The translations under genes were made by a program, and so were the position numbers. A stretch of 64,000 bases of DNA, from positions 3,224,001 through 3,288,000 of the forward strand of contig NZ_CP084506.1 of NCBI RefSeq assembly GCF_003113495.2. Direction: 5' to 3'. The notes under the pieces were generated by a model that did not search any database, was not told the DNA's origin, and was given only the letters and a program-made list of their open reading frames with translations. Origin of the DNA: Edwardsiella tarda ATCC 15947 = NBRC 105688. Lineage in GTDB: Bacteria > Pseudomonadota > Gammaproteobacteria > Enterobacterales > Enterobacteriaceae. Positions 1 to 64,000 of the stretch are shown piece by piece; the stretch's first letter is position 1, and every line of letters starts with the position of its first letter.

Positions 1-289
1 GACCGAGGAAGTCGGTAAAGAACCCAGGGACGATCAATAGCAGGCCCGCCATCACCAGCGACACACTCTTGATCATCTCGGCGGCAGGACTCTCACCCTG
101 CGCCAGCTTCTGCTGGATCTGTATCAGGGTTTTCATACCTTGATTTCGCACCAACGAGGCACCGAGACATGAAGTCAGGATCACCAACAAAAGCGTCAAC
201 GCGACCCCTAAAACAGCCGCGACTTTGATGAAGATCGATATTTCTATATAGACATATAAAAATATCAGGATGAAAGGCAACCAGCACAA
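1..289 (-). CDS. fxsA: FxsA family membrane protein (partial, C terminus beyond window)
   Basis: This is the N-terminal 96 codons of FxsA, a small inner-membrane protein whose overproduction relieves F-plasmid exclusion of phage T7 in E. coli. The frame reads WLPFILIFLYVYIEISIF and continues through a second hydrophobic stretch to MAGLLLIVPGFFTDFLG at the left edge. I place the start at a TTG at 287-289, preceded by GGAGAC, because it matches the E. coli N terminus MRWLPFI; an overlapping GTG at 287 opens the wrong frame. fxsA lies divergent from aspA, as in E. coli. The gene continues past position 1. Confidence 0.85.
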   Translation of the reverse strand, partial: MCWLPFILIFLYVYIEISIFIKVAAVLGVALTLLLVILTSCLGASLVRNQGMKTLIQIQQKLAQGESPAAEMIKSVSLVMAGLLLIVPGFFTDFLG

Positions 290-457
290 AGGATGTCTCC
301 TAATTAAACGACTGTTTCACTATCTACACGAATGTAAATAAAAAACGACTACTTTAAAAATAAAATTATATTGGCGTCAAAAAAAGCGTCAATATAATTT
401 GTATGATGTTATTTTCATCACCAGATAACCCCTACCTCGTGCGGGTTATTTACATTA

Positions 458-477
458 ACTGTGAGTATTATCACAGA
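458..477 (+). promoter_or_regulatory. CRP-binding site upstream of aspA
   Basis: TGTGA (460-464), six bases, then TCACA (471-475) matches both half-sites of the CRP consensus exactly. A TAAGAT hexamer at 495-500 could be the -10 element, placing the site near -40, the geometry of a class II CRP promoter. E. coli aspA is known to be catabolite-repressed. The rest of the fxsA-aspA gap (290-653) is AT-rich and shows no further gene. Confidence 0.7.
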
Positions 478-653
478 TATGATAATCAAAGGGATAAGAT
501 ACACCATATAGTGATCTAGGTTCATACTTTTCCCTCCCGGCAGCATATGATCGTGTCCATAAAAGAGAGAACGGTGAATTCTCTCTGTTGTTCCTTAAAG
601 AAAATTAATTTATTAGCTAATTTACTATTCGGCATCAATGAAAGAAGGTTCTC

Positions 654-2090
654 ATGTCAAATAACATCCGTATTGAAGAAGATCTATTAGGCACCCGTGA
701 AGTTCCTGCTGACGCTTATTATGGCGTCCACACCCTGCGTGCGATGGAAAACTTCTATATCAGCAACAACAAAATCAGCGATATTCCTGAATTTGTTCGT
801 GGCATGGTAATGGTTAAAAAAGCGGCGGCCATGGCTAACCGTGAACTGCAAACCATTCCGCGTAAAATTGCTGACACCATCATCCTGGCCTGCGATGAAG
901 TCCTGAATAATGGCAAGTGCATGGATCAGTTCCCGGTAGACGTTTTCCAGGGCGGCGCCGGTACCTCTGTCAACATGAACACCAACGAAGTACTGGCTAA
1001 CATCGGCCTGGAGCTGATGGGTCACAAGAAAGGTGAATACCAGTACCTGAACCCGAACGACCATCTGAACAAGTGCCAGTCCACCAACGACGCTTACCCG
1101 ACCGGTTTCCGTATCGCCGTTTACGCTTCCATCATGAAGCTGATCGATGCGATCACTAACCTGCGCGAAGGTGTTGACCGTAAGGCTGAAGAGTTCAAAA
1201 ACATCCTGAAAATGGGCCGTACTCAGCTGCAAGACGCTGTGCCGATGACCCTGGGCCAGGAATTCCACGCATTCAGCGTACTGCTGAACGAAGAAGTGAA
1301 AAACCTGCATCGTACCGCTGAGCTGCTGCTGGAAATCAACCTGGGCGCTACCGCGATCGGTACCGGTCTGAACACCCCGGAAGGCTACCAGAAACTGGCT
1401 GTACAGAAACTGGCTGAAGTGAGCGGTCTGGCATGTGTACCGGCCGAAGACCTGATCGAAGCCACCTCTGACTGTGGTTCTTACGTCATGGTTCACGGCG
1501 CGCTGAAGCGTACCGCGGTCAAACTGTCTAAGATCTGTAACGACCTGCGTCTGCTCTCCTCTGGTCCGCGCGCTGGCCTGAACGAAATCAACCTGCCGGA
1601 ACTGCAGGCTGGCTCTTCCATCATGCCGGCTAAAGTTAACCCGGTTGTGCCGGAAGTCGTTAACCAGCTGTGCTTCAAAGTCATCGGTAACGATACCTGT
1701 GTTACCATGGCCGCTGAAGCCGGTCAGCTGCAGCTGAACGTTATGGAGCCGGTTATCGGCCAGGCGATGTTCGAATCCATCTCTCTGCTGACCAACGGTT
1801 GCTACAACCTGCGTGAGAAATGCATCGACGGCATCACTGCCAACAAAGAAACTTGCGAAAAATTCGTCTTCAACTCTATCGGTATCGTTACCTACCTGAA
1901 CCCGTTCATCGGTCACCACAACGGCGACATCGTTGGTAAGATCTGTGCCGAAACCGGTAAGAGCGTACGCGAAGTCGTGCTGGAACGCGGCCTGCTGACC
2001 GAAGCGCAGCTGGACGACATCTTCTCTGTTGAGAACCTGATGCACCCGGCATACAAAGCTAAGCGCTACACCGACGAAAGCGAAAAATAA
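654..2090 (+). CDS. aspA: Aspartate ammonia-lyase
   Basis: Aspartase: L-aspartate to fumarate plus ammonia in the cytosol. In anaerobic enterobacteria this feeds fumarate to respiration. The protein has 478 residues, the same as E. coli AspA, and starts [13 protein letters not shown]. The aspartase/fumarase signature [10 protein letters not shown] lies at residues 320-329, in the flexible loop that carries the catalytic serine. The codon usage is strongly biased to highly expressed codons (CTG, GGT, AAA), unlike most of the neighbours. Followed by a terminator and dcuA, the aspartate/fumarate/succinate antiporter gene, as in E. coli. Confidence 0.97.
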
Positions 2091-2109
2091 TTAACGCATC
2101 GCTTATTGT

Positions 2110-2147
2110 AGGCACGTCTGGTCCCCTGGTCAGTCGTGCCTTTTTAT
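2110..2147 (+). terminator. Rho-independent terminator after aspA
   Basis: AGGCACG and CGTGCCT form a 7-bp stem around an 18-nt loop, followed directly by a run of T. It separates aspA from dcuA, so dcuA is probably read partly through it and partly from its own promoter. Confidence 0.7.
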
Positions 2148-2203
2148 TGTTATTGTAGAGAAAAAATAAGAATTATTATCATTACACTTTAAGGAGAAAC
2201 ACT

Positions 2204-3505
2204 ATGCTAGTCCTAGAACTGGTGATTGTTCTGCTGGCGATTTTCTTGGGGGCCAGACTGGGCGGGATCGGGATCGGCTTCGCCGGCGGTCTCGGGGTAT
2301 TAGTACTCGCCGCCATCGGCGTTGCCCCGGGTAAAATTCCGTTCGACGTTATTTCCATCATCATGGCCGTTATCGCCGCCATCTCCGCCATGCAAGTGGC
2401 CGGTGGTATGGACTACCTGGTCCATCAGACCGAAAAAGTTCTGCGTAAGAACCCGAAACACATCACCATCCTGGCGCCGATCGTTACCTACCTGCTGACC
2501 ATCTTCGCCGGTACTGGTAACATCTCTCTGTCTGCCCTGCCGGTTATCGCCGAAGTGGCCAAAGAGCAAGGCATCAAACCGTGCCGCCCGCTGTCTACCG
2601 CTGTGGTATCCGCTCAGATCGCCATTACCGCTTCACCGATCTCCGCCGCCGTGGTGTATATGTCTTCCGTAATGGAAGGGCATGGCGTTAGCTACCTGCA
2701 TCTGCTGATGGTCGTTCTGCCGTCCACCTTCCTGGCCGTGCTGGTGATGTCCCTGATCATCTCTTGGTGCTTCGACTCCAAACTGTCTAACGACCCGATC
2801 TACCGCAAGCGTCTGGAAGAAGGTCTGATCACGCTGCGTGGCGACAAGCAGGTTGAGATCAAGAAAGGGGCTCAGGCTTCTGTCTGGATGTTCCTGCTGG
2901 GTGTTATCGCCGTGGTGATTTATGCCATCGTCAACAGCCCAAGCCTGGGTCTGGTGGAAAAACCGCTGATGAACACCACCAACGCCATCCTGATCATCAT
3001 GCTGAGCGTGGCAACCCTGACCACCATCATCTGCCGCGTCGATACCGATAACGTACTGAACTCCAGCACCTTCAAGGCCGGTATGAGCGCCTGTATCTGT
3101 ATCCTGGGTGTGGCTTGGCTGGGCGATACCTTCGTTTCCGCCAACATCGATTGGATCAAAGAGACTGCTGGTACCGTTATCCAGAACCACCCGTGGTTGC
3201 TGGCGGTGATCTTCTTCTTTGCCTCCGCGCTGCTGTACTCTCAGGCTGCTACCGCCAAGGCGTTGATGCCGATGGCTCTGGCACTGAACGTCTCTCCGCT
3301 GACCGCCGTTGCCTCTTTCGCCGCCGTATCCGGCCTGTTCATCCTGCCGACCTACCCGACTCTGGTCGCTGCCGTGCAGATGGATGACACCGGTACCACT
3401 CGCATCGGTAAACTGGTCTTCAACCACCCGTTCTTTATCCCGGGCACCCTGGGTGTTGCCCTGTCAGTCTGCTTCGGCTTCCTGCTGGGCAGCGTGATGC
3501 TGTAA
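2204..3505 (+). CDS. dcuA: Anaerobic C4-dicarboxylate transporter DcuA
   Basis: Inner-membrane antiporter of the Dcu family, exchanging aspartate, fumarate or malate for succinate. The 433-residue length equals that of E. coli DcuA. It is hydrophobic throughout, with about ten to twelve membrane segments starting at the N terminus (LVLELVIVLLAIFLGARLGG) and a conserved VAGGMDYLV segment near residue 65. AAGGAG sits seven bases before the ATG. Its place behind aspA couples aspartate uptake to deamination and succinate export. Confidence 0.96.
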   Translation: MLVLELVIVLLAIFLGARLGGIGIGFAGGLGVLVLAAIGVAPGKIPFDVISIIMAVIAAISAMQVAGGMDYLVHQTEKVLRKNPKHITILAPIVTYLLTIFAGTGNISLSALPVIAEVAKEQGIKPCRPLSTAVVSAQIAITASPISAAVVYMSSVMEGHGVSYLHLLMVVLPSTFLAVLVMSLIISWCFDSKLSNDPIYRKRLEEGLITLRGDKQVEIKKGAQASVWMFLLGVIAVVIYAIVNSPSLGLVEKPLMNTTNAILIIMLSVATLTTIICRVDTDNVLNSSTFKAGMSACICILGVAWLGDTFVSANIDWIKETAGTVIQNHPWLLAVIFFFASALLYSQAATAKALMPMALALNVSPLTAVASFAAVSGLFILPTYPTLVAAVQMDDTGTTRIGKLVFNHPFFIPGTLGVALSVCFGFLLGSVML

Positions 3506-3524
3506 TTACTCGCTACATCACGTT

Positions 3525-3555
3525 AACGGGGCGCGCTGCGCCCCGTTGTCATTTT
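3525..3555 (+). terminator. Hairpin after dcuA
   Basis: AACGGGGCGC and GCGCCCCGTT form a 10-bp GC-rich stem with a 3-nt loop, followed by a mixed GTCATTTT tract. It ends the aspA-dcuA unit. Confidence 0.65.
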
Positions 3556-3632
3556 AGCCCCTGACAAGCCCGCCCCCCTCACGGTATAGTGTCGAAATCG
3601 TCATCAACACCGGCAATGCCACGAGGTTCGTT

Positions 3633-4001
3633 ATGTCCCAGACCGTAACTCCCCTTACCGCCTCGGCGGTGGTTCCCGCTGAGCATAGCGATGCTATCGT
3701 GCTACTCAGCACCGCGCCGGATGAAGCCTGCGCTCAGGAGTTAGCCGCTAATCTCCTTGGGGAGAAGTTAGCTGCCTGTGTCACTATCCTGCCCGGCGCC
3801 ACCTCGATGTACCACTGGGAGGGAAAGCTCGAACAGGAGTACGAGGTACAGATGATCATCAAGAGCGAACGGCGTCACCAGCAAGCCTTGCTCGCCTTTC
3901 TGAAACACCATCACCCCTACCAAACGCCGGAGCTGCTGGTCATCCCGGTATTGGCGGGAGACCAAGACTATCTATTATGGCTCAACGCATCCTTGCGCTG
4001 A
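3633..4001 (+). CDS. cutA: Divalent-cation tolerance protein CutA
   Basis: CutA1 family, a small trimeric cytosolic protein connected with copper tolerance in E. coli; the biochemical role is not settled. The product has 122 residues (E. coli 112). The family core is visible: [10 protein letters not shown] near the N terminus, [10 protein letters not shown], and [20 protein letters not shown] in the central strand. GAGG precedes the ATG. The last 25 nt overlap dsbD in another frame, indicating one transcript and translational coupling. Confidence 0.92.
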
Positions 4002-5734
4002 TCGCGCTGTTTATCACGACCCTACTGCCTGCCCAAGCATCTCTATTTGGCGGGCAACCACGCTTTGTTCCGGTGGATCAAGCCTTCGCCTTTGATTTTC
4101 AACAACAGGGCGCGCGCCTGATCCTGCATTGGCAGATTCAGCCCGGCTATTACCTCTACCGTCAACAGATCCACATTACGCCCCATCAGGCCCAACTGGG
4201 TGCCTGGCAATTACCCGCCGGTACCCCGCATCACGACGAGTTTCAGGGGGAGACCGCCATCTTCCGCGATCGCCTCGATCTCACCGTGCCGCTGCTGAGC
4301 GCCACATCCGGTGCCGAGATCAGCGTCACTTACCAAGGGTGCGCCGCCGCTGGCTTCTGTTACCCACCAGAGACACGGCGCATCCCACTCAGCGCGATAA
4401 ACGCCACTCACGCCTCCGCGGCGTCGGATACGGCAGCCGCCACCACGGGTCAGGAGGCGGCGGCGACCCCGAGAGTACCGACATTACCTTTCCCGGCGCT
4501 GTGGGCACTGCTAATCGGCATCGGCATCGCCTTCACCCCCTGTGTGTTACCGATGTACCCGCTAATCTCGGCGCTGATCCTCGGGCAGAAACAGCGTCAC
4601 AGTTGGGGACACACCGCCCTGCTGGCACTGGTGTATGTGCAGGGTATGGCCATCACCTATACCCTACTCGGGATGATCGTCGCGGCGGCGGGGCTCCAGT
4701 TCCAAGCCGCCTTCCAGCACCCCTATGTACTGGTTGGCTTGTCACTCCTGTTCATTGTGCTGGCCCTCTCGATGTTCGGTGCTTTCACCCTGCAACTGCC
4801 TTCGGCCATACAGACACGCCTGACGCTCTGGAGTAACCGCCAACGCGCCGGCTCGCTGTTCGGTGTCTTCGTCATGGGCGCCTTAGCTGGGCTAATCTGC
4901 TCTCCCTGCACCACCGCACCGCTCAGCGCGATCCTGCTGTACATCGCTCAGAGCGGTAACCTCTGGGTCGGCGGAGGCACACTCTATCTGTATGCCTTGG
5001 GCATGGGGATCCCGCTCATCGCGCTTACCCTGTTTGGCAACCGTCTACTGCCGCGTAGCGGACCATGGATGCAACATGTCAAAGAGGGATTTGGCTTCGT
5101 CATCTTGGCCTTGCCCGTCTTCCTGCTGGAGCGCGTGTTGGGCGATGCCTGGGGAGTTCGGCTATGGAGCTTGCTCGGCGTCGCCTTCTTGCTGTGGGGC
5201 TTCACCCTGACGTTACACAGTCAGCGACGAGGGACTCGCCTAGGACAAATCCTCCTGCTTGGCGCCGCCCTGATCGCAGCCCGGCCCTTACAAGAGTGGG
5301 CCTTCGCCACCCCGCAACAGAATGTGGACGCGGCCTCGCCAGCCTTGACGTTTCAAGCCATCGATAGCCCGGAACAGCTGGCGACCGCCCTGGCTCACGC
5401 CAAGGCGAAGGGACAACCGGTAATGCTGGACTTCTATGCTGACTGGTGTAGCGCGTGTAAAGAGTTCGAAAAGTACACTTTCAGCGATGATGCGGTACGT
5501 AAGCAACTCGCCGGTACCCTATTATTGCAGGCGAATGTGACCGCTAACACGGCGCAGCACAATGCGCTGTTACAACAGCTCAATGTGTTAGGGCTGCCCT
5601 CGATCCTATTTTTTGCCGCCGATGGACAACCGCTGGATCAGGCTCGCGTGACCGGCTTTATGGACGCCGCACGCTTCCTCAGCCACTTGCAGCAATTGCC
5701 GCACGCACAGTCAGACTCGGACGCGGCGCAATAA
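3977..5734 (+). CDS. dsbD: Thiol:disulfide interchange protein DsbD
   Basis: Transfers electrons from cytosolic thioredoxin across the inner membrane to DsbC, DsbG and CcmG, needed for disulfide isomerisation and cytochrome c maturation. 585 residues. A signal peptide ends near TLLPAQA. The periplasmic alpha domain carries CAAAGFC (C122, C128). The membrane beta domain carries [10 protein letters not shown] (C189) and CSPC (C308, C311). The C-terminal thioredoxin-like gamma domain carries DWCSACKE (C491, C494). All cysteine pairs are present. The five-heme TorC and the periplasmic EndA in this window are likely beneficiaries of the Dsb/Ccm pathway. Confidence 0.96.
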
Positions 5735-5745
5735 TGGAGGTGATG

Positions 5746-6321
5746 ATGCAACGGGAAATGATCTTGACGCAGGTGCTACACCGCTTGGAGCAGCGGGGGC
5801 TGGCAGACGCCAAGTTAGCGAATCTAATCGATCAGGCGACGCTCTCCCGAGAGCAGGCCCGGCGTTACTGGCCCGATGATGAGGCGCTGCTGTACGACTG
5901 CCTGCGTTTTCACGGCCAGCAGATCGATGCCTGGCGGCGACAGATCGCCTTGGATGAACAGCTTAGCAATGATGACAAGATCCTGGCACGTTATCCCGTG
6001 CTGGCGGAGCATGCCGAACAGGGCCGTTTCCCTGGCTGCCTATTTATCGCCGCCTGTATCCATTATCCACACCGTGATCATCCTATCCATCAACTGGCCA
6101 CCTGGCAAAAACAGGCCTCGTTCGACTTTACCCTGCAGCTATTACGGGAGAATGATATCGACGATGCCACCTTGGTCGCCCAACAAATCGAATTGGTGCA
6201 GGAGGGTTGCCTGAGCCGACTGCTGCTCAGCCGCCAACGACAGGATATCGACATCGCCCGCCAGCTAGCGCAGGACATCCTACACATCGCCCACTGCCGC
6301 CGGCACGATGCGCTCGGTTAA
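5746..6321 (+). CDS. yjdC: TetR-family transcriptional regulator YjdC
   Basis: Orthologue of E. coli YjdC, found in the same position after dsbD; its targets are not established. I use the ATG at 5746 (MQREMILTQVLHR), five bases after GGAGG. An in-frame ATG at 5734 overlaps the dsbD stop, and another lies at 5743; E. coli starts MQRED, which supports 5746. 191 residues: N-terminal helix-turn-helix to about residue 50 (ARRYWPDDEALLYDCLRFH), then an all-helical ligand domain with CLFIAACIHYP and QEGCLSRLL. Confidence 0.88.
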   Translation: MQREMILTQVLHRLEQRGLADAKLANLIDQATLSREQARRYWPDDEALLYDCLRFHGQQIDAWRRQIALDEQLSNDDKILARYPVLAEHAEQGRFPGCLFIAACIHYPHRDHPIHQLATWQKQASFDFTLQLLRENDIDDATLVAQQIELVQEGCLSRLLLSRQRQDIDIARQLAQDILHIAHCRRHDALG

Positions 6322-6330
6322 CGACGCATA

Positions 6331-6357
6331 AAAAAGCCACCTCCCAGGGGAGGTGGC
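6331..6357 (-). terminator. Terminator for yfdX (between yjdC and yfdX)
   Basis: GCCACCTCC and GGAGGTGGC form a 9-bp stem at 6336-6357. The A-run at 6328-6335 reads as a T-run on the minus strand, so it fits termination of yfdX. There is no T-run on the plus side. Confidence 0.7.
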
Positions 6358-6389
6358 CTACACAACACGCGATTGAGGTACGATGAGGA

Positions 6390-7031
6390 TCAGTTAGCGT
6401 TCACCAGCGTAACGCTATCGGTCACAATCCCCTCTTCGGCACCCTTCAGCGCCAAGTTAGCCTCATAGTATTTACCCGCCTTCAGCAGCGCTTGTGCATG
6501 AGTAACGGCCTGACGAGTCTGTTTCAACGGCATCAGATACTGGGTCTCGGTAATGCCGACCCCGGCTAGACGTAGCGCTTCCAACGCCCCTTTACGATCC
6601 CCCTTACTCAGCTTCTCGTTAGCCTTCGCGATCGCTTTCTGTTTCTCCGGTGTCGCCACGAAGTCTTCAGACAACGCGATGGAGGCATTGATAATCACAT
6701 AATTATCACCGGCTAACGGCGCCTTCTTATCACTCTTAATAAAGGATTTCCAATCGGTGCTGTCATCGGCCAATAGACCCGCAGCTTGATTGGTCAGCTT
6801 GGTCGCCACATCCGGGTAACCACGGAACAACGCCACACGTGCATACTGCATGTCACGCATCGCCGTGAAGCCCTGTTGTGCCACTTTCGCCACATCCTGC
6901 ACCTGCTGGGCGGACAGACCTGCTGCCGCCGAGGTAGCGCTCGCCGGTGCGGCGGGTGCGGCATCGGCCGCCCAGGTAAAGGTTGAAAACATCGCCAGAG
7001 AAAGTGCTGTTGCTGTCAAAATACGTTTCAT
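6390..7031 (-). CDS. yfdX: YfdX family periplasmic protein
   Basis: 213-residue secreted protein of the YfdX family. Family members are induced by the EvgA acid-resistance regulator in E. coli and have been reported as chaperone-like, but the role is not firmly known. A signal peptide (MKRILTATALSLAMFSTFTWA) is followed by an Ala/Pro-rich linker and a helical domain with the conserved GVGITETQYLMPLKQT segment near residue 165. No yfdW/yfdU (oxalate) genes are adjacent, so its E. coli operon context is absent. The SD upstream of the ATG is weak. Confidence 0.85.
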   Translation of the reverse strand: MKRILTATALSLAMFSTFTWAADAAPAAPASATSAAAGLSAQQVQDVAKVAQQGFTAMRDMQYARVALFRGYPDVATKLTNQAAGLLADDSTDWKSFIKSDKKAPLAGDNYVIINASIALSEDFVATPEKQKAIAKANEKLSKGDRKGALEALRLAGVGITETQYLMPLKQTRQAVTHAQALLKAGKYYEANLALKGAEEGIVTDSVTLVNAN

Positions 7032-7490
7032 AATCTTGGCCCGTTTATCCCATACTGGTTAAATCGTTCGTTACAGCGGAGGATGTCCAACGCTTTCCTC
7101 CCGCTGACCCATTTAGTTATAGGCCCCAGAGGGATCATGTCAATTCCACTGCCAACGGCAGCGCTAAACGGCAAAAAAACGCCACACTCTCCGTTTTGTT
7201 GGGCTGACAAGGTCGCGGTGAAATTTAATCTTCATTACATTGACTGCTAACCCATTATTTTTAAATTGGTTATTTATTTCTAGATTTAACGAGATACCAT
7301 TCTCAGCCATCTCTAGCCTCCGGCATGGCGCACATCATCCTGCCCAAGGTTAATAACCGCGCGACGGCACACATGTCCTAATCTCAGTACCTAACACCAT
7401 CCCGTCACCGCCATCAACCCGCTCCGGCCATGCTCAGGACGCGCCGCTGGTGCTTTTCTCTCCACCCGAACCGCATGGTCGATAAAATCG
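7032..7490. other. Intergenic region yfdX to tRNA-Phe
   Basis: About 460 nt of non-coding sequence holding the yfdX promoter (minus) and ending at the tRNA promoter. I see no reading frame with a plausible start and SD, and no clear repeat. Confidence 0.5.
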
Positions 7491-7519
7491 TTGACGCGCC
7501 GGACGCAATACGGTTTAAT
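7491..7519 (+). promoter_or_regulatory. Sigma-70 promoter of tRNA-Phe copy 1
   Basis: TTGACG (7491-7496), a 17-bp spacer, and TTTAAT (7514-7519), followed by a GC-rich stretch (GCGCC) typical of stringently controlled stable-RNA promoters. The same hexamers and spacing occur before the second tRNA-Phe gene. Confidence 0.8.
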
Positions 7520-7529
7520 GCGCCTCGTT

Positions 7530-7605
7530 GCCCGGATAGCTCAGTCGGTAGAGCAGGGGATTGAAAATCCCCGTGTCCTTGGTTCGATTCCGAGTCCGGG
7601 CACCA
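7530..7605 (+). tRNA. pheU: tRNA-Phe (anticodon GAA), copy 1
   Basis: A 76-nt cloverleaf: the acceptor stem GCCCGGA pairs with TCCGGGC, CCA is encoded, and GAA sits at positions 34-36 (7563-7565). The T arm has GGTTCGATTCC. Its place just after yjdC matches E. coli pheU. The mature sequence is identical to the copy at 57624. Confidence 0.98.
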
Positions 7606-7616
7606 CTTATTCAGAA

Positions 7617-7646
7617 AACCCTGCCTTATGGCGGGGCTTTTGCTTT
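7617..7646 (+). terminator. Terminator of tRNA-Phe copy 1
   Basis: CCCTGCC/GGCGGGG stem (one G-T pair) with a TTAT loop and a T-rich tail. Nearly the same sequence follows copy 2. Confidence 0.75.
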
Positions 7647-7883
7647 TATACGTTAAGCTACTCTTTCTCTTCTCTGCTCGATAAGCCCCATGCCGCTTAT
7701 CATTTCAGCGTGCCGTCCCACTCTTATGCATCGTCATCGCGTGTAGATTGATGGGATCAATTATCGTCAACTTCTCCCCCCGTTCTCGTGATCCAGCCTC
7801 AGCCCGATACCTATCCAGCGCCGGCGTTACATAGCGTATTCACCGACCAACGATGCACGAAATTGATGGGGGCGACCGAGGTA

Positions 7884-8135
7884 TTATGTGAAATAGCCTG
7901 AATCGACTAGAAAATAGATAAAGGAGAGAGTGACCGTAATAAACACACGCGGTCCGTTCGCTCCCCTGCCGGTAATATCCTGACGAAGATAGCCAGACTC
8001 TATTTGTAGATTATTTTGCTGTTGTAAATGCTACGACGCATAACGTAACAGAACGCGTCCATAGGCGGTATAGCGATTGCGATTACGCCGTAGCTCGCCA
8101 AATACTATGACTACACTCACTATAGAGTTTATCCG
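7884..8135 (-). pseudogene. Possible remnant of an unidentified protein gene
   Basis: An 84-codon minus-strand frame is broken only by one TAG at 8031-8033. Before the stop it reads FGELRRNRNRYTAYGRVLLR; after it, LQIESGYLRQDITGRGANG and then PRVFITVTLSF. The alternating aromatic/hydrophobic pattern and the terminal VTLSF resemble the last strands of an outer-membrane beta-barrel, but I cannot name a family. No start with an SD is visible, and the frame is closed by a TAG (8136-8138) right before ipdC. It could be chance. Confidence 0.3.
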
Positions 8136-8150
8136 CTACAGGACAGGATC

Positions 8151-9794
8151 ATGACAAGCGTTATTGAATATGTGCTCTCCCGGTTATACGACTTAGGCAT
8201 TCGAGATATTTTTGGCGTCCCCGGCGACTATGCCTTCCCGATTGAGGATGCCGTCTGTGCCGATCCCCGCCTGCGTTGGATCGGTAACTGCAACGAATTG
8301 AACGCCGCCTATGCGGCGGATGGCTATGCCCGCCTCCATGGTCTGGCAGCTCTGAGTACAACCTTTGGCGTGGGGGAGCTCAGCGCCCTCAATGGCATCG
8401 CGGGGGCCTACGCCGAATCACTCCCCCTGTTTCACTTGGTCGGTATGCCAGCCAGCGGGGTACAGGCCGCCGGTAAATTAGTACACCATACGCTCGGCGA
8501 CGGAAACTTTACCCATTTCGCACAAGCCAGCGCGGCAGTCGTCTGTGCCCACACCATCCTGACGCCGGAGAACTGCGTCGCAGAGATGCAGCGCCTGATC
8601 GACGCGGCACTCCGCTACCGCAAACCCGTCTACATCGGGATCCCTAGCGACTATGCCGTTATGCCGTTTAGCGCCACCGCCACGCCTAGCACGCCGCTCC
8701 GTAGCGACCCTCAGACACTGGCCGAGGTGAGTGCCCAGATCGTCGAGCGCCTCCAGCAAAGTCAGCAGGCTTGCGCATTACCCGGGATCTACCTCACCCG
8801 CCATCAGGTACGCCAAGAGGCTCAGGCGCTGATCGAGGCAGCGGATCTCTGCTTCGCGACGATGGTCATGGACAAGAGCGTGCTGGATGAGTCACATCCC
8901 AACTATATTGGCATGTATAACGGCCACTTACTCAACCCTGAAGTACGCGACTTTGTAGAGCGTTGCGACTGTGTCTTACTGATGGGCACCTTGCTGTCCG
9001 ACTTCAACACCGGGGGCTTCACCGCTCGCCTCGATCCATCGCATTGCATCACGCTCTTACCGGAGTCGGTACGCATCGGGACAACCGAGTACAGCCAGGT
9101 CCTGCTGAAAGATGTACTCAATGCCGTCGCCCAACAGATCAGTCCATTGCCCCGCCCAGCCAACGCACCGCGCCCCCAGCCACTGGCGCCCGTCAACGCC
9201 AGCGGCGCGATTACTGCGCCCTATCTCTATGCCCGCTGGCAACAAATGCTCCGCCCCGATGACATCCTGGTAGCGGAGACGGGAACCGTCTCCATGGGGC
9301 TTAGCTTTGCGCTGCTCCCACGTGGGGCGAGCTTCCATAACCAGACGCTATGGGGTGCCATCGGTTGGGCGACGCCGGCGGCCCTCGGCACCGCCATCGC
9401 CGCACCGACGCAGCGCACTATTCTGATCAGCGGCGAAGGTTCGCATCAGTTGACGGTACAAGAGATCAGCCAGTTCGCCCGCCACGGCTTGAAGCCACTC
9501 ATCTTCATCTTGAACAACGACGGCTATCTGATCGAGCGCTTGCTATGCCAGGATGGTGAGGCCAGTTACAACGATCTGGCACAGTGGCAGTACGCCCAGC
9601 TGCCCCCGGCACTGGGGTGCCAAGGATGGTTCTGCGCACGGGTTTCGACCTGTGAGGCGTTGGATGAGGCGATCCGCCATGCCGAACACTGTGATAGCGC
9701 AGCCTATATCGAGGTGATCACCGGAGAGTACGTTGCCTCCCCGTTGGCCGAGAAGATGCACCAAGCCATGGCATCGCTGTACCACGCGGATTAA
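8151..9794 (+). CDS. ipdC: ThDP-dependent 2-oxo acid decarboxylase (indolepyruvate/pyruvate decarboxylase family)
   Basis: 547 residues, the usual length for the pyruvate/indolepyruvate/phenylpyruvate decarboxylase family, which removes CO2 from a 2-oxo acid to give an aldehyde. Visible features: the catalytic glutamate in GNCNELNAAYAADGYAR near residue 50, the VHHTLGDG twin-histidine motif near residue 112, and the ThDP/Mg motif from GEGSHQ (residue 428) to NND (about 457). The SD is AGGACAGG. Substrate cannot be read from sequence; indolepyruvate (auxin route) is the usual enterobacterial annotation, with phenylpyruvate or pyruvate as alternatives. It stands alone between tRNA-Phe and the tor locus. 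Confidence 0.8.
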   Translation: MTSVIEYVLSRLYDLGIRDIFGVPGDYAFPIEDAVCADPRLRWIGNCNELNAAYAADGYARLHGLAALSTTFGVGELSALNGIAGAYAESLPLFHLVGMPASGVQAAGKLVHHTLGDGNFTHFAQASAAVVCAHTILTPENCVAEMQRLIDAALRYRKPVYIGIPSDYAVMPFSATATPSTPLRSDPQTLAEVSAQIVERLQQSQQACALPGIYLTRHQVRQEAQALIEAADLCFATMVMDKSVLDESHPNYIGMYNGHLLNPEVRDFVERCDCVLLMGTLLSDFNTGGFTARLDPSHCITLLPESVRIGTTEYSQVLLKDVLNAVAQQISPLPRPANAPRPQPLAPVNASGAITAPYLYARWQQMLRPDDILVAETGTVSMGLSFALLPRGASFHNQTLWGAIGWATPAALGTAIAAPTQRTILISGEGSHQLTVQEISQFARHGLKPLIFILNNDGYLIERLLCQDGEASYNDLAQWQYAQLPPALGCQGWFCARVSTCEALDEAIRHAEHCDSAAYIEVITGEYVASPLAEKMHQAMASLYHAD

Positions 9795-9911
9795 ATGCCG
9801 TGTCAACGATCGCCACGCGACGATGCCGTGATCGAGCGTATCGCCGATAACGAGGCGATCCCCCCAGACGAAATAGGCCGACGTCTCCGCCGGCCTAACG
9901 TTCCTGCGCCG

Positions 9912-10052
9912 CTACAGCGCCTGCCCGATCAATAGCAGCATAGCGGCCAATGCCGTACCGCCGAGTAGGAGTAAGGAAAAAATTACCCATCCTAACTTGA
10001 GTCGAGGCCGTCTCGTCGTCGAGGCGACGTCCCACACTTTTGCCTGTAACAT
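9912..10052 (-). CDS. 46-residue single-span membrane protein (hypothetical)
   Basis: A short ORF with a good SD (GGGAG, 6-7 nt before the ATG). It starts MLQAKVWDVASTTRRPRLKL, a basic N-terminal segment, followed by one hydrophobic helix (GWVIFSLLLLGGTALAAMLL) and ends LIGQAL. This is the standard N-in small membrane protein layout. It lies between the convergent end of ipdC and the 3' end of torS. I do not recognise a family. Confidence 0.55.
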   Translation of the reverse strand: MLQAKVWDVASTTRRPRLKLGWVIFSLLLLGGTALAAMLLLIGQAL

Positions 10053-10170
10053 CACGGCTCCCTTTCCTGTTATCTACCTATCGCTCACCGTCATTCCTTG
10101 ACGACGCCACTCCGTGATAGGCAGTAATGATGTCTGATTCAATACTATTGGGCGTTAAGAATATGCCTGA

Positions 10171-12969
10171 TTATGTCGAATTACTGCCATCTAGCTCTGA
10201 TATTTCGCTTAACCATGCCTCCAACACGGCTAAACCGTGATATACCGCCGGATCGGGCCGCGCCGCCGTCAATGGATCCCGCTCCAGCGCCAGACAGGCC
10301 TCGGCGGCGCGACACATTCCCAGGCTGGCGCAACTCCCCTTCAGACGATGGGCCAGACGGGCGACGAGCGCCTCATCCTCGCGCTCACGCGCAGCGATAA
10401 TCTGCGCCAGCAAAGGTAGCGAGTGTTCACGAAACAGCCGCTGCCACTCGCCTAGACGCGCTCGGCCAAACGTCGCCAGATCCTGATCCAACTGCGCCAG
10501 GTCCAGCTCCGGCGCACCGGACTGGTCAGACTCACGCATCGCGTCATCCGGCGCCGCCGTATCATCCCCCGCTAAGTAGTGCGCCAACAGACGACATAAC
10601 TCGGCGCATGGCACCGGTTTCTGGATCAGGCCACAGAACAGCGGCAGGATCCGCCGCCGCTGGGCCTCATCCAACACATGAGCACTAAACCCGATGCGCT
10701 TTAACTGAGGATAGAGAGCCACCATCTGTTGCGCCAGGGTCGGACCATCACTATCGGGTAGATCGAAGTCCACCAACGCCGCATCGAAGCGGGCATCTTG
10801 TGCCAAGATCGCCAATGCCTCGCCCGCGCTGGCGGCAACTTCGACCTGAATATCGACGCTCTGTAACATCTCGGCACTAATGCGTTGACTCAGCGGATTA
10901 TCCTCGATCAGTAATATGCGTCGCCCACTCAACGACCACGAACGCGCCTCATCGCTCTGCGGCGGGTGGCTCGCTTGACGCAGAGGTAAAGTGAGACAGA
11001 AGCGACTCCCCTCACCGGGGAGACTACTCACCGTCAAGCTGCCCGCCATCGCCTGAGCCAAACCACGGCAGATCGCCAGACCCAGGCCGGTACCACCACG
11101 CCGGGCGCTCAGTTGAACAAAGGGTTGGAAGATGGCCGCCTGCTGTGCCGGATCGATGCCACAGCCGCTATCCTGTACCGCGATCCACCACTGTGTCTGG
11201 TCACAGCCACTCTGCAGTACGATCACCCCTCGCTCAGTAAAACGCAGAGCATTATTCAGTAGGTTCATGACGATCTGGCGAATACGGCGTGGATCACCCT
11301 GCAACCATGCCGGTAACGCAGCAGCGTAGTCATGTTCCAGGCGTAATGGCCGCTGTTGTAGCCGTCCTTCCGCTAAGCGCAGCACACTATCCAGCAACTG
11401 GCGTGGTGCAAAAGGCTCATCATTCAACGCCACACTGTGACTACCCGCCTCGATCGCCGAATAATCCAGGACATCGTTCAACACCGCCAACAGCGACTCA
11501 CCCGAGTCATTGATCGCCTGTACATAATCCCGGCAGCGCGGGGAGAGAGGCTGCCCGGCCAGCAATTGGGCAGTGCCGAGAATGCCATGCAGCGGCGTGC
11601 GGATCTCATGGCTCATCGCCGCCAGAAACGCCGACTTGGCATTATCGGCCTTCTCCGCGGCAGCTCGTGCCTGGCGGTGCTCAACCACCAGCGCCTGCAA
11701 CTCGGCGGTTCGCCTCTGAACCTGATCGGCCAGATGCTGACGCTGATGACGTAACGCCTGCACACTGGTACGAAACGCCTCCATCAAGCGCCCGATGGTA
11801 TCCAGCTCACGCACACCGGTACGATTGGGGAAAGGGGAGTCGACGTCTCCGTCTAACAGACGCTGCAAGGCCGCCGTCTGGCGCGCCAATGGGCGCGAGA
11901 CCGACCGATAGACGACACGCCACAGAATCAGGCACAGCGTCAACAACGCCGCCCCCCCCAGCAACGTCAACCAGGTCAACCCCAGACGACGAGCCTGTTG
12001 GAGTTGGGCCAACGCGTCGGCGTTGCGCTGTTCGATGTCACTCACCTGGCGGCCAATCTCCGCACTGAAATGAGTAAACAGATCCAGATTGTTCTGCGAC
12101 AAGGCCTGGAGTCGGGCCTGGATATCATTCTCTTGACGATATAACCCAACCAAGGTGGGATAATCCGCAACCTGGGTCAACGCCTGCGCGATCTGTGCCC
12201 GAATACGCGGATCCTCGACGCGCTGCTGGCGGCGTTGCAAAATCCGCAGCGCCTGCGCCAGACGATCCTCCTGCGCCGTCAAGGCCAAGCGGCCACTCTC
12301 CCCCTCTAGCACCATAATCATCTGCTGCACCCGCAGCGCGCTCAGGCGTAACTCGCTCATCTGGTTAAGATATTCCAGATCGATGTCGATCAACCGGTCC
12401 AGTGCTCGCTCCGCCGCCGCTTGGCGATGCTGCTCGATCAAGTCGTAAATACCGGCCTGGGTCGCTCCCGCCGCCGTGGCGGCGTTACTCGCCTGCCCCT
12501 TGGCCAAGTCGGCGATCTGCCCGGCGGCGGCGGCGATCTGAGCACTGAGCTGACGCTGACGCGCCCGTAATTGCAGACGCTGCCCAACTAACTCCCCCTG
12601 CTCGCCCAACGACTGCGTGATCGCCATCTCCTGCTGAGCGATGGCACTGGTGTCGAATCCCTGCGCGCGCAACTGATCCAACAGCCCGCTAATCTTCAGG
12701 CTCTGCGCCGTGAGCATCCGCCCTTGCGCCAACCACTCACTCTCGCTATCCGCATTACCTAGATTCTGCGCGGAGAACAGTTCATAGGCACCAGCCTCGC
12801 TCAGTTGGCGCGCCATGTTCATGGTCGGTAACAGCGCCTGGGTGTTCGCCCGTTCGACCTGGCCGACATAACGCAGGCTGAACCAGCCGACCAGCCCGCT
12901 GCCCAGCGTCAGCGCCGCCATTAACGCAAAGGCCAGCCATAGCCGGCGGGTAAGAGAAGGATTGCCCAT
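10171..12969 (-). CDS. torS: TMAO-sensing hybrid histidine kinase TorS
   Basis: Inner-membrane tripartite kinase that, with periplasmic TorT, detects trimethylamine N-oxide and phosphorylates TorR. I use the ATG at 12969 (MGNPSLTRRLW), with GGAAG upstream; a longer frame to 13137 would run into torT. 932 residues (E. coli 914): TM1 about 12-32, periplasmic helical sensor, TM2 about 330-352, HAMP, H-box SHEIRTP with H454, ATPase motifs DSGCGI (600) and GGTGLGL (625), receiver D734 (ALVDFDLPD), and C-terminal Hpt H874 (HRLKGS). The full four-step phosphorelay is intact. Divergent from torT. Confidence 0.95.
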   Translation of the reverse strand: MGNPSLTRRLWLAFALMAALTLGSGLVGWFSLRYVGQVERANTQALLPTMNMARQLSEAGAYELFSAQNLGNADSESEWLAQGRMLTAQSLKISGLLDQLRAQGFDTSAIAQQEMAITQSLGEQGELVGQRLQLRARQRQLSAQIAAAAGQIADLAKGQASNAATAAGATQAGIYDLIEQHRQAAAERALDRLIDIDLEYLNQMSELRLSALRVQQMIMVLEGESGRLALTAQEDRLAQALRILQRRQQRVEDPRIRAQIAQALTQVADYPTLVGLYRQENDIQARLQALSQNNLDLFTHFSAEIGRQVSDIEQRNADALAQLQQARRLGLTWLTLLGGAALLTLCLILWRVVYRSVSRPLARQTAALQRLLDGDVDSPFPNRTGVRELDTIGRLMEAFRTSVQALRHQRQHLADQVQRRTAELQALVVEHRQARAAAEKADNAKSAFLAAMSHEIRTPLHGILGTAQLLAGQPLSPRCRDYVQAINDSGESLLAVLNDVLDYSAIEAGSHSVALNDEPFAPRQLLDSVLRLAEGRLQQRPLRLEHDYAAALPAWLQGDPRRIRQIVMNLLNNALRFTERGVIVLQSGCDQTQWWIAVQDSGCGIDPAQQAAIFQPFVQLSARRGGTGLGLAICRGLAQAMAGSLTVSSLPGEGSRFCLTLPLRQASHPPQSDEARSWSLSGRRILLIEDNPLSQRISAEMLQSVDIQVEVAASAGEALAILAQDARFDAALVDFDLPDSDGPTLAQQMVALYPQLKRIGFSAHVLDEAQRRRILPLFCGLIQKPVPCAELCRLLAHYLAGDDTAAPDDAMRESDQSGAPELDLAQLDQDLATFGRARLGEWQRLFREHSLPLLAQIIAAREREDEALVARLAHRLKGSCASLGMCRAAEACLALERDPLTAARPDPAVYHGLAVLEAWLSEISELDGSNST

Positions 12970-13048
12970 CGCGCTTCCACATCGTAAAAACATTGAGTTC
13001 ATCACCGAGATGGCTCTAGCATAAAGGCTTACCCAGCATGAGGCCATT

Positions 13049-14095
13049 ATGTCCCTACGGCGATCCCTGATCCTCGCACTACTCTGCCTGCCCCTCGCCA
13101 ACGCGCAGGCAGAGGACACCCTACGCCACTGGCGCAACGAGCGTCAGGCCGATACGACCCGACTATCGGCGCTACCCGCCACGCCTGCGCCGACAGCACG
13201 CAAACTCTGCGCGCTCTACCCGAGCCTGAAGGATGCCTATTGGTTATCGATCAACGACGGCATGGCGCGTGCGGCGGCACGGCTCGGCATCACCCTGAAG
13301 GTGTTCGAAGCCAGCGGCTACCGCCAGCTCGCGGCGCAGCGTGAGCAGATCGCGTTATGCCGTGAATGGGGAGCCGATGCCATCCTACTGGGCAGCAGCG
13401 TCGACCGATTCCCCGATTTGGCCGCCCTCGCGGGAGGCACACCGCTGATCGAGGTGGTCAACGCCCTGCACGATCCCGCCATTCGTACCCGAGTCGGCGT
13501 ACCCTGGTTCCAGATGGGCTATCAACCGGGACGCTACCTCGTGCAGCAACTGGGGCAACGCCCACTGAAAGTGCTGCTGATGCCCGGCCCCCGCGATGCC
13601 GGTGGTAGCCGTGAAATGAGCACCGGTTTTCGTGCCGCCCTCGCGGGCAGCCGACTGGAGATTGTGGATGTCGCCTACGGTGACAATGATATCGAGGTAC
13701 AACGCAACCTGCTGCAAGATATGCTAGCGCGCCACCCCGACATCAATGTGGTCGCCGGCACCGCCATCGCCGCCGAAGTGGCGATGGGAGAGGGGCGCAA
13801 TCGCGCGACCCCACTGACCATCGTCTCGTTCTATCTGTCACACCAGGTCTATCGCGGCTTGAAGCGGGGCCGTATCCTGGCCGCCGCCAGCGACCAGATG
13901 GTATGGCAAGGTGAGCTGGCCGTCGAACAGGCGCTGCGTGTCTTACGAGGGCAAACGGTGCCAGATAACATCAGCCCACCGATTCTTCTGCTCACCCAAC
14001 ATAACGTCAGTCGTCAGCTCGTGCGCCGCTCCCTCTCGCCGCTAGGCTTCCGACCGGTCTATCTATACCAGCCCTCACCCCAGCCGGTCAGTTGA
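13049..14095 (+). CDS. torT: Periplasmic TMAO-binding protein TorT
   Basis: Periplasmic binding protein (LacI/ribose-binding fold) that binds TMAO and forms the input complex with TorS. 348 residues (E. coli 342). The signal peptide is MSLRRSLILALLCLPLANAQA. Family stretches include KLCALYPSLKDAYWLS, VPWFQMGYQPGRYLVQQLG and AASDQMVWQGELAVEQALR. GAGG precedes the ATG. torT is transcribed away from torS with 79 bp between their starts, so both promoters must lie in that short gap. Confidence 0.94.
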   Translation: MSLRRSLILALLCLPLANAQAEDTLRHWRNERQADTTRLSALPATPAPTARKLCALYPSLKDAYWLSINDGMARAAARLGITLKVFEASGYRQLAAQREQIALCREWGADAILLGSSVDRFPDLAALAGGTPLIEVVNALHDPAIRTRVGVPWFQMGYQPGRYLVQQLGQRPLKVLLMPGPRDAGGSREMSTGFRAALAGSRLEIVDVAYGDNDIEVQRNLLQDMLARHPDINVVAGTAIAAEVAMGEGRNRATPLTIVSFYLSHQVYRGLKRGRILAAASDQMVWQGELAVEQALRVLRGQTVPDNISPPILLLTQHNVSRQLVRRSLSPLGFRPVYLYQPSPQPVS

Positions 14096-14105
14096 TGGCG
14101 ACGCG

Positions 14106-14801
14106 CTAGCTCACCTCAGCCGCGAGAAAGTAACCCTCACCATGCTGTGTCACGAATAGTTCGGGGCTGAGTTTGGCGCGCAGTCGGCGGATCAACACAT
14201 CCACCGTGCGGAGATCGGGATTGTCGACGCGATGCGACGAGAGAGTGCGCAGCAGGCGCTCGCGGCTTAAGATCGTGCCGGGATTGGTGACGAAAGCCAG
14301 CAGCATCTCGTACTCCGCGCGCGTCAGGCGGATCGGCTCGCCATCGCGCTCCAGCGTATGACGCGATACATTCAGGCAATAGTCGGCAAACAGGTAGCAA
14401 TTATCCGCCGCCGGTTGCGCCTGGCGCGCCAGATCGATACGCCACAGTAGGTTCTTCACCCGCACCACCAACTCACGCAATTCCAGCGGCTTAGTGACGT
14501 AATCGTCCGCCCCCATCTCCAGGCCGACAATACGATCGATCTGATCACAACGCCCAGTCACCAGGATGATGCCCACCGTCGAGCGTTCGCGCAGCGCGCG
14601 TGTCAGCATCAGGCCATTCTCATCGGGCAGGTTAATATCCAGCAGGATCACATCCACTGGCTGCAGCAGCATCAACTCGCGTAACCCCGCGCCACTGGCG
14701 GTCACCGAAACCTGATACCCCTCCTGGACGAAGTAATCGCGCAAACGCGCCTGGGTCACCGGTTCATCTTCAACAATCACAATGTGGTGTGTCATCGCCA
14801 C
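14106..14801 (-). CDS. torR: TMAO response regulator TorR
   Basis: OmpR/PhoB-type response regulator activating torCAD. 231 residues: receiver domain about 1-120 with the acidic pocket EDE near residue 12, the phosphoacceptor aspartate in VILLDINLPDENG near residue 54 and the lysine in ADDYVTKPLELRE near 106, then a winged-helix DNA-binding domain with the RTVDVLIRRLRAKL recognition-helix region. Divergent from torC across four tor boxes; its own promoter overlaps them, fitting the autoregulation known in E. coli. Confidence 0.96.
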   Translation of the reverse strand: MAMTHHIVIVEDEPVTQARLRDYFVQEGYQVSVTASGAGLRELMLLQPVDVILLDINLPDENGLMLTRALRERSTVGIILVTGRCDQIDRIVGLEMGADDYVTKPLELRELVVRVKNLLWRIDLARQAQPAADNCYLFADYCLNVSRHTLERDGEPIRLTRAEYEMLLAFVTNPGTILSRERLLRTLSSHRVDNPDLRTVDVLIRRLRAKLSPELFVTQHGEGYFLAAEVS

Positions 14802-14814
14802 GGCTCATCGTCTT

Positions 14815-14877
14815 CTGTTCATATCTGTTCATATTCTGACGTATCGCGTTCATGCTGACCAGTGACCCTGTTCATAT
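14815..14877 (+). promoter_or_regulatory. Four tor boxes (TorR operators) between torR and torC
   Basis: The TorR decamer CTGTTCATAT occurs exactly at 14815-14824, directly again at 14825-14834, and at 14868-14877. A degenerate copy, GCGTTCATGC, lies at 14846-14855. E. coli also has four boxes with box 3 the weakest match. The boxes lie 56-118 bp upstream of the torC start and next to the torR start. Confidence 0.9.
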
Positions 14878-14932
14878 TTAATCAATAAGATCGCGCATGA
14901 CCCTCTCTTCCTCATCATGACAGGATATTGCG

Positions 14933-16090
14933 ATGAAAAAACTTTGGAACAGGCTGAACCGCCCCAGTACGCGCTGGTCGGTACTGGCGTTGCTGGTACT
15001 GGGCATCGTCATCGGCCTGGCGTTGATCATCCTGCCGCACGTCGGCATCAAGATGACCAGCACGACCGAATTCTGCGTCAGCTGCCATAGCATGCAGCCG
15101 GTCTATCAGGAATATAAGCAGTCAGTCCACTTCAAGAACGCCTCCGGCGTACGGGCCGAATGCCACGATTGCCACATTCCCCCCGACATCCCCGGGATGG
15201 TGAAGCGTAAGCTAGAAGCCAGCAACGATATCTACCAAACCTTTATCGCCCATTCGATCGATACGCCGGAGAAGTTTGAGGCCAAGCGGGCCGAGCTGGC
15301 GGAGCGCGAATGGAAGCGCATGAAAGAGAACAACTCGGCGACCTGCCGCTCCTGTCATAACTATGACGCGATGGATCACGCCAAACAGCACCCGGAAGCC
15401 GCCAAGCAGATGGCCATCGCCGCCAAGGATAACCAGTCCTGCATCGATTGCCACAAGGGCATCGCCCACCAGCTGCCGGATATGAGCAGTGGCTTCCGTA
15501 AACAGTTCGCCGAGCTGCGCCAGAATGCCAGCGATGAAGGCAACACCCTGTACACCCTGGATATGAAGCCGATCTATGCCGCCAAAGGCGACAAAGAGCC
15601 GGCCGGCTCTCTGCTGCCCGCCTCCGAAGTCACCGTACTGAAGCGTGACGGCGATTGGCTCCAGGTGCAGATCGAGGGTTGGACCGAAACCAACGGCCGC
15701 CAACGTGTTCTGTCGCTACTGCCGGGCAAGCGCATCTTCGTCTCCTCCATCCGCGACCAGGTACAACAACACGCCAAGACGCTGGAGAAAACCACCGTCG
15801 CCGCCACCGGCGTGGAGTGGAGCAAGCTACAGACCACCGCCTGGGTACAGAAGGGCGACCTGGTCAATAACATCAAGCCGATCTGGGCCTATGCCGACGC
15901 GCTGTACAACGGCACCTGTAACCAATGCCATGGCGCACCGGATAAGTCGCACTTCGACGCCAACGGCTGGATCGGGACCCTCAACGGCATGATCGGCTTC
16001 ACCAGCCTGGATAAACGTGAAGAACGCACCCTGCTCAAATATCTGCAAATGAACGCCTCAGATACTGGCGGCGCCGCTCAGAAACACTAA
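14933..16090 (+). CDS. torC: Pentaheme c-type cytochrome TorC
   Basis: Membrane-anchored NapC/NirT-type cytochrome passing electrons from menaquinol to periplasmic TorA. 385 residues with an N-terminal anchor (about 14-36). Five CxxCH heme sites are present: C48-H52, C77-H81, C138-H142, C170-H174 and C329-H333. The last lies in the C-terminal mono-heme domain that docks with TorA and, in E. coli, also down-regulates TorS. First gene of torCAD, 12 nt before torA. Confidence 0.96.
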   Translation: MKKLWNRLNRPSTRWSVLALLVLGIVIGLALIILPHVGIKMTSTTEFCVSCHSMQPVYQEYKQSVHFKNASGVRAECHDCHIPPDIPGMVKRKLEASNDIYQTFIAHSIDTPEKFEAKRAELAEREWKRMKENNSATCRSCHNYDAMDHAKQHPEAAKQMAIAAKDNQSCIDCHKGIAHQLPDMSSGFRKQFAELRQNASDEGNTLYTLDMKPIYAAKGDKEPAGSLLPASEVTVLKRDGDWLQVQIEGWTETNGRQRVLSLLPGKRIFVSSIRDQVQQHAKTLEKTTVAATGVEWSKLQTTAWVQKGDLVNNIKPIWAYADALYNGTCNQCHGAPDKSHFDANGWIGTLNGMIGFTSLDKREERTLLKYLQMNASDTGGAAQKH

Positions 16091-16102
16091 GGGAGAGACT
16101 CG

Positions 16103-18649
16103 ATGAACAAGAATGAAAGTGTCAGCGTATCGCGCCGCCGTTTTCTGTCGCAGCTGGGCGGCCTGACTGCCCTCGGCCTGTTAGGCCCCTCCCTGCTGGT
16201 TGCCCGCGACGCGCGGGCAACCACGGCGACCGCCGCCTCCGGCACCCAGGAGGGGATCCTAACCGGCTCCCACTGGGGCGCCATCCGCGCCACGGTGGTG
16301 GATGGGCGCTTCGTCGCCGCCAAGCCGTTCGAGCTGGATAAGTACCCCTCCAAGATGGTCGCGGGACTGCCAGACCACGTGCATAACACCGCTCGTATTC
16401 GCTACCCAATGGTACGCATAGACTGGATGCGTAAACGCCATAACAGCGATACCCGCCAGCGCGGCGACAACCGCTTCGTACGCGTCAGCTGGGATGAGGC
16501 GCTGGATCTGTTCTACCAAGAGTTGGAGCGTATCCAGACCACTTACGGCCCCAGCGCCCTGCTGAGCGGCAGCGGCTGGCAATCCACCGGCATGTTCCAT
16601 AACGCCGCCGGGATGATGGGCCGCGCGCTGGCGCTGCACGGCAACTACGTCGGCACCGGCGGCGATTATTCCACCGGGGCGGCGCAGGTGATCCTGCCGC
16701 GCGTCGTCGGCTCGATGGAGGTTTACGAACAGCAAACCTCCTGGCCGTTGGTGCTGGAGAATAGCCAGACCATCGTGTTGTGGGGCTCGGATCTGGTGAA
16801 AAACCAACAGGCCAACTGGTGGTGCCCGGATCACGACGTCTATCAATACTATGCCCAGTTGAAAGAGAAGGTCGCCAGCGGCGCCATCCGCGTGATCAGC
16901 ATCGATACGGTGGTCTCTTCGACCCACGACTATCTGGGACGCGACAAGGTGCAACACCTCGCCGTCAACCCCCAGACCGACGTACCGTTGCAGTTGGCGC
17001 TGGCCCATACCCTCTATAGCGAGAGGCTGTACGACGCCCACTTCCTCGACAACTACACCGTCGGCTTCGACCAGTTCCTGCCCTACTTGCTGGGGACGCA
17101 GGATGGCCAGCCGAAGGATGCCGAATGGGCGGCCAAGCTGACCGGGATCGATGCCGAAACCATCCGTGCTCTGGCACGCCAGATGGCCGCTGGCCGGACT
17201 CAGATTATCGCGGGCTGGTGCGTCCAACGCATGCAGCACGGCGAGCAATGGGCCTGGATGATCGTGGTATTGGCCGCCATGCTGGGCCAGATCGGCCTGC
17301 CTGGTGGTGGCTTCGGCTTCGGTTGGCACTATAACGGCGCCGGTACCCCGAGCCGCAAAGGGGTCATCCTCAGCGGCTTCTCGGGCGCCACCAACACGCC
17401 GCCGCTGCACAATAACAGCGACTACCGTGGCTACAGCAGCACCATTCCTATCGCGCGCTTTATCGACGCGATGCTGGAGCCGGGCAAGACCATCGACTGG
17501 AACGGCAAGCAGGTCAAACTACCGCCGTTGAAGATGTGTGTGTTTGCCGGCACCAACCCGTTCCATCGTCATCAGCAGATCAACCGGATGATCGCCGGTT
17601 GGCAGACGCTGGAAACGGTGGTAGCCATTGATAACCAATGGACCTCCACCTGCCGCTTCGCCGACATCGTATTACCCGCGACGACCCAGTTCGAACGTAA
17701 CGACCTGGATCAGTACGGCAACCACTCTAACCGCGGCATCCTGGCGATGAAGCAGCTGGTTCCGCCACAGTTCGAAGCGCGCAATGACTTCGACATCTTC
17801 CGCGATCTCTGCCGGCGCTTTAACCGTGAGCAGGCATTCAGCGAAGGACTGGATGAGATGGGCTGGATCAAGCGCATCTATCAGGAAGGGGCGCAACAGG
17901 GGAAAGGGCGCGGTATTCACCTGCCGCCATTCGACACCTTCTGGAACGAGAGCGGTTACGTGGAGTTCGGCGATCCGCAGATGTTCGTACGCCATCAGGC
18001 ATTCCGCGAAGATCCGGATCTGGAGCCGCTCGGCACCCCGAGTGGGCTGATCGAGATCTACTCCAAAAGTATCGCCGACATGCACTACCGTGACTGTCAG
18101 GGCCATCCGATGTGGTTCGAAAAAGTGGAACGCTCCCACGGCGGCCCCGGATCGGCACGTTTCCCGTTACACCTGCAATCGGTACACCCCGACTTCCGCC
18201 TACACTCCCAGTTGTGCGAGTCGGAAACGCTGCGGGCGCACTACAGCGTGGCGGGACGCGAACCGGTATTCATCAGCCCACAGGACGCCCAGGCGCGTGG
18301 GATCCGTAACGGCGATGTCGTGCGGGTATTCAACGATCGCGGTCAAGTCCTGGCCGGTGCCGTGGTCTCCGACCGCTATGTCCCAGGCGTGATCCGCATC
18401 CACGAAGGCGCCTGGTACGATCCGGATCGCGGCGGCGTGGCCGGGGCATTGTGTAAGTATGGCAATCCCAACGTGCTGACGCTGGATATCGGTTCATCGC
18501 GCCTGGCGCAAGCCACCAGCGCCCATACCGCTATCGTCGAAATCGAGAAGTACCGAGGCCCGCTGGAGCCGGTCAGCGCCTTTAATGGCCCGCAGGAGAT
18601 GGTCGCGCAATGCCACTATGTACCGATGCAGGCGGAGGCTCAGGCATGA
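16103..18649 (+). CDS. torA: Trimethylamine-N-oxide reductase TorA
   Basis: Periplasmic molybdenum (bis-MGD) reductase, the terminal oxidase of TMAO respiration. 848 residues, matching E. coli. A twin-arginine signal (SRRRFLSQL, residues 10-18) sends the folded enzyme through Tat. The molybdopterin oxidoreductase fold is visible from RVSWDEALDLFYQELERI through HGNYVGTGGDYSTGAAQ, with the Mo-ligand serine expected in YSTGAAQ, to the C-terminal cofactor-binding domain. There is no N-terminal Fe-S cysteine motif, as expected for the DMSO/TMAO reductase group. The stop overlaps the torD start (ATGA). Confidence 0.97.
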   Translation: MNKNESVSVSRRRFLSQLGGLTALGLLGPSLLVARDARATTATAASGTQEGILTGSHWGAIRATVVDGRFVAAKPFELDKYPSKMVAGLPDHVHNTARIRYPMVRIDWMRKRHNSDTRQRGDNRFVRVSWDEALDLFYQELERIQTTYGPSALLSGSGWQSTGMFHNAAGMMGRALALHGNYVGTGGDYSTGAAQVILPRVVGSMEVYEQQTSWPLVLENSQTIVLWGSDLVKNQQANWWCPDHDVYQYYAQLKEKVASGAIRVISIDTVVSSTHDYLGRDKVQHLAVNPQTDVPLQLALAHTLYSERLYDAHFLDNYTVGFDQFLPYLLGTQDGQPKDAEWAAKLTGIDAETIRALARQMAAGRTQIIAGWCVQRMQHGEQWAWMIVVLAAMLGQIGLPGGGFGFGWHYNGAGTPSRKGVILSGFSGATNTPPLHNNSDYRGYSSTIPIARFIDAMLEPGKTIDWNGKQVKLPPLKMCVFAGTNPFHRHQQINRMIAGWQTLETVVAIDNQWTSTCRFADIVLPATTQFERNDLDQYGNHSNRGILAMKQLVPPQFEARNDFDIFRDLCRRFNREQAFSEGLDEMGWIKRIYQEGAQQGKGRGIHLPPFDTFWNESGYVEFGDPQMFVRHQAFREDPDLEPLGTPSGLIEIYSKSIADMHYRDCQGHPMWFEKVERSHGGPGSARFPLHLQSVHPDFRLHSQLCESETLRAHYSVAGREPVFISPQDAQARGIRNGDVVRVFNDRGQVLAGAVVSDRYVPGVIRIHEGAWYDPDRGGVAGALCKYGNPNVLTLDIGSSRLAQATSAHTAIVEIEKYRGPLEPVSAFNGPQEMVAQCHYVPMQAEAQA

Positions 18650-19305
18650 ATAGCGTCGGCCCGCTGACGGCTCAGCACTACGCCTGTTTATACGCCTGGC
18701 TGGCTGGGCTGTTCGCCCGTGAACAGGATGAGGCGCAGCTGGCGCGCCTTCAATCGTCCGAGATCCACGACTGGCTCGATATGTTGGCGCAACAGCCGAC
18801 ACTCGCGCCGGCGGTGAGCGCACTGGAGCAGGCACTAAACGCGTTGGCCACTCGCCCCGATGCCCGCCTCGAACTGGCGGCGGACTTCGCCGGGTTGTTT
18901 CTCCTCTCGCAGAAGCGGGCGGCGTTACCCTACGCCTCCTGCTATCAAGGTGAGACGGCGCGTTTCTGCCAGTCGGCTTGTGACGAAATGCATAACCTGT
19001 TGAGCCAAGCGGGAATGCAGCTCAGCGCCGACTTCCCCGAGCCCGAGGATCACCTGGCCATCTTCCTGGAGCTGCTCAGTCATCTGCATTTCGCTAGCCT
19101 TGAGTCGATGGCGACGTCATCAGATAACGGTGAATCGTTGCGGCGGCGCACGCTAACGCTGCTGCTCGCTTGGTTGCCCAAGTTCGATGAGCTGTGTCGC
19201 CAACACGATCCCTTTGGCTTCTATGCCGCGCTCAGCCAATTGCTGTTGGCGCTGGTACGGCTCGATGCCGCCGAGGTGAACGTAGGCGAGGAGAGAAACG
19301 AGTAA
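18646..19305 (+). CDS. torD: TorA-specific chaperone TorD
   Basis: Cytoplasmic chaperone that binds apo-TorA and its signal peptide until molybdenum cofactor is inserted. The start is the ATG overlapping the torA stop, with GGCGGAGGC as SD; an in-frame ATG at 18610 inside torA is less likely. 219 residues, all helical, with the family motif region around YASCYQGETARFCQ and FPEPEDHLAIFLELLSHL. It is the third and last gene of torCAD and is followed by a strong terminator. Confidence 0.94.
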   Translation: MNSVGPLTAQHYACLYAWLAGLFAREQDEAQLARLQSSEIHDWLDMLAQQPTLAPAVSALEQALNALATRPDARLELAADFAGLFLLSQKRAALPYASCYQGETARFCQSACDEMHNLLSQAGMQLSADFPEPEDHLAIFLELLSHLHFASLESMATSSDNGESLRRRTLTLLLAWLPKFDELCRQHDPFGFYAALSQLLLALVRLDAAEVNVGEERNE

Positions 19306-19350
19306 GCCACACCGGTGATACCATTATAAAAATAATCAGAAAAACCATTT

Positions 19351-19378
19351 CGGGCAGACGACTCTGCCCGTTTTTTTT
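19351..19378 (+). terminator. Terminator of torCAD
   Basis: CGGGCAGA and TCTGCCCG form an 8-bp stem with a 4-nt loop, followed by eight T residues: a textbook intrinsic terminator. Confidence 0.92.
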
Positions 19379-19471
19379 ATTCACACCGCATCGCCACGCT
19401 AAAGATAACCCGCTTCCTGCCGACGCTCTCAGGGTGAACTCAGCGCTAGCGGCGTCCACGCCCCACGATGC

Positions 19472-19504
19472 CATCCTCCCCTAGCGTGATGCTAAGGGAG
19501 GATG
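19472..19504 (-). terminator. Long hairpin at the 3' end of yneE
   Basis: CATCCTCCC and GGGAGGATG form a perfect arm extended by TAGC/GCTA after a one-base mismatch, with a 5-nt loop. It lies 9 nt past the minus-strand yneE stop. There is no T-run, so the mechanism (terminator or mRNA 3'-end stabiliser) is uncertain. Confidence 0.55.
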
Positions 19505-19512
19505 CTCTTCCT

Positions 19513-20430
19513 TTAGTCGAGACGACAGTGGCTATCGGGGCAGACGCGCGCCAGGTGGGTATGATCGTTGATCATATCGCGCAGGTTAGACTCTACCGTA
19601 TGGGCCATGGCGTTTAACGGCAGATCATTGGCCTCGATACCGAACGGGTCCTCCAGCTCTTCAGCCAGGGCATCCAGGGCGATGAAGGTGTAGGAGATAA
19701 ATACCGAGACCAACGGCGTCATATAGTGCAGATCGGTAACCAGTGCGAAAGGCAGCAGGGCACAGAAGACATAGACGGTACGATGGACAATCAGGCTATA
19801 GGCGAAGGGGATCGGCGTATTCGAGATACGCTCACAGCCCCCCAAAATCACCGACAGCTGGTTGAGGTTGGTATCGATGGTCTGGAAGTCGATATCACTC
19901 AAATAACCGCGCCGACGCTGCTCGCCCAGCCACTGCCCCATCAGTTGCAACAGCCGGTTGCAGGGGGAGTAGCTCGCCAGGACCGCCGCCTTGTCTTGCG
20001 CGGGTAGCAGCCGGGTCAGCTCCATCGCCATCGGTTCGTGGCGGAGATGGTGCTTCAACGCATAGGTAAAGGCGGTCAGCAACATGGCAAAGCGGCGGTG
20101 CTCTCCCCCGGGATGCGGCATCAGGCTGATAGCCTGACGCATCAACGAGCGGGTGGTGATCAGCAACGATCCCCACAATACCCGCGCCTCAATGAAGCGG
20201 GCGTAACTGGCGTTGTTGCGAAAACCCAGGAAGATGGCGATCGCCACCCCCAGCAGGCTGAAGGGCCCCAGGGTCAGATTGACATTGAAATCCTCATGCC
20301 AGTGGTAGCACAACACCGCCAGACAAGAGACCATGAAATTAAGACTGAGTCGGAAAAGAATATTCGGCAACACCGAACCGTGCCAGACGAACAAGCGCCG
20401 GAACCAGTGTTGCGGGGGTCTAACGATCAT
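19513..20430 (-). CDS. yneE: Bestrophin-family (YneE) membrane protein
   Basis: 305-residue inner-membrane protein of the bestrophin/RFP-TM family; bacterial homologues form pentameric ion channels, but the physiological role of YneE is unknown. Recognisable stretches: MIVRPPQHWFRRLFVWHGSV at the N terminus, GVAIAIFLGFRNNASYARFIEAR near residue 60, CERISNTPIPFAYSLIVHRT near 200, and the acidic EELEDPFGIEANDLPL near the C terminus, equivalent to the bestrophin calcium-clasp region. Monocistronic, convergent with torCAD. Confidence 0.88.
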   Translation of the reverse strand: MIVRPPQHWFRRLFVWHGSVLPNILFRLSLNFMVSCLAVLCYHWHEDFNVNLTLGPFSLLGVAIAIFLGFRNNASYARFIEARVLWGSLLITTRSLMRQAISLMPHPGGEHRRFAMLLTAFTYALKHHLRHEPMAMELTRLLPAQDKAAVLASYSPCNRLLQLMGQWLGEQRRRGYLSDIDFQTIDTNLNQLSVILGGCERISNTPIPFAYSLIVHRTVYVFCALLPFALVTDLHYMTPLVSVFISYTFIALDALAEELEDPFGIEANDLPLNAMAHTVESNLRDMINDHTHLARVCPDSHCRLD

Positions 20431-20943
20431 ACTGAATTACTCGGAAAAACGACACCGCGCACATGACGGGGGAACATCCCTACGGTCGTCGTCCCTGCGC
20501 GGTACGGGGCGGCGGCGCGCCAGTGTACGCCTGTGATCGTCACGGCAGCAACCGTTAGCCACGTCTCGCCTCCCCGCTCGGGTAAAAAAGCGTCATCTGC
20601 CGGTAAAATAGGAGAAAAGCGGCGTTTTATCGGCCATCTCCCGCTGGAAAGTACACGTTCCAGTCACCCGCGCCTCGACGATCCTCCTGCGCAGAGCGCA
20701 GAGCGCAACGCTCAGCTATCGTTACGAAGCCGGGCGTCACTAATCACGGCCATTTTTTGCAGCCGCCCCGATCATAGATTATTACTAGGTAGAGTCTCGC
20801 GGTGCGTCGGTGCTCGCCGCCGCACTCCGGAGAACGGAAATCGAGTCACCCTGCCGTCGTCGCTGGGACGATGCCGGGTCAATTACGCGGGGCGCCGCGG
20901 CCCTGTGCTTAGCAACGCCCGTTAGGCGGGTTAGGGAGTCACC
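20431..20943. other. Intergenic region yneE to hdeD
   Basis: About 510 nt between divergent genes. It contains a short direct repeat (GCAGAGCGCAGAGCGCAACGC around 20691-20711) and no supportable ORF; the 130-codon plus-strand frame at 20533 has no SD and an unnatural composition. Presumed to hold both promoters. Confidence 0.45.
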
Positions 20944-21513
20944 ATGATTTACTTCGATCGCAACCGTCTATTGCAACTGGATCCACGCTTTCTCAAACAA
21001 CAACGCATCGCCTTAGTGATCCTCTCGCTGCTGTTGCTGCTCGGCGGCATGTTCTGCCTGTTTCGTCCACTCTCCTCCGGCGATGCCCTCAGCGCCATGC
21101 TGGGTATCCTCATGATGTTGAGTGGTATCGGCCTGATCATCGGCATGATCGCCAACCGTACCAATAACTTCTGGCCGATGGTCGGCGGTGTCTTGATGGG
21201 TATCGCCTATTTGGTGATGGGCTTCATCTTTATCCGTAGCCCGCAGATCGGCCTATTCACCGTCGCCGTCCTGGTCGCCACCCTGTTTGCCCTGGGAGGG
21301 ATCGCTCGCCTGGTGGCGGGCTTTAAACTCAAAGGCGTCAGCGGCGGTTGGCTACAGGTCGTCATCGGTCTGCTGGATCTGATCATCGCCTGGATGCTGA
21401 TCAGCGCCGGACCGCAAGACTCCATCCTGCTGGTGACCATGATCGTCGGCATTGAGATGTTGTTCAGCTCCTTCAGTCTGTTCCAGGTCGCCCAGATGCT
21501 GAAGGCGCGTTAA
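20944..21513 (+). CDS. hdeD: Acid-resistance membrane protein HdeD
   Basis: HdeD family, 189 residues with six membrane segments arranged in hydrophobic pairs (VILSLLLLLGGMFCLF, LGILMMLSGIGLIIGMIANR, and so on). In E. coli HdeD supports survival of acid stress at high cell density. Family markers: NRTNNFWPMVGGVLMGIAYL and GGWLQVVIGLLDLIIAWMLI. SD GGGAG precedes the ATG. The E. coli neighbours hdeA/hdeB are absent here, so it stands alone, but other acid-stress genes (cadBA, speF-potE, yfdX) occur in the window. Confidence 0.9.
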   Translation: MIYFDRNRLLQLDPRFLKQQRIALVILSLLLLLGGMFCLFRPLSSGDALSAMLGILMMLSGIGLIIGMIANRTNNFWPMVGGVLMGIAYLVMGFIFIRSPQIGLFTVAVLVATLFALGGIARLVAGFKLKGVSGGWLQVVIGLLDLIIAWMLISAGPQDSILLVTMIVGIEMLFSSFSLFQVAQMLKAR

Positions 21514-21531
21514 CGCGTGAAAAGCCTAACC

Positions 21532-21559
21532 ACGGGGCGCCCTAGGGCGCCCCGTTTTA
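21532..21559 (+). terminator. Terminator between hdeD and fucO
   Basis: ACGGGGCGCCC and GGGCGCCCCGT form an 11-bp stem with a 2-nt centre, followed by TTTTATT. The minus side lacks a strong T-run, so it serves mainly hdeD. Confidence 0.8.
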
Positions 21560-21578
21560 TTGCACGTCTAGCTTAAGA

Positions 21579-22727
21579 TTAGTAAGCCTGACGATAGAGT
21601 TGCTCGATATCCTGCAGCGTCACACTACGCGGATTACCGCCGGTGCACACGTCGGCCAGTGCCGCCGCGGCCAACTGCGCGATATCCTCCTCACGCACCC
21701 CGACCTCGCGCAATGCGGGGGGAATGCCCACCTCGCGATTCAGTGCCTCGACCGCATCGACCGCCGCCATCTGCGCCTGCTCCAGACTCAGGCCATCACA
21801 GGCAACGCCCAATGCCCGGGCGATATCGCGGAACTTCTCGCCACAGGCGGCGGCGTTATAGCGCATGACATGCGGCAGCAGGATCGCGTTAGCCACGCCA
21901 TGCGGCGTGTTATAGAACGCCCCCAACGGATGCGCCATGCCATGTACCAGTCCCAGACCGACGTTGGAGAAGCCCATACCCGCCACATACTGTCCCAGGG
22001 CCATCGTCGCTCCGGCCTCAGCATCGCCACGCACCGAATCACGTAAGGCACCGCCGATCAGCTCGATCGCCTTGAGATGCAAGGCATCGGTCAACGCCCA
22101 GGCCCCGCGGGTGAGATAGCCCTCGATGGCATGAGTCAGGGCATCGACCCCGGTCGCCGCCTTCAACGCGGGCGGCATGCCGTCCATCATATCGGCATCG
22201 ATAAACGCCGCCTGTGGAATATCATGAGGATCGACACAGACAAACTTACGTCGTTGCTCCTCATCGGTGATGACGTAGTTGATGGTCACCTCGGCGGCGG
22301 TGCCGGCGGTAGTCGGTATGGCCAGGATCGGCACGCTCGGACGCGTAGTCGGCGATAGCCCTTCCAAGCTACGCACATCCTCAAAGGCGGGATTATTGCT
22401 GATGATGCCGATCGCCTTGCAGGTATCCTGCGGCGATCCGCCACCGATGGCGATCAGATAGTCGGCGCCACACTCACGAAACACCGTCAGCCCCTGCTGC
22501 ACCACCCGGATGGTCGGGTTGGGCACCACGCCGTCGAACAGGGCATAAGGCAACCCGGCGCGATCCAGATGATCGGTAACGCGAGCGACAGCGCCGCAAG
22601 CGACCAGAGTACGATCGGTGACGATCAACGCCTTACGGTAGCCACGGCGTTGGATCTCTCCCGGTAACTCGGCGATGGCGCCACGGCCAAACCACGCGGT
22701 CTCATTCAGGATCATACGATGTGCCAT
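21579..22727 (-). CDS. fucO: Lactaldehyde reductase (L-1,2-propanediol oxidoreductase) FucO
   Basis: Iron-dependent group III alcohol dehydrogenase reducing L-lactaldehyde to propanediol with NADH, the anaerobic disposal step of fucose catabolism. 382 residues (E. coli 382-383). The nucleotide loop AIGGGSPQDTCKAIG lies near residue 98 and the metal-binding histidine cluster GMAHPLGAFYNTPHGVANA near 265-280. SD GGGGGAG. It follows fucA by 10 nt, forming the fucAO operon. Confidence 0.95.
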   Translation of the reverse strand: MAHRMILNETAWFGRGAIAELPGEIQRRGYRKALIVTDRTLVACGAVARVTDHLDRAGLPYALFDGVVPNPTIRVVQQGLTVFRECGADYLIAIGGGSPQDTCKAIGIISNNPAFEDVRSLEGLSPTTRPSVPILAIPTTAGTAAEVTINYVITDEEQRRKFVCVDPHDIPQAAFIDADMMDGMPPALKAATGVDALTHAIEGYLTRGAWALTDALHLKAIELIGGALRDSVRGDAEAGATMALGQYVAGMGFSNVGLGLVHGMAHPLGAFYNTPHGVANAILLPHVMRYNAAACGEKFRDIARALGVACDGLSLEQAQMAAVDAVEALNREVGIPPALREVGVREEDIAQLAAAALADVCTGGNPRSVTLQDIEQLYRQAY

Positions 22728-22737
22728 GTTCTCCCCC

Positions 22738-23385
22738 TCACTCTTCGATGCGTAAGCCGTAAGTTTTAAATTTCTCCAAGACTATCGCGATCTCCTCATC
22801 GGACAGGACCGGTACCGGATCGGCGATCGCCAGGGTGGTGAGATACAACTGAGCCAGTACCTCGACCTCATGGGCCAGCCACAACGCCTTTTGCAGGTTT
22901 TCGCCACAGGCGATCAAGCCATGATGCTGTAGCAGCGTCGCCTTGCGATACTTCAACGCCTCGGTGACATACTCCGACAGAGCCTGAGTACCAAAGGTGG
23001 CATAAGGGGCACAGGGGATGGTGTTTCCTCCGGCGGCGGCAATCATGTAGTGGATCGCCGGGATCGGACGGTTCAGGATCGAGACGGCGGTGCAGTGAAT
23101 GGCGTGGTTGTGTACCACCGCATCGGCGTCTGGACGTGCCTGATAGGCGGCCAAGTGGAAGCGCCATTCGCTGGAGGGCAGCTTGCCCTCTTCATGGTGT
23201 CCCGCGCCATCGACATAGACGATCTGCTCGCTACGCAGTTGCTCATAAGGAATACCGGTCGGGGTGATCAGCATGCCATCGCGGTAACGCACGCTGACGT
23301 TACCCGCCGTGCCCTGATTCAGCCCAAGACGCGTCATCTCCAGGCAGGTATCGATAATGGCACGCGCCAGTGTTTCTCTTTCCAT
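22738..23385 (-). CDS. fucA: L-fuculose-phosphate aldolase FucA
   Basis: Class II zinc aldolase cleaving L-fuculose-1-phosphate to dihydroxyacetone phosphate and L-lactaldehyde. 215 residues as in E. coli. Zinc ligands are visible in HNHAIHC (His92, His94) and QHHGLIACG (His155), and the catalytic glutamate in SSEWRFH (Glu73). The SD GAGAGG precedes the ATG. Divergent from fucP across a 1-kb regulatory gap, as in E. coli. Confidence 0.95.
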   Translation of the reverse strand: MERETLARAIIDTCLEMTRLGLNQGTAGNVSVRYRDGMLITPTGIPYEQLRSEQIVYVDGAGHHEEGKLPSSEWRFHLAAYQARPDADAVVHNHAIHCTAVSILNRPIPAIHYMIAAAGGNTIPCAPYATFGTQALSEYVTEALKYRKATLLQHHGLIACGENLQKALWLAHEVEVLAQLYLTTLAIADPVPVLSDEEIAIVLEKFKTYGLRIEE

Positions 23386-24401
23386 GGTTAACCTCTCTCA
23401 GGGTGATGGCGAACACGTCTGCTGCCCATGCCTGCCCGCTCGATACGGGGGCTACAGCGACCGTCGCGCTAATTTCTCTCGATGTCTGCCACTCATATTT
23501 CTCCTGAATATCGTCGCAGGAAACCGCTAGGCATTATTTTGTGACCGCCTTCAAGACTATTTCCCTCTCGCAGCGAAATTCACGATAAATAAGCCATGAA
23601 AAAATGTCCGTTTCAGCGATTCACTGACTAAACGGGCAATCCCATTGATTTATTAACAATTGCCCGTTTTAAATAAAAAATGCCTATTCGGTCATCCCTC
23701 CTGTGTATTTAAATTAAATCTTGTCGCAAACGGTCATCTATTTAATAGCGAGAGGGTGACTCGCTTCACACTTCCCTAGCCACAAGAATTAAATGTGATT
23801 GGTTTCATATTTTCAGACCTTTTTTATTTTGAGAATAGCATTGCGTTACGGCAACAGGGCATGATGTGGGCGCATTTGTTAGCGGAGGGATGCCGCCTAC
23901 CCATGAACGATGCAGATGGTCGAGGAGAATACGCTCCCCCACCAGAAGAGACGAGGGTGACATGAGTATATGTGATTTATTATCAGTGAGTTATAATGCT
24001 AACGCATTGACATCGCCTACTTCGGCCACGCATGTGTTATGCCATAATTCGCCACTAATAAGCGCACGTATTATTTCTCCATTCTCTAACCTTGGCACTT
24101 TCGCTCGGGATCAACAGAGAAATAATATTGTCTACTCTATCGCTCACTTTAATTTATTAAATATATTCCGAACGCTCAGGAGTCTATTTTGTATAAAATC
24201 CCTCTCTCTTCAAACTATGGTCATGTCTCGCCTCACTATTTCGCCAATTCACGGCGCCATAGATAAGCGTGGCTTAACCAATACCGTCCATCTGGAACCG
24301 GCGCGGCGCAACCATACCGATTACACCACAGCGGACGATTAACCTCATCGCCGCCTAATAATTAGAACGCCCTTATCCGATACAAATGTGGAGTGTTAGT
24401 C
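23386..24401. other. Long fucAO/fucPIKUR divergent regulatory region
   Basis: About 1 kb without a convincing gene. It is more AT-rich than the flanking fuc genes. A 158-codon plus-strand frame (23866-24342) has no SD and no recognisable domain. The region must contain both fuc promoters and FucR sites; it holds a CRP-like site at 23792-23811. Confidence 0.5.
23792..23811. promoter_or_regulatory. CRP-like site in fuc regulatory region
   Basis: TGTGA (23794-23798), six bases, TCATA (23805-23809): nine of ten consensus half-site bases. CRP control of the fuc genes is known in E. coli. No -35/-10 pair can be assigned with certainty. Confidence 0.4.
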
Positions 24402-25706
24402 ATGTCCGATATTACGACCAAGAGCACTAGCGCAACAAACATTGCCTCGGCGGCTAGCCGTATTGCCGTCGTGCCAAAGACGATCTTATTTCCTTTTATC
24501 CTATTAACCAGCTGCTTTGCGTTATGGGGACTGGCCAATAATATGACGGATGTGCTGATCGCGCAGTTCCGTAAGGTCTTTACCCTCACCGATATGCAGT
24601 CTGGCCTGGTACAGACCGCGTTCTACGGCGCCTACTTCTGCCTGGCGCTGCCCGCCGCCCTCTTCATCAAACGTTTCAGCTACAAGGCGGGCGTGTTGCT
24701 GGGCCTCGGTTTATTCTGTAGCGGTGCGCTGCTGTTCTACCCGGCCAGCCAGATTATGGCCTATGGCCCCTTCTTGATGGCCCTGTTCATCCTGGCGGGC
24801 GGGCTGTCCATCCTGGAGACCAGCGCCAACCCTTACATCATCGCGATGGGGCCGCAAGAGACGGCCACACGCCGCCTCAACTTGGCACAATCCTTTAACC
24901 CCATCGGCTCCATCACCGGCGTGTTGATCGGCAAGTTCTACATCCTGGCGCAACTCAACCCGGCCAGCGACGCCGAACGTGCCATCATGGATCCCGATGC
25001 CCTGGCCTCTATCCAGTCCGCCGAACTCTCCGCCGTGATGGGCCCCTATGTGGTGGTCGCCCTGGTGATCATCATGGTCTGGCTGGCCATCGCCTTTACC
25101 CGCATGCCCGTCGCCCACGACAGCAGCGCCAGCGATGGCTCATTGAAGGAGAGCTTTAGCCGCCTGCTCAGTAAGGGCTACTTCGTCCGCGGCGTGATCG
25201 GCCAGTTCTTCTATGTTGGCGCCCAGATTGGTTGCTGGTCCTACACCATTCGTTATGTGATGGCCGAAGTCGGCGGCAACGAAGCCGAGGCCTCCAGCTA
25301 CCTGTTGCTCTCCATCGTCTTATTCTCCGCCTTCCGTTTCGTCTGTACCGCCATGATGAAGTTCGTCTCACCGGCCATCCTGCTCGGCCTGCTGGCCAGC
25401 CTGGCCTCTGTCAGCCTGATGTTAGTGATGTTCGTCGGCGGTATCGCCGGGGTCTATGGCCTGGTGGCGGTCTCCGCTTGCATGTCGCTAATGTTCCCGA
25501 CCATCTTCGGCCTGTCGGTTCATGGTCTGGGTAAAGACACCCAATTCGGCGGCAGCTGCCTGATCATGGCGATTCTCGGCGGCGCGGTACTGACCGCCCT
25601 GATGGGCCAGATCTCCGATATGGCAGGCATCCGTATGGCCTTCCTCATCCCGCTGCTGGGCTTCATCTACCTGATCCACTTTGGCTTCAAAGGCCATAAG
25701 GCTTAA
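24402..25706 (+). CDS. fucP: L-fucose:H+ symporter FucP
   Basis: Major-facilitator sugar/proton symporter, 434 residues with twelve membrane segments. I use the ATG at 24402 ([12 protein letters not shown]), eight bases after GGAG; a GTG at 24393 overlaps that SD. FucP-family features: [20 protein letters not shown] with the asparagines of TM1, [16 protein letters not shown], the sugar-binding glutamate region [12 protein letters not shown], and [14 protein letters not shown]. It is rather divergent from E. coli FucP, so an alternative 6-deoxyhexose substrate is possible, but the operon argues for fucose. Confidence 0.9.
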
Positions 25707-25789
25707 GCCCGGCGTACCGATTCGCCCGGCATCCCCAAGGCGATGCCGGCCCAATATTAAGCACTAACCGATTACTACGAGGTAACTGC

Positions 25790-27571
25790 ATGAACAAGCA
25801 ACATAATCTGCCCAAGATTGGTATCCGTCCGGCCATCGATGGCCGCCGTATGGGCGTCCGTGAGTCTCTCGAGGCGCAGACCATGGCGATGGCACAGGCC
25901 ACCGCACGCCTGATCAGTGAGCAGCTCCGCCACCCGTGCGGTGCCGAGGTCGAGTGCGTCATCGCCGATAGCTGTATCGCCGGCATGGCCGAGGCGGCCG
26001 CCTGTGAAGATAAGTTCAGCCGCCATAACGTCGGTCTGACCATCACCGTCACCCCCTGCTGGTGCTATGGTAGCGAGACCATCGATATGGATCCGATGCG
26101 TCCGAAGGCCATCTGGGGCTTCAATGGTACCGAGCGCCCGGGCGCCGTCTATCTGGCGGCCGCCTTGGCCGCTCACAGCCAGAAAGGGATCCCCGCCTTC
26201 TCCATCTATGGTCATGACGTGCAGGACAGCGACGACGAAGGCATCCCGGCCGACGTACAGGAGAAATTGTTGCGCTTCGCCCGCGCCGGGCTGGCCGTCG
26301 CCGGGATCAAGGGCAAGAGTTACCTGTCGCTGGGCGGCGTATCGATGGGCATCGCCGGCTCGATCGTCGACCACGACTTCTTCGAATCCTGGCTGGGCAT
26401 GAAGGTACAGGCCGTCGACATGACGGAACTGCGTCGCCGTATCGATCAACAGATCTATGACCCGGAGGAGCTGGCGCTGGCGCTCGACTGGGCCGACCAC
26501 CACTTCCGCTATGGCCCGGATCTCAACGCCGAGCAGTATCGCCGCTCCCCCGAGGATAGCCGCCGCGTACTGCGTGAAAGTCTGCTGATGGCCATCTGCA
26601 TCCGCGACATGATGCAGGGCAACCCGAAGCTGGCCGAGCTGGGCTGGCAGGAGGAGGCGCTGGGCTATAACGCCGTGGCGGCTGGCTTCCAGGGCCAGCG
26701 TCACTGGACCGATCAATACCCCAACGGCGATACCGCCGAGGCGTTGCTCAACAGCGCCTTCGACTGGAATGGTGTGCGTCGTCCGCTGGTGGTGGCCACC
26801 GAAAACGACAGCCTCAACGGGGTGGCCATGCTGTTCGGCCACATGCTGACCGGTACCGCCCAAGTCTTCGCCGATGTACGCACCTACTGGTCACCGCAGG
26901 CGGTCGAACGCGTCACCGGTCAACCGCTACAGGGGCTGGCCGAGCACGGCATCATCCACCTGATCAACTCCGGCTCCGCCGCCCTCGACGGCACCTGCCG
27001 TCAGCAGGATGCCGCAGGACAGCCGACCATCAAGCCGCACTGGCAGATCAGCCAACAGGAAGCCGACGCCTGCCTGGCGGCCACCGAATGGTGCCCAGCC
27101 ATCCACGAATACTTCCGTGGTGGCGGCTTCTCCTCGCGCTTCCTCACCCGTGGCGGCGTGCCGTTCACCATGAGCCGCGTCAACCTGATCAAAGGTGTCG
27201 GCCCGGTATTGCAGATCGCCGAAGGCTGGAGTGTCGAGCTGCCCGAGGAGATGCATGACATCCTGGATAACCGTACCAACGCCACCTGGCCCACCACCTG
27301 GTTCGTGCCGCGCCTGACCGGCGAAGGCCCGTTCAAAGACGTCTACTCGGTGATGGCCAACTGGGGTGCCAACCATGGGGTACTGACCATCGGTCACGTC
27401 GGCGCCGACCTGATCACCCTGGCGTCGATGCTGCGTATCCCAGTATGCATGCATAACGTCGCCGACGACGCCATCTATCGTCCCTCCGCCTGGGCAGCCC
27501 ACGGTATGGACAGTGAAGGCCAGGACTACCGCGCCTGCCAGAACTACGGCCCGCTGTACAAGCGTGCCTGA
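25790..27571 (+). CDS. fucI: L-fucose isomerase FucI
   Basis: Interconverts L-fucose and L-fuculose with Mn2+. 593 residues (E. coli 591). Family sequences: [21 protein letters not shown] at the N terminus, [15 protein letters not shown], and the metal/active-site segments [21 protein letters not shown] and [17 protein letters not shown]. Second gene of fucPIKUR, 83 bp after fucP. Confidence 0.96.
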
Positions 27572-27618
27572 TGTAACCGGGCGGCGTCATGCCGCCCACC
27601 TTTTGCCAAGGAGGCGGT

Positions 27619-29082
27619 ATGACTCATGATGTTGTTTTGGTCCTGGACTGCGGCGCCACCAACGTGCGCGCCATCGCCGTCGATCCCCACGGCAACGTGG
27701 TCGCCCAGGCTTCACAGGCTAACGCCAGTCAGGCCGGTGATGAGGACGCACGCTGGCATGTCTGGTCGTTAGAGGCCATTCTGCAACGCTTCGCCGACTG
27801 CTGCCGCCAGATCGCGCCCCAACTGGCCCAGACGCGCATCCACGCGCTAACCGTCACCACCTTCGGGGTCGACGGCGCCTTAGTCGATCGTCACGGCGAA
27901 CTACTCTACCCGGTGATCAGTTGGAAGTGCCCGCGCACCGCCGAGGAGATGGCTGGCATCGATCGCTACATCTCGCCAGAGGCACTGCAAACCCTCTCCG
28001 GTATCGGTCAGTTCAGTTTCAATACGCTGTACAAGCTGCTGTGGTTCAAGCATCACCACCCAGAGCTACTGGAAAAGGCGCACGCCTGGCTGTTTATCTC
28101 ATCACTGATCAACCAGCGCCTGACCGGTGAATTCACCACCGACCGCACCATGGCCGGGACCAGCCAGCTACTGGATGTACGCCAGGAGGTGTTCAGCGAT
28201 ACCATCCTGCGCAGCACCGGGCTACGCACCGATCTGTTCCCACGCATGGTCGCCGCTGGCGAACGCATCGGCCAACTACTGCCGAGCATGGCGCAACGAC
28301 TCGGCCTACCGGCGGGCATCCCGGTGATCGCCGCCGGACACGATACCCAGTTCGCCCTGTTTGGCTCTGGCGCCGGACAGGAACAACCGGTGCTCTCCTC
28401 CGGCACCTGGGAAATCTTGATGGTGCGCACTCCCCAGGTCAACACTGCCCTGCTGCCGCGCCACGCGGGCTCCACCTGTGAGCTGGATAGCTGCCCAGGC
28501 CTATTCAATCCCGGCCTGCAATGGTTGGCATCGGGGGTATTGGAGTGGATCCGCCAGCTCTACTGGCATGACGTACCACGCCAAGAGGCCTATGCCCGGA
28601 TGATTGCCGAGGCCGCCGCCGTCGCCCCTGGTTGCGACGGGCTACGCATGAACAGCCAACTACTCCAAGCCGACGGTCAGGCCGGCTGGCAGGGCGTGAG
28701 TCTGCATAGCGGGCGCGGCCACTTCTACCGTGCCGCGCTAGAAAGCCTCGGCTGGCAACTGCGTCACAACCTGCACACCCTGCAGACGCTGGGAGGCTTC
28801 CACGCGCAGAGCCTACTGCTGGTCGGCGGCGGCAGCCGTAACGCCCTGTGGAACCAGATCAAGGCCGACATCCTCGACATCCCGGTGCGCGTGCTGGCCA
28901 ACGCCGAGACCACGGTCCTCGGCGCCGCCCTATTTGCCTGGAGCGGCGCAGGCTACTACGCCTCGGCGGAGCAGGCGCGCGACGCCGTTACCTTTACCTA
29001 TCACGATTACATTCCGGGCGAACAGCGCGCGTACTATCAGTCGCAGTGCGCGCCCTCGTCCATCAGGAGTCACGCATGCTGA
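27619..29082 (+). CDS. fucK: L-fuculokinase FucK
   Basis: FGGY-family kinase phosphorylating L-fuculose at C1. Start at the ATG at 27619 ([20 protein letters not shown]), seven bases after AAGGAGG; an upstream in-frame start at 27589 would include the SD. 487 residues. The phosphate loop DCGATNVRA, the catalytic aspartate in [22 protein letters not shown] and the C-terminal [18 protein letters not shown] are present. The last 7 nt overlap fucU. Confidence 0.95.
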
Positions 29083-29498
29083 AGAACATCTCTCCGCTGA
29101 TCTCGCCGCAACTGCTAAAAACCCTGGCCGAGATGGGCCACGGCGACGAGATCATCTTCACCGACGCCCACTTTCCGGCCCACGCCATGGGGCCGCAGGT
29201 GATCCGTGCCGACGGGCTGAGCGTCAGCGATCTGTTGGCGGCGATCATCCCGCTATTCGAGTTGGATAGCTATGCCCCACCGTTAGTGATGATGGCGGCG
29301 GTCGAGGGTGACTCGCTCGATCCGGCCGTTGAAGCGCGCTACCTGACGGCTCTGTTCGGCGACCTCCCGGCACAACCGGTGACTCGCATCGATCGCTTCG
29401 CCTTCTATCAGCGCGCACAGCAAGCGTTTGCGATCGTTATCACAGGAGAGCGTGCCAAGTACGGCAATATCCTGTTAAAAAAGGGCGTGACCCCGTAA
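29076..29498 (+). CDS. fucU: L-fucose mutarotase FucU
   Basis: RbsD/FucU-family enzyme interconverting the alpha and beta anomers of L-fucose. 140 residues, the same as E. coli. I start at 29076 ([20 protein letters not shown]), with CAGGAG upstream and a 7-nt overlap with fucK; the open frame extends further upstream inside fucK but is not coding. Family residues include [15 protein letters not shown] (catalytic histidine and aspartate) and the C-terminal [12 protein letters not shown]. Confidence 0.94.
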
Positions 29499-29552
29499 TC
29501 TCTCCCCGTCGCCGCCTCGGATCGTCGGGGCGGCCTCATCCGGGAGTCGAAG

Positions 29553-30290
29553 ATGAAACACGATCGTCATCAGGCCATCATCCAACTGGTGGCTCAATAC
29601 GGCACGCTGAGTACCGAGGCACTGGCCCAACGGCTGGACGTGAGCCGCGAAACCATTCGCCGCGACCTGAATACCCTGCAGAAACAGGGCAAGATCGTGC
29701 GCCGCCACGGACGCGCCACCGGTTTGGGAGGGGAGACCCAGGATAGCGGCGATCCGTTCAACGCTCGGCTGAAGAGCCACCTCTCGGGTAAGGCCGAAAT
29801 CGCCCGCCAGGCGCTGGAGTGGATCGATGAAGGGATGACCCTAGCCCTCGACGCCAGCTCGACCTGCTACTACCTGGCCCGTCAATTACCCGATATCGAC
29901 ATCACCGTGTTTACCAACAGCCTGCGTATCTGCCAGGAGTTGGCCAAGCGTCAACATATCCAACTGATCAGCTCCGGCGGCCTGTTACAACGCAAGTATG
30001 CCTGCTACGTCAACCCGGCGATCCTCTCTCAGCTCAAGTCATTGGAGATCGATCTGTTTATCTTCTCTTGCGAGGGGATCGACGGGCGCGGCGGGTTGTG
30101 GGAGTCCAACGCCTATAACGCCGACTTTAAGGCATTACTGCTCAAGCGTGCCGCCCAGTCACTACTGCTGATCGATAAGAGCAAGTTCGACCGCGCTGGC
30201 GAGATCCAGATCGGCACGCTGGACGAGGTCGCACAGGTGATCTCCGATACGCAGGATGCGGAACTCGTGGCTGATGATGCGAACCTCTGA
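29553..30290 (+). CDS. fucR: DeoR-family fuc operon activator FucR
   Basis: DeoR-type regulator that, in E. coli, activates the fuc operons in response to fuculose-1-phosphate. 245 residues: N-terminal helix-turn-helix with the signature RLDVSRETIRRDLNTLQKQGKIVRRHG (residues about 25-50, shown here in part), then the isomerase-like effector domain with LALDASSTCYYLARQL and SCEGIDGRGGLWESN. SD CGGGAG. Last gene of fucPIKUR, 54 nt after fucU. Confidence 0.94.
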   Translation: MKHDRHQAIIQLVAQYGTLSTEALAQRLDVSRETIRRDLNTLQKQGKIVRRHGRATGLGGETQDSGDPFNARLKSHLSGKAEIARQALEWIDEGMTLALDASSTCYYLARQLPDIDITVFTNSLRICQELAKRQHIQLISSGGLLQRKYACYVNPAILSQLKSLEIDLFIFSCEGIDGRGGLWESNAYNADFKALLLKRAAQSLLLIDKSKFDRAGEIQIGTLDEVAQVISDTQDAELVADDANL

Positions 30291-30509
30291 ATCCCCCGGC
30301 CACGGCTGAGTGAGGAGAGGCGATCGCCCACGACGCCAACATGGCGCCAACGTAAAGAGCGAGCTACGGCACATTCTCGCTTCAGAGTATGTAAATCCCC
30401 GCCAGCGCGCCGCCGCGCGCTTTAAATATAACCAGCTTTCACCTATGCTATCGGCAATCTGGGTAATACGGGCATGGCTTTTGCTTGGCCCGCAACGGAG
30501 AACCACATA

Positions 30510-31181
30510 ATGAAACGGACCAAACACATCAACCGCGGCGCCTTCCGCAAACACTGGCGCATGGCGCCGCTGGCGCTAGCCGTCAGCGCAGTCGTCCTAC
30601 TGGCCGGCTGCGAGAAGAGCGATGAGACGGTATCGCTGTATCAAAACGCCGACGACTGTAGCAAGGCCAATCCTTCGATGAGCGCGCAGTGCAAGGAGTC
30701 CTACGACAACGCGCTGAAAGAGGCGGCGAAGACCGCGCCGAAATATGCCAGCCGTGAGGATTGCATCGCCGAATTCGGCGAGGGACAATGCACTCAGACG
30801 CCAGCACAGGCAGGCATGGTACCGACGGGTAATGGCAACAATGCCGAAGCGGCACAGAGCAGCGGCAGCTTCTGGATGCCTCTGATGGCGGGCTATATGA
30901 TGGGCCGCCTGATGGGCGGTGGCTTCAACCAACAGCCGCTGTTCACGCCGCGCGGCGCCGCCAGCCCGGCTAATGGCCAGTTCGTCGACGCCAGTGGCAA
31001 GAGCTATGGTCCCGCGACCGCCGGCGGGCGCACCATGACGGTGCCGAAGACCGCCATGGCGCCGAAACCCGCCACCACCACCACCGTCACCCGTGGCGGC
31101 TTCGGTGAAACCGTCGCCAAGCAGAACAGCCTGCAACGCAGCAGTGCCAGCAGCACCGGCTCTCGCAGCATGGGTGGTTAA
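30510..31181 (+). CDS. ygiB: YgiB family (UPF0441/DUF1190) lipoprotein-like protein
   Basis: 223-residue orthologue of E. coli YgiB, function unknown. Start at 30510 ([16 protein letters not shown]) with CGGAG upstream. A basic N terminus and hydrophobic segment end in [10 protein letters not shown], a lipobox-like cleavage site. Then [20 protein letters not shown], a Gly/Met-rich [20 protein letters not shown] segment and a Thr/Ala-rich tail with [19 protein letters not shown] and SRSMGG. Three nucleotides separate it from ygiC, so the pair is co-translated. Confidence 0.88.
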
Positions 31182-31184
31182 GCG

Positions 31185-32345
31185 ATGAAACGCATTGCCA
31201 TCAGCGAGCGCCCAGACTGGCGCGCCAAAGCCAGCGAATTCGGTTTTCAGTTCCACACTATGTATGGCGAGCCCTACTGGTGCGAAGATGCCTACTATCA
31301 ATTCACCCTGGCGCAGATCGAAACGCTAGAGGAGACCACCGCCGAGTTGCATCAGATGTGTCTCCAGGTCGTGGAGCGCGTGGTCGACAGCGAGGCGCTG
31401 CTGACCCGCTTCCAGATCCCCAAACACACCTGGGACTTCGTGCGCGCCTCCTGGCGCTCCGGCCAACCGTCGCTCTATTCGCGCCTCGATCTGGCCTATG
31501 ACGGCCAAGGGCCAGCCAAACTGCTGGAGAACAACGCCGACACGCCGACCTCGCTGTATGAGTCCGCCTTCTTCCAGTGGATCTGGCTGGAAGATCAAAT
31601 CCGCGCCGGTAAGCTTCCCGCCAACGCCGACCAATTCAACAGTCTGCAAGAGCAGTTGATCGCCCGCTTCGCCGAGCTGAAAAGTCACTATGGCTTCCAA
31701 CTGCTGCACATGGCCTGCTGCCAGGATAGCGAAGAGGATCGTGGCACGGTGCAGTACCTACAGGATTGCGCGGCGGAGGCCGGTCTGGCCACCGAGTTCC
31801 TGTATATGGACGAGATCGGCCTCGGGGAGAAGGGGCAGTTTACCGATGCCCAAGACCAGGTGATCAGCAACCTGTTCAAGCTCTATCCCTGGGAGTTTAT
31901 GCTGCGCGAGATGTTCTCCACCAAGCTGGAGGATGCCGGGGTGCGCTGGTTGGAGCCGGCGTGGAAGAGCATTCTCTCCAACAAGGCGCTGTTGCCGATG
32001 TTGTGGGAGATGTTCCCCAACCATCCCAACCTGCTGCCAGCTTACTTTGCCGATGGTCAGCAGCCGCCGCTGGAGAAGTATGTGATTAAGCCGCTATTCT
32101 CACGCGAGGGGGCCAATATTCGCATCGTCGAGAATGGCCAGGAGATCGAGCGTGTCGATGGCCCCTATGGGGAAGAGGGCATGATTGTGCAGCAGTATCA
32201 CCCGCTACCCAAGTTTGGCGACAGCTACACCCTGATCGGCAGTTGGCTGGTCAACGACAGCCCAGCGGGGATTGGCCTGCGTGAAGATCGCAGTCGTATC
32301 ACCCAGGATCTGTCGCGCTACTATCCACATATCATCCTGGATTAA
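31185..32345 (+). CDS. ygiC: Glutathionylspermidine synthase-like ATP-grasp protein YgiC
   Basis: 386-residue ATP-grasp ligase domain like the C-terminal half of glutathionylspermidine synthase; the true substrate of YgiC is unknown. Family stretches: [20 protein letters not shown] (about 103-122), [42 protein letters not shown] (ATP-binding lysine) and the C-terminal [20 protein letters not shown]. Co-transcribed with ygiB. No terminator is evident before the IS insertion 90 nt downstream. Confidence 0.9.
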
Positions 32346-32434
32346 CGCGCCTGCACCGGAGCCTGACCCAGGGATAGCCAGCGCGCTACGCTGGCGTCAA
32401 GGCTGCCCGCCTTGTGAAGAACGGCGCAATAGTA

Positions 32435-33048
32435 AAAATCCACCTCTTGAAGAGGTGGCTTTAAATGGGGCCCCCTAAAAGGGGGCCTTGTTCGTTTTAA
32501 TCCTGTAATAACGCCATTTGCTGCTCGTATTCTTGATCTTTCTTATCCTGATGCCTCACGTAGCGTCTGATAATTTCTTCGTTCACTCCAACTGTGTCTG
32601 CAAAGTATCCCCTCGCCCAAAAATGATTACCCCACAGCTTCTTTCGTATATGCGGAAACTTGTTGTAGAGACGAATAGCTGTGCGCCCTTTCAGGACGCC
32701 CATCAGCGTTGAGATCGAGAGTTTCGGTGGGATCATCACGACAAGATGAACATGGTCTGTCTGAACATTCAATTCAAGTACCTCACAATCTTTCATATTG
32801 CAAAGTATATAAACTGAGCGATAAAGCTCTTTACCTACCGTCCCTGTTAAAACCTTGTAGCGATACTTTGGCGTCCACACCAAGTGATATTTGCAACGCC
32901 AGAATACATGTGCTGAACTTCTATAACTGCTCATGTCAGTGATTTCCTTCTTACTTGTGGTGAGTAAGCTGGAATTTTCTGGCATGGGCTTCCTTCAGGC
33001 TATAGCCTCACAGGGACAATCACCACCTCCCGAGGAGGTGGTTTAAAG
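32435..33048 (-). mobile_element. IS200/IS605-type insertion sequence (single tnpA)
   Basis: About 610 nt between convergent ygiC and cadA. One HUH transposase gene is flanked by two similar subterminal hairpins: CCACCTCTT-G-AAGAGGTGG (32440-32458) and CCACCTCC-CGA-GGAGGTGG (33023-33041). Both hairpins are followed on the plus strand by TTTAAA. There are no terminal inverted repeats or target duplication, as expected for this single-strand mobilised family. Exact ends are not determined. A GGCCCCCT/AGGGGGCC hairpin (32470-32488) lies between the transposase stop and the right-end hairpin. Confidence 0.75.
32497..32985 (-). CDS. tnpA: IS200/IS605 family transposase TnpA
   Basis: Single-domain Y1 (HUH) transposase, 162 residues from the ATG at 32985 (GAAGGAAG upstream); a second possible start is at 32934 (MSSYRSSAHVFWRCKYH). 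Key features: FWRCKYHLVWTPKYR near the N terminus, the HUH motif in TDHVHLVVMIPPKLS, FWARGYFADTVG, and the catalytic tyrosine in RRYVRHQ with the helping glutamine four residues later. The protein appears intact, so the element may still be active. No accessory tnpB is present. Confidence 0.88.
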   Translation of the reverse strand: MPENSSLLTTSKKEITDMSSYRSSAHVFWRCKYHLVWTPKYRYKVLTGTVGKELYRSVYILCNMKDCEVLELNVQTDHVHLVVMIPPKLSISTLMGVLKGRTAIRLYNKFPHIRKKLWGNHFWARGYFADTVGVNEEIIRRYVRHQDKKDQEYEQQMALLQD

Positions 33049-33053
33049 CTGAC

Positions 33054-33084
33054 AATAAAAAGACACCGCCCTCGGGCGGTGTCT
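33054..33084 (-). terminator. Terminator of cadBA
   Basis: AGACACCGCC and GGCGGTGTCT form a 10-bp stem with a 4-nt loop at 33061-33084; the adjacent A-run gives TTTTTATT on the minus strand. It lies 27 nt past the cadA stop. Confidence 0.88.
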
Positions 33085-33110
33085 TCGCTTACTCTGGTGT
33101 TGGCCAGTGT

Positions 33111-35261
33111 TTACGCCTTGTCACCGTGGTTCTTCAGTACCACCACTTCATACTCTCCCTTACCGTTGCACTGTACCCCGTGAATATCGGTCTCGAAGCC
33201 GGGATAGTGGGCACCGATGTCGCACAACAGTTGCAGGAAGTCCAAGACCGGTTTACTGGCCTCGGTGATCATCTCCCCCGGCATAATCAACGGCACACCG
33301 GGAGGATACGGCAGGATCATGTTGGCGCTGACCCGACCGATCATCTGCTGTAACGGACAGCTTTCAATATTGCCGCGGACCTCCTCCTGGAAGGCATCGT
33401 GCGGCGTCAATACCAGCGTCGGCAGCACGTCGAAGGCGCTGTACATCAGATCCGGCAGGCGAGACTCGCTGGTCAGCGTGTGGATCCCTTGGGCCAGTTC
33501 CTGAATGCGCATGTTCTCATAGAACTCCGGCGCCTCCTGATACAGCGACGGCAACACGTTCTTCACCCGTAGGTTGAGATCGTAGACGCGCTTGAAGTCG
33601 GTCAAGGCACGCAGCAGGCTGAGGGCCTTGGTCTTATCGATACCAATGCTAAACAGGAACAACAGGTTATATGGCCCGGTCTTCTCGACGATGATGCCAT
33701 GCTCATCTAAGTACTTGGAGACGATCGATGCCGGGATCCCCCAGCTATCCATGGTGCCGTCCGCCTTCATCCCCGGGGTCAACAGCGTTACCTTGATCGG
33801 GCCCAGGAACATGTGGTCATCATCGATATTCTTGAAACCATGCCAGTCGTTGCGCGCATTCAGCGGCCAGCAAGCGACGTCATCGATGTTGTCAGGTTGC
33901 CACACGTCGAAGAACCACCCCTCGGACTCGCTACGTAGTCTCTTAATTTCCTTACGGAAGCGAATGGCGCGCTCGATAGAGTTGGCGATCAGGCGCTTAC
34001 CGGTATTGCCCTTCATCATCGCTGCCGACATCTCGGCCGAGGCCACGATACCGTAGTGCGGCGAGGTGGAGGTGTGCATCATGTAGGCCTCGTTAAAGGT
34101 CTCCTCGTTGATGATCCCCTTCACATGGATCATTGAGGCCTGAGAGAATGCGGCCAATAGCTTATGAGTGGACTGGGTTTCATAGATCACCTTACCCGGC
34201 ACCCGCTCACCACTCATCCCTGCCTTGCCCTGATAGATGGGATGGAAGTTGGTGTAGGGAACCCAAGCGGAGTCGAAGTGGATCGACTTCACATCCAGTG
34301 TCTGCTTGATATAGTCGGTGTTATAGAACAAACCGTCATAGGTGGAGTTGGTGACCACCGCATGCACCGGCCAACTGGCGTTCGGCGTGTTACGCACCTT
34401 CTCTTCGATGGCCTCGCGGGTAAACTCCTGGCGCGGGATCCCGCCCAAGATACCGTAGGCATTACGCGTCGGGCGCAGGTACAGCGGCACCACATTACTC
34501 ATCATCATCAGGTGAGTCAGTGACTTATGGCAGTTACGGTCGATCAGGATCGAGGCGCCGGCCGGCGAGGCGTACATCCCGACGATCTTGTTGGCCGTCG
34601 AGGTGCCGTTGGTCACAATATAGCTACGATCGGCGTTAAAGGTCCGGGCGATATACTCCTCGGCCTCGCGATGCGGGCCGCTGTGATCCAACAGCGAGCC
34701 GAGCTCGGCCACCGAGATAGAGATGTCGGAACGCAGGGTATTCTCACCGTAGAAGTCGTAGAACAGGGTGCCCACCGGGCTTTTTTCAAAGGCGGTGCCG
34801 CCCATGTGGCCCGGAGTACAGAAGGTATACTTCTCCTCGTGGACATACTTAAACAACGCCTTGGTCAACGGCGGCATAATGGCATCGATGTACTGATCGG
34901 TACTCTGGCGGATCTTCAACGCGATATCCTGTGCACTGCCCAGGGTGTACTCGAAGAAACGCACGTTCAGACGCAAGTCGCTCATGCTCACGTCCAGCGT
35001 CGAATAGGTATTGGCAAAGGCGTAGATCGGCAGCATCTTATTCAACGCGCTGATCTCCTCGCACAGCGCCAGGTTGTACTTATCCCAGTCGAAGATCACC
35101 CCGCATAAGCGAGCGTTATTCTCGATCAGTTTGAGTAGATCGTTACGATCGTGCGGATAGGCGATGCGAAATCCCGCCTTCTCCAGCTCCAATTGCAACT
35201 CACGCAGCGGCTCTTCCTTAAAATACACGCTCATGTCATTCATTATGGCGATGATATTCAT
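33111..35261 (-). CDS. cadA: Lysine decarboxylase (inducible type)
   Basis: PLP-dependent lysine decarboxylase that consumes a proton to make cadaverine under acid stress. Start at 35261 (MNIIAIMNDMSVYFKEEPLR) after AGGAG; upstream in-frame codons are unlikely. 716 residues (E. coli CadA 715): N-terminal wing domain, linker, PLP domain with the Schiff-base lysine in QSTHKLLAAFSQASM near residue 367, and the C-terminal domain (PYPPGVPLIMPGEM). Cotranscription with cadB identifies it as CadA rather than constitutive LdcC. Confidence 0.95.
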   Translation of the reverse strand: MNIIAIMNDMSVYFKEEPLRELQLELEKAGFRIAYPHDRNDLLKLIENNARLCGVIFDWDKYNLALCEEISALNKMLPIYAFANTYSTLDVSMSDLRLNVRFFEYTLGSAQDIALKIRQSTDQYIDAIMPPLTKALFKYVHEEKYTFCTPGHMGGTAFEKSPVGTLFYDFYGENTLRSDISISVAELGSLLDHSGPHREAEEYIARTFNADRSYIVTNGTSTANKIVGMYASPAGASILIDRNCHKSLTHLMMMSNVVPLYLRPTRNAYGILGGIPRQEFTREAIEEKVRNTPNASWPVHAVVTNSTYDGLFYNTDYIKQTLDVKSIHFDSAWVPYTNFHPIYQGKAGMSGERVPGKVIYETQSTHKLLAAFSQASMIHVKGIINEETFNEAYMMHTSTSPHYGIVASAEMSAAMMKGNTGKRLIANSIERAIRFRKEIKRLRSESEGWFFDVWQPDNIDDVACWPLNARNDWHGFKNIDDDHMFLGPIKVTLLTPGMKADGTMDSWGIPASIVSKYLDEHGIIVEKTGPYNLLFLFSIGIDKTKALSLLRALTDFKRVYDLNLRVKNVLPSLYQEAPEFYENMRIQELAQGIHTLTSESRLPDLMYSAFDVLPTLVLTPHDAFQEEVRGNIESCPLQQMIGRVSANMILPYPPGVPLIMPGEMITEASKPVLDFLQLLCDIGAHYPGFETDIHGVQCNGKGEYEVVVLKNHGDKA

Positions 35262-35334
35262 GTGAACTCTCCTGGCCAATAGACTGGCTGTACCGGCGGT
35301 ATCCTCACCGCCGGTCGGTTAACAACGGTCACGA

Positions 35335-36654
35335 CTAGCTACGCGGGGCGGTATCCTTCTCCTGCGCGGAGCCCAGCTTGCGTGAGTAGAACATCAGGAT
35401 GATCAGGCTGACGATAAAGGTACCGGACAGCTCAATCGAGTTGGCCCCCATCAGGGCGATAAAACAGAACACACAACCGAGAATCGAGGCCAACAGGCTG
35501 AGAACGTTCTTGATGTTGGCGCCATCGAAACGGATCAGGTCGATACAGGAGTAGAAGTAGGGCAGCATGGTCAACAGCACCGCGATACCGGTCAACTCAC
35601 CGAACAGATCGGACGCCTTACCACCGCTGGCGTTCATCACGGTGATCAACACCATCAGCACGGTCATCTTGATCGCGGCCAGGAATAACCCTTTCTTCGG
35701 CAAGCCATTCTTATCCAATTCACCATAGATCTTAGGGAAGTTACCATCGTGAGCGGCGCGCGCACCAGCCTGGCCGACCAGCATCATCCAAGAACCGAGC
35801 GACGTCAGGCAGGCAAAGGCGGTAAAGGCGGAGACCACCGGCCCGGCCCAGCTGCCCACCATGGTAGAGGCGCTGATCGCGAAGGGGGCACCAGACGCGG
35901 CCATCTCATGTGCCGGATACATCCCGGCGATCGCCTGGGTCGCGGCGATGTAGACCACCCCGGCCAGGAAGGTCCCCATCATGGTAGCCAGCGGGACGTT
36001 GCGCTGCGGATCCTTGACCATACCCGTACTGACGGACGCGGACTCAACCCCGATAAACGCCCACAGACACAACAGGATACTCTTGATAATCGCATGGTAG
36101 TCGGTACCACCGGAGGTATTCCAGTTTGCCATGTAGATGCTCGGCTCGAACCAGTACCAACCGGCGATCCCGGTAGCGATAACCGGGATCAGTACCAACA
36201 CCAAGCCCAGGGTGGTCAAGCGACTGACCCAAGCACCACCCAGCATATTGACGAAGGTAAAGATCCAGACGATCGCGATACAGGCAATCCCCGCCGGGAT
36301 CGGCTGGTTCAACACGGGAAAGAAGGTCGAGAGATAGGAGACGGCGGTGATGCCGATCGCCAAGTTACCGATCCAGTTGGCGTGGTAATACAGCACCCCG
36401 GTCTGGAACCCGAATGCCGCACCGACCTCGCCGGCGTAGGCCACCGGGCCCCCCTCCTGCGGGTTCTTGGTCGCCAAACGGGCATAGACATAAGCCAGCG
36501 AGACTGCGCCCACCAGCGCGATCAACCAGCCCCATACTGCGATTGACCCGAGACTTGCCAGGTTGGCGGGCAACAACGCAATGCCGCTGCCCATCATGTT
36601 GCCGGCAACCACCCCGGTACAGGCGATAAGCCCGATTTTTTTTGCAGAAGCCAT
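35335..36654 (-). CDS. cadB: Cadaverine/lysine antiporter CadB
   Basis: APC-family inner-membrane antiporter exchanging extracellular lysine for cadaverine. Start at 36654 (MASAKKIGLIACTGVVAGNM) with GGGGAG upstream. 439 residues and twelve membrane segments; GNMMGSGIALLPANLA and ILLCLWAFIGVESASVSTGMV are the conserved substrate-site helices. 73 nt upstream of cadA. The regulator cadC, adjacent in E. coli, is not in this window. Confidence 0.95.
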   Translation of the reverse strand: MASAKKIGLIACTGVVAGNMMGSGIALLPANLASLGSIAVWGWLIALVGAVSLAYVYARLATKNPQEGGPVAYAGEVGAAFGFQTGVLYYHANWIGNLAIGITAVSYLSTFFPVLNQPIPAGIACIAIVWIFTFVNMLGGAWVSRLTTLGLVLVLIPVIATGIAGWYWFEPSIYMANWNTSGGTDYHAIIKSILLCLWAFIGVESASVSTGMVKDPQRNVPLATMMGTFLAGVVYIAATQAIAGMYPAHEMAASGAPFAISASTMVGSWAGPVVSAFTAFACLTSLGSWMMLVGQAGARAAHDGNFPKIYGELDKNGLPKKGLFLAAIKMTVLMVLITVMNASGGKASDLFGELTGIAVLLTMLPYFYSCIDLIRFDGANIKNVLSLLASILGCVFCFIALMGANSIELSGTFIVSLIILMFYSRKLGSAQEKDTAPRS

Positions 36655-37053
36655 AGTCTGCGCTCCCCTGTGATGATGATTGGCCATACATGACATTGGC
36701 CCACTGGAGCGCGCGTCAGCAAACCGTCAGGCTCCGCTGATAATTATAGAAAAGGAAGTAATCTTTTCCCGTTAGAAACAATAAATTTACCTGCATTTTT
36801 TTATTTAAAATTCATACTGTTACATTTATCGATAACCATTGGAATTTTGTGGGAATAAATATACTTTATAATCATTGAGATAATATTCCCTTCATCGCCC
36901 AGGCCCCACACTATATTTCTGTAAGATTAATATTAGTGAGGGGAAATAAGATCGAGGGTAACGAATCGTTTAATTTAATTAATCTATTCGCCTCCAACGC
37001 TCAGCCATACGCCAGGCTTGAAGCGCCCCGTCACTACCGCTATGCTGGCCACC
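36655..37053. other. cadBA promoter region / sprT upstream region
   Basis: About 400 nt, strongly AT-rich at 36760-36980, between divergent cadB and sprT. It should hold the acid-inducible cadBA promoter. I cannot assign operator sequences. No supportable ORF. Confidence 0.5.
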
Positions 37054-37569
37054 ATGAACACAGCACGTATTCCCATCGCCCTACAGCAGTCGGTCATGCA
37101 TACCCTGCGCAGCAAGTTGGCTCTCGCCGAACAACGGCTAGACGCCACGTTCCCCCTCCCCACACTGCACTACCGCCAACGTGGCACCATCGCCGGAACG
37201 GCCTGGCCCCAGCAGTGGGAGATCCGCCTCAACCCGATATTGTTGCTGGAGAATGGCCAACCCTTCATCACCGAAGTGATCCCACACGAGCTCGCCCATC
37301 TGCTGGTGTATCGCCAGTTTGGCCGTGTCGCCCCCCATGGCACTGAGTGGCGCTGGATGATGCGCGACATCCTCGACAGCGAGCCTCGTCGTACGCATCG
37401 TTTTACCGTCGACTCGGTGCGTGGGGCGACCTTCCCCTACCGTTGCCGTTGCCAGTTGCATCAGCTGACGCTACGCCGCCACAATCGCGTCCAACGCGGC
37501 GAATCGCGTTACCAATGCCGCCAGTGCGGAGACACCCTGTGCTGGAGTCCCGAGTCCGCCACACGCTAA
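37054..37569 (+). CDS. sprT: SprT family zinc-dependent metalloprotease-like protein
   Basis: Orthologue of E. coli SprT (YggI), a SprT/Spartan-like fold; bacterial function unclear. I start at 37054 ([15 protein letters not shown]), matching E. coli MKTSRLPIAIQQAVM; frames open further upstream. 171 residues. The HExxH metalloprotease motif is in [14 protein letters not shown], and two zinc-ribbon pairs lie at the C terminus (CRCQLHQ and CRQCGDTLC). First gene of the conserved sprT-endA-rsmE-gshB block; metK/galP side not preserved. Confidence 0.9.
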
Positions 37570-37689
37570 ATCGCACGCAAAACTTTCCCATTCATTTCCC
37601 AAACTCTCGCGCGATAGCCGCAAAGGGTTGCCCGAGCGCATTGTATTGTCTACCCTGCTGGCTTTCTCACTGTGACAAGATTTTAGAAG

Positions 37690-38409
37690 ATGTCAGGCAA
37701 AACCCTACTCTCTCTCGCCGCCCTGTTGGGCGCCATGCTACTGCCGTTGAGTGCCCAGGCACAGGCAGATAAGATCCACAACTTCACCCAGGCCAAGGCC
37801 GTCGCCGTCAAGATCAACCATGATGCACCCGGTACCTTTTACTGTGGCTGCCGCATTGAATGGCAGGGGAAAAAAGGTACCCCCGATCTCGCCAGTTGCG
37901 GTTACCAGGTACGGAAGAATGCCCGTCGTGCCGAGCGCATCGAATGGGAGCACGTGATGCCGGCCTGGCAGTTTGGCCATCAACTCCAGTGCTGGCAGGA
38001 AGGGGGACGGAAAAACTGCGCCAAGAACCCAAACTATGTGCGCATCGAAACCGACCTGCATAACCTGCAACCGGCCATCGGCGAGGTGAATGGCGATCGC
38101 AGCAACTTCGCCTTCAGTCAGTGGCGTGGCGGCGAGGGGCAATACGGCCAGTGTACGATGAAGGTGGACTTTAAAAACAAGCAGGCAGAGCCGCCGGAAC
38201 GCGCACGTGGGGCCATCGCGCGCACCTACTTCTATATGCGCGATCGCTACCACATCCGCCTCTCTGCGCAGCAGACCCGCCTGTTTGAGGTGTGGAACCG
38301 TCAATACCCCGTCACCGCCTGGGAGTGTGAGCGTGAGGCTCGCATCGCCAAAGTACAGGGCAACCCGAACCCTTACGTCCAACAGGCCTGCGCGGCAAGC
38401 AAACCGTGA
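37690..38409 (+). CDS. endA: DNA-specific endonuclease I
   Basis: Periplasmic non-specific double-strand endonuclease, 239 residues. Signal peptide [24 protein letters not shown]. The active-site region is [20 protein letters not shown] (His-Asn-type metal-dependent nuclease), followed by [19 protein letters not shown]. Multiple cysteines (CGCRIEW, KNC, C-terminal QQACAASKP) match the disulfide-bonded family and depend on Dsb proteins. Start ATG at 37690. Confidence 0.93.
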
Positions 38410-38470
38410 TCGCTTTCGCCATCACTGCCACTCGGCGCATGACGGGTATATAATCGCGCACAGTCGTGAA

Positions 38471-38495
38471 GGCGTGCCGAGGCACGCCCTTTTTA
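38471..38495 (+). terminator. Terminator after endA
   Basis: GGCGTGCC and GGCACGCC form an 8-bp stem with a 2-nt loop followed by CTTTTTA. Lies between endA and rsmE, so rsmE-gshB need another promoter or readthrough. Confidence 0.75.
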
Positions 38496-38514
38496 CCCTG
38501 TCTGAGGATCCTGC

Positions 38515-39246
38515 ATGCGCATTCCCCGTATTTACCACCCACAGCCCCTGAGCATTCCCGGCGAAGTCAACCTGTCCGACGATGCCGCCAACCACGTTGG
38601 CCGCGTCTTACGAATGGGACCCGGTCACGCCTTACAGCTGTTCGATGGCAGTAACCGGGTCTTCGACGCCGAGATCGTCAGTGCCGATAAGAAGAGCGTG
38701 CGCGTACGCCTGACGGCGGTGCATGAGGAGAACCGTGAGTCGCCATTGCACCTGCATCTGGGGCAGGTGATGTCACGCGGCGAAAAGATGGAGTTCACTA
38801 TCCAGAAGTCGATCGAGTTGGGCGTCAACGTCATTACCCCACTGATCTCCGAACGCTGTGGTGTACGGCTGGATGCGGAGCGGCTGGCGAAGAAGCAGCA
38901 GCAGTGGCAAAAGATCGCCATCGCCGCCTGTGAGCAGTGCGGGCGCAATAGCCTGGCGCTGATCCGCCCGGCGATGACGCTGGAGGCGTGGTGCGCCGAG
39001 CCGGACGATGGCCTGCGGCTCAACCTCCACCCGCGCGCCAGCGCCAGCATCAACACCCTGCCGCAGCCCCTCAGCCGGGTACGCTTGCTGATCGGCCCTG
39101 AGGGTGGCCTGTCGGCGAGTGAGATTGCCATGACCGCCGACTACCACTTTACTGATATTCTATTGGGGCCGCGCGTTCTGCGCACCGAGACGACGGCGTT
39201 AACCGCCATTACCGCACTTCAGGTCCGCTTTGGCGACTTAGGCTGA
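38515..39246 (+). CDS. rsmE: 16S rRNA m3U1498 methyltransferase
   Basis: SPOUT-class SAM methyltransferase acting on U1498 of 16S rRNA in the 30S subunit. 243 residues as in E. coli. N-terminal PUA-like domain ([32 protein letters not shown]), then the trefoil-knot SAM site [14 protein letters not shown] and [17 protein letters not shown]. Followed 32 nt later by gshB. Confidence 0.95.
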
Positions 39247-39278
39247 GGCAGAATCCGCGAAGGAGACAGGAGAATAGT

Positions 39279-40229
39279 ATGATTAAGCTCGGTATTGTGA
39301 TGGATCCCATCGCATCCATTAACATCAAGAAAGACACCAGCTTCGCCATGTTGCTGGAGGCACAGCGTCGCGGCTACCAACTGCACTATATGGAGATGGC
39401 CGATCTCTACCTACACCAGGGGGAAGCCCGCGCGCAGACGCGTCTGCTCAGCGTCAGCGACGATAAGACCAGCTGGTATCGTTTTGACGGCGAACAGGAT
39501 ATCGCGTTGGCCGATCTCGATGTGATCCTGATGCGTAAGGATCCGCCGTTCGACACCGAGTTTATCTACGCCACTTATATTCTGGAGCGCGCCGAGGCCC
39601 ACGGCACCCTGATCGTCAACAAACCACAGAGCCTGCGTGACTGCAACGAAAAGCTGTTTACCGCCTGGTTCGCCGACCTGACGCCGGATACCCTGGTCAC
39701 GCGCCGTGCCGACCATCTGCGCGACTTCCACGCTCGCCACGGCGATATCATTCTCAAGCCGTTGGATGGCATGGGCGGCGCCTCGATCTTCCGTATCAAG
39801 CAGGATGATGCGAACGTATCGGTGATCATCGAAACCCTCACCGAACACGGTCATCGTTTCTGCATGGCGCAAAACTACCTGCCCGCCATCAAGGAGGGTG
39901 ATAAGCGTGTCCTGGTCGTGGATGGCGAGCCGGTGCCTTACTGTCTGGCTCGTATTCCGAAGAGCGGTGAGACGCGCGGCAACCTGGCGGCCGGCGGGCG
40001 CGGCGAGGCCCGTCCCCTGAGCGAGAGTGACTGGGCCATCGCACGTAAGGTTGCGCCGATCCTCAAGCAGAAGGGGCTGATCTTCGTCGGTCTGGACATC
40101 ATCGGCGACCGTCTGACGGAGATCAACGTCACCAGCCCGACCTGTGTTCGCGAGATCGAGGCGGCCTTCCCGGTCTCCATCACCGGGATGTTGATGGATG
40201 CCATCGAGGCCCGCCTAGCCGCACGCTGA
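39279..40229 (+). CDS. gshB: Glutathione synthetase
   Basis: ATP-grasp ligase joining gamma-glutamylcysteine and glycine. 316 residues (E. coli 316). N-terminal MIKLGIVMDPIASINIKKDT, DVILMRKDPPFDTEFIYATY, the ATP-grasp lysine in DIILKPLDGMGGASIF, and the C-terminal LTEINVTSPTCVREIE metal-binding region are all present. SD GGAGAC. Downstream gap to yqgE contains a weak GC hairpin near 40254-40277. Confidence 0.97.
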   Translation: MIKLGIVMDPIASINIKKDTSFAMLLEAQRRGYQLHYMEMADLYLHQGEARAQTRLLSVSDDKTSWYRFDGEQDIALADLDVILMRKDPPFDTEFIYATYILERAEAHGTLIVNKPQSLRDCNEKLFTAWFADLTPDTLVTRRADHLRDFHARHGDIILKPLDGMGGASIFRIKQDDANVSVIIETLTEHGHRFCMAQNYLPAIKEGDKRVLVVDGEPVPYCLARIPKSGETRGNLAAGGRGEARPLSESDWAIARKVAPILKQKGLIFVGLDIIGDRLTEINVTSPTCVREIEAAFPVSITGMLMDAIEARLAAR

Positions 40230-40440
40230 TTGATGCCATCTAGGTAACCGCTCGGGGCGGGTAAAACACTCGCCCCAGTATTTTCCGTTGTCTCACCCTC
40301 GCCTTCTCCCGCGCCAGCACGCTGTCGGCCTACGCCGCCATAGCATGCGCTGCATCGAATACCCGCCGCTCGCCCCGTGACTTGCGCGGCAAAAATTCGC
40401 ATACTGATGCCTACAAAAACAGCGAGTTGAAAATATCACC

Positions 40441-41004
40441 ATGAAACTAGCGCACCATTTTCTGATTGCCATGCCTTCTATGCAGGACAGTCGCTTCAAA
40501 CGCACCGTCATCTATGTGTGCGAGCACAATGAGGATGGCGCCATGGGCATGATCATTAATAAACCCCTGGAGCAGCTCACCTTATCCACCCTGCTGGAGA
40601 AGCTCGACATCGAGCCGACGCCACGCGACGCCGCCATCCGCCTCGATAAGCCGGTGCTAGCCGGTGGCCCATTGGCAGAAGATCGCGGCTTCGTCCTGCA
40701 CAGCCCGAGCGATGCCTTCGGCTCCAGCGCCGACATCGGCCCCGGCTGTATGCTGACCACCTCGCGCGACGTGTTGGAGACTCTGGGTACCGATCGTCAG
40801 CCTGAGGAGATCCTGGTCACCTTGGGTTACTGTAGCTGGAGCAAAGGGCAACTGGAGCAAGAGTTGCTCGACAACGCCTGGTTGACGGTGGAAGCCGACA
40901 GTCAGATCCTATTCCACACCCCGCTGGCTGACCGCTGGATCTGCGCGGCGAAAAAGCTGGGGGTGGATATCCGTAATATGCCTTGTAACGCAGGACACGC
41001 CTGA
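40441..41004 (+). CDS. yqgE: UPF0301/AlgH family protein YqgE
   Basis: 187-residue YqgE/AlgH family protein of unknown biochemical role. N terminus [19 protein letters not shown], then [37 protein letters not shown] and [19 protein letters not shown], all family hallmarks. Stop overlaps the ruvX start by one base (TGATG). Confidence 0.93.
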
Positions 41005-41426
41005 TGAATTCCCGTACCTTACTCGCCTTCGACTTTGGCACCCGCAGCATCGGCTGCGCCATCGGTCAGGAGCTGACCGGCAGCGCGCGCCCGCTGCAAT
41101 CCTTTAAGGCCAACGAGGGTATTCCCGACTGGCAGCAGATAGAAAAGGTGCTACGCGAATGGCAGCCGGATCTGGTGGTGGTCGGCCTGCCGCTGAACAT
41201 GGATGGCAGTGAACAACCGCTGACGCAACTCGCGCGCAAGTTCGCCAATCGCCTGCATGGCCGCTTCGGTGTACAGATTGCCCTGCATGACGAACGCCTG
41301 AGCACCGTCGAGGCCCGCGCCCACCTGTTCGCCGATGGCGGTTACCGTGCCTTGGAGAAGGGACGCGTCGACGCCGCCTCCGCCGCGCTGATCCTCGAAA
41401 GCTGGTTCGATAATCACGCCGGCTAA
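41004..41426 (+). CDS. ruvX: RuvX/YqgF family RNase H-fold nuclease
   Basis: YqgF, an RNase H-like nuclease annotated as a Holliday-junction resolvase and in E. coli linked to 16S rRNA 5'-end maturation. 140 residues. Acidic site residues lie in [16 protein letters not shown] (Asp near residue 9), [14 protein letters not shown], and [10 protein letters not shown]; the C-terminal aspartate is in [15 protein letters not shown]. Translationally coupled to yqgE. The next gene of the E. coli cluster, yggR, is absent. Confidence 0.94.
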
Positions 41427-41619
41427 CGACCATCCCGCCGCCGCGCACCGCCGCGATGGATTGACTCTCGCTAAAACGCCCCCATCTATGAACGATGGGA
41501 CGCCGCCCCAGGCATTGGCGCGAAGCGTGCAGCGCGGCGCCGTTTTGCTTTACACTACGCGAGGGTTGCCGCCGCTCAGTGCGACCGGCACGATTTCCCA
41601 CTCCCCGGGACGAGGCATC

Positions 41620-42330
41620 ATGAACAGTACCATTGAACACCAGCTCAACGCGGTCCGTCAGCGTATCGCCCGCGCGGCCGAACAGTGCGGGCGCGACCCG
41701 CACGCCATCACGCTATTGGCGGTCAGCAAGACCAAGCCCATCGCCGACATCGACGCCGCCATCGCTGCGGGTCAACGTGCCTTCGGCGAAAACTATGTGC
41801 AGGAAGGCGTTAGCAAGATCCAGCATTACCGCCAACAGCCCGGTGAGACGACATTGACCTGGCACTTCATCGGACCGCTCCAATCCAATAAGAGCCGCCT
41901 GGTCGCCGAGCATTTCGATTGGATCCATACTATCGATCGTGTAAAAATCGCCCAACGCCTAAACGAACAGCGCCCGGCGACGTTAGCGCCGCTCAATGTG
42001 TTGATCCAGGTGAACATCAGCGACGAACAGAGCAAGTCCGGGATCGCCCTGGAGCAGGTCGATGCGCTGGCAGACGCCATCAGCCAGTTACCCAATCTAC
42101 GCCTGCGTGGCCTGATGGCCATCCCGGCGCCAGAGGACGATCCGGCGCGGCAGTTGGCCGTCTGCCGTCGTATGGCTCAGGCGCTGCAAACCCTGCAACA
42201 GCGTTACCCGCAGTTGGATACCCTGTCGCTGGGGATGACCCACGACATGGAGGCCGCCATCGCCGCCGGCAGCACCCTGGTGCGTATCGGCACCGCGATT
42301 TTCGGCGCACGCGACTACGGTCACGCCTAA
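41620..42330 (+). CDS. yggS: PLP homeostasis protein YggS
   Basis: PLP-binding TIM-barrel protein (PLPBP/PROSC family) with a role in vitamin B6 and amino-acid homeostasis and no known catalytic activity. Start at 41620 (MNSTIEHQLNAVRQRIARAA) with ACGAGG upstream; the open frame extends to 41461 without an SD. 236 residues. PLP lysine in LLAVSKTKPI near residue 36; WHFIGPLQSNKSR and LSLGMTHDMEAAIAAGSTLVRIGTAIFG (in part) complete the family signature. Confidence 0.94.
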   Translation: MNSTIEHQLNAVRQRIARAAEQCGRDPHAITLLAVSKTKPIADIDAAIAAGQRAFGENYVQEGVSKIQHYRQQPGETTLTWHFIGPLQSNKSRLVAEHFDWIHTIDRVKIAQRLNEQRPATLAPLNVLIQVNISDEQSKSGIALEQVDALADAISQLPNLRLRGLMAIPAPEDDPARQLAVCRRMAQALQTLQQRYPQLDTLSLGMTHDMEAAIAAGSTLVRIGTAIFGARDYGHA

Positions 42331-42344
42331 CACACGGCGACGTC

Positions 42345-42371
42345 AGGCTGCCGACGGCAGCCTGTTTTATC
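42345..42371 (+). terminator. Hairpin between yggS and yggT
   Basis: AGGCTGCC and GGCAGCCT form an 8-bp stem with a 3-nt loop, followed by GTTTTAT. It may attenuate reading from yggS into yggT. Confidence 0.7.
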
Positions 42372-42427
42372 ACCCCGTCCGGCGCACCGGCGGGTAAGCT
42401 TTATTATCGATGGAAAAAGGGCTTTTC

Positions 42428-42982
42428 ATGCTAACACTGACGTTTCTGGTCAAAACCCTGCTCGATCTGTATGTCATGGTGCTGCTATTGCGTATCTGGA
42501 TGCAGTGGGCACGTAGCGACTTCTACAACCCGCTCTCGCAGTTTATCGTCAAGCTGACCCAACCGGTGGTCGCACCGCTGCGTCGCATCCTGCCGCCGCT
42601 GGGGCCGATCGACTCCGCCTCGCTGCTGTTGGCGTTCATCCTGATGACCGTCAAATACCCGCTACTGTTACTGATCCAGAGCGGTTCGCTCTCCCTCAGT
42701 CCCTATAACCTACTCTTTGGCCTGATCTCGGTGGTCAAGTCCGCCGGTTATCTGGTGTTCTGGGTGATCATCATCCGCTCCATCATGAGCTGGATAAGCC
42801 AGGGGCGCAGCCCGATGGACTATGTACTCTATCAACTGACCGAGCCGATGATGGCGCCGATCCGCCGCATCATCCCGGCGATGGGTGGGCTAGACTTCTC
42901 CGCCATGGTGGTGATTCTGGTGCTCTATCTGCTCAACTATTTGGGCATCGATCTATTCGGCCAGCTGTGGTTCCTGCTGTGA
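42428..42982 (+). CDS. yggT: YggT family integral membrane protein
   Basis: 184-residue inner-membrane protein with two copies of a YggT/YCF19 repeat: [20 protein letters not shown]...[12 protein letters not shown] in the first half and [20 protein letters not shown]...[14 protein letters not shown] in the second. Function not firmly established; linked to osmotic-stress tolerance in E. coli. Start at 42428 ([15 protein letters not shown]), agreeing with E. coli MNTLTFLL; an in-frame ATG at 42410 overlaps the likely SD. Stop overlaps the yggU GTG. Confidence 0.9.
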
Positions 42983-43269
42983 GTGCAGTCAGTCGAGCAG
43001 GCGATGACTGGATCCTGCGGCTGTATATTCAGCCCAAGGCCAGTCGCGATCAGATCGTCGGCCTGCATGGTGAAGAGTTGAAGGTGGCGATCACCGCACC
43101 GCCGGTCGATGGTCAGGCTAACGCTCACCTGATAAAATTCATCGCCAAACAGTTTCGTGTCGCCAAGAGCCTAATCACCATCGAGAAGGGGGAATTGGGG
43201 CGCCATAAACAGCTGCGCATCCACCAGCCGCAACAGATCCCCGACGTGGTGGCGGCAGCGCTCGAATAA
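42979..43269 (+). CDS. yggU: UPF0235 (DUF167) family protein YggU
   Basis: 96-residue small alpha/beta protein of unknown role. I use the GTG at 42979 ([18 protein letters not shown]), which overlaps the yggT stop and agrees with the E. coli MSAV start; a GTG at 42967 is possible. Family core: [40 protein letters not shown] and [12 protein letters not shown]. Confidence 0.92.
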
Positions 43270-43304
43270 CGGCGGGAAACACCCTCGCCGCACACTGATA
43301 CGAC

Positions 43305-43335
43305 ACAACGGCAGGCCCTATCGGCCTGCCGTTGT
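43305..43335 (+). other. Perfect 13-bp hairpin upstream of rdgB
   Basis: ACAACGGCAGGCC and GGCCTGCCGTTGT pair without mismatch around CTATC. It ends 19 nt before the rdgB start and has no clear T-run. It may be an attenuator or a processing site separating yggU from rdgB-hemW. Confidence 0.7.
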
Positions 43336-43354
43336 CCTCAATAGGATCCGAATC

Positions 43355-43948
43355 ATGCAACAAGTGGTACTCGCCACCGGTAACGCCGGTAAAGTCCGTG
43401 AACTGGCCTCCCTGCTGGCCGACTTTGGCCTGGACATCGTTGCCCAGAGCGAATTGGGCATCGACAGTGCCGAAGAGACCGGGCTGACCTTTATCGAAAA
43501 CGCCATCCTCAAGGCTCGCCATGCCGCTCGCCAGAGCGGATTACCGGCGATCGCCGACGACTCTGGCCTGGCCGTCGATGCGCTCGGCGGCGCGCCAGGG
43601 ATCTACTCCGCTCGTTATGCCGGTGAGGAGGCCAACGATGCGGCCAACATGGAAAAATTGCTGCATGCCCTGCGTGACGTCCCCACCGGCCAGCGCCAGG
43701 CTCGCTTCCACTGTGTACTGGTCTATCTGCGCCACGCCGACGATCCGACCCCGCTGGTATGCCACGGCGTCTGGCAGGGCGAGATCGCCACGGCACCCTG
43801 TGGCGAAGGCGGCTTCGGCTACGATCCCCTCTTCTTCATCCCGGCGCTGGGCTGCACCGCGGCGCAACTGAGCCGCGAGCAAAAGCGCGCCATTTCACAC
43901 CGAGGCCAGGCACTGCAACAGCTATTGGATCTGATGCGCCATGCTTAA
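43355..43948 (+). CDS. rdgB: dITP/XTP pyrophosphatase RdgB
   Basis: HAM1-family housecleaning enzyme hydrolysing dITP, ITP and XTP to monophosphates. 197 residues (E. coli 197). N-terminal [17 protein letters not shown] (substrate-binding), [19 protein letters not shown], the metal-binding [21 protein letters not shown] and the C-terminal [13 protein letters not shown] and [18 protein letters not shown]. Overlaps hemW by 8 nt. Confidence 0.96.
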
Positions 43949-45071
43949 GCTGCCGCCGCTCAGCCTGTATATCCATATTCCCTGGTGCGTACAGAAGTGC
44001 CCCTACTGTGACTTCAACTCCCATGCGCAGAAGGGCGAGATCCCACAACAGGCTTATGTCGACCACCTGCTGGCCGATCTGGATCAGGAGTTGCCGCGCG
44101 TCGCCGGGCGCCCCCTGAGCACCCTCTTCATCGGTGGTGGCACGCCTAGCTTGTTCAGCGGTGAGGCGTTGCAACGGCTGTTGGATGGCGTCCGTGCTCG
44201 CCTGCCGTTGGCAGCCGATGCCGAGATCACCATGGAGGCGAATCCGGGCACCGTAGAGGCCGAGCGTTTCAGTGCCTACCAACGCGCCGGGGTCAACCGC
44301 ATCTCCATCGGGGTGCAAAGCTTCAGTGCCGACAAACTCCAACGCCTGGGACGCATCCATGGCCCCCAAGAGGCCATCGCCGCCGCGCAACTCGCATCAA
44401 GCCTAGGATTACGGAGTTTTAACCTGGATCTGATGCATGGCCTGCCACAGCAGAGTCAGCAGGAGGCACTAGACGATCTACGCCAAGCCATCGCCCTGAA
44501 TCCGCCACATCTCTCGTGGTATCAGCTCACCATCGAGCCGAATACCCTATTCGGTTCACGCCCGCCGCGCCTGCCGGATGACGATGCCCTGTGGGAGATC
44601 TTCGAGCAGGGCGACCGCCTGCTACGGGCCAACGGCTACCAGCAATACGAAACGTCGGCCTACGCCTTAGCGGGACGCCAGTGCCAGCATAACCTCAATT
44701 ACTGGCGCTTCGGCGATTACCTCGGCATCGGTTGCGGGGCTCACGGCAAACTGACCTTCGTCGACGGACGCATTGAGCGGCGCGCCAAGACGCGCCATCC
44801 GCGTGGCTATATGCAGGGAAACTACCTGGATCAGCAGCAACAGGTAACGTTAGCGGATCGCCCGTTCGAGTTCTTCATGAATCGCTTCCGTCTACTGGAG
44901 CCGGCGCCGCGCGCCGACTTTACCGCCTACACCGGGGTGGACGAGGCGACCATCCGCCCGCAGTTGGAGGCGGCGCTAGCGCAGGGCTACATCAGTGAAA
45001 GCCCCAGCCACTGGCAGATCACGCCACACGGCAAGCTGTTCCTTAACTCGCTGCTGGAGCTGTTCCTCTAA
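43941..45071 (+). CDS. hemW: Heme chaperone HemW (radical SAM, formerly coproporphyrinogen III oxidase-like)
   Basis: Radical SAM protein; the family is now described as a heme chaperone rather than a true HemN oxidase. 376 residues. The 4Fe-4S/SAM motif [11 protein letters not shown] (CxxxCxxC) lies near residue 16. [36 protein letters not shown] and [16 protein letters not shown] follow. Shorter N terminus than HemN and lacking the HemN-specific cysteine context. Translationally coupled to rdgB. Confidence 0.94.
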
Positions 45072-45120
45072 CCCCGGCCCTCCTACGGCGCCCTCGTCAC
45101 TGCAAGGGCGCCGCGTGGCC

Positions 45121-46749
45121 TCAATGGGCGCGGATATACATGTCCTTGGTGTAGATATAGTCCATATTGCCGGGATTAAACCCGCCGACATAGGGCTTCA
45201 CTAACCGTACGCTGACGTAGTGATAGAGTGGAATCGTGGGAACATCCTCGGCCAGGATGGCCTCGGCCTGTTGGAACAACTGCTGGCGCTCCGCCTGATC
45301 CTGACTGGCCACCGCCTGCGTCAACAAGGCATCGAAACGGGGATTGCTGTACTTCGGCGTATTGTTGCTGTCACCGCTACGAAAACCACTCAACATCGCC
45401 GCCGGATCGTCATAGTCGGCGATCCAAGAGGTCCGAACCAGCTCGAAGTCGCCATTGCGCATGGTATCCAGCAGGGATTTCCACTCCTGATTATTCAACT
45501 TAGCCTCGACCCCCAGATTCTTCTTCCACATCGAGGCGGCGGCGATGGCGATACGCTGATGTCCCTCGGAGGTGTTATACAGCAACGAGAAACTCAGCGG
45601 ATTAGCGGGCCCGAATCCTGCCTCGGCCAGCAACGCCTTGGCTCGCTCAAAACGCTTCTCACGCGGCCAACTGGCGTAATCTGGGCCATGGAACGTCATG
45701 CCACCGATATGCTCGGCGCTGAGCAACCAGGCGGGGCGCTGCCCTTGGCCGAGCACCTTCTCCGCGATGACATCCTTGTCCAGCCCCAGATTCAGGGCCA
45801 GGCGCACCCGCGCATCATCGAAGGGTGCCTTACGGGTATTGAAGTGGTAATAGTAGGTACCGAGCTTGGGGAAGATCTGGATCTCATCGCCCAACTCCTT
45901 GCGCAGGGCGGCGAACTGCGGACTCGGGATGCTGCTAATGTCGAGTTCCCCGGCGCGATAACGGTTAAAACCAGCCGTCTCCGAGGCGATCGGCAGATAG
46001 GTGACCCGATCGATGACTGTGTGGGCATCATCCCAGTAACGCGGGTTGCGAACTCCGCTCACGCGCTCGTTAACGATCCAATCGCCGAGGGTATAGGCGC
46101 CATTGCCCACAAAGTTGCCTGGCTGGGTCCACTTGTCGCCATAACGGGCGATCACCCGCGCGTTGAGCGGCACCAGCGTCGGATGCACCACCATCGGCAG
46201 GAAGGTGGACAACGGCTGCACCAAGGTGACGCGCAACGTGCGCGCATCCGGTGCCGCGACGCCTAATGCGCTGGGCGGCAGCTTGCCCTCTTGAATCTCA
46301 CTAGCGTTCTCCACCCCCATATTGACCAAGTAGGTGCCGTAGGGCGAGGCGGTGGCCGGGTCGATCAGCCGCTGCCAACTAAATACCAGATCCTGCGCCG
46401 TCAGCGCCTCACCGTTGGACCACTGCAGATCGGGGCGTAGCGAGAAGGTCCATATCCGCCCATCCTCGCTTTGCCAGCGCTCGGCCAACCCGGGACGCAG
46501 CTTCCCCTCGCCATCGAGGGTCAACAGCCCCTCGAAGAAGTCACGGATGATGTTGAACTCCACATCGCTCTCCGACTTGTGTGGGTCGAGGGAGGCGGGC
46601 TCGCTACCATTATTACGCGTCAATACCTGATTCACCGCCAGCGCCTCCCCCGCAGGCACCACGGCGGCGTATGAAACTGTAGGGAGAGCCAGTCCAATCG
46701 CAAGCATAAAAAAGCCATATCTAAACAATGAATTATATTTAATTTTCAT
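45121..46749 (-). CDS. OppA/MppA-like oligopeptide ABC-transporter substrate-binding protein
   Basis: Family 5 extracellular solute-binding protein, 542 residues. Start at 46749 (MKIKYNSLFRYGFFMLAIGL), seven bases after GGAGGG; a signal peptide ends near TVSYA. Conserved segments: EPASLDPHKSESDVEFNIIRD near residue 50, GLAERWQSEDGRIWTFSLR, VGNGAYTLGDW and a C-terminal EAILAEDVPTIPLYHY. No permease or ATPase genes lie nearby, so it must use components encoded elsewhere (as MppA shares OppBCDF). Peptide, murein peptide or nickel chelate are all possible ligands. Confidence 0.85.
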   Translation of the reverse strand: MKIKYNSLFRYGFFMLAIGLALPTVSYAAVVPAGEALAVNQVLTRNNGSEPASLDPHKSESDVEFNIIRDFFEGLLTLDGEGKLRPGLAERWQSEDGRIWTFSLRPDLQWSNGEALTAQDLVFSWQRLIDPATASPYGTYLVNMGVENASEIQEGKLPPSALGVAAPDARTLRVTLVQPLSTFLPMVVHPTLVPLNARVIARYGDKWTQPGNFVGNGAYTLGDWIVNERVSGVRNPRYWDDAHTVIDRVTYLPIASETAGFNRYRAGELDISSIPSPQFAALRKELGDEIQIFPKLGTYYYHFNTRKAPFDDARVRLALNLGLDKDVIAEKVLGQGQRPAWLLSAEHIGGMTFHGPDYASWPREKRFERAKALLAEAGFGPANPLSFSLLYNTSEGHQRIAIAAASMWKKNLGVEAKLNNQEWKSLLDTMRNGDFELVRTSWIADYDDPAAMLSGFRSGDSNNTPKYSNPRFDALLTQAVASQDQAERQQLFQQAEAILAEDVPTIPLYHYVSVRLVKPYVGGFNPGNMDYIYTKDMYIRAH

Positions 46750-46824
46750 ATAGTTACCCTCCATGGTCGATGTGGGTAACATTAAAACAGCAAAGCAAGA
46801 CAGATGGCAGGGCAAAAGATGGCA

Positions 46825-46851
46825 CAAAAAAACCCGGCACACGGGCCGGGT
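46825..46851 (-). terminator. Terminator of yggN/glsB
   Basis: ACCCGGC and GCCGGGT form a 7-bp stem with a 6-nt loop; the neighbouring A-run gives seven T residues on the minus strand. It lies just past the yggN stop. Confidence 0.85.
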
Positions 46852-46875
46852 CATATTCTGTGGCGTGGATCACCG

Positions 46876-47604
46876 TTAGGAGGCAGGCAACGCCTTCAGC
46901 AAGGCCTTACGCTGGCTGTCCAGCGACTGCACACGCTCACAAGCCTGCTGACCGAAGGCTCGTAGGTCGTTATCCTGCTTATCCCACTCGCTACGGATGG
47001 CCTGTTGCAGGCCGCCGAGATTGCCCAACACCGCCTGCAACGGATTATCCGACTTGCCGGCTTGCAGCAATCCCTTAGCCCCCATCTCATTGATGCTATC
47101 TTGTAATACGCCACCCAGTGTCTGATTCACCAACGTCTGCCCCTCTTTCTCCACTTGCGCTATCGCCTGGTGATGGAAGGCGTAACCATCGCTGCGTTTC
47201 TCCAACACCCGGTTCATCTGTGCCTTGAGCTGGGTATCCAGCGTCGCCAGGCGTTGACGCACATGGCTGTCGCTGCCCAACTGCTCGACGATGATGTTAT
47301 CTAGCGCGCCACGAGCACGATCCAGGCGGGTCTGAATCCCCTGATCGATCCACGGCACGTCGCGCCGAATATCACGCTGGAGCGTCTCGGCCTGGCGACG
47401 GGCATCGGCGCTCAACGCCAACGGATGACCATCGCGGGTCACCGCGCCATCGCGAGCAATTTGTAGGTTGCCGCTGGCGCCGACGATCTGCACCTGTTGT
47501 GCACCGATAATAATGTCATCCTGCGGTTTGACCTGGCATTGCCAAGCGGCCTGCGCCTGTGTCGCCGCCAGCAACAGCAGCAGGGAACATCCCCATTTAC
47601 CCAT
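46876..47604 (-). CDS. yggN: YggN family (DUF2884) periplasmic protein
   Basis: Orthologue of E. coli YggN, function unknown. Start at 47604 (MGKWGCSLLLLLAATQAQA), five bases from GAGG; an adjacent ATG at 47607 is too close. 242 residues with a cleavable signal peptide ending AQA-AWQC. Helical protein with ALDNIIVEQLGSDSHVRQRL, NQTLGGVLQDSINEMGAKGL and a C-terminal coiled region. It lies 10 nt downstream of glsB, so the two are probably cotranscribed. Confidence 0.85.
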   Translation of the reverse strand: MGKWGCSLLLLLAATQAQAAWQCQVKPQDDIIIGAQQVQIVGASGNLQIARDGAVTRDGHPLALSADARRQAETLQRDIRRDVPWIDQGIQTRLDRARGALDNIIVEQLGSDSHVRQRLATLDTQLKAQMNRVLEKRSDGYAFHHQAIAQVEKEGQTLVNQTLGGVLQDSINEMGAKGLLQAGKSDNPLQAVLGNLGGLQQAIRSEWDKQDNDLRAFGQQACERVQSLDSQRKALLKALPAS

Positions 47605-47614
47605 CATGACCTCG

Positions 47615-48541
47615 TTAAAATATTGAACGGCCAAGGCGCTGGGCTAAACACTCCAACGCTGCGACTCCGGCCAATGAATTACCACAGCCATCCAGCTGTG
47701 GACTCCAGACGGCGATACTCATCTCGCGCGGTACCACGGCGATGATGCCGCCACCGACCCCCGACTTACCGGGCATGCCGACGCGATAAGCGAACTCCCC
47801 CGCCCCATCATACAGCCCACTGGTCACCATCAGCGCATTGATCTGGCGCGCCTGACGCTCACCGATCATCGGCGTGTCGAGTCCCAGGGCGCGTCCCCGA
47901 TTGGCAAGATAAACAAAAGTACGCGCCAGTTCCATACAGTTCATTCTTAAAGCACAGTAGTGGAAGTAATTGTGCAGCACGGTGATCACGTCGTTATCAA
48001 AGTTGCCGAACGACTTCATCAGGTAGGCGATGGCCGCGTTACGATCGGAGTGCTCGAACTCGGATCGGGCGACTCGCGCGTCGTAGCAGATATCATCGCT
48101 ACCGCTCAGCCCGCGCACCACCTCCAACATGCGCTGACGCGGCGCGCTAAGACGGGTCTGCAACATGTCACACACCACCAGCGCTCCGGCGTTAATAAAG
48201 GGGTTACGCGGCTTACCCTGCTCCAGCTCCAGCTGTACCAGCGAATTAAACGGCTGACCAGAGGGCTCCTTGCCAACCCGTTGCCAGATCTCCGCCTCGC
48301 TGTAGCGGTGCATCGCCAGCGTCAGGCTTAATACCTTGGAGATCGATTGGATGGAGAAACGCTCGGCGGCATCGCCGGCAGAAAATAGTTGCCCATCGAC
48401 GGTGCACACCGCAATCCCCAACCTATCCGCCGGGACCTCGGCCAAGGCCGGAATATAATCGGCTACTCGTCCTCGGCCCAGTAATGGGCGGACCTGATCC
48501 AAGATCTCGGCTAAGAGTTGATCGCTTAATTCAGTTTGCAT
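47615..48541 (-). CDS. glsB: Glutaminase GlsB
   Basis: Serine-dependent glutaminase, glutamine to glutamate plus ammonia. 308 residues, the same length as E. coli GlsB (YneH). The catalytic SxxK pair lies in [14 protein letters not shown] near residue 66, with tyrosine and asparagine site residues in [14 protein letters not shown] and [25 protein letters not shown] marks the C-terminal part. Start at 48541 ([16 protein letters not shown]). In E. coli this locus holds yggM-ansB instead. Confidence 0.93.
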
Positions 48542-48739
48542 GGCGAGACTATCGACTCCACGGGGCACAGACCGTGCCATCACGCTTAAGGTTACTACAG
48601 ACGCGCTCTCCTCGACGAGGCCGTGTGCGCCCAGGCCGACAGGGTTAGGGTTGGGGGCGGGGCGACAGGAGAACCTCAGAGAGAACGAAATACAGAAGGG
48701 ATAGGGCGCCACCGCATGGGCGGCGCCGGTGCGAGGGCG

Positions 48740-49066
48740 TTATTCCCACCACACATCAAACAGGTCGCTGACTACCACGTCCAGCATCCCTTGGCCTTCC
48801 AGCCAACCCTTGATCAGTTGACGCTGCTCATCGCTGCATCGACCGATCTGTTGCAGGCAGATCAACCCTTCCCAGCGCAGGTAGCCGCTGCCGTCAAAGG
48901 CCAACCCCTGCGGTTCGATCACTTCATCGATCAGGCGATCGAGTACGGCATCGACCGTCTCAACCGGCGTACCCTCGGCAAAACGCCAACTGACGCTAAA
49001 GCCCACTTCCTGAAACTCGTCAATGTGCAGCTTTTTGCGCAGACGACGACTACGATTTTTCGCCAT
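48740..49066 (-). CDS. yggL: YggL family (DUF469) protein
   Basis: 108-residue cytosolic protein; E. coli YggL has been reported to bind the 50S ribosome subunit. A basic N terminus ([20 protein letters not shown]) precedes GFSVSWRF and the C-terminal WLEGQGMLDVVVSDLFDVWW. The start codon overlaps the trmB stop (TAATG), so translation is coupled. Confidence 0.92.
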   Translation of the reverse strand: MAKNRSRRLRKKLHIDEFQEVGFSVSWRFAEGTPVETVDAVLDRLIDEVIEPQGLAFDGSGYLRWEGLICLQQIGRCSDEQRQLIKGWLEGQGMLDVVVSDLFDVWWE

Positions 49067-49794
49067 TACTCTACCCTCTCAAACATCAGGTCCCAGTTGC
49101 CATGCCCCAGACGCTGACCGCGCAGTTCAAACTTAGTGACCGGACGCGAGTCAGGACGTGGGACATAGGTATTATCGTCGGACAGGTTGCGATAGCCCGG
49201 CGCATGATTCATTACTTCCAGCATATGCTCGGCATAGTTTTCCCAGTCGGTCGCCATGTGGAACACGCCACCGACCTTCAGCTTGCCACGGATGCGCTCG
49301 GCGAAAGCGGGCTGCACGATACGGCGCTTATGATGGCGCGCCTTATGCCACGGATCGGGGAAAAACAGCTGCACCATATCCAGCGAGGCGTCGGGGATCA
49401 TCCGCTCTAACACCTCGACGGCATCGTGACACATCACGCGCAGGTTATTCACCCCCGCCTCATGCGCCGACGCCAGGCAGGCGCCCACGCCCGGCGAATG
49501 CACCTCAATACCGAGGAAGTCGCGCTCCGGGTGTTGCTCTGCCATGGTGACCAGCGAGGCCCCCATGCCGAAACCGATCTCCAACACCACCGGCGCCTGA
49601 CGGCCGAACAGTGTCGGCAGATCCAGCGCTTCGGGCGTAAACTCGACACCCATCAGCGGCCAGTACTGTTCTAACGCCAGTTGCTGCCCTTTGGTCAGGC
49701 GCCCCTGACGGCGTACAAAGCTACGAATCCGGCGTATGGCACGGCCGTTTTCATCAAATTCCGCTGTGATCACTTCATTCATGTCGTGTTTCAT
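49066..49794 (-). CDS. trmB: tRNA (guanine-N7)-methyltransferase TrmB
   Basis: SAM methyltransferase making m7G46 in tRNAs. 242 residues (E. coli 239). [17 protein letters not shown] near residue 21, the SAM-binding [12 protein letters not shown] near 70, [17 protein letters not shown] and [20 protein letters not shown] (tRNA-binding) near 147. Divergent from mutY across about 250 nt. Confidence 0.96.
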
Positions 49795-50050
49795 CTACCT
49801 GGATAGTCAAAGTCAGGGCATTATGCAAAGTTACCCCATTTACACAAGCGCTGATTTTACCAGCAACCCACAGACTACGGGGAAAATCGCGCTATCTATA
49901 GTAAAATTTTATAATACGCCTCGTTCATCTAACGCGCCCATCGCGTGCGGCCGCTCGCCAAGATCCGGTTTACAGCTTGCTCCGGCTGTGCTGCAATCCA
50001 GTCCCGCGCTGCGGCGCAACCGAATAGAGTGAGGACATGACTGGTTTATG

Positions 50051-51136
50051 ATGCAGGCGCAACCCTTCGCCCAGGCCGTTCTAGCCTGGTATGCACGCTT
50101 CGGGCGTAAGACCCTGCCGTGGCAAAATCCTAAGACGCCCTATCGGGTATGGCTCTCCGAGGTGATGCTACAACAGACCCAGGTCGCAACGGTTCTCCCC
50201 TATTTCCAACGCTTTATTCAACGCTTCCCCGACGTGCAGGCCTTGGCCGAAGCGCCGTTAGACGAGGTGCTACACCTGTGGACCGGGCTGGGCTACTATG
50301 CCCGCGCACGCAACCTGCACAAGGCGGCCCAAACCATTGTCGCCCAGTACGGCGGCGAGTTTCCTCGTGAGTTCGATCAGGTAGCCGCCCTGCCGGGGAT
50401 TGGTCGTTCCACCGCCGGGGCGATCCTCTCTTTGTCGCTCGGCCAGCATCATCCGATCTTGGACGGCAACGTCAAGCGGGTGCTGGCACGCTGCTATGCC
50501 GTCGCCGGTTGGCCGGGGAAGAAAGAGGTCGAAAAGCGCCTATGGCAACTGAGCGCTCAGGTGACACCGGCCGACGGTGTCAGTCAATTTAACCAGGCGA
50601 TGATGGATCTGGGCGCCCTGGTCTGTACCCGTAGCCGTCCCAAATGCGAGTTGTGTCCGCTTAGCAGCGGCTGTCTAGCCTACGCCAACGGCGATTGGGC
50701 CGCCTACCCGGGGAAAAAACCCAAACAGACCCTACCGGAACGCCAAGCCTATCTGTTGCTGCTGCAACACGAAGGTCAGGTCTGGTTACAGCAGCGTCCA
50801 GCCAGCGGGCTGTGGGGAGGGCTATTCTGCTTTCCCCAGTTCGATAACGCGGCGGCGCTGCACGCGCACCTGCGCCAATTAGGGCAGGACCCCGCGGCGG
50901 CGCAAGTCCTGACCGCATTTCGCCACACGTTTAGCCATTTTCATTTGGATATCATCCCGGTATGGTCGCACTATGCTCCGGCAGCGGCCTGCATGGATGA
51001 CGGTGCGGGACTCTGGTATAACTTAGCGCAGCCACCCTCCGTAGGGCTGGCGGCACCTACCGAGCGCCTTTTACAGCAACTACCGCTACAGCCGACGGTC
51101 AAGGACCGTGACGCTGATACGCAGCATGAGGAGTAA
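50051..51136 (+). CDS. mutY: A/G-specific adenine DNA glycosylase MutY
   Basis: Removes adenine mispaired with 8-oxoguanine. 361 residues from the ATG at 50051 ([20 protein letters not shown]); an adjacent ATG at 50048 adds one methionine. The catalytic glutamate is in [15 protein letters not shown], the helix-hairpin-helix in [18 protein letters not shown], the catalytic aspartate in [15 protein letters not shown], and the 4Fe-4S ligands in [17 protein letters not shown]. The C-terminal NUDIX-like domain ([17 protein letters not shown]) reads 8-oxoG. A four-codon ORF precedes it. Confidence 0.96.
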
Positions 51137-51138
51137 GC

Positions 51139-51411
51139 ATGAGTAGAACCGTGTTTTGTACTTTCTTGAATCGTGAAGCCGAGGGGCTAGATTTTCAGAG
51201 CTATCCCGGCGATCTGGGTAAGCGCATCTATGACCATATCTCCAAGGAGGCGTGGGGGCAGTGGATGGCCAAACAGACCATGCTGATCAATGAGAAAAAA
51301 TTGAATATGATGAACCCGGACGACCGCAGTCTATTGGCGCGGGAAATGGAGAAGTTCCTGTTCGAAGGCCACGACGTCCACATCGAAGGCTATACGCCGC
51401 CGAGTCAGTAA
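51139..51411 (+). CDS. yggX: Fe(2+)-trafficking protein YggX
   Basis: 90-residue protein that protects Fe-S clusters from oxidation. [20 protein letters not shown] carries the conserved Cys7; [19 protein letters not shown] and [13 protein letters not shown] are family hallmarks. It begins 2 nt after the mutY stop; cotranscription with the Fe-S enzyme MutY is conserved in enterobacteria. Confidence 0.96.
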
Positions 51412-51458
51412 AACCGGGCGCAGATGCGCCCTGATGTCATTCAGATATGGCTGTTACC

Positions 51459-52538
51459 ATGAAGAAAGTCCTTGCGCTGGCGTTAATCGCCCCGTTGCTG
51501 ATCTCGTGCTCCAGCAAGAAGCCCGAGCGCGACACCGAAGAATATATTAAAGATACCAACGGGTTTGATATTCTGATGGGGCAGTTCGCCCACAACATCG
51601 AGAATATCTGGGGGATTAACGAGGTGTTGATCGCCGGTCCCAAGGACTATGTGAAGTATAGCGATCAGTATCTGACCCGTAGCCACATCAACTTTGAGAC
51701 CGGTCAGATCACCATCGAGACCATCGCCACCCTCGATCCAACGGAAAGCCTGCGCCAGGCCATCGTCACCACCCTGTTGATGGGCGATGATCCTAGCGCC
51801 ATCGACCTCTATTCTGATGCGAACGACATCAAGCCAAGCCGCGAACCGTTCCTCTACGGCCAGGTGCTGGACAATACCGGGCAGCCGATTCGCTGGTCTG
51901 GGCGGGCCAATAACTTTGCCAACTACCTGCTGCAGAACAAGCTGATGAAACGCAGCTCTGGGCTGCATGTGATCTACTCAGTGACCATTCAGCTGGTGCC
52001 TAACCACCTGGATAAACGTGCGCACAAGTACCTGGGCATGATACGCCGCGCCTCCGAACGTTATGGCGTCGACGAATCGCTGATCTTGGCGATCATGCAG
52101 ACCGAATCTAGCTTCAACCCCTACGCCGTCAGCCGCTCCGACGCACTGGGATTGATGCAGGTGATGCAACATACCGCCGGTAAGGATGTCTTCGTCTCGA
52201 AAGGCAAATGGGGCACGCCAAGTCGCAGCTACCTGTTCGATCCGGAGAAAAACATCGACACCGGTACCGCCTACCTGGCGATCTTGCAGAATAACTACCT
52301 GGGCGGCATTCAGAATCCGACCTCGCGTCGCTATGCGGTGATCACCGCCTACAACGGCGGGGCGGGCAGCGTGCTGCGTATCTTCTCCAGTGACAAGGGG
52401 CAGGCGGTCAACATCATCAACCAGATGTCGCCCGGTGACGTATATGAGGCGTTGACCCAGCGCCACCCCTCAGCGGAGTCGCGCCGTTATCTATACAAGG
52501 TCAACAACACACAGAAGAACTACCGCCGTATCCGCTGA
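51459..52538 (+). CDS. mltC: Membrane-bound lytic murein transglycosylase C
   Basis: Outer-membrane lipoprotein cutting peptidoglycan glycan strands with formation of 1,6-anhydromuramic acid. Start at 51459 ([17 protein letters not shown]), matching E. coli; the lipobox is LLISC with Cys17. 359 residues. N-terminal DUF3393 domain ([19 protein letters not shown]), then the SLT domain with the catalytic glutamate in [20 protein letters not shown] and the [10 protein letters not shown] motif. Confidence 0.96.
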
Positions 52539-52548
52539 GGAAACGACG

Positions 52549-52998
52549 TCACTCATGCGCGTGGTGGTGAGGGTGAGCGTGGTCATGCCCCTCGCCCTCA
52601 TCCCCCGGCACCACCACCAGTTTGCCGTGGCGCACCCCGCGCTCGGCGATCACCTGCTCGGCGAAACGCGTGACCTCGGTACCCGCCCCTTTTAACAGCG
52701 AGACCTCCAGACAACTACCGTGATCCAGATGGACATGCAGGCTAGCCAGGGAAAGATCGTGGTGATCATGGAAGGTACGCGTTAAGCGTTTCGAGAGCTC
52801 GCGCGATTCATGATCGTAGACATAGAACAACGCCGCCACGCAATTGGCGCTCTGCGTCGGCACATCCGTCATACTCTGTAGCCCGGCGCGTGCCAGATCG
52901 CGGATCGCCTCAGAGCGATTCTGGTAGTTACGCGCCTTGATGATGGCGTCGATCTCTGCCATCAGATCGTCGTCGAGAGAGAGGGTTACGCGTTGCAT
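52549..52998 (-). CDS. nikR: Nickel-responsive regulator NikR with histidine-rich C-terminal tail
   Basis: Ribbon-helix-helix/ACT repressor of nickel uptake genes. Start at 52998 (MQRVTLSLDDDLMAEIDAI), seven bases from AGGAG; ATG at 53001 is an alternative. 149 residues against 133 in E. coli. RHH domain 1-50 (NYQNRSEAIRDLARAGL); high-affinity Ni ligands in HDHHDLSLASLHVHLDHGSCLE match E. coli His76, His87, His89 and Cys95. The extra tail HDHAHPHHHAHE has seven histidines in twelve residues. No nik transport genes are near; it is convergent with mltC. Confidence 0.92.
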   Translation of the reverse strand: MQRVTLSLDDDLMAEIDAIIKARNYQNRSEAIRDLARAGLQSMTDVPTQSANCVAALFYVYDHESRELSKRLTRTFHDHHDLSLASLHVHLDHGSCLEVSLLKGAGTEVTRFAEQVIAERGVRHGKLVVVPGDEGEGHDHAHPHHHAHE

Positions 52999-53054
52999 CA
53001 TTCTGCTCCTGTCACGGGTTAATGGGGTGCAGTATGACAAAGATTCGACCATGA

Positions 53055-53086
53055 AAAAACCGGCGCACAGTGCGTGACGCCGGTTG
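53055..53086 (-). terminator. Terminator of speF-potE
   Basis: CCGGCG and CGCCGG arms (extended by AAC/GTT-type pairing at the base) flank a 12-nt loop, with six T residues on the minus strand. It lies about 40 nt past the potE stop and upstream of the nikR promoter. Confidence 0.82.
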
Positions 53087-53125
53087 TTCGTTCTCCACAG
53101 GGTACGATGGAGCCAATCGCGCCGA

Positions 53126-54445
53126 TTATGCCTGCTTATCACGCATCTCGAAGCGCGGCGAGACAAAGCCATACAGCGTCCAACCGAGGAAGGTGGCGAT
53201 CGCCCCCCACATCATCGCCTGCTCGCCGGAGGCGTAGAGCGCGTAGAAGCTATATAAGGCACCGACCAGCGCCAAGATGTTGGGCAAGCGTGCCTTGGCC
53301 GGATCGATCCCCGCGATACGCTGAATGATCATCAACGCCGCCATCGACAAGATATAAGGGATCAGATTGGTCACCACCGCCAAGTTGACCAGCACGTTGA
53401 ACTGCGCATTCAACGATGGGCTGATGGTCATCAGCGACAGGATCGTCTGGATCGTCACGATGGTCAGCATCCCCTTCACCGGCGCGCCAGACTGGGTGAT
53501 CTTACGGAAGATCCCCGGGAAGTAACCCTCATCGGCAGAGGACTTGAACACCTGGGCGATGGTGAACTGCCAGCCCAACAACGAGCCACAACATGACATC
53601 ACCATCAACGCCATGATGATCTTACCGACGGTCGGGTTAAACATCTGGGCGAAGGCCATGCCGAATGGGGCGGTAGAGTTGGCCAGATCCATGTTCGGCA
53701 CGATCCCGGCGATCACGTTAGTGGAGACGATGTAAATCACCGCCGCCCCCAGCGTACCGCCAAGCACCGCGATCGGTACGTTCCGTTCCGGGTTCTCCAC
53801 CACATCGGTGTTGGCGCAGGCGGACTCCAGCCCCAAGAAGGCCCACAGGGTCATGGCGATGGAGGAGCCGATGGCCTCGAAAGTCGGATAATGGTGCGGG
53901 TTCCAGGAGCCGATATACAGCGAAGGACTAAACCAGAACCAGCCGATGAGGGAGATCCCGACCACCGGGATGATCACCCCCCACACCGTCACGCTGCTGA
54001 TACGCCCGGTGATGCGCGCCCCGCCGAAGTTAGCGGCGGTACACAGCCACAACACCCCGATAGTCGCCAGGCAGATCCCCAGCGGACTCAGCGTCGCGCC
54101 GATCAGCTCCGTACCGTAGCCGACGGCGGAGATGGCGATGGCCACGTTGGCGATCAGGAGGGAGACGCCGTAGGTGTAGTTGGCCATGAAGTTGCCGGAC
54201 TTGCCGAAGGCGTACTCGGCGTAGCCCCCCATCCCACCCGACTTGCGACTGTACATACCGCACTTGGCGAAGGCATAAGCCAGGGCCATCGAACCGAGGG
54301 CCGTCACCAGCCAGGAGACGATGGAGATGGTGCCCACCTCCGCCAGTTTGGTCGGCAGCATGATGATCCCTGATCCCATCATATTGACCGCCGTCAGGAT
54401 GGTGAGCTGCACCACACCCATTTTATTGCCACTAGAGGTACTCAT
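53126..54445 (-). CDS. potE: Putrescine/ornithine antiporter PotE
   Basis: APC-family inner-membrane antiporter exporting putrescine for ornithine during acid stress. Start at 54445 (MSTSSGNKMGVVQLTILTAV), giving 439 residues, the same as E. coli PotE; a GTG at 54451 is less likely. Twelve membrane segments; NMMGSGIIMLPTKLAEVGTI and AMTLWAFLGLESACANTDVV are the substrate-site helices. It lies 94 nt downstream of speF in the same operon. Confidence 0.96.
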   Translation of the reverse strand: MSTSSGNKMGVVQLTILTAVNMMGSGIIMLPTKLAEVGTISIVSWLVTALGSMALAYAFAKCGMYSRKSGGMGGYAEYAFGKSGNFMANYTYGVSLLIANVAIAISAVGYGTELIGATLSPLGICLATIGVLWLCTAANFGGARITGRISSVTVWGVIIPVVGISLIGWFWFSPSLYIGSWNPHHYPTFEAIGSSIAMTLWAFLGLESACANTDVVENPERNVPIAVLGGTLGAAVIYIVSTNVIAGIVPNMDLANSTAPFGMAFAQMFNPTVGKIIMALMVMSCCGSLLGWQFTIAQVFKSSADEGYFPGIFRKITQSGAPVKGMLTIVTIQTILSLMTISPSLNAQFNVLVNLAVVTNLIPYILSMAALMIIQRIAGIDPAKARLPNILALVGALYSFYALYASGEQAMMWGAIATFLGWTLYGFVSPRFEMRDKQA

Positions 54446-54539
54446 AATCACACACTCTCTCTAGCGCGCGAGAAGCCTCGACTCCCCGCGACGCATCGTT
54501 AGTGGAAAAATCACTTAGCCCAGTTGATCGCTGGCCGTT

Positions 54540-56702
54540 TTAGGGTTTGATGACATAGCCGTAGGCACGGGTGCGACCATCGGCATCCTGCTGGAGGTAG
54601 ACCCCCTGCAGTTCCGGGGCGAAGCCGGGCAGCAGGTTGATGCCCTCTTCCAACGCCAGGAAGTAGCGCTGTACCGCGCCACCCCAGATCTCGCCCGGGA
54701 CGACACACAACACCCCCGGCGGGTAGGGCAGCGCCCCTTCCGCCGCGATGCGCCCCTCGATCTGCGCCAGCGCCACCAGCTCGACCTCGCCGCGCACGAA
54801 GGCGATGTTAGCCTGCTGCGGGTTCATCGCCACACGTGGGAAGTGCGCCTTACGGAACATCTCCTTCTGCAACTGCTTCACGTCGTGGCTGACATACAGG
54901 TCATGCATCTCCTGGCACAGTTGGCGCAGGGTGTAGCCCCGGTAACGGGCTTCATGGGCCTGGTAGAGCGAAGGCAGGACCTCGGCCAGCGGGGCGTCTT
55001 GCTCCAGCAGGCGTTCGAAGCGGGCGATCTGCGCCACCAGGTGCTGCATCTTGGCCAGATCCTCCGCCGGGGTGAGCAGGAACAGGATCGAGTTAAGGTC
55101 GCACTTCTCCGGCACGATGCCGTTTTCCCGCAGGAAGTTGGCCAGGATGGTGGCCGGCACCCCAAAGGCCTGGTATTCGCCGCTCTTGGCGTCGATGCCG
55201 GGCGTGGTCAGCATCAGCTTGCAGGGATCGACGAAATACTGGTGCGCGGCATAGCCGTCGAAGGCATGCCAGCGCTCACCGGGGATGAAGTCGAAGAAGC
55301 GCAGATCGTTGGCCATCTCCTCGGTGTCGAACGATTCCCACGGGCGGCCATCGACCGTCTCCGGGACGAAGGGGCGGATATGGTGGCAGGTTTGCAGCAG
55401 CAGCTTGCGCGTCTCGATCCCGAGGCGTACGCACTCCATCCACATGCGTTTCCCGCTCTCCCCGGCATGCATGCGCGCGTTGACATCCAGGGCGGCGAAC
55501 AGTGGGTAGAACGGGCTGGTGGAGGCGTGCATCATGAAGGCGTTATTCAGCCGTTTATGGTTGACGTAGCGCGCCTGTCCCTTGATGTGGCGGTCTTTCT
55601 TGTGGATCTGCGAGGTCTGGGAGAAGCCGGCCTGCTGCTTGTGAACCGACTGGGTGACCAGGATCCCCGGATCGTTCTCGTTCAGCTCCAGCAGCAGCGG
55701 CGAGCACTCTTTCATCATCGGAATAAACTGCTCGTAGCCGACCCAGGCGGAGTCGAACAGGATGTAGTCGCACAGGTGACCTATCTTGTCGACCACCTGG
55801 CGGGCGTTGTAGATGGTGCCGTCGTAGGTGCCGAGCTGGATCACCGCCAGGCGGAACGGTCGCCGCTCGCCAGCCCGCTCCGGTGCCACTTCACGCACCA
55901 GGTCGCGCAGGTAGTTCTCGTCAAAGCAGTGTGCGTCGATGCCCCCAATAAAACCGAACGGGTTGCGTGCGGTCTCCAGGTAGACCGGCGTGGCGCCGGC
56001 CTGAATCAATGCGCCGTGGTGGTTAGATTTATGATTATTACGGTCGAACAGCACCAGATCACCGGGCGTTAATAGGGCGTTGAGCACCACCTTGTTGGAG
56101 GAGGAGGTGCCGTTGAGCACGAAGTAGGTTTTGTCGGCGTTGAACACCTGGGCGGCGTGCTGCTGAGCGGCGCAAGGCGCCCCCTCATGGATCAGCAGAT
56201 CGCCCATCGAGACGTCGGCGTTACACAGGTCGGAGCGGAACAGGGTCTCCCCGAAGTAGTCGAAGAATTGGCGACCGCTGGGATGACGGCGGAAGAACTG
56301 GCCGCCTTGGTGCCCCGGGCAGTCGAAGGCGGCGTTGCCCTGTTGAACATAAGCCTTGAGGCTGCCAAAAAAGGGCGGCAACAGGGCGGCCTCATATTTC
56401 TGCGCGGCACTTTCCAATTGTTTGCCATAGAAATCTTGGTTGCCATCGTCGCAGGTAAATACCCCGGCGAGGCGTGGCAAATAATCGGCGGGTAGGCTCT
56501 CATCGTTGTGTAGCGCGGCGAAGACCGGCAAGCCGAAGGCACTCTGTTCGATCTTGTCTAACTCACCGGCGAGGATATCGGCGACGGAGAGGACCACTGC
56601 CGCGACCTCGCAGAGGTCACTATTATTTAGCGCCACAATAGGACGCATGGTATGGAAACAGTCCATAGCGTTATGGCTAGAGGCAATTTTTAAATTTGAC
56701 AT
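54540..56702 (-). CDS. speF: Inducible ornithine decarboxylase SpeF
   Basis: PLP-dependent ornithine decarboxylase producing putrescine at low pH. Start at 56702 (MSNLKIASSHNAMDC), matching E. coli MSKLKIAVSD; two upstream in-frame ATGs (56711, 56717) are possible. 720 residues (E. coli SpeF 732, which has a longer C terminus). Wing domain, then PLP domain with GTSSSNKVVLNALLTPGDLV and the Schiff-base lysine in QSVHKQQAGFSQTSQIHK, then PYPPGVLCVVPGEIWGG. The leader peptide ORF upstream and potE downstream mark it as the inducible SpeF, not the biosynthetic SpeC. Confidence 0.95.
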   Translation of the reverse strand: MSNLKIASSHNAMDCFHTMRPIVALNNSDLCEVAAVVLSVADILAGELDKIEQSAFGLPVFAALHNDESLPADYLPRLAGVFTCDDGNQDFYGKQLESAAQKYEAALLPPFFGSLKAYVQQGNAAFDCPGHQGGQFFRRHPSGRQFFDYFGETLFRSDLCNADVSMGDLLIHEGAPCAAQQHAAQVFNADKTYFVLNGTSSSNKVVLNALLTPGDLVLFDRNNHKSNHHGALIQAGATPVYLETARNPFGFIGGIDAHCFDENYLRDLVREVAPERAGERRPFRLAVIQLGTYDGTIYNARQVVDKIGHLCDYILFDSAWVGYEQFIPMMKECSPLLLELNENDPGILVTQSVHKQQAGFSQTSQIHKKDRHIKGQARYVNHKRLNNAFMMHASTSPFYPLFAALDVNARMHAGESGKRMWMECVRLGIETRKLLLQTCHHIRPFVPETVDGRPWESFDTEEMANDLRFFDFIPGERWHAFDGYAAHQYFVDPCKLMLTTPGIDAKSGEYQAFGVPATILANFLRENGIVPEKCDLNSILFLLTPAEDLAKMQHLVAQIARFERLLEQDAPLAEVLPSLYQAHEARYRGYTLRQLCQEMHDLYVSHDVKQLQKEMFRKAHFPRVAMNPQQANIAFVRGEVELVALAQIEGRIAAEGALPYPPGVLCVVPGEIWGGAVQRYFLALEEGINLLPGFAPELQGVYLQQDADGRTRAYGYVIKP

Positions 56703-57007
56703 ATTATTCATTCTCATTGATTTATTTTAGACAAAATAACCCTCTGGATTTAAATTTCATTAAATCCATCAACCGCTATATTTTCTTATGGCAATATCAG
56801 CCCGTGATGATTTTATGATGACAAATCACCGGCAGGGAAAAACGCCATAAACGATAGCCCGAAGTAAGCTACCAATGACATACATTTATCGTGGATTATC
56901 AATAATAAGCTGTAGGTATACCCTTCCCGAGGATACGCTCCCCGCGGGTATAGCAACAGATTAAGACATGACATGCCGCGATAACGGATGTCATGAAAGA
57001 GGGAGAG
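56703..57007 (-). promoter_or_regulatory. speF leader region between speFL and speF
   Basis: 305 nt of untranslated mRNA between the speFL stop and the speF start. In E. coli this region contains a Rho-dependent terminator that is bypassed when ornithine stalls a ribosome on speFL. Here it is AT-rich near speF and shows no ORF with an SD. Its length fits the same arrangement; termination itself is inferred. Confidence 0.6.
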
Positions 57008-57112
57008 TTATCTAGCGTTAAAGAGATGAAAATCAAAACAGCTGCGGTGCGCCATCATCATCAGATGGGTTACCCGCCGGATATGCGGCCAAAACCGATT
57101 ATTATTTTCCAT
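57008..57112 (-). CDS. speFL: Ornithine-sensing arrest leader peptide SpeFL
   Basis: A 34-codon ORF 305 nt upstream of speF. It has the same length as E. coli SpeFL as I remember it and shares the key blocks: MENN at the start, R6, PHIRR at residues 9-13, T15-H16, AHR at 21-23 and FDFH-FNAR at the C terminus (FDFHLFNAR here). SD GAGGA lies eight bases before the ATG. Known role: ornithine is captured by the ribosome translating SpeFL, the stalled ribosome prevents Rho termination, and speF-potE is expressed. Differences fall at 5, 7-8, 14, 17, 19-20, 24-25 and 30. Confidence 0.9.
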   Translation of the reverse strand: MENNNRFWPHIRRVTHLMMMAHRSCFDFHLFNAR

Positions 57113-57135
57113 TTTTATTTCCTCTTTCCTCGGAA

Positions 57136-57186
57136 ACTAAACTTATTGTAATGGTTCATTCTGCCGCTACCGTGATATATATCACT
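57136..57186 (-). promoter_or_regulatory. Probable speFL-speF-potE promoter with CRP-like palindrome
   Basis: On the minus strand the perfect palindrome GTGATATATATCAC (57172-57185) is followed 21 nt later by TACAAT, a good -10 hexamer, with transcription expected about 7 nt beyond. The palindrome centre is then near -41.5, the class II activator position. The half-sites GTGA-N6-TCAC agree with CRP's core, but another palindrome-binding regulator is possible. Confidence 0.5.
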
Positions 57187-57452
57187 AATGATTAGCCAGC
57201 ATAGCAGCGACTTAATCTAGCCAAGGCATAAAAACGCATAGTAATGCACCACTCTATAGCCGCGGATTTAGCGTGAAAGAAGAATTACAATCATGCTATT
57301 TATCTCAAAGACAATTATTATTGTCTAGCGCCCCCAGTGTTATTTAAATTACATTAACAAATTAAACAAAAAGCCAACAAAAGAACAGTGATTAAAAATA
57401 CATTTATTATGGATAAATAAGCAAAAACATAATTTGGTATTTATGAGAGTTA

Positions 57453-57468
57453 TGTGATCGATATCACA
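57453..57468. promoter_or_regulatory. Consensus CRP site in speF/tRNA-Phe gap
   Basis: TGTGA, TCGATA, TCACA: both half-sites exact and the spacing correct. It is about 340 bp upstream of speFL and 130 bp upstream of the tRNA-Phe -35, so its target promoter is not obvious. The surrounding 57113-57584 stretch is very AT-rich and otherwise shows no gene. Confidence 0.65.
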
Positions 57469-57584
57469 GCAATGCCTATCATTACGTAGGATCCCCCTAC
57501 TCTACTGCCATCCTGCATAGCATCGATCATGGGCAGCGGCTCGTGCAAGAAATAGGCACTCAGGCGCTATGGCGTGAAATAACG

Positions 57585-57613
57585 TTGACGCCAGCATGAG
57601 AATCGGGTTTAAT
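57585..57613 (+). promoter_or_regulatory. Sigma-70 promoter of tRNA-Phe copy 2
   Basis: TTGACG (57585-57590), 17-bp spacer, TTTAAT (57608-57613) and a GC-rich discriminator (GCGCTCCG). Hexamers and spacing equal those of copy 1, while the spacer sequence differs. Confidence 0.8.
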
Positions 57614-57623
57614 GCGCTCCGTT

Positions 57624-57699
57624 GCCCGGATAGCTCAGTCGGTAGAGCAGGGGATTGAAAATCCCCGTGTCCTTGGTTCGATTCCGAGTCCGGGCACCA
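57624..57699 (+). tRNA. pheV: tRNA-Phe (anticodon GAA), copy 2
   Basis: Identical over 76 nt to copy 1 at 7530, with encoded CCA and GAA anticodon. It lies near an ornithine decarboxylase gene, as E. coli pheV lies near speC, so I use pheV. The downstream sequence through the terminator is also nearly identical to copy 1. Confidence 0.97.
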
Positions 57700-57710
57700 C
57701 TTATTCAGAA

Positions 57711-57740
57711 AACCCTGCCTTATGGCGGGGTTTTTGCTTT
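57711..57740 (+). terminator. Terminator of tRNA-Phe copy 2
   Basis: CCCTGCC/GGCGGGG stem, TTAT loop, five-T run. One base differs from the copy 1 terminator. Confidence 0.78.
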
Positions 57741-57887
57741 TGGCGCTATCGGGTAGCACCATCCCTTGCTTAGCGTCAGCGCATCTATCTTTTCAGTCAT
57801 CCATCGCTCAACTGACGGTGCTGGAGAAGATCATCTAACACCATGTAGAAGAGGCCCGCGCCTGGACAACATGAACGGCACACGGCG

Positions 57888-58244
57888 TCACGCTAACTCG
57901 ATATCCTTGCAGCCAAAACACCACGTTATGATAAAACCGGCAAGGTAAGAGAGCCGTATGCTGGCGACATAAACGGCCATCCCCGCAAAGATACCTCATT
58001 GAGAGGTCATCAGGGGAATGGTGAGCAAACCGGAAGGGCCGAATACCGTATTCAAACCGACCGGTAGCCCCAGCCAGGCAACCCGGCCGATAAAGAAGCC
58101 CCCACCCGCCCCGCCCAAGCAGGCCGTCACGAATGGCTTAACGCACGATAAGGTCACGCCCTAGATCAGCGATTCGCCAATACCTAACCAACCGGGAAAG
58201 AGAGCACCTTTAATTTGATCGCTGTGGGGGTTTGGGCCTGGGTC
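57888..58244 (-). pseudogene. murP: murP pseudogene (C-terminal piece of N-acetylmuramic acid PTS EIIBC)
   Basis: A 119-codon frame begins within 10 nt of the murQ stop and reads like the last quarter of the MurP EIIC domain: GALFPGWLGIGESLI, a TAG (58161-58163) where family members have Tyr, then [38 protein letters not shown], a TGA (57996-57998), then GIFAGMAVY and a C-terminal FGCKDIELA. The EIIB domain and most of EIIC (about 350 codons) are missing, deleted at the murQ junction. The order murQ-murP is that of E. coli. Two stops plus deletion make it non-functional. Confidence 0.85.
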
Positions 58245-58250
58245 ATGATA

Positions 58251-59153
58251 TTAGGTCCTCGACAAGGCCTGACGAATAAAGCCGTGATGCCGTGCCAACA
58301 TCGCGCGGGCCTCCTCGGCTGATACGCCGCTCAGTAACATCAGAATGGCGGTCTTACAGTGACGATCACAGGCGTTGAGCGCCGCCTCGGCCTGATGTAA
58401 GTCACACTCCGTCGCCGCCATCACGATATTCACCTGGCGCTGGAGCAGCTTGGCGTTGGTCGCCGCCACATCCACCATCAAGTTACCGTACACCTTGCCA
58501 CTACGGATCATCGCCCCGGTGGTGATCATATTCAGCACCAGCTTCTGTGCGGTTCCCGCCTTCATCCGCGAAGAGCCCGTCACCACCTCCGCGCCGACCA
58601 CCGGCTCGATAGCAATATCGGCCGCTAGGCTCATCTCACTGCCGGGATTACAGACGATCGCCGCTACCGTCGCGCCTTGTTGCTTCGCGTATACCATGGC
58701 GCCCAACACATAAGGCGTACGTCCGCTGGCCGCGATACCCACCAACACATCCCGTGACGTAAAGTGAAGATCGCGGAGATCCTGCGCCCCCTGATCACGA
58801 TCGTCTTCGGCGTTCTCCACCGCCGCCAGGATCGCCGGGTGACCTCCCGCGATCAGCCCCACCACCTGCTGCGCCGGCGTACCATAGGTAGGCGGACACT
58901 CACTGGCATCGAGGATGCCAAGGCGTCCCGACGTTCCAGCACCACAATAGATCAGGCGACCGCCCTGAGCGAAGGCCTCGACCACCTTATCCACCAACTC
59001 GGCTACCTGCGGTAGGGTTGCCTCGACCGCTGGTGCGACCCGCTGGTCCTCCGCATTGATCACGCGCAACATCGCCAAGGTAGACAGGGTATCGATCGCC
59101 GCACTGGCCGGGTTGCGACTCTCCGTCACCATCTGGTTTAAATTAATCTTCAT
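58251..59153 (-). CDS. murQ: N-acetylmuramic acid 6-phosphate etherase MurQ
   Basis: Cleaves the lactyl ether of MurNAc-6-phosphate to GlcNAc-6-phosphate and D-lactate in cell-wall recycling. I use the ATG at 59153 ([20 protein letters not shown]) with GAGCG upstream; ATG at 59165 is an alternative. 300 residues. SIS domain with [21 protein letters not shown] (in part, catalytic glutamate) near residue 65, [14 protein letters not shown] and [17 protein letters not shown]. Intact, although its dedicated transporter murP is broken; it can still serve anhMurNAc recycling. Confidence 0.94.
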
Positions 59154-59329
59154 CGACACGCTCATAGAAATTCGTCATGACGTTAGGGTATGGAACATTT
59201 TATGCCTTCAAAGTGAGAATAATCACGGAAAATCATCCCAAGACAGACAGGAGTAGAGAGCGGAAGGGAGTAAAAAATATATTTATCATCAATGTATTAC
59301 TAAAATAGTTTGGCGGCCTCATTACGCAA

Positions 59330-59354
59330 GATGGCCCCCCAACGGGAGGCCATC
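59330..59354 (-). terminator. Hairpin after the DASS transporter gene
   Basis: GATGGCC and GGCCATC form a 7-bp stem with an 11-nt loop, 30 nt past the stop on the minus strand. T-run is short, so this is a modest candidate. Confidence 0.5.
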
Positions 59355-59384
59355 CATAGTACGCTCAGGGAAATGAGAGCTCAC

Positions 59385-60839
59385 TCAACGGTAGAGATAA
59401 TTTATCCACGGTAAGCAGATAAACAGGTAGGCCAACAGGTTCACCAAGCCAAAGATGGCCCCCAGGCGCCAGAAGTCTTTCGAGGGCAGATAGCCGCTGC
59501 CGAAGTAGATCGGGCTGGGACCGGTGCCGTAAGGGGTGATGATCCCCATGATGCCCAACGACAGGGACATCGCCAGAGAAAAGGCCATCATGTTGATACC
59601 ATGAATATCCATCGCCGCCGCGATCATGACCGGGACCAAGGCCGTAGCATGCGCGGTAGTACTGGCAAAGAAATAGTGCAGCAGGTAGAAACACAGCAAT
59701 AGCGAGACGCAGGCGACATCGACCGACATCCCATTCAGGTAATGAGAGATCAGTAACCCGAACCAATGAACAAAGCCGACGGCAGAGAGGCCCGAGGCCA
59801 ATGAGACTAACGTACCGAACCAGAACAGGGTATTCCAGGCGGCTTTATTCCCGATCACGTCATCCCAGGTGATCACGTTACTCACCAGCATCAGCGCGAT
59901 GACGAACAAGGCCGCAATGGCGGAATTGATAAAGCCGGAACCGAACACCCACATCAGCAAGGCAAGAACCACGAATACCAGTAGGAGTTTCTCGCGCCGT
60001 GACAACCCCCCCAGGTTTGCCAGCTCTTGTTTCGCCCATTTAGGGACTTCATCATTCACCTTCACCTCCGGCGTATACAGCCAATAGCCGAGCAACGGTG
60101 TCAGTAGCCACAGCACAATACCGCACGGTAAGAAGGCGATAAACCAGCTTCCCCACGAGATCTGTAGGCCCGTCATCTGATTGATCAGTGCACTGGATAG
60201 TAAGTTTGGCGCGAGGGCGGAGAGGAACATCGAGCTGGTCACACAGGTAATCGAGATGGAGACCCACATCAAGTAGGAACCGATACGCCGCGCACTGGGA
60301 TCGTTCGGCTTGGAGTCATAGAGTGGGGGGAGATTACTGATCACCGGATAGATGGCCCCAGCGCTACGTGCCGTGTTCGACGGCGTAAAGGGAGCCAGAA
60401 CCAGATCGGCGATGGCGATGGCATAACCCAGCGTCAGCGAGCGACGCCCCAGCGACTTAACCAACATCAAGGAGATACGGCGTCCCAGTCCCGTCTTCTC
60501 ATACCCTAAGGCAAACATAAAGGCGCTGAAAATCAACCATACCGTGGAGTTCGAGAATCCGGAAACCGCCCACTTAAAGGCCGCCGAAGTCGCATGGAAG
60601 TGTGCCGCTGTCAGCTGTTCCGGGGAGAACAACACCCAGCGGCCCAATCCCGCAATAATCACCACGGCGATTAAGCCAATCACCGCGCCGGGTAACGGCT
60701 CTAGAATCAACCCCACGATCGAGCCGATAAAAATCGCAAAATAGAGCCAGGCGTGATGACTCAGCCCCGCCGGGGCGGGGAGACAAGCCAGTGCCGCCCC
60801 AACCACAAAAGGTATCAATAACAAATAACCTTTTTTCAT
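59385..60839 (-). CDS. DASS-family anion/dicarboxylate-tricarboxylate transporter (CitT/TtdT-like)
   Basis: 484-residue inner-membrane carrier of the divalent anion:sodium symporter family. LILEPLPGAVIGLIAVV, ALGYEKTGLGRRISLMLVKS and the SNT motif in LAPFTPSNTARSAGAIYPVI agree with the E. coli CitT/TtdT (citrate or tartrate:succinate antiporter) branch; the second SNT-like repeat is near the C-terminal GIITPYGTGPSPIYFGSGYL. Substrate is not determinable; no citrate lyase or tartrate dehydratase genes are adjacent. SD GAGG lies six bases before the ATG. Confidence 0.88.
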   Translation of the reverse strand: MKKGYLLLIPFVVGAALACLPAPAGLSHHAWLYFAIFIGSIVGLILEPLPGAVIGLIAVVIIAGLGRWVLFSPEQLTAAHFHATSAAFKWAVSGFSNSTVWLIFSAFMFALGYEKTGLGRRISLMLVKSLGRRSLTLGYAIAIADLVLAPFTPSNTARSAGAIYPVISNLPPLYDSKPNDPSARRIGSYLMWVSISITCVTSSMFLSALAPNLLSSALINQMTGLQISWGSWFIAFLPCGIVLWLLTPLLGYWLYTPEVKVNDEVPKWAKQELANLGGLSRREKLLLVFVVLALLMWVFGSGFINSAIAALFVIALMLVSNVITWDDVIGNKAAWNTLFWFGTLVSLASGLSAVGFVHWFGLLISHYLNGMSVDVACVSLLLCFYLLHYFFASTTAHATALVPVMIAAAMDIHGINMMAFSLAMSLSLGIMGIITPYGTGPSPIYFGSGYLPSKDFWRLGAIFGLVNLLAYLFICLPWINYLYR

Positions 60840-60840
60840 A

Positions 60841-60954
60841 CTAAACCTCAGCGAAAAAAATAAATAACAGCATTACGCCAATAATGACGAACAGGATGCT
60901 AGCGCCATTAGCCCCACGTGTAGCGGCAGACGCGGATCGATAGCGATCAACCAC
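60841..60954 (-). CDS. Possible 37-residue membrane peptide upstream of DASS transporter
   Basis: A frame from GTG at 60954 (VVDRYRSASAATRGANGAS) runs through a hydrophobic stretch (ILFVIIGVMLLFIFF) to AEV and a TAG one base before the transporter ATG. The transporter's SD lies inside its last codons, suggesting coupling. The GTG itself has only a weak GAG upstream, and no family is recognised. Confidence 0.3.
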   Translation of the reverse strand: MVDRYRSASAATRGANGASILFVIIGVMLLFIFFAEV

Positions 60955-62012
60955 GCTGGCGCGCTCACATCATTTCTCCCTAATGACGTTATGGCAGATA
61001 ATATGGCTAGCAATTTCACGATTACCCTAAATAGGGTGTATCTCGCCATATCCTATAGCGCCAATCTGTGGTCTTCCGCCATAGCGGTGCTTACACGCCG
61101 AATCGACGTCAATAAATAACCATGAGTGACGCAGGATAATAGCCACTCACCGCACCAGGTGTGCCGTGAGATAAATAGATAACAAAGCTATTCAAGAATA
61201 ATATGAGGGCCATGCACCCCCAACATCGATACATATTTCAACAACAGACTAGCTGTATCAATGCGAGAAATAGTGTGAGGCTATTTCTAATCTATTACAT
61301 TACTCTCGACCATAATGACAGTCAGAAAATATTTGTAAGTAAATCGCCATCTCTGTATCGCTTTATCATCAAGTGAATACTTGCATACAACTAAATAGGC
61401 GCTATGACGCGGCTAAGGCCGTGCTAATGAACCAAATGGACCAAGTCACCAAGACCGACTCAGCGGCCTCGATCGTCTCTCCTCCTCATATTTGAGATGT
61501 TACGCAGAAGCTACCGACGCAGTGACTCCCCCTCTCGCCTCCCAAATCTATTGCTGATTATTTGTATTTCTACTTTCTTTACCAACTCGCAGGAATGCAT
61601 ATCTTGATCCGTTGGTGCGGAAAGAAATCCTGCCACACTGAGGGTAAAAATGTCACTATCAGCCCATAATAAGAAAAGTATTTAGTTTATTTAAATGGAT
61701 GGCTAAATATTCTCATAATGGAATCACTAAGTTAGCCATTTAGCGAAAAATCTTAGTGAGACAGAAACACGCTCCTTAAGTGGCAAAAGCAAAAAATAAC
61801 AATCGTCACCACTGGCTAATTCTGTCATTTATACTATTTAGTAAGTTGGCAACGTTTTGTAATTAGCGAAGTAACGCGATATTGTAAAAAGGAAAAGTCA
61901 GCGACTAACAAACTGATAACATTAACGGTGGCGAGCACTATTTTATCAGCTCACCGTTGGTTATGTGGCCTCGCAGACAAAATGCATCATCGATATATAA
62001 AAAGGTGTCGAT
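60955..62012. other. Long AT-rich intergenic region upstream of narK
   Basis: About 1.06 kb between divergent transcripts without an intact gene. A short frame near 61403-61489 reads KAVLMNQMDQVTKTDSAAS, reminiscent of a chemoreceptor signalling segment, but is too short to call. The narK promoter with expected FNR/NarL sites must lie in the right half; I could not assign sites reliably. Confidence 0.45.
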
Positions 62013-63395
62013 ATGAGTAATCAAGCATTAGACCCAAAAAACTCGCGTGTGTTACAAAATTGGGATCCCGAAGACGACAACTTCTGGAAAACGACCGGGA
62101 GTGGCATCGCCAAACGCAATCTCTGGGTATCAGTATACTGCCTCGTGTTAGCGTTCTGTATCTGGATGGTATTCAGCTCCGTCGTTATTAAACTTAACCA
62201 CATCGGATTTAACTTCACTACCAACCAGCTCTTCTGGTTAGCCGCCTTACCCTCTATCTCCGGCGCTATTCTGCGTATTCCCTTCTCCTTCGTCGTCCCG
62301 ATCTTCGGCGGACGGCGCTGGACCACGCTCAGTACCGTGTTACTGCTGATCCCCAGCATCTGGCTGGGTCTCGCTATCCAAGATCCGCACACCTCCTTCT
62401 ACTCCTTCGCCTGTATCGCCATCCTATGCGGTATCGGCGGTGGTAACTTCGCCTCCAGCATGGCGAATATCAGCTTCTTCTTTCCCAAACGGCTACAAGG
62501 TTACGGGCTGGGGATCAACGGCGGGTTAGGTGATGGTGGGATCGGGGTGGTCCAACTGTGCGTCCCGTTGGTCATCGGTTTCAGCTTGTTCGGTAGCCTA
62601 GGCGGCGCCCCACAGCAGGTCGACCACAGTACGGTCATCTGGCTGCAAAACGCCGCTTTCCTCTGGATCCCCTTTATCCTCGTTGGTTGCCTAGCCTCCT
62701 GGTTTATGATGAATGATATCGACGGGATGCAGTCTTCACTCTCTTCACAGTTCGTCATCCTGGGGAAAAAAGATACCTGGATCACCAGCCTGATTTACCT
62801 AGCGACCTTCGGCTCGTTTGTCGGCTTCTCCGCCGGTTTCGCCCTGTTGACCAAGACCCAATTCCCGGAAATCAACATCATCGACTACGCCTTCGTCGGG
62901 CCATTGCTGGGGGCAATCGCTCGCCCGATCGGCGGCAAGCTCTCCGATAAGTTCAGCGGCTACCGCATCACCCAAGTCGCCTTCCTCTTTATGATCGTGT
63001 TCAGCCTGCTGATCGTGCCAACCTTACCGGGTGAAAACGGTAACGGCTCCTTCATCCTGTTCTACATCGTGTTTATGGGGTTGTTCATCTTCACCAACCT
63101 CGGCAGTGGCTCCAGCTTCCAACTGATCTCACAGATCTTCCATCAGAAATCGGCGCAAGAGGCCCAGCAGCAAGGCATGCAGGGAAAACGCATCGACCAA
63201 TATGCAGACGTGATGAGTTCGGCGGCGCTGGGCTTCACCTCCGCGATCGGTGCCTTCGGCGGCTTTATCATTCCTAAGGCGTTCGGTAGTGCCATCAGCC
63301 TGACACACTCCGTCCTATTGCCGCTGATCTGCTTCGCTGTGTTTTACCTGCTATGCATGATCGTCACCTGGCTCGCCTATGGACGGCACCATTAA
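62013..63395 (+). CDS. narK: Nitrate/nitrite transporter NarK/NarU
   Basis: MFS carrier importing nitrate and exporting nitrite, 460 residues with twelve membrane segments. Both nitrate signature regions are seen: GGGNFASSMANISFFFPKR near residue 145 and NLGSGSSFQLISQIF near residue 365. NHIGFNFTTNQLFWLAALPS and RIPFSFVVPIFGGRRWT place it in the NarK/NarU branch; I cannot separate narK from narU by sequence. SD AAAAGG. narG follows 18 nt after the stop, so the two form the start of a nar operon. Confidence 0.93.
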   Translation: MSNQALDPKNSRVLQNWDPEDDNFWKTTGSGIAKRNLWVSVYCLVLAFCIWMVFSSVVIKLNHIGFNFTTNQLFWLAALPSISGAILRIPFSFVVPIFGGRRWTTLSTVLLLIPSIWLGLAIQDPHTSFYSFACIAILCGIGGGNFASSMANISFFFPKRLQGYGLGINGGLGDGGIGVVQLCVPLVIGFSLFGSLGGAPQQVDHSTVIWLQNAAFLWIPFILVGCLASWFMMNDIDGMQSSLSSQFVILGKKDTWITSLIYLATFGSFVGFSAGFALLTKTQFPEINIIDYAFVGPLLGAIARPIGGKLSDKFSGYRITQVAFLFMIVFSLLIVPTLPGENGNGSFILFYIVFMGLFIFTNLGSGSSFQLISQIFHQKSAQEAQQQGMQGKRIDQYADVMSSAALGFTSAIGAFGGFIIPKAFGSAISLTHSVLLPLICFAVFYLLCMIVTWLAYGRHH

Positions 63396-63413
63396 TCGCC
63401 TGGGGAAACTGAC

Positions 63414-64000
63414 ATGAGCACCTTTCTAAAAAAGATCCGCTATTTCACCGCCGGGAAACCCATCGCGGCTAACGCCCATGAGCTGTACATGCGGGATGAC
63501 TCCGCCTGGGAGCAGAGTTACCGTAGCCGCTGGCAATACGACAAGGTGGTGCGCTCCACACATGGCGTCAACTGCACGGGCTCCTGTAGCTGGAAAATCT
63601 ATGTCAAAAGCGGGCTAATCACCTGGGAGACGCAGTACACCGACTACCCGGAAACGCCCATCGATCTGCCTAACCATGAACCGCGTGGCTGCCCGCGCGG
63701 GGCCAGTTACTCCTGGTATATCTACAGCGCCAACCGGATTAAATACCCGCTGATGCGTCAGGCGCTGCGTGATTTGTGGCGTGAGCAACGGGCGCAACAC
63801 CCAGATGCGGTCGATGCCTGGCAAGCCATTTTGGACGATCCTGAACTGGGGCAACGTTACAAGCGCGAGCGGGGTATGGGGGGACTGGTGCGTGTCTCTT
63901 GGCAAGAGGCCAACGAGCTGATCGCAGCGGCCAACATCGCCACCATCAAGCGCTTCGGCCCTGACCGCGTCGCTGGCTTTTCGCCGATCCCCGCTCATGC
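63414..64000 (+). CDS. narG: Respiratory nitrate reductase alpha subunit NarG (partial, runs off right edge)
   Basis: First 195 codons of the membrane-bound molybdenum nitrate reductase catalytic subunit. Start ATG at 63414 (MSTFLKKIRYFTAGKPIAAN) after GGGGA. The N-terminal FS0 cluster motif with histidine ligand is present in HGVNCTGSCSWKIYVKSG, continuing to WETQYTDYPETPIDLPNHEP and RGCPRGASYSWYIYS. No Tat cleavage signal, as for cytoplasmic-facing NarG. narHJI are expected beyond the window. Confidence 0.95.
   Translation, partial: MSTFLKKIRYFTAGKPIAANAHELYMRDDSAWEQSYRSRWQYDKVVRSTHGVNCTGSCSWKIYVKSGLITWETQYTDYPETPIDLPNHEPRGCPRGASYSWYIYSANRIKYPLMRQALRDLWREQRAQHPDAVDAWQAILDDPELGQRYKRERGMGGLVRVSWQEANELIAAANIATIKRFGPDRVAGFSPIPAH

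Follow-up and report, generated by a model that had tools for sequence, protein, structure and literature searches.

A SpeFL-family leader peptide ahead of speF-potE in Edwardsiella tarda and a second, diverged leader in the same genome

The window analysed here is a stretch of 64,000 nucleotides from Edwardsiella tarda ATCC 15947. Its minus strand carries a short open reading frame followed by the genes of an ornithine decarboxylase and an antiporter, an arrangement referred to below as locus A:

57008..57112, minus strand: speFL, leader peptide of locus A (34 amino acids, stop codon TAA, last codon AGA for Arg)
57065..57085, minus strand: codons 10-16 of speFL, HIRRVTH (HIRR, T15 and H16 invariant among 36 distinct peptides)
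57120..57125, minus strand: Shine-Dalgarno-like AGAGGA of speFL, from the sequence, seven bases 5' of the ATG
54540..56702, minus strand: speF, inducible ornithine decarboxylase (TIGR04301, 1427.4 bits, cut-off 1310)
53126..54451, minus strand: potE, putrescine-ornithine antiporter (NF007938, 818.6 bits, cut-off 409)

The start of speF is probably at 56702, since the family profile aligns from residue 6 onward in the reading frame that opens at 56717; about 305 nt then separate the SpeFL stop from speF on the same strand. An earlier note on this DNA had proposed a 34-codon ORF with its own Shine-Dalgarno sequence, in which the MENN, PHIRR, FDFH and FNAR motifs of the Escherichia coli peptide could be read. 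The coordinates, the AGAGGA and all four motifs were found on the minus strand. The translated peptide, MENNNRFWPHIRRVTHLMMMAHRSCFDFHLFNAR, has the SpeFL of structures 6tbv and 6tc3 as its sole match in the PDB (phmmer, residues 1-34, E = 9.9e-13, 49.5 bits), with 24 of 34 residues identical to E. coli SpeFL in the alignment, and it scores above the cut-off of the Pfam SpeFL family (PF10940, 31.9 bits against 25). These matches, together with the order speF then potE downstream, bear out the note's identification of the ORF as SpeFL. No NCBIfam profile matched it at E up to 1, and two tRNAs alone reached the gathering cut-offs in an Rfam scan of the window, which returned no leader element. 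A phage origin was rejected, as tblastn against the phage collection found nothing at E up to 1. The comparative evidence makes it well supported that 57008-57112 is the speFL of the Edwardsiella speF-potE operon and an ordinary member of its family.

The note had also singled out positions 7, 8, 19 and 20 as hydrophobic positions that vary. They do differ from E. coli, but the differences total ten (positions 5, 7, 8, 14, 17, 19, 20, 24, 25 and 30), and the label does not fit E. coli T7 and K19, which are not hydrophobic. The expectation that automatic annotation usually misses the gene did not hold in the records examined, many of which do call it: all three E. coli chromosomes listed carry 'leader peptide SpeFL', as do three of nine records from the plasmid collection, where two others use the older 'DUF2618' and four have none, the gene table there being incomplete.

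The alignment with other enterobacterial SpeFLs that the note had called for was carried out. Scanning named genomes yielded 160 confirmed SpeFL loci, the best 80 of which were retained; with nine Edwardsiella leaders added and four duplicate records removed, the set comprises 85 loci and 36 distinct peptides and is weighted toward near relatives. The window ORF fits the family core. E2, N3, N4, H10, I11, R12, R13, T15, H16, M18, R23, F26 and F28 are invariant in the 36 peptides, and the window peptide contains the HIRRxxH core (as HIRRVTH) plus F26, F28, F31 and R34. M19 occurs in 33 of the 36 and M20 in 17, so that both are family-typical by this alignment and K19 of E. coli is the unusual residue. 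W8 is shared by nine peptides, from Edwardsiella, Enterobacillus and Shimwellia. More distant SpeFLs keep HIRRTRH and differ at their N- and C-termini. The idea that positions 7, 8, 19 and 20 offer natural tests of the ornithine pocket is weakened by these data, as all four fall outside the invariant set and the last two are family-typical. Position 34 (R in 24 peptides, K in 10, L and Q in one each), the stop codon, and the paired leaders described below are better suited as natural tests. Among the 85 loci, 51 stop codons are TAA, 34 TAG and none TGA, in keeping with the inhibition of RF1 described in passages of PMC8429421. The stop of Salmonella orf34 is UGA according to a figure legend (PMC6386406), so that the absence of TGA among the 85 loci is no rule.

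At least 20 SpeFL matches were found in at least 19 of 295 genomes of the order, in a survey that scored up to 24 candidates per genome in its first pass and was not exhaustive. All 20 matches listed lie on the same strand as a speF match, 237-611 nt ahead of it. Conversely, each of the 20 top-scoring speF matches (at least 1375 bits) has a SpeFL, and the other 19 speF matches have none; the latter are probably mostly of what we label the constitutive SpeC type. One of these 19, a SpeF-like gene in genome G253 (1367.6 bits), has no SpeFL-like reading frame among the upstream ORFs listed. In Haemophilus influenzae, HI0592, a 'conserved hypothetical' gene, is co-regulated with speF-potE (passages of PMC1974803). 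In the 85-locus set (best 80 of 160 named, plus Edwardsiella), speF follows within 900 nt downstream at every locus, both loci of genome G004 having an assembly gap inside speF; neither these loci nor the 20 matches listed in the order survey include a SpeFL ahead of any other gene. We take HI0592 to be, probably, the SpeFL of H. influenzae.

The earlier note mentioned a promoter but not its elements, which can now be placed:

57172..57185, no strand assigned: CRP/FNR-type operator GTGATATATATCAC, centred about 41 bp 5' of the predicted transcription start
57145..57150, minus strand: -10 box TACAAT (predicted transcription start about 57138, 5'UTR of 25 nt)

Judged by the conserved operator, the -10 box and the AGAGGA, speFL has both its own promoter and its own ribosome-binding site. 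A perfect GTGA-N6-TCAC within 250 nt upstream of speFL occurs at 55 of the 85 loci (best 80 of 160 named, plus Edwardsiella), where dinucleotide shuffles lead to an expectation of 0.20. A TANNNT box lies exactly 21 bp past the operator at 54 of these 55 by script; at the remaining one (L061), the printed row also has TAGAAT at +21. The other 30 loci and E. coli match seven of the eight half-site bases (six in one case), with the -10 box at the same spacing. Since this seven-of-eight search favoured the spacing, a null was built for the combination: an operator with at least seven of eight bases and a -10 box at exactly +21 occur together at 27 of the 28 loci chosen as representative (one per genus or lineage, Edwardsiella twice), against 0.04 expected. 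Outside near relatives, the arrangement was found at one of ten testable SpeFL loci, with too short an upstream sequence at one more. All nine Edwardsiella leaders found keep the promoter spacing and the -10 box. A generic sigma-70 scan requiring a -35 element missed the promoter.

A centre near -41 is the class II position of CRP/FNR-family activators. The E. coli operator reads TTGATCTTCTTCAC, presumably an FNR-like half mixed with a CRP-like half. In E. coli, 39 nt separate the -10 box from the ATG, and the geometry predicts the ATG near +32; the Salmonella leader ATG was mapped at +32 (passages of PMC6386406). We favour CRP as the candidate activator because of the GTGA half-site and because a crp mutant of Proteus mirabilis is defective in ornithine decarboxylase activity, a result given as 'data not shown' in the relevant passage of PMC5544767. 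In Haemophilus and Shewanella, speF expression responds to ArcA, according to passages of PMC1974803, PMC2627913 and PMC2262068. The CRP/FNR-type operator at fixed spacing (27 of 28) points to gating of the ornithine switch by carbon or oxygen status. Further upstream, a perfect TGTGA-N6-TCACA palindrome lies at window positions 57453-57468, 348 nt from the speFL ATG; in three other Edwardsiella genomes, the 700 nt ahead of the locus A leader lack it. Beyond the promoter, on the other strand, lies a tRNA-Phe (GAA) gene (57624-57699), which has a counterpart of equal score 50 kb away (7530-7605).

From the 3' end of speFL to the start of speF, the leader RNA contains these elements of possible regulatory meaning:

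56993..57047, minus strand: SpeFL 3' end and stop region, predicted partner of the speF ribosome-binding region (33 predicted pairs)
56695..56747, minus strand: speF ribosome-binding region, predicted by folding to pair with the SpeFL stop region
56995..57007, minus strand: pyrimidine tract directly past the speFL stop (first 12 bases all pyrimidines)
56967..56995, minus strand: hairpin just past the speFL stop (z = -4.6 against mononucleotide shuffles)

The pyrimidine tract alone was rejected as the partner of the speF ribosome-binding site: its duplex test was negative (median rank 0.50) at the 42 loci of the 85 (best 80 of 160 named, plus Edwardsiella) in which a script located the speF start. 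Whole leaders were next folded to test the wider stop region. In the window, the 33 pairs predicted between this region and the speF ribosome-binding site were reached by none of 40 shuffles, and one of 100 shuffles folded as well as the whole locus A leader (z = -3.5). Sixteen leaders were chosen for folding and 15 run; at least seven such pairs were predicted in 11 of the 15, each value reached by 0-4 of 40 shuffles, and the window pairing was the second strongest. No such pairs were predicted in three of the other leaders, nor in the second leader of the window genome. With regard to the tract itself, at most 5% of leader 12-mers are pyrimidine-richer than the 12-mer after the stop at 66 of the 85 loci (best 80 of 160 named, plus Edwardsiella). 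At 56995-57007 it would sit under an arrested ribosome and may belong to the region where Rho loads. Near the stop, C outnumbers G, with 20-24 C and 10-13 G in the four 78-nt segments that begin 60 to 15 nt upstream of the stop codon's last base; the whole gap from SpeFL to speF has no C excess in the window leader (C/G = 0.95), the ratio exceeding 1 in 37 of 42 gaps. The hairpin was discarded as a universal feature, with z below -2 at just eight of 28 representative loci and -0.3 at the second locus.

The genome of the window (G000, 3.80 Mb) contains a second SpeFL at C1:501496-501597, 91% identical to the first. This locus B (within C1:490000-509000) comprises SpeFL, speF, potE and, 15 bp past potE, a gene for lysine decarboxylase (NF011929, 1473.5 bits, cut-off 1056). 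Relatives examined include E. piscicida, E. anguillarum and E. hoshinae, and both leaders are present in four of the five Edwardsiella genomes. The locus A leader was not found in the draft genome G003, whose locus B leader ends in Gln34 and not Arg34, a naturally occurring change at the final position. In four of the five genomes, potE-B is followed by the lysine decarboxylase gene, E. hoshinae having none within the 8 kb examined, and none was found past potE in the best 80 of the 160 named loci, seven of which have less than 4600 nt downstream. The window itself carries another lysine decarboxylase-like gene (33178-35103) with 78% DNA identity to that of locus B. All nine Edwardsiella leaders have locus-specific residues, RFW in A and KNW or KSW in B. 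In the window genome, 15 codons differ synonymously between the two leaders and three non-synonymously. Since this synonymous excess persists while the bins upstream of the leaders have diverged to 14-34% identity, the sequences indicate purifying selection on both leaders.

One tract of speF is nearly the same at both loci:

54552..56640, minus strand: tract apparently homogenised with the second speF of the window genome (27 differences in 2089 bp)

Three genomes with both copies were compared (G000 and G001 complete, G004 in part). In G000, speF A and B are 96-100% identical per 100-column bin from about codon 21 to the stop; in G001, the two loci agree at every mapped column from 56623 to 54348. 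Between genomes, speF of locus A is 62-97% identical in G000 and G001, and speF of locus B 91-99% in the closer pair, G001 and G003. A tree of the last 741 bp of speF groups A with B by genome (support 99 in G004, 91 in G001 and 100 in G000). The tree of potE is split by locus, with support of 100 for B, and potE A and B of G000 are 54-89% identical. The speF copies have thus apparently been homogenised by gene conversion, to judge from these alignments. The conversions appear to exclude the leaders, because the locus-specific residues persist in all nine; leaders, 5'UTRs and potE are all distinct by locus. As potE-B is further from potE-A (71% identical) than is the potE of six other genera compared in full (83-88%), locus B may be an old paralogue or have been acquired from elsewhere.

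In E. coli, SpeFL captures ornithine in the exit tunnel, which blocks release at the stop codon. For locus A, we infer the stalling, the role of Rho and the dependence on ornithine. The explanation that follows is, taken as a whole, highly likely in our view. To judge by its conserved site, a CRP/FNR-family activator near -41 would drive transcription from about 57138. With no stalled ribosome, Rho would end transcription within speFL or beyond it, and the stop region of the leader gene would, as predicted here, pair with the speF ribosome-binding site; both Rho termination and such a hiding pairing have been reported in Salmonella (passages of PMC6386406). With ornithine plentiful, nascent SpeFL would capture it in the exit tunnel and prevent release at the stop codon. 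The arrested ribosome would cover the pyrimidine tract and break the pairing, so that speF-potE would be transcribed and translated. A second, diverged leader would act ahead of the second speF-potE and the lysine decarboxylase gene of the same genome, and gene conversion would hold the two SpeF enzymes alike, with leader and promoter remaining operon-specific. The earlier note's view that the circuit is conserved here finds backing for its parts in the sequence, the synteny, the conserved promoter and the predicted fold that sequesters the ribosome-binding site, and the circuit of ornithine arrest and relief from Rho is very probably conserved at this locus.

Several alternatives may be weighed against this circuit. 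The leader could be translated and act mainly as an attenuator of arginine supply, ornithine arrest being weak or lost: slowing of the ribosome at R12-R13 would alter RNA folding and decay by RNase G. Attenuation by arginine is reported for Salmonella orf34 in passages of PMC6386406, R12-R13 is invariant in the 36 peptides, and its codons are AGG CGG at 33 of the 85 loci (peptides and loci both from the set built on the best 80 of 160) and CGG CGG in the window. Yet the conserved HIRRxxH core and C-terminal FDFH.FNAR would not be needed by a purely codon-level sensor, and the arginine codons differ between leaders A (CGG CGG) and B (CGA CGC) with the peptide kept. We regard a mainly arginine-sensing leader as unlikely. 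As arginine is a reported signal in the Salmonella study (PMC6386406), ornithine need not be the sole one.

Alternatively, given a second speF operon, the leader of locus A might be decaying or redundant and its similarity residual. The genome does have two copies, and the draft G003, where no locus A leader was found, has Q34 at the end of its other leader. Nevertheless, the window leader differs from three other A leaders by 8-10 synonymous against 1-2 amino-acid codon changes, and promoter spacing and -10 box are kept in all nine Edwardsiella leaders, which makes decay very improbable. That the ORF arose by chance would be conceivable from the frequency of short ORFs, 93 of at least 25 amino acids overlapping the 8.5-kb stretch around it; it is ruled out by the PDB match (E = 9.9e-13), the synteny with speF at 85 of 85 loci (best 80 of 160 named, plus Edwardsiella) and the strong excess of synonymous change, and we give it practically no weight.

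The conserved ornithine-arrest circuit thus remains the preferred reading, with the SpeFL of a known family placed in an unusual doubled arrangement in Edwardsiella. SpeF and SpeF2 of E. piscicida have been named as Fur-regulated (passages of PMC6288947). Searches of open-access papers turned up no account of paired SpeFL leaders or of conversion between speF genes. One tentative possibility, to which we give somewhat less than even weight, is that two differently tuned ornithine switches act on one enzyme and that switch B adds lysine decarboxylase, linking the lysine and ornithine acid-resistance systems. It is based on near-identical SpeF coding sequences combined with leader peptides, predicted 5'UTR lengths (25-26 nt at locus A, 84-119 nt at locus B) and RBS pairing that are distinct by locus. 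Independently of this, the genus offers a natural comparison of two leaders on one enzyme, both with conserved promoters, in which leader sequence, 5'UTR and RBS pairing vary with the enzyme held constant. If SpeFL also governs a lysine decarboxylase, the ornithine switch would gain a new output.

Several known systems can be compared with this arrangement. The E. piscicida work already has two SpeF proteins of this genus in print, but its subject is Fur control, and its available passages (PMC6288947) mention neither leaders nor gene conversion. Salmonella orf34 resembles the window leader in its position near the transcription start, in a pairing that hides the speF ribosome-binding site (predicted here) and in consecutive arginine codons, whereas the window leader is shorter, its SpeFL stop lying 305 nt from speF, and stops at TAA where the legend in PMC6386406 gives UGA. 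E. coli SpeFL (PF10940; 6tbv, 6tc3) shares the length of 34 amino acids, 24 identical residues, the HIRRxxH core, speF-potE downstream and the promoter geometry. The window peptide differs from it by ten substitutions, W8 and M19 among them, and by its TAA stop where the E. coli record has TAG, and its genome has two loci. Arrest of TnaC, the leader peptide of the tryptophanase operon, has an anti-Rho role. TnaC is also alike in its metabolite-dependent arrest at the stop codon, which blocks release, but according to passages of PMC8429421 it senses tryptophan, is unrelated in sequence and involves RF2, not RF1.
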